11,014 nt of DNA from positions 1 to 11,014 of the forward strand of contig JAUWXV010000119.1 in NCBI GenBank assembly GCA_030616165.1, given 5' to 3'. This stretch comes from a bacterium (GTDB taxonomy: Bacteria > SM23-31 > JAUVVT01). Under the pieces are notes generated by a model, which had not been told where the DNA came from, searched no databases, and saw only the letters and a program-made list of their open reading frames with translations. Positions 1 to 11,014 of the stretch are shown piece by piece; position 1 is the stretch's first letter, and every line of letters begins with the position of its first letter. The position numbers and the translations under genes were made by a program.

Positions 1-242
1 CGTAAATCCTTCCTCTGTGCCCCTTGCCCGCCTCTGGCAGGCTTGCCCTTCGGATCTGTGGTTTGGGGTTATCTTAAATCGTCATTCGTAAATCGTAAAT
101 CCTTCCTCTGTGCCCCTTGCCCGCCTCTGGCAGGCTTGCCCTTCGGATCTGTGGTTTGGGGTTATCTTAAATCGTCATTCGTAAATCGTAAATCCTTCCT
201 CTGTGCTCCTTGCCCTTCGGGCTTGTCCTGTGGATTGGTGTT
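1..242. repeat. 93-bp tandem repeat, two full copies and a shortened third
   Basis: Units start at 1, 94 and 187, so the period is exactly 93 bp. The first two copies look identical over the readable length. The third starts the same way, with one base change, but has lost about 19 bp between two copies of the word CTTGCCC inside the unit, then drifts. Each unit contains the words CCGCCTCTGG and CTTCGGATCTGTGG, which recur in the small palindromes elsewhere in the window. The array touches the left edge, so more copies may lie outside. Because 93 is divisible by three it opens a spurious reading frame. Confidence 0.9.
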
Positions 243-256
243 GTCACCCACAGACC

Positions 257-297
257 GTAGGGGCGGGCTTGTCCGCCTCTGGTGGGTTTACCCGCCC
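257..297 (+). repeat. GTAG-headed REP-like palindrome with 23-nt centre
   Basis: GTAG (257-260) is followed by arms GGGCGGG (261-267) and CCCGCCC (291-297). The centre contains CCGCCTCTGG, the same word found in the 93-bp tandem repeat and, with one base changed, in the palindrome at 2749-2793. The flank AGACCGTAGGGGC is shared with the element at 665-689. The form, a GTAG tetranucleotide next to a hairpin, matches REP sequences handled by REP-associated tyrosine transposases. Confidence 0.65.
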
Positions 298-342
298 TTC
301 TTATTCTGTCCCCAAATTTTCCGTGTTATTACAAAATATAAT

Positions 343-366
343 GTAGGGGCACGGCGTGCCGTGCCC
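343..366 (+). repeat. GTAG-headed REP-like palindrome
   Basis: GTAG (343-346) is followed by a perfect 9-bp stem, GGGCACGGC (347-355) and GCCGTGCCC (358-366), with a 2-nt centre. It belongs to the same family as the elements at 257, 665, 778, 832, 2381, 2460 and 2749, but its stem sequence is its own. Confidence 0.7.
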
Positions 367-410
367 TTGTTTATTTCTTGACTGATGAAGAAATTATATC
401 ATCTTAATTT

Positions 411-480
411 TTGACATTTGGACTTTGGATTTGATTTGGCATTTGGATTTTGACATTTGGATTTAATATATCATTTGACA
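411..480 (+). repeat. degenerate short direct repeats of TTGACATTTGGA
   Basis: The word TTGACATTTGGA occurs at 411-422 and again near 450-461, with variants such as TTGGCATTTGGATT in between and a partial copy at the end. It is simple low-complexity intergenic sequence with no visible gene. The following stretch, about 481-660, shows no gene or clear structure apart from an A-rich 35-nt segment at 546-580 that recurs at 2797-2831 with about five differences. Confidence 0.6.
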
Positions 481-664
481 TTAAAAATTTGCAGTGAGCA
501 ATTTATTTCGCATCTCGAACGATTTATTGACCTCATGCTTTCACCAAAAAAACGATGAAGAAAACCAAAAAATAAAAACATTAGAAGGAGAACGAAGTTC
601 CTTTTCTACCTGAAATTGCAATTGAACATATTCCGAGTTTTCTAAATCACATTTCCAAGAGACC

Positions 665-689
665 GTAGGGGCACAGCGCTGCTGTGCCC
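665..689 (+). repeat. GTAG-headed REP-like palindrome
   Basis: GTAG (665-668) is followed by a perfect 9-bp stem, GGGCACAGC (669-677) and GCTGTGCCC (681-689), with a 3-nt centre. Its closest relative is the element at 343-366. The stems differ at one position, and both arms changed together so pairing is kept. Confidence 0.7.
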
Positions 690-744
690 TATATTATCAT
701 TTCAATCATCTTCATCCGTGTAATCTCATTTCCTGACAACATAG

Positions 745-800
745 TTAGAAAATCATACATTTTCGTCTGGCACGATTGTAGGGGCGAATGGCATTCGCCC
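745..800 (+). repeat. REP-like palindrome with conserved 33-bp left flank
   Basis: GTAG (778-781) heads the stem GGGCGAAT (782-789) / ATTCGCCC (793-800). The 44 nt at 745-788 match 2716-2759 with four differences, so the flank and the head of the palindrome travel together as one unit. The stems then diverge: the copy at 2749 continues GGGCGAACCC. Together with the inverted element at 832-858 it forms a head-to-head pair, like a BIME. Confidence 0.7.
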
Positions 801-831
801 TCTTTAAAATGATAGTTTTTTATTCCATGCT

Positions 832-858
832 GTAAGGGCGATTCGCGAATCGCCCCTA
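832..858 (-). repeat. inverted REP-like palindrome, partner of the 778 element
   Basis: Positions 836-855 are a perfect 20-nt palindrome whose half-site is GGGCGATTCG. Read on the minus strand the head is ATAGGGGCGATTCG, so this copy faces the element at 778-800. The head tetranucleotide is ATAG rather than GTAG, suggesting slight decay. From here to the promoter at 1031 the sequence is AT-rich and I see no gene in it. Confidence 0.65.
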
Positions 859-1030
859 TGTTTGGTTGGAATGAAAATGGATTAAAAGGTAATGGTATTT
901 TGATTCCAAAATTACTATTATATGTTTGTATCTTGCAGAATTAAGTGTTAAATTGGAATTTAAAATTAGCAGAATCCTTAATGTTCTCTTTTAGAAAATT
1001 GATATGGGGAATATCGAATTAATTAATATT

Positions 1031-1059
1031 TTGTTAGCACATCTTAAAAAACATATAAT
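1031..1059 (+). promoter_or_regulatory. sigma70-type promoter of the amidohydrolase gene
   Basis: A -35 box TTGTTA (1031-1036) and a perfect -10 box TATAAT (1054-1059) are separated by exactly 17 bp. Transcription would start near 1066, leaving a leader of about 14 nt before the ATG at 1080. This position argues against the upstream ATG at 1068 as the start. Confidence 0.6.
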
Positions 1060-1079
1060 TGTAAAAAATGGAGGAAGAC

Positions 1080-2186
1080 ATGAACAGGAATTTAAAAAAA
1101 TCAATTATAAGTTTATTTGCCATTTTAAGTTTTTGTATTTTCAATTCATCATCTGTAACAGGACAAATATCTTATTTAAATTCAATTAAGAAGATAGACA
1201 TTCATACTCATATCGTAAGCGATGCTTCTTATCTTAAAGATGTTATGGAAGAATTGAATATGAAATTTTTTACAATTTGTACAAGAGGCACGGATATGGA
1301 CAGGATAAACTTTCAGGTCAATGCGGCGAAAGAGTTTTGTAATCAATATCCCCGGTATTATGCATGGAGCACCACATTTGATCTAACTCACAGGAATGAC
1401 ACAGACTGGATTAATCAGGTAAAGAGATATTTGAAAGATAGTTTTGATAATGGAGCAGTTGCGGTAAAGGTTTGGAAGGATATTGGAATGCAGATTAAGA
1501 ATCCTAATGGTGAATACATTCAGATTGACGATTCTATGTTTAATCCGATTTTTGATTATATCGAGCAGGAGGGGAAGACATTGTTTGCTCACATGGGAGA
1601 GCCGATTCAAGCCTGGATGCCTCTTCCAATAGGAGCTGATGGAAAACCCAGAAGTTATTGGGCAAACAATCCTGAATGGCATTTCTGGGATAAGCCTGAT
1701 AAACCTTCTTACAATGAGATTATCGCAGCAAGAGACCATGTGCTGGCAAAACATCCAAACTTAAGAGTTGTAGCATGTCATTTAGGAAGTCTTGAGTTTG
1801 ATGTTGATGAAGTGGCTAAAAGGTTCGATAAATATCCTAACTTTGTGGTTGATACCGCTGCAAGAATTGGGAATTTAATGAGCCAGGAGAGGGGAAAGGT
1901 AAGGGCATTTTTGATTAAGTATCAGGACAGGATTTTATACGGAACAGATATGTTTGGTGGAATGATAACCTCATCTGGTGCAAAGAGGACCCCAGAACAA
2001 GCAGAAAGAGCAAAGCAGTCTTTATCGCGGAGATATAGTAATGATTTTGAATTCTTCGCTACAGACAACGAAATATCGAGAAGGGATTATTCAATTCGGG
2101 GATTGGCACTGCCGAAAGAGGTTCTATACAAGATTTTTTACGGGAATGCAGTAAGATGGGTTCCAGGAATAAATAAGGATTTTTAA
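1080..2186 (+). CDS. exported amidohydrolase-family (Amidohydro_2-type) metal hydrolase
   Basis: This is a 368-residue protein with an N-terminal signal peptide: basic NRNLKK, then a hydrophobic stretch to about residue 24, with a likely cleavage before Gln29 after SSSVTG. The mature part looks like a TIM-barrel amidohydrolase of the PF04909 type. It has DIHTH with the metal-binding HxH pair (His42, His44), Lys130 and Lys133 in VKVWKDIG, FAHMGE (His171), ACHLGS (His234) and YGTDM (Asp290). That is the usual ordered set of metal and catalytic residues. The superfamily hydrolyses or decarboxylates ring and amide substrates; the substrate here cannot be read. The start at 1080 is chosen over the in-frame ATG at 1068 because GGAGG (1070-1074) sits 5 nt before it and the signal peptide begins there. 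The gene stands alone, with repeat islands on both sides. Confidence 0.85.
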   Translation: MNRNLKKSIISLFAILSFCIFNSSSVTGQISYLNSIKKIDIHTHIVSDASYLKDVMEELNMKFFTICTRGTDMDRINFQVNAAKEFCNQYPRYYAWSTTFDLTHRNDTDWINQVKRYLKDSFDNGAVAVKVWKDIGMQIKNPNGEYIQIDDSMFNPIFDYIEQEGKTLFAHMGEPIQAWMPLPIGADGKPRSYWANNPEWHFWDKPDKPSYNEIIAARDHVLAKHPNLRVVACHLGSLEFDVDEVAKRFDKYPNFVVDTAARIGNLMSQERGKVRAFLIKYQDRILYGTDMFGGMITSSGAKRTPEQAERAKQSLSRRYSNDFEFFATDNEISRRDYSIRGLALPKEVLYKIFYGNAVRWVPGINKDF

Positions 2187-2246
2187 TAAGTGTTTTAAAA
2201 ACCGCACTTGAATCAAATATCTCCGCTTAATCTTTTAAAACTACTG

Positions 2247-2439
2247 CCATGTTAAATAACATATGTTCTTTTTTGTAATTTTTATAAAAAAAGTTGACTT
2301 TAGTTAAGCACTTTTTTAATGAGAAAATAAAAAAAGTTCCTTAATTTTTATATTTATATAATTTTTAAAAATATGTTAACGGACAGAACGCTGCTTACAC
2401 ACTGTGCCTGCACTTTGTGTTCTGTCCCTACATAATAAT
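2247..2439 (+). repeat. dispersed ~190-bp repeat, copy 1
   Basis: This segment recurs at 10835-11014 in the same orientation. The first ~150 bp differ at only about six positions. The tail, an inverted GTAG-type palindrome, has 13 more bases here. It begins with an imperfect palindrome (ATGTTA, 2 nt, TAACAT) and is AT-rich up to ATGTTAAC, where a GC-rich hairpin follows. TTGACT (2294-2299) in the middle resembles a -35 box, but no good -10 box lies at the right distance. No coding capacity was found. The unit is probably an AT-rich non-autonomous repeat joined to a REP-like hairpin. Confidence 0.85.
2381..2431 (-). repeat. inverted REP-like palindrome inside the dispersed repeat
   Basis: The arms are GGACAGAAC (2381-2389) and GTTCTGTCC (2419-2427), followed by CTAC (2428-2431), which is GTAG on the minus strand. 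It faces the element at 2460-2484. The two share the perfect 11-bp inverted repeat CTGTCCCTACA (2422-2432) / TGTAGGGACAG (2459-2469), a BIME-like arrangement. The copy at 10969-11006 has the same arms with a shorter centre. Confidence 0.7.
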
Positions 2440-2459
2440 CATTTGTGATTAAATATATT

Positions 2460-2484
2460 GTAGGGACAGGACATTGTCCTGTCC
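2460..2484 (+). repeat. GTAG-headed REP-like palindrome
   Basis: GTAG (2460-2463) is followed by the perfect 9-bp stem GGACAGGAC (2464-2472) / GTCCTGTCC (2476-2484) with a 3-nt loop. It is the plus-strand partner of the inverted copy at 2381-2431. Confidence 0.7.
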
Positions 2485-2499
2485 TTCTGTTCTTATTAA

Positions 2500-2708
2500 A
2501 ATTCGGGGACACAATACTAATTATTGACAACATACTCATAAATTCTGCGTCACAATACTTATTTCTTGATCGTAATTCGGGCATAATTCGGGGACACAAT
2601 ACTAATTATTGACAAAGGTAAATTTGTATGTTTAATTATGGCACGATTAGCTTGAGTTATAGCTTTCGGTTATTCGCAAATTCTGCGTCACAATACTTAT
2701 TTCTTGAT
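2500..2708 (+). repeat. two alternating 31-bp repeat types (A-B-A-B)
   Basis: Unit A is at 2500-2530 and 2585-2615, and its two copies are identical. Unit B is at 2540-2570 and 2678-2708, also identical. A and B are related to each other: both start with AATTC and share CACAATACT in the middle, but A reads GGGGA where B reads TGCGT. The A-to-B gaps are 9 and 62 nt. The uneven spacing rules out a CRISPR array. The GGGGACACAATACT word resembles sequences I associate with the ends of single-strand (Y1/REP-type) transposase elements, so these may be internally deleted remnants. That link is inference. Confidence 0.7.
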
Positions 2709-2715
2709 AATATGT

Positions 2716-2793
2716 TTAGATAATTATACATTTTCGTATGGCTCGATTGTAGGGGCGAACCCCTGTGCTTGCCCGCCTATGGAGGGTTCGCCC
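2716..2793 (+). repeat. REP-like palindrome with 21-nt centre and conserved left flank
   Basis: GTAG (2749-2752) heads the perfect 10-bp arms GGGCGAACCC (2753-2762) and GGGTTCGCCC (2784-2793). The 21-nt centre holds CCCGCCTATGG. That word occurs inverted at 7944-7954 and, as CCGCCTCTGG, in the left-edge repeats. The flank 2716-2748 is the same as that of the element at 745-800. Confidence 0.7.
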
Positions 2794-2932
2794 TCTAAAA
2801 AAACGTGTAGAAAAACCAAAAAATAAAAACAAATAAGTAGTGTATCCCCAAATTTATACAATCCGTCTCATCCCTGAATACCTTCTCTTTTCTTCTCTGT
2901 GCCTCTGCGGTTAAAAATAAATAAAATTTCCC

Positions 2933-2961
2933 TTGACTTTTCATCATTAATTTGTTATATT
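2933..2961 (+). promoter_or_regulatory. orphan sigma70-type promoter
   Basis: TTGACT (2933-2938) and TATATT (2956-2961) are separated by exactly 17 bp. The two boxes are the same as those of the kinase promoter at 6694-6722. No plus-strand gene lies downstream; the next coding region is the minus-strand hydrolase ending at 3390. Either this is chance in AT-rich DNA or it drives a short non-coding RNA. Confidence 0.45.
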
Positions 2962-2967
2962 ATTACA

Positions 2968-3143
2968 TAACAATAATTGAAATTATTATAATATATACCA
3001 ACGCTAATAATTTTTAAATGAAAAATGCCCTTTTTTTCGAATAAATATTACCTTTAACCCTTGAATATAAATAAATTAACCCCTGGCACAAAATTCCCAA
3101 AAACCCACATATATGGGAAAAATGGGAATTTTGACACTTTTTT
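2968..3143 (+). ncRNA. possible small RNA between promoter and terminator-like hairpin
   Basis: A transcript from the orphan promoter would start near 2968 and meet the hairpin at 3089-3133 and a T-run at 3138-3143, giving an RNA of about 175 nt. No reading frame with a ribosome binding site lies inside on this strand. There is no match to a known RNA family that I recognise, so the call rests only on promoter plus terminator spacing. Confidence 0.25.
3089..3143 (+). terminator. hairpin with T-run
   Basis: The outer stem is CAAAATTCCCA (3089-3099) with TGGGAATTTTG (3123-3133), 11 bp and perfect. An inner 4-bp stem, CCCA (3104-3107) / TGGG (3114-3117), lies between A-rich internal loops. Six T residues follow at 3138-3143. 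TTCCCA/TGGGAA words repeat up to about 3172, where a weaker stem (3150-3155 with 3167-3172) occurs. On the minus strand it lies about 255 nt past the hydrolase stop codon. Confidence 0.4.
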
Positions 3144-3389
3144 CCCACAAAATGGAGTAAATTTTCCCATTTCATAAATACCCGGAGTTTTTTGAACTTC
3201 AACTTTTTCTATTATAAGAGTTAAAAATAATAAAATTATAAAAAAGGAAGCACAAAAAAGTGAAAATAAAACTAAATTCACATAAAATAATTTAACAATT
3301 TTCTTTTATATTTCAACATTTTTAATTTCTTTATTCATTAATTTTTACAGCAATTAAAAAATAATTTAAAAAATTATTACTCCGAGACA

Positions 3390-5510
3390 TTACTCAAATT
3401 CAAGAAAATCTTGTATTTCATTAAATATGTTCTCTTCGGGAGTAATTGATAATTTTATATTTTTTTCTGAATCTAAAAGCCTGTAAATTTCGGTGGTTCT
3501 ACTAAAAGAGGAATAAAGTTCCTCTTTTGAAAGGGATTTGTTCACAGAATTAACCGCATTAATTATTAAAAGACGTTTTGCTGCTGCAAGGGATGCAATG
3601 TCAGGTATATCGGCAAGTTTCAGTATATTTGGAATAAAGATAATGTATGGGTGTTTGAATTCTTCCTGTGATATATACGAATTGGGGATATTCTCTGCGA
3701 TAACTCCTTTTATTTTATCAGAGAGAGCTCCAGCGAAAATAGCCATCAGACCTTCTGCACTTTTACCATAAACAAAAATTTTCTCTTTATCAATTTCTGG
3801 ATGAATAGACATAAAGTCAACAGCCATAATAATGTCATAGACCCTTTCTCCGAGAATGTGTCTTCCGGAGACGATTGAATTTCGCACAATGATTGATTCC
3901 CCTTTTTCGGGCTCTTCTGGATTGAGAGCAGTTTCGCCAGTTCCCCGTAGATCTGGAAGCATTACTGCATATCCATCATTAACAAACTCCATCACCATTT
4001 TTTCTTTTAATGCTTCCTCCTTACCCAATCGGTTTAAGTATATTATAACAGGTTTTTTAGTAGATTCTGTTTTTGGCAGAAAAATCAAAGAAGGGATGTA
4101 AATATCATATTCGCTTCTGTATAAAATTTTTTCAAATCTGAAATTATCTTCTTCTATTTTTCGGGTAATTTTCGCTTCGTATGGTTTTTCGAGTGGAAGC
4201 CCTCCAAAAATTTCATCGATTAATTTATTTTTTAAAGTAGTTTTATGTATTTCCCAATCTTTTTTATTTCTTATTTCTTTTTTTATTGGAAGGTTCTTTG
4301 CGATTTTATAGTTTAAAGATAGCAGAGTTTCAGGAGATTCCAACTCCACTCCGTTAGATAAAACCTTGAAAACCTCGGCGTCGACTGGTAGTGTGCTGAA
4401 TCCTGGTTCTTCGGTATGAAAACCTGGTTTATTATTAAACCAGTGGTCGAACCACCCGTACATTGCTTCGCGCATAGATTTGTTATAGTCGTGCTTCGCA
4501 AAGATCTCAACCTTTTTGACCTTTTCACCTTCATTGATTATGTTATATATCTTTTTTGTTTCAAAGAAGGACTCTCTTCCAGCGGATATGGGAAAGATAG
4601 GGTCAAGAACTGTGTTAATATATAGAAGAGGTTTTGGAGCAGTTGCTGCTGTTATGTCCCACAGGTCAGCATACCGGAGTATATTTGGAGTAGTTTCACA
4701 TACGCAGCCAATTCCTCTAAAAAATAAACCTTTTAGAGTACATATTGATGCAACAGGAACAACAACTTTAATTCTCGGGTCGAGAAGTCCAGTGTACATT
4801 GTCTGATTACCACCACCTGATGCACCGGTAATTCCAATCTTTTGTGGGTCAACATCGTCTCTTGTGAGCAGGTAATCTACTGTCCTTATATTATCCCATA
4901 TTTGAAGCCCTTCAAGTGTAATCCCAGTAGGGAACAAAAAGTAGGAATTTCCGTGTCCAGTGTATTTTCTTTCTCCGAACCCATAGGCGTCGAGCATCAA
5001 TGCAATATATCCAAGTTTTGCGAGACCAATACCGCGCGATTGAACTTGCGGCTGATAGCGACCATACTCCCAGTGACCATGTGGACATATAATCGCAGGC
5101 ACAGGAGAAGTAATGTTTTTAGGTACAAATACATTTGCTGTAACATACACTCCGGGCATACTCTGGAAGAGGAGTTTTTCAATGATGTAATCTCCCATAT
5201 CTGTTTTTCCTGTGATCCGGGCATGTAGGTCTGTCTTTTTATTGGGTTTCCATCCGAAAGATTTCCAGAGACCATTTATTATTTTATTCCTATACTCTTC
5301 GAATTCGTATTTGTTTTGTGGAAGTTTTTTGTTTATGTTAAATTCATCAACGAGGCGCCTGAAATGGTCATCCATCATATTTTCATAAGGGAATTGAAGT
5401 ACCTTCCATTTATCGTCCTGATTTTCTGGCTTCAAAATACTAAAAACCGCAGATGATATTGATAATAAAATCACCATTGATAATATTAATAAAGTTTTTA
5501 AATTTTTCAT
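3390..5510 (-). CDS. exported tandem alpha/beta-hydrolase (acetyl xylan esterase / Abhydrolase_7-like), second domain degenerate
   Basis: This is a 706-residue protein. Residues 1-24 are a signal peptide or membrane anchor (KNLK, then a hydrophobic run to about 23). A first alpha/beta-hydrolase domain spans roughly 105-360: the oxyanion-type HGH at 144-146, the nucleophile elbow G-A-S-G-G with Ser231, a likely acid Asp303 in VLDPIFP and His340 in FAKHD. A second hydrolase-like domain spans roughly 455-706, with DLRGTGE at 520-526 and a modified elbow G-K-S-A-E around Ser584. Where the acid and His would be expected (NAVNSVNK near 651-658, TPEEN near 690-694) I see neither, so this half may be inactive. 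Length and two-domain build fit secreted esterase/peptidase-like proteins of bacteria that degrade plant or algal material; the substrate is inferred only. The ATG at 5510 has only a weak ribosome site. Downstream on the minus strand there is only an A/T-only hairpin (3360-3378). Confidence 0.8.
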   Translation of the reverse strand: MKNLKTLLILSMVILLSISSAVFSILKPENQDDKWKVLQFPYENMMDDHFRRLVDEFNINKKLPQNKYEFEEYRNKIINGLWKSFGWKPNKKTDLHARITGKTDMGDYIIEKLLFQSMPGVYVTANVFVPKNITSPVPAIICPHGHWEYGRYQPQVQSRGIGLAKLGYIALMLDAYGFGERKYTGHGNSYFLFPTGITLEGLQIWDNIRTVDYLLTRDDVDPQKIGITGASGGGNQTMYTGLLDPRIKVVVPVASICTLKGLFFRGIGCVCETTPNILRYADLWDITAATAPKPLLYINTVLDPIFPISAGRESFFETKKIYNIINEGEKVKKVEIFAKHDYNKSMREAMYGWFDHWFNNKPGFHTEEPGFSTLPVDAEVFKVLSNGVELESPETLLSLNYKIAKNLPIKKEIRNKKDWEIHKTTLKNKLIDEIFGGLPLEKPYEAKITRKIEEDNFRFEKILYRSEYDIYIPSLIFLPKTESTKKPVIIYLNRLGKEEALKEKMVMEFVNDGYAVMLPDLRGTGETALNPEEPEKGESIIVRNSIVSGRHILGERVYDIIMAVDFMSIHPEIDKEKIFVYGKSAEGLMAIFAGALSDKIKGVIAENIPNSYISQEEFKHPYIIFIPNILKLADIPDIASLAAAKRLLIINAVNSVNKSLSKEELYSSFSRTTEIYRLLDSEKNIKLSITPEENIFNEIQDFLEFE

Positions 5511-5582
5511 TTTTAATCCGTTTTAATTTTGTTTTATTTTATTAATTTTCAGCGCAGAATCTTTTAACCAGTTTGCAATAAA

Positions 5583-5612
5583 TATATAACGCTTTTCTGT
5601 AACTTTTTTCAA
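5583..5612 (-). promoter_or_regulatory. candidate promoter of the hydrolase gene
   Basis: On the minus strand TTGAAA (5612-5607) and TATATA (5588-5583) are 18 bp apart, about 75 nt before the ATG at 5510. The boxes are weaker than those at 6694-6722, so this is a moderate call. The whole 176-nt spacer between the kinase stop and the hydrolase start holds no other structure. Confidence 0.35.
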
Positions 5613-5686
5613 AGATTCTCTCGTTATTGCGTTGAATATGATTGTATTTGTATAAATATTATTAATGAGAAAAACGCAAAAAATTC

Positions 5687-6652
5687 TTAAACTAAGTCCT
5701 GAGGTAGAATATGAATGATTTCGTCAAAACCTTCATCGAGGGTTGGTTCTTCGAACTCTGATTCCAACCTATCAAAAATATCCTCCAATTCCCAGAGTTT
5801 TTCTTCTGATATTTCTTTGGTATTTTTATAATTTTCTTTGCATATTTCAATAGGTATTTTGAAGTATTTGCAAATAATTTTGATTTCTTCTTGTTTATGG
5901 GTATGAGCTTCTCTTTGTTTTTTGTACTTTTCTATTATTTTAATAAACCTTTTTCTTCTTTTTTTATTGACATTGGTTCTGTCTATCACAATATTGAGTT
6001 TATTTGAAAGAGTATCTGTTATTAATTTTTCTTCGATATCGTAATAAATATATTTCCATTCAATCTTGTATTCTTCGTTAATAGAGTGAATTATGTCATC
6101 GAGACAAACCCTTACATCAAATGGATGGAATTCTCTGCTGTGAATAGTCTTCCCACATGCCGGGAATCCCACCATTACAGTTAGGGATTGTTCTTGTTTG
6201 AAAAATTTGTGTGAAGGCTTAAATGGAAGGTTTATATTTTTTGCAAATTTCTCATCTGTCTTTGTATTGCCAATTACAATGGAGTTGAGCATATCCATTT
6301 TTTCATTTTCTAATATGTTCTCTAAAATTTCTTTATTTGGTTTGGACTTTTCGGTTTCTTTGCCGATGAAATATCGGAAACTCGGACGGTATTCTTCATC
6401 AAAAGAATTAATAATATTTCTGCATATTGTTTCCTGTGTTTCTCTTGTTGTTGTTCCTTTTGATATGCCAGGCTGGTTTGTTGTGATTACAATATGAAAT
6501 CCATCATCAAGCATCCTTTCTATTATTTCTTTTACATTAGTCTGGAACTCACAGTCCTCGGGATTCCTCGGGAATATATTTCCAGAGGAGGATTTTATCA
6601 GTGTTATATCTCTGTTAAAAAAGACAAATTTTTTCTCTGTTTTATTTTCCAT
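5687..6652 (-). CDS. PNKP-like protein: degenerate HAD phosphatase domain plus 5'-polynucleotide kinase domain
   Basis: A 321-residue cytoplasmic protein in the domain order of animal PNKP: phosphatase then kinase. Residues 8-155 resemble the PNK 3'-phosphatase, with FFNRDIT where the family has DxDxT, ITTNQPGISKG (motif II), KSKP (motif III, Lys104), IGNTKTD (motif IV) and LPFKPSHKFF. The nucleophile position is Asn13 (Asp15 remains) and the motif IV position is Asn129, so phosphatase activity is probably lost. Residues 158-321 are a P-loop kinase: GFPACGKT (162-169), CLDD (185-186), IDRTN (223-227) followed by a basic KKRRKR patch, and the typical family ending FEEPTLDEGFDEI. The likely role is phosphorylation of 5'-OH RNA or DNA ends. 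The ATG at 6652 is preferred over GTG at 6658 because GAGG sits 5 nt before it. It has its own promoter. Confidence 0.8.
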   Translation of the reverse strand: MENKTEKKFVFFNRDITLIKSSSGNIFPRNPEDCEFQTNVKEIIERMLDDGFHIVITTNQPGISKGTTTRETQETICRNIINSFDEEYRPSFRYFIGKETEKSKPNKEILENILENEKMDMLNSIVIGNTKTDEKFAKNINLPFKPSHKFFKQEQSLTVMVGFPACGKTIHSREFHPFDVRVCLDDIIHSINEEYKIEWKYIYYDIEEKLITDTLSNKLNIVIDRTNVNKKRRKRFIKIIEKYKKQREAHTHKQEEIKIICKYFKIPIEICKENYKNTKEISEEKLWELEDIFDRLESEFEEPTLDEGFDEIIHILPQDLV

Positions 6653-6693
6653 TATCACCTCTGTATAAATTTTATTAAATTTACTTGGTTTAA

Positions 6694-6722
6694 AATATAG
6701 TTCAGAAAAAAAAATAAGTCAA
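6694..6722 (-). promoter_or_regulatory. sigma70-type promoter of the kinase gene
   Basis: On the minus strand TTGACT (6722-6717) and TATATT (6699-6694) are separated by exactly 17 bp. The start of transcription would be near 6687, giving a leader of about 35 nt before the ATG at 6652, with GAGG in between. Confidence 0.65.
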
Positions 6723-6860
6723 GAATTTAATTTTATTTAGAATTTGTTAATTATAGTGAAAATTTCTCAGAATTAAAGTATTTTTGCTAAGATTCCGATT
6801 ATAGTAATACCCGTTGTTTATCTTCTTTCCAGATTGATAAAACGAAATTTTAAAAAATTC

Positions 6861-6982
6861 TCGATAAATCAAACAATCACAAATATAATATTGGCATTAT
6901 TAAATGCCTGAAAGTTGGTTAATACTATTAGAAATGTATGATATAAAAATATAATGTTAATTTAGGGGATTTGATTTATCGA
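6861..6982. repeat. 13-bp perfect inverted repeat bounding 122 bp in the divergent spacer
   Basis: TCGATAAATCAAA (6861-6873) and TTTGATTTATCGA (6970-6982) are exact inverted copies 96 nt apart. Between them lie a small stem, GGCATT (6893-6898) / AATGCC (6903-6908), and a weak plus-strand promoter candidate, TTGGTT (6915-6920) with TATGAT (6937-6942), 16 bp apart. No target-site duplication is visible at the borders. It could be a pair of operators, a structured leader or a small non-autonomous element. The rest of the spacer, 6723-7124, is AT-rich without a gene. Confidence 0.5.
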
Positions 6983-7136
6983 ACTAAATATCTAAAATAT
7001 TTCTATTAATTATAAAGAAAAGAAGAATAATTAGAATTCTTTTTACAAATTTTCGAAAAGATGCTCCGAGTTTAAAATATATTAAAGTTTGTTAATAAAC
7101 CCTAATAAAGGAATAAAATATATCAAGGAGGATAAA

Positions 7137-7787
7137 ATGCAGGTACATTCAATCTCGCAGGGGTATAATAGTTTAACACAGCCGCCGAATATTAATAGAA
7201 AAGAAGAAGAGACTATTTCAATCAGAAGTGAGAGTTATAAGGTTTCGCTTTCATCGGAGTTTAAACTCTCGGCTGTTAATATTACTTATACCGAAAAAGG
7301 AAATAAATTGAATAAAAATGAAGAAAAAAATAGTCTTCAGAAAACGACGGGTGATTCTACAGAAAACCTCGCAAAAACTAAGGAGGATATCAGAAAGGAG
7401 ATAGAACTTCAGACTGTTCAGTTACTAAAAAAATATCTGGAAAAATTTCCAGAAGTCAAAAGTAGCTTGAAAGAGTTTTTCGAGAATAATCCTGAAGCAT
7501 TAGACCAGATAAAAGCAGGTGAAATTCCAGAATACTTTAATGTTGAAAATACTGCTAAAAGAATATTAGATATATATTTTTCAAAATACAATGGAGAAGA
7601 TAAAAAAACTTTTGCAGAGCGTGCAAGGAGTATAATTTCTCAAGCATATCGTGAGGTGGAGCAGATTGTGGGAACACTTCCTGACATTGTCATTCAGACA
7701 AGAGATAAAGTATATGAGATTCTTGATAAATTTGTAAAGGGGGAGGATGTATCGGAGTTTGTAAAAATTGGTAAAAAACAAGATTAA
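7137..7787 (+). CDS. DUF5610-like helical protein of unknown function
   Basis: A 216-residue hydrophilic protein with no signal peptide or membrane segment. Residues 1-75 are polar and probably disordered (many Ser, Thr, Asn, Lys). Residues 80-205 are charged helices. The stretch YFNVENTAKRILDIY (133-147), followed by AERARSIISQAYREV (160-174) and a final helix near 186-200, resembles the DUF5610 pattern. I rely on memory of that family, so the name is tentative. The start at 7137 is chosen for the strong AAGGAGG (7125-7131) 5 nt before the ATG; the in-frame TTG at 7089 has none. The gene diverges from the kinase and converges on the DUF4097 gene. No partner gene is adjacent, so no function can be read from context. 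Confidence 0.7.
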   Translation: MQVHSISQGYNSLTQPPNINRKEEETISIRSESYKVSLSSEFKLSAVNITYTEKGNKLNKNEEKNSLQKTTGDSTENLAKTKEDIRKEIELQTVQLLKKYLEKFPEVKSSLKEFFENNPEALDQIKAGEIPEYFNVENTAKRILDIYFSKYNGEDKKTFAERARSIISQAYREVEQIVGTLPDIVIQTRDKVYEILDKFVKGEDVSEFVKIGKKQD

Positions 7788-7828
7788 TACTTTTTTCTTT
7801 CCGGCTTTATTTTATTTTTTTAGGGTTT

Positions 7829-7850
7829 TACTTTCTTTCCAAAGAAAGTA
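7829..7850. terminator. perfect 10-bp inverted repeat after the DUF5610-like gene
   Basis: TACTTTCTTT (7829-7838) and AAAGAAAGTA (7841-7850) are exact inverted copies with a 2-nt centre, about 42 nt after the stop at 7787. A T-rich run precedes rather than follows it, so it is not a classical terminator. It is the first of three inverted repeats between the convergent genes. Confidence 0.35.
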
Positions 7851-7892
7851 GGCTCCACCAGAGCGGATCTGTCTTAGGCGGAAATAAAGCTT

Positions 7893-7930
7893 TACTAATA
7901 TTCCCCCGAGTAATCGGGGGAATATTAGTA
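7893..7930. terminator. perfect 17-bp stem with GTAA loop
   Basis: The arms TACTAATATTCCCCCGA (7893-7909) and TCGGGGGAATATTAGTA (7914-7930) pair perfectly around GTAA. It is the strongest hairpin in the window. It lies midway between the ends of two convergent genes and would fold in RNA of either strand. No T-run follows directly. Likely a two-way transcript end or part of a repeat element. Confidence 0.5.
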
Positions 7931-7960
7931 GGTTTTCCCAGCCATAGGCGGGTCCTTCGG

Positions 7961-7994
7961 ATTTCTTACTTCTTTTTCAAAAGAAGTAAGAAAT
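7961..7994. terminator. perfect 16-bp stem right after the DUF4097 stop
   Basis: The arms ATTTCTTACTTCTTTT (7961-7976) and AAAAGAAGTAAGAAAT (7979-7994) pair perfectly with a 2-nt centre. On the minus strand it begins only 3 nt after the operon's last stop codon (7998-8000). Its sequence resembles the repeat at 7829-7850. The DNA between the stems contains CCATAGGCGGG, an inverted copy of the word in the palindrome at 2749-2793, which suggests a repeat-derived origin. Confidence 0.45.
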
Positions 7995-7997
7995 GAC

Positions 7998-9410
7998 CTA
8001 AAATTTCTTAATATATATACTTGTATTTTGTCCTTCTATTTCGATTCTATCCTTTTCATCTCCCAATTTACCCGATATTTTCAATGCGTTTGAAGATGTG
8101 CTTTCATGGTAAACCGGGAAATCACAATCTATTTTCCCAAATGTGGTTGATGCACCAAAACTTGCAGAAATTTGCTCTGGAAGAGTTAATTTGATAATTC
8201 CAAAGGAGGTTTCGAGTTTCACAAGCCTTTCCTGGTATGATTCTTTTTTCAGTATATCTTCAACAGTTATATTGCCGTGTCGATTTTCCACAATAACACT
8301 TCCACCTGCATTTTCAATATTTACAGGAGAAAAAGAATTGCTTACTTCAACATTCCCGGATATATTTTTTGCATTAACGAGAGCATGTCCATTTTCCACA
8401 TGGAGATCACCATTAATAGTAATTGCCTCCACAGAACCGAATTGGTTTATTATCTCAGTATTTCCCTGTATATTCTCCGCTTCAACTTTACCGTGGCTGT
8501 TGTTAATTTGTGTTTCTCCATATATATCTCTGCATATAATTGAACCAAAAGAGTTTGTCAGTGTGGCTTTATCACCTAACTCTTCAACGGTTATTTTACC
8601 GTGTCCACCATTAATGATTGAAGTTCCTTTAACATTATAAACAGAAATCTCGCCGAATCGGTTATTTACATTTAAATCTCCTATTACGTTTGTTATATTG
8701 AGTGAACCGTGCTCATTTGTTATATTTGCATCTCCATTGATTTTTTCAGCTGCCAATTCACCAAATTTATTTCTTAAATTTGTTAAACCAGTCAAATCCC
8801 CAGCGGTTAATTTACCGAAACCGTTTGATATCCTAAAACTCCCTGAAACACTTCTCAAATCTGTATCTCCAAAAGAATTTTCTATTTCTAAATCAGTATT
8901 TTCAGGAATTTCTATTTTATAAGATATGGAGAAATTTTTAATGTCGTCTCTATCCCTTTCAGGATAATAAGTTATAATTCTTACCATATTGGGTCTTTCT
9001 TCGATTCTCAATTCCATCTCTTCAAGGAATTCCTGAGCCAATTGTTCCCTTCTGGATGAGACTCTTTTTTCTCCTGTGATTGAGATCTGGTCATTTGTAC
9101 CAGTGCGGACATCAATATCTCCAAAACTGTGTTCAATTTTAATTGTCATTCCGGTTTTTGCAGGAATTGTTATGTTAATGTCTTCTGAAATATAGTTCCC
9201 CCATAATCTTCTTTCTTGATTTTGCTCAGGTTTAACCGATGGAGTCGGCAAATAACCGTGTAACACTGGTAGAGGTGGTAGTTCTGGTAGAGATGGCAGT
9301 TCTGGTGGAGACGGTGGTTTAATATGTTCCATATGTGATTGACCAAAATTTGGAAAAGATATAAATAATATGAAGCAAATTAGAAATAATAGATAAATTT
9401 TAGTCTTCAT
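7998..9410 (-). CDS. exported DUF4097-type beta-solenoid protein with 18-residue Phe/His repeats
   Basis: A 470-residue protein. Residues 1-24 form a signal peptide. Residues 31-61 are proline-rich (PELPSLPELPPLP), probably a flexible linker. From about 75 the sequence is the beta-strand-rich pattern of DUF4097 (putative adhesin). Its core is a solenoid with N-x-F/H-G at exact 18-residue steps: 180, 198, 216, 234, 252, 270, 288, 306, 324, 342, 360, 378. From 216 to 378 the marker alternates strictly Phe, His, Phe, His. Two further Phe turns (403, 424) follow off register. DUF4097 proteins are often encoded with ECF sigma/anti-sigma pairs, as here. The ATG has a strong AGGAGGT (9417-9423) 6 nt before it. 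It is the last gene of the operon, 25 nt after the anti-sigma gene. The exact function is unknown; it may be an envelope sensor, scaffold or surface protein. Confidence 0.85.
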   Translation of the reverse strand: MKTKIYLLFLICFILFISFPNFGQSHMEHIKPPSPPELPSLPELPPLPVLHGYLPTPSVKPEQNQERRLWGNYISEDINITIPAKTGMTIKIEHSFGDIDVRTGTNDQISITGEKRVSSRREQLAQEFLEEMELRIEERPNMVRIITYYPERDRDDIKNFSISYKIEIPENTDLEIENSFGDTDLRSVSGSFRISNGFGKLTAGDLTGLTNLRNKFGELAAEKINGDANITNEHGSLNITNVIGDLNVNNRFGEISVYNVKGTSIINGGHGKITVEELGDKATLTNSFGSIICRDIYGETQINNSHGKVEAENIQGNTEIINQFGSVEAITINGDLHVENGHALVNAKNISGNVEVSNSFSPVNIENAGGSVIVENRHGNITVEDILKKESYQERLVKLETSFGIIKLTLPEQISASFGASTTFGKIDCDFPVYHESTSSNALKISGKLGDEKDRIEIEGQNTSIYIKKF

Positions 9411-9435
9411 TTTATGACCTCCTACGTTAAATTTT

Positions 9436-10104
9436 TTAAAAATAAGAAATATTTTCAGACATTTTTTGCAGTGTTTCTACCTTTTCTTTATAAGCAAGAG
9501 CAAGGTATTTTCTCGCATTTATGTTATATTCATTTTGATTTATAGCTTCTTGGCATTGTAATATGAATTCGTCAAGTAAAGCCAATTTTTCTTGATATAA
9601 CTGATAAAACTCAGGGTCAATATATTCTTCACTGCTTTCAACGAGTTTAGAAAATTTTTCAATCGCAGCAAGATACTCATTTTCAGTTTCTTCCAATTCC
9701 GCTGCTGCTTCTGCTTGAAGCCTTATTTTTTCTTCTGGGGAAAGAGGTCTCAGGAAATAATAGTTGAGCCCGACAGCTAATAAGAGTATAAAACTTATGC
9801 CAATTACAGCAGGTTTTAGTGGTATTATTTGTCTGGATGGTATGAGGTTTTTGATAATGCTTCTGATTTTTTCTTTTAAGGGTATTTTGGCTATTTTACG
9901 TTTAATATTTGACTGAACGACATTGTTAATTTTTTCCCATAATTCTTCTGGTGCTTTGAATTCAGGGAGAGTTTTGACTTTTTTGTTAATCAAGATTTCT
10001 ATTTTCATTTCATTTTTACAATTTTTACATTCCTCAAGATGATTTTCAAGTTCAGGTGTTAAGCCTGATTCCTCATATTTTCTCCAAAAATTCTTACATT
10101 TCAT
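9436..10104 (-). CDS. membrane anti-sigma factor with zinc-finger (zf-HC2) domain
   Basis: A 222-residue protein. The N-terminal cytoplasmic part has the anti-sigma zinc-binding pattern Cys3 ... His22-x3-Cys26-x2-Cys29. A single membrane helix spans about 96-117. The outside part (120-222) is helical and acidic, with YLAAIEKFSKLVE (144-156) and ARKYLALAYKEKVETLQ (197-213). This type of C-terminal region is common in anti-sigma factors of candidate phyla and Acidobacteria-like groups. It should bind the sigma factor encoded just upstream and release it on an envelope signal. The start overlaps the sigma stop by 11 nt (10094-10104). Its ribosome site GGAGGT (10118-10113) lies inside the sigma gene 8 nt before the ATG, so translation is coupled. 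Confidence 0.88.
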   Translation of the reverse strand: MKCKNFWRKYEESGLTPELENHLEECKNCKNEMKIEILINKKVKTLPEFKAPEELWEKINNVVQSNIKRKIAKIPLKEKIRSIIKNLIPSRQIIPLKPAVIGISFILLLAVGLNYYFLRPLSPEEKIRLQAEAAAELEETENEYLAAIEKFSKLVESSEEYIDPEFYQLYQEKLALLDEFILQCQEAINQNEYNINARKYLALAYKEKVETLQKMSENISYF

Positions 10105-10666
10105 CTTTTAAGACCTCCATATAAGGGAGTAAATTTTTTCTTAAAATTGATTTTGCTGCTGAAAGTTGGGATTTTGAAGTTCCCGGTGCAATATTCATAA
10201 TTTTTGATATTTCCTCATGCTTAAAACCTTCTACCTCATGAAGAACAAAAACAGTTCTGTATCCTTCCGGGAGTTTTTGAATTTCTTTTTCTATAATGAC
10301 ATGAACAGAACCTGGTTGCTTTTCCATATAAGGTAGTGAAGGGATATCATCTATTACATCAAAACTTTTATCTTTTTCGTATTTCTTCCTTTTTCTTAAA
10401 TTATCGAGACTTGTGTTAACAGCCACCTTATAAATCCATGTGGATAATGAAGAATGTCCTCTGTAATTATTGATATTTTTGAATAGTTTTATAAATATAT
10501 CTTGTGTTGTATCTTCTGAATCCTGTATATTTCCAATCATACGGACGGCAGTTGAAAATACTTTATCTTTATACATATCAAATAATTCCTTAAAGGCGTT
10601 TTGCTCTCCTTTTTTACATCTTTCTACTAATTCAGTTTCTGAAGTTGTTCTATTATGTTTGTCCAA
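10094..10666 (-). CDS. ECF-type RNA polymerase sigma factor
   Basis: A 190-residue sigma factor with only the two ECF domains. Sigma-2 covers about 11-97, with AFKELFDMYKDKVF (24-37), the -10-binding part DSEDTTQDIFIKLF (49-62) and STWIYKVAVNTSLDNLRK (75-92). Sigma-4 covers about 124-178, with LPEGYRTVFVLHEVEG (132-147) and a helix-turn-helix at about 148-172. It should direct RNA polymerase to a small regulon, probably including its own operon. The start is a TTG at 10664-10666 with AAGGG 4 nt upstream; the next Met is inside sigma-2, so no later start is possible. Between 10667 and 10834 no clear promoter stands out on the minus strand; ATGACA with TATATG at 18 bp near 10790-10822 is weak. 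Confidence 0.9.
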   Translation of the reverse strand: MDKHNRTTSETELVERCKKGEQNAFKELFDMYKDKVFSTAVRMIGNIQDSEDTTQDIFIKLFKNINNYRGHSSLSTWIYKVAVNTSLDNLRKRKKYEKDKSFDVIDDIPSLPYMEKQPGSVHVIIEKEIQKLPEGYRTVFVLHEVEGFKHEEISKIMNIAPGTSKSQLSAAKSILRKNLLPYMEVLKDEM

Positions 10667-10834
10667 AAATCCCTTCTTTCTATTTTTTTAGACGATAAAA
10701 CTTTTAATAAGGTTGGTTGTAATTCTTCTTAATGCAACTTTTTTAATTTGATATATTCATAAATTTTATTTTTATTGTGAATAACCTGTATCCATACATA
10801 TATTTAAGCATAACTGAATTTGTCATGTCTATTC

Positions 10835-11014
10835 CCATGTTAAATAACATATGTTCTTTTTTGTAATTTTTATAAAAAAATTTGACTGGAGTTAAGCATT
10901 TTTTTAATGAGAAAATAAAAAAAGTTCCTTAATTTTTATATTTGTATAATTTTCAAAAATATGTTAACGGACAGAACGCTGCCTGCACACTGTGTTCTGT
11001 CCCTACATAATAAT
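10835..11014 (+). repeat. dispersed ~190-bp repeat, copy 2, cut by window end
   Basis: Same orientation as 2247-2439 and about 96% identical over the first 150 bp. The hairpin arms GGACAGAAC (10969-10977) and GTTCTGTCC (10994-11002) and the inverted GTAG (CTAC, 11003-11006) are kept, with a centre 13 nt shorter. The match runs to the last base, so the true end lies outside the window. It sits upstream of the sigma gene, on the far side of its probable promoter region. Confidence 0.85.

Follow-up and report, generated by a model that had tools for sequence, protein, structure and literature searches.

The solenoid gene and its operon

The window (the whole stretch of DNA that was analyzed, 11,014 nucleotides) carries on its minus strand an operon in which the genes for an ECF sigma factor and an anti-sigma factor lie upstream of a gene for a 470-aa DUF4097 protein (PF13349, now named Toastrack in Pfam). 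The genes of this operon and the parts of the DUF4097 protein are as follows:

10094..10666, minus strand: ECF sigma factor, overlapping the anti-sigma gene (Pfam Sigma70_r2 and r4_2; TIGR02937 over the cut-off)
9436..10104, minus strand: anti-sigma factor with one transmembrane segment and an HxxxCxxC zinc motif (HLEECKNC); weak RsrA match, homologues at the loci of alternating relatives
7998..9410, minus strand: DUF4097/Toastrack protein, 470 aa, the carrier of the ladder (open reading frame; PF13349 32.4 bits against a cut-off of 22.9)
9336..9410, minus strand: N-terminus of this protein, residues 1-25, hydrophobic and signal-peptide-like (sequence; hydrophobicity scan of relatives)
9201..9335, minus strand: Pro-rich linker, residues 26-70 (sequence)
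8907..9200, minus strand: N-terminal cap, residues 71-168, strands and one helix (AlphaFold2 secondary structure)
8259..8906, minus strand: solenoid, residues 169-384, 12 rungs of exactly 18 residues each (periodicity; AlphaFold2)
8277..8873, minus strand: marker column, column 12 of every rung, F F F H F H F H F H F H (sequence and family)
8001..8258, minus strand: C-terminal region and cap, residues 385-470 (AlphaFold2, lower confidence, block pLDDT 51-90)

The first-pass annotation had assigned the protein to DUF4097, and the Pfam score, above the curated cut-off, bears this out. The LiaG equivalog score is 38.5 bits against a cut-off of 285. With the single window protein as the query, a scan of genome contigs for close relatives returned no match; the alignment-based scan of genome contigs found three. 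A sequence search of the PDB with the window protein yielded only noise (best, 1pg6 at E 0.036), and a profile match to the PDB entry 9e5c was dismissed as compositional.

The gene order is conserved among the relatives that share the alternating ladder described below (hereafter, alternators). Of 23 alternator loci, 22 have a homologue of the ECF sigma factor encoded upstream in the same orientation, and 22 have one of the anti-sigma factor; the exceptions are one locus cut by a contig end and one without a detectable anti-sigma factor. Among 20 loci with uniform or His ladders, a sigma factor is encoded nearby in 10, and this anti-sigma factor in one, where it is divergent. A hydrophobic, signal-peptide-like N-terminus is present in the 14 alternators that were scanned, one of which, a close relative of the window protein, also has a lipobox, so that the alternator class appears to be exported. 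In contrast, Toastrack has been inferred to be intracellular and tied to PspC/LiaF, in a PSP/Lia setting (PMC11237479). The Lia-PSP partners PspC and LiaF-TM are absent from the neighborhood of the window gene, which consists of the ECF sigma and anti-sigma genes.

Elsewhere in the window, positions 5687-6658 (minus strand) encode a HAD-type 3'-phosphatase fused to a P-loop kinase, resembling polynucleotide kinase/phosphatase. Positions 1-215 hold an exact 93-bp tandem repeat that runs into a third copy at the contig start. Two copies of a dispersed element of about 150-180 bp, at 2226-2406 and 10814-10994, lack an Rfam match, and the Rfam scan of the window identified no family. The genome of the window contains 47 matches to this element, many of them at contig ends; about 25 are long, and these long copies are mostly 91-96% identical.

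An alternating column in the window protein and its relatives

The residues of the window protein read from 180 to 378 in steps of 18 are FFFHFHFHFHFH (window 7998-9410, minus strand). Re-reading the sequence reproduced the twelve markers reported previously, at 180, 198, 216 and so on to 378, with a step of exactly 18 and zero slip, as well as their codon coordinates (F180 at 8871-8873 and H378 at 8277-8279, minus strand). Position 396 is Leu, and the series stops after 378. The last ten markers alternate perfectly between Phe and His, as do only two of the 252 possible orders of five F and five H. Over all twelve markers of the window protein alone, the shuffle p value is 0.047, and the alternation in this single protein is suggestive; what makes it solid is that 39 non-redundant relatives show the same pattern, mostly without fault. 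With regard to the flanking residues, the Gly that had been noted after the marker is found in 10 of 12 cases; the Asn that had been placed directly before it instead lies two residues before (11 of 12). The marker codons are mixed (TTT and TTC for Phe, CAC and CAT for His) and DNA identity between rungs is about 45%, so that a recent repeat expansion can be dismissed.

Relatives were gathered in about 890 genomes, mostly with an HMM built from a four-sequence alignment, and rungs were placed with a position matrix blind to the marker column, resulting in a classified set of 85 non-redundant proteins with at least 8 rungs. An aromatic and a non-aromatic residue alternate at the marker column in 39 of the 85, a fraction that gives no share for the DUF4097 family at large because the query was derived from alternators. 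The aromatic residue is F or Y and the small polar one is N, S or H, in the pairs F/H, F/N, F/S, Y/S and Y/N. In another 24 proteins, the marker column is uniform (G, S or H, and in shorter proteins also N), and the remaining 22, including two F/H proteins that fell below the threshold (L016 and L039), are mixed or irregular; one group of relatives (L126-L144) has irregular ladders. Alternators occur in five phylum-level groups: one contains the window along with bacterium SM23_31 and candidate division KSB1, and the other four are those to which G149, G195, G276 and G357 belong. Their ladders span 10 to 20 coils. The two-coil alternation, proposed from one protein, is kept in its homologues across hundreds of coils. 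The rung number is even in 35 of the 39 alternators, as if coils were gained or lost pairwise; among uniform relatives, odd rung numbers (7, 9, 11) occur.

The 36-residue period is confined to a single column. Across the 39 non-redundant alternators, identity in the marker column is 0.92 between rungs two apart and 0.01 between adjacent rungs; columns 6, 10, 11 and 13 alternate weakly, the remaining columns hardly at all, and the opposite turn (columns 1-5) lacks comparable homogeneity. Within proteins, identity is 0.89 among the polar markers, compared to 0.44 on permutation, and 0.97 among the aromatic markers, compared to 0.53; the other columns are close to their permuted values, with the exception of columns 10, 11 and 13 beside the marker. 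Thus, the autocorrelation suggested by the first-pass annotation does recover the 36-residue period in homologues, and its proposal of a true 36-residue repeat applies to the marker column but not to the rest of the window protein, where identity is 0.30 at lag 18 compared to 0.25 at lag 36.

The survey also revealed other ladder arrangements. Eight relatives from one phylum-level group (L069, L070, L071, L072, L076, L078, L084 and L085) have a near-unbroken His column ending in Arg, HHHHHHHHHRRR, and are, as far as the sequences indicate, better candidates for a His array than the window protein. At L034 (648-3824), two ladder genes are adjacent in one operon, the first F/N and the next Y/S. 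In L165 (G000:C327, 3837-4775), a second DUF4097 protein from the same genome, the column is uniformly Asn; this gene adjoins a sigma and anti-sigma pair of the opposite orientation.

Predicted fold, packing and evolution of the column

AlphaFold2, run with the window protein and three relatives, produced a model with a pLDDT of 88.4, mostly 93-98 in the solenoid, in which the N-terminal region, seven-stranded and intertwined in the Toastrack fold, is predicted as strands and a helix. The repeats form a beta-solenoid in which every 18 residues contribute two strands, and the marker closes a strand just ahead of a turn. The model of a Y/S relative (G003b, about 24% identical) has a pLDDT of 91 and the same 18-residue pattern. 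By VIA-align, the solved structures of the adhesin-like Toastrack proteins 3jx8, 3lyc, 3ljy, 4opw, 3pet and 4qrk match with Z of 11-15.5 and rmsd of 2.5-3.2 Å (Z 15.5 for 3jx8 and 3lyc, 15.0 for 4opw, 12.1 for 4qrk); with Foldseek, solved Toastracks match only weakly (E about 1e-3, TM below 0.35). AlphaFold2 and VIA-align together place the protein in the Toastrack fold, a right-handed single-stranded beta-helix like 4qrk and 4opw. The span ratios in the structural alignments correspond to a coil of 17-18 residues where the comparison is with Toastracks or RTX rolls, and to one of about 22 in polysaccharide lyases, near the values typical of these families. The two models and the span ratios thus agree with the previously proposed 18-residue solenoid coil, with a one-position column running regularly along it. 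Polysaccharide lyases and tailspikes were among the structure matches; these reflect a common beta-helix arrangement, and no enzyme activity was read from them.

The composition of the columns suggests where the side chains point. Charged residues amount to 0-8% in the core columns 2, 6, 8, 15 and 17 and mostly to 37-52% in the outward columns 1, 3, 5, 7, 9, 14, 16 and 18; column 12, although non-aliphatic, has only 5-6%. Gly or Ala occupies column 10 in 46% of polar rungs vs 5% of aromatic rungs (p 3e-35), and column 6 is bulkier in polar rungs (p 1e-16). The simplest picture compatible with these trends is that column 12 forms a half-buried corner, with each aromatic ring lying over a hole in the next rung. 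The packing would be no plain volume balance, given that Y-type proteins have larger rather than smaller residues at column 17 of the aromatic rungs; total core volume differs between the two rung types. Nor is the alternation sterically compulsory, because bulky His ladders without it exist (the unbroken ladders of L069-L072).

The marker column evolves in blocks, although the rungs are ancient and have not been homogenized. Among relatives with 18 rungs, a given rung resembles the same rung of another protein (about 0.3-0.5) more than it does other rungs (about 0.25), and orthologous rungs are 52% identical, compared to 28% for non-orthologous ones. Against this background, the column switches nearly as a whole: S is replaced by N at 8 of 9 polar rungs between L096 and L099, and Y by F at 9 of 9 aromatic rungs between L042 and L120. 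For 11 orthologues with 18 rungs, a small set, we inferred 32 marker changes by simple parsimony on a quick tree built from the two caps only, and 23 of these changes fall on three branches (8, 8 and 7). Relative to a null weighted by the changes at other columns, the clustering of marker changes has a z of 9.1; other columns, which range from -2.0 to 3.9 and are highest at 10, 11 and 13, provide the contrast that safeguards this result.

A proposed side-chain ladder and its alternatives

We favor, with reasonable though by no means full confidence, a reading in which the marker column is a ring-over-hole side-chain ladder in an exported Toastrack beta-solenoid belonging to an ECF sigma/anti-sigma operon. 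The protein would be an exported right-handed beta-solenoid in which one 18-residue rung makes one coil; since the coil is predicted to be 18 residues long, column 12 of successive rungs would stack about 4.8 Å apart. Located before one of the two corner turns, it would form a binary ladder in which rungs with F or Y take turns with rungs bearing H, N or S. A given ring would lean over the hole that small residues at columns 10 and 12 leave in a neighboring rung, and staple the two rungs together. Because neighbors must fit, the column would evolve in blocks, and coils would be gained and lost in pairs. Of the ideas in the first-pass annotation, the folding clamp fits best once it is understood as a stacked ladder in which rings pack over holes, and a stabilizing role for the ladder is plausible. 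The rod itself is probably an envelope-stress-induced structural or adhesive element, as the operon suggests together with a DUF2807 relative that is required for biofilm formation and attachment (PMC10949514).

Comparison with known systems places this ladder among related arrangements. With the Toastrack proteins (DUF4097 PF13349, DUF2807, DUF2154; LiaG, LiaF, LiaX; structures 4qrk, 4opw, 3ljy, 3pet, 3jx8), the window protein shares the Pfam match, the helix type and the coil length by span ratio, but its class differs in apparent export, in operon and in being a long rod of 10-20 coils with a two-letter ladder. Beta-solenoids such as pectate lyases and HET-s carry ladders of Asn, Ser, Thr or aromatic residues, each built by stacking one and the same residue (PMC6027354). 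The window family resembles them in the use of polar and aromatic residues and, as predicted from the 18-residue coil, would do so in same-column stacking and presumably in stabilization; unlike in these ladders, adjacent rungs hardly ever share the residue, two kinds alternate rung by rung, and the whole column switches its letter as a block. Ice nucleation proteins share a beta-solenoid with a regular aromatic column; however, they have 16-residue coils, an unbroken Tyr column and TxT water-organizing motifs, and none of these features is found in the window protein, in which the coil is 18 residues and there is no TxT array. RTX beta-rolls likewise have an 18-residue coil, made of two halves of nine residues each with Gly turns, whereas the window protein has a hydrophobic core, lacks tandem GGxGxDxUx calcium nonapeptides in its sequence and aligns to the rolls with Z of only 5-8.6. 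We found no description of an alternating ladder in the literature on DUF4097, Toastrack and ladders, which was covered mostly outside subscription journals.

An unlikely, though serious, alternative is that the ladder serves as a binding surface, in which rings spaced 9.6 Å apart contact a partner that is itself periodic. This partner could be a glycan or polysaccharide strand that repeats about every 10 Å, or another copy of the rod docking knob into hole. A column that stays perfectly homogeneous for as many as 20 rungs is otherwise seen typically in arrays whose function is periodic, and only one of the two similar corners is homogeneous. The structural neighbors include adhesins as well as polysaccharide lyases, the attachment phenotype of the DUF2807 relative points in the same direction, and in ice nucleation proteins the tyrosine ladder has been proposed to act as a dimer interface (PMC10727499), likewise of the knob-into-hole kind. 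Nevertheless, the letters vary widely (G, S, N, H, F/H, F/N, Y/S), which would be odd for one shared ligand, and the depletion of charge and the hole pattern suggest that the column is at least half buried. Rather less probable still is a specific version in which an exposed comb of rings at this spacing joins two rods like a zipper or recognizes a polymer that repeats about every 10 Å, for example a glycan strand, as the output or sensor of the sigma/anti-sigma envelope-stress operon. If such a comb were real, the block changes of letter would represent co-evolution with the edge of the partner.

A coil of 36 residues with four strands would place F and H in two uniform ladders, each at a corner of its own, and would account at once for the alternation, the block changes and the even rung numbers. 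We consider it very unlikely given that outside the marker column the period is 18 and 36 is not preferred, that uniform relatives have odd rung numbers and that the structural alignments to solved Toastracks and RTX rolls indicate a coil length of 17-18 residues.

The metal- or ligand-binding ladder of five His proposed in the first-pass annotation had to be abandoned as highly improbable: His is kept within the F/H clade (the window protein, G005, and L065, L066 and L039 of another phylum-level group), but this column is N or S in most alternators and G, S, N or H in uniform DUF4097 proteins, one His is replaced by Tyr in L039, and the His residues, two coils (about 9.6 Å) apart with Phe between them, would be too far from each other to share a metal ion. 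That the alternation is a relic, left when a 36-residue unit was amplified or when gene conversion acted among the repeats, would be in line with the nearly always even rung number. This idea has scarcely any probability left and is largely refuted by the low DNA identity of rungs with mixed codons, by orthologous rungs being far more alike than rungs within one protein and by the clustering of changes on branches, with the non-marker columns of the window protein likewise not favoring lag 36.

Under the preferred reading, that of a ring-over-hole ladder, a strict two-letter ladder retained in five phylum-level groups while other columns drift would constitute a natural experiment on the constraints acting on stacked side chains. 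The block changes, all S to N or all Y to F, would make neighbor-to-neighbor epistasis directly measurable, and the ladder would provide a simple rule for the design or alignment of solenoids. For the family itself, the ladder marks a coherent operon class within a large family of unknown function.
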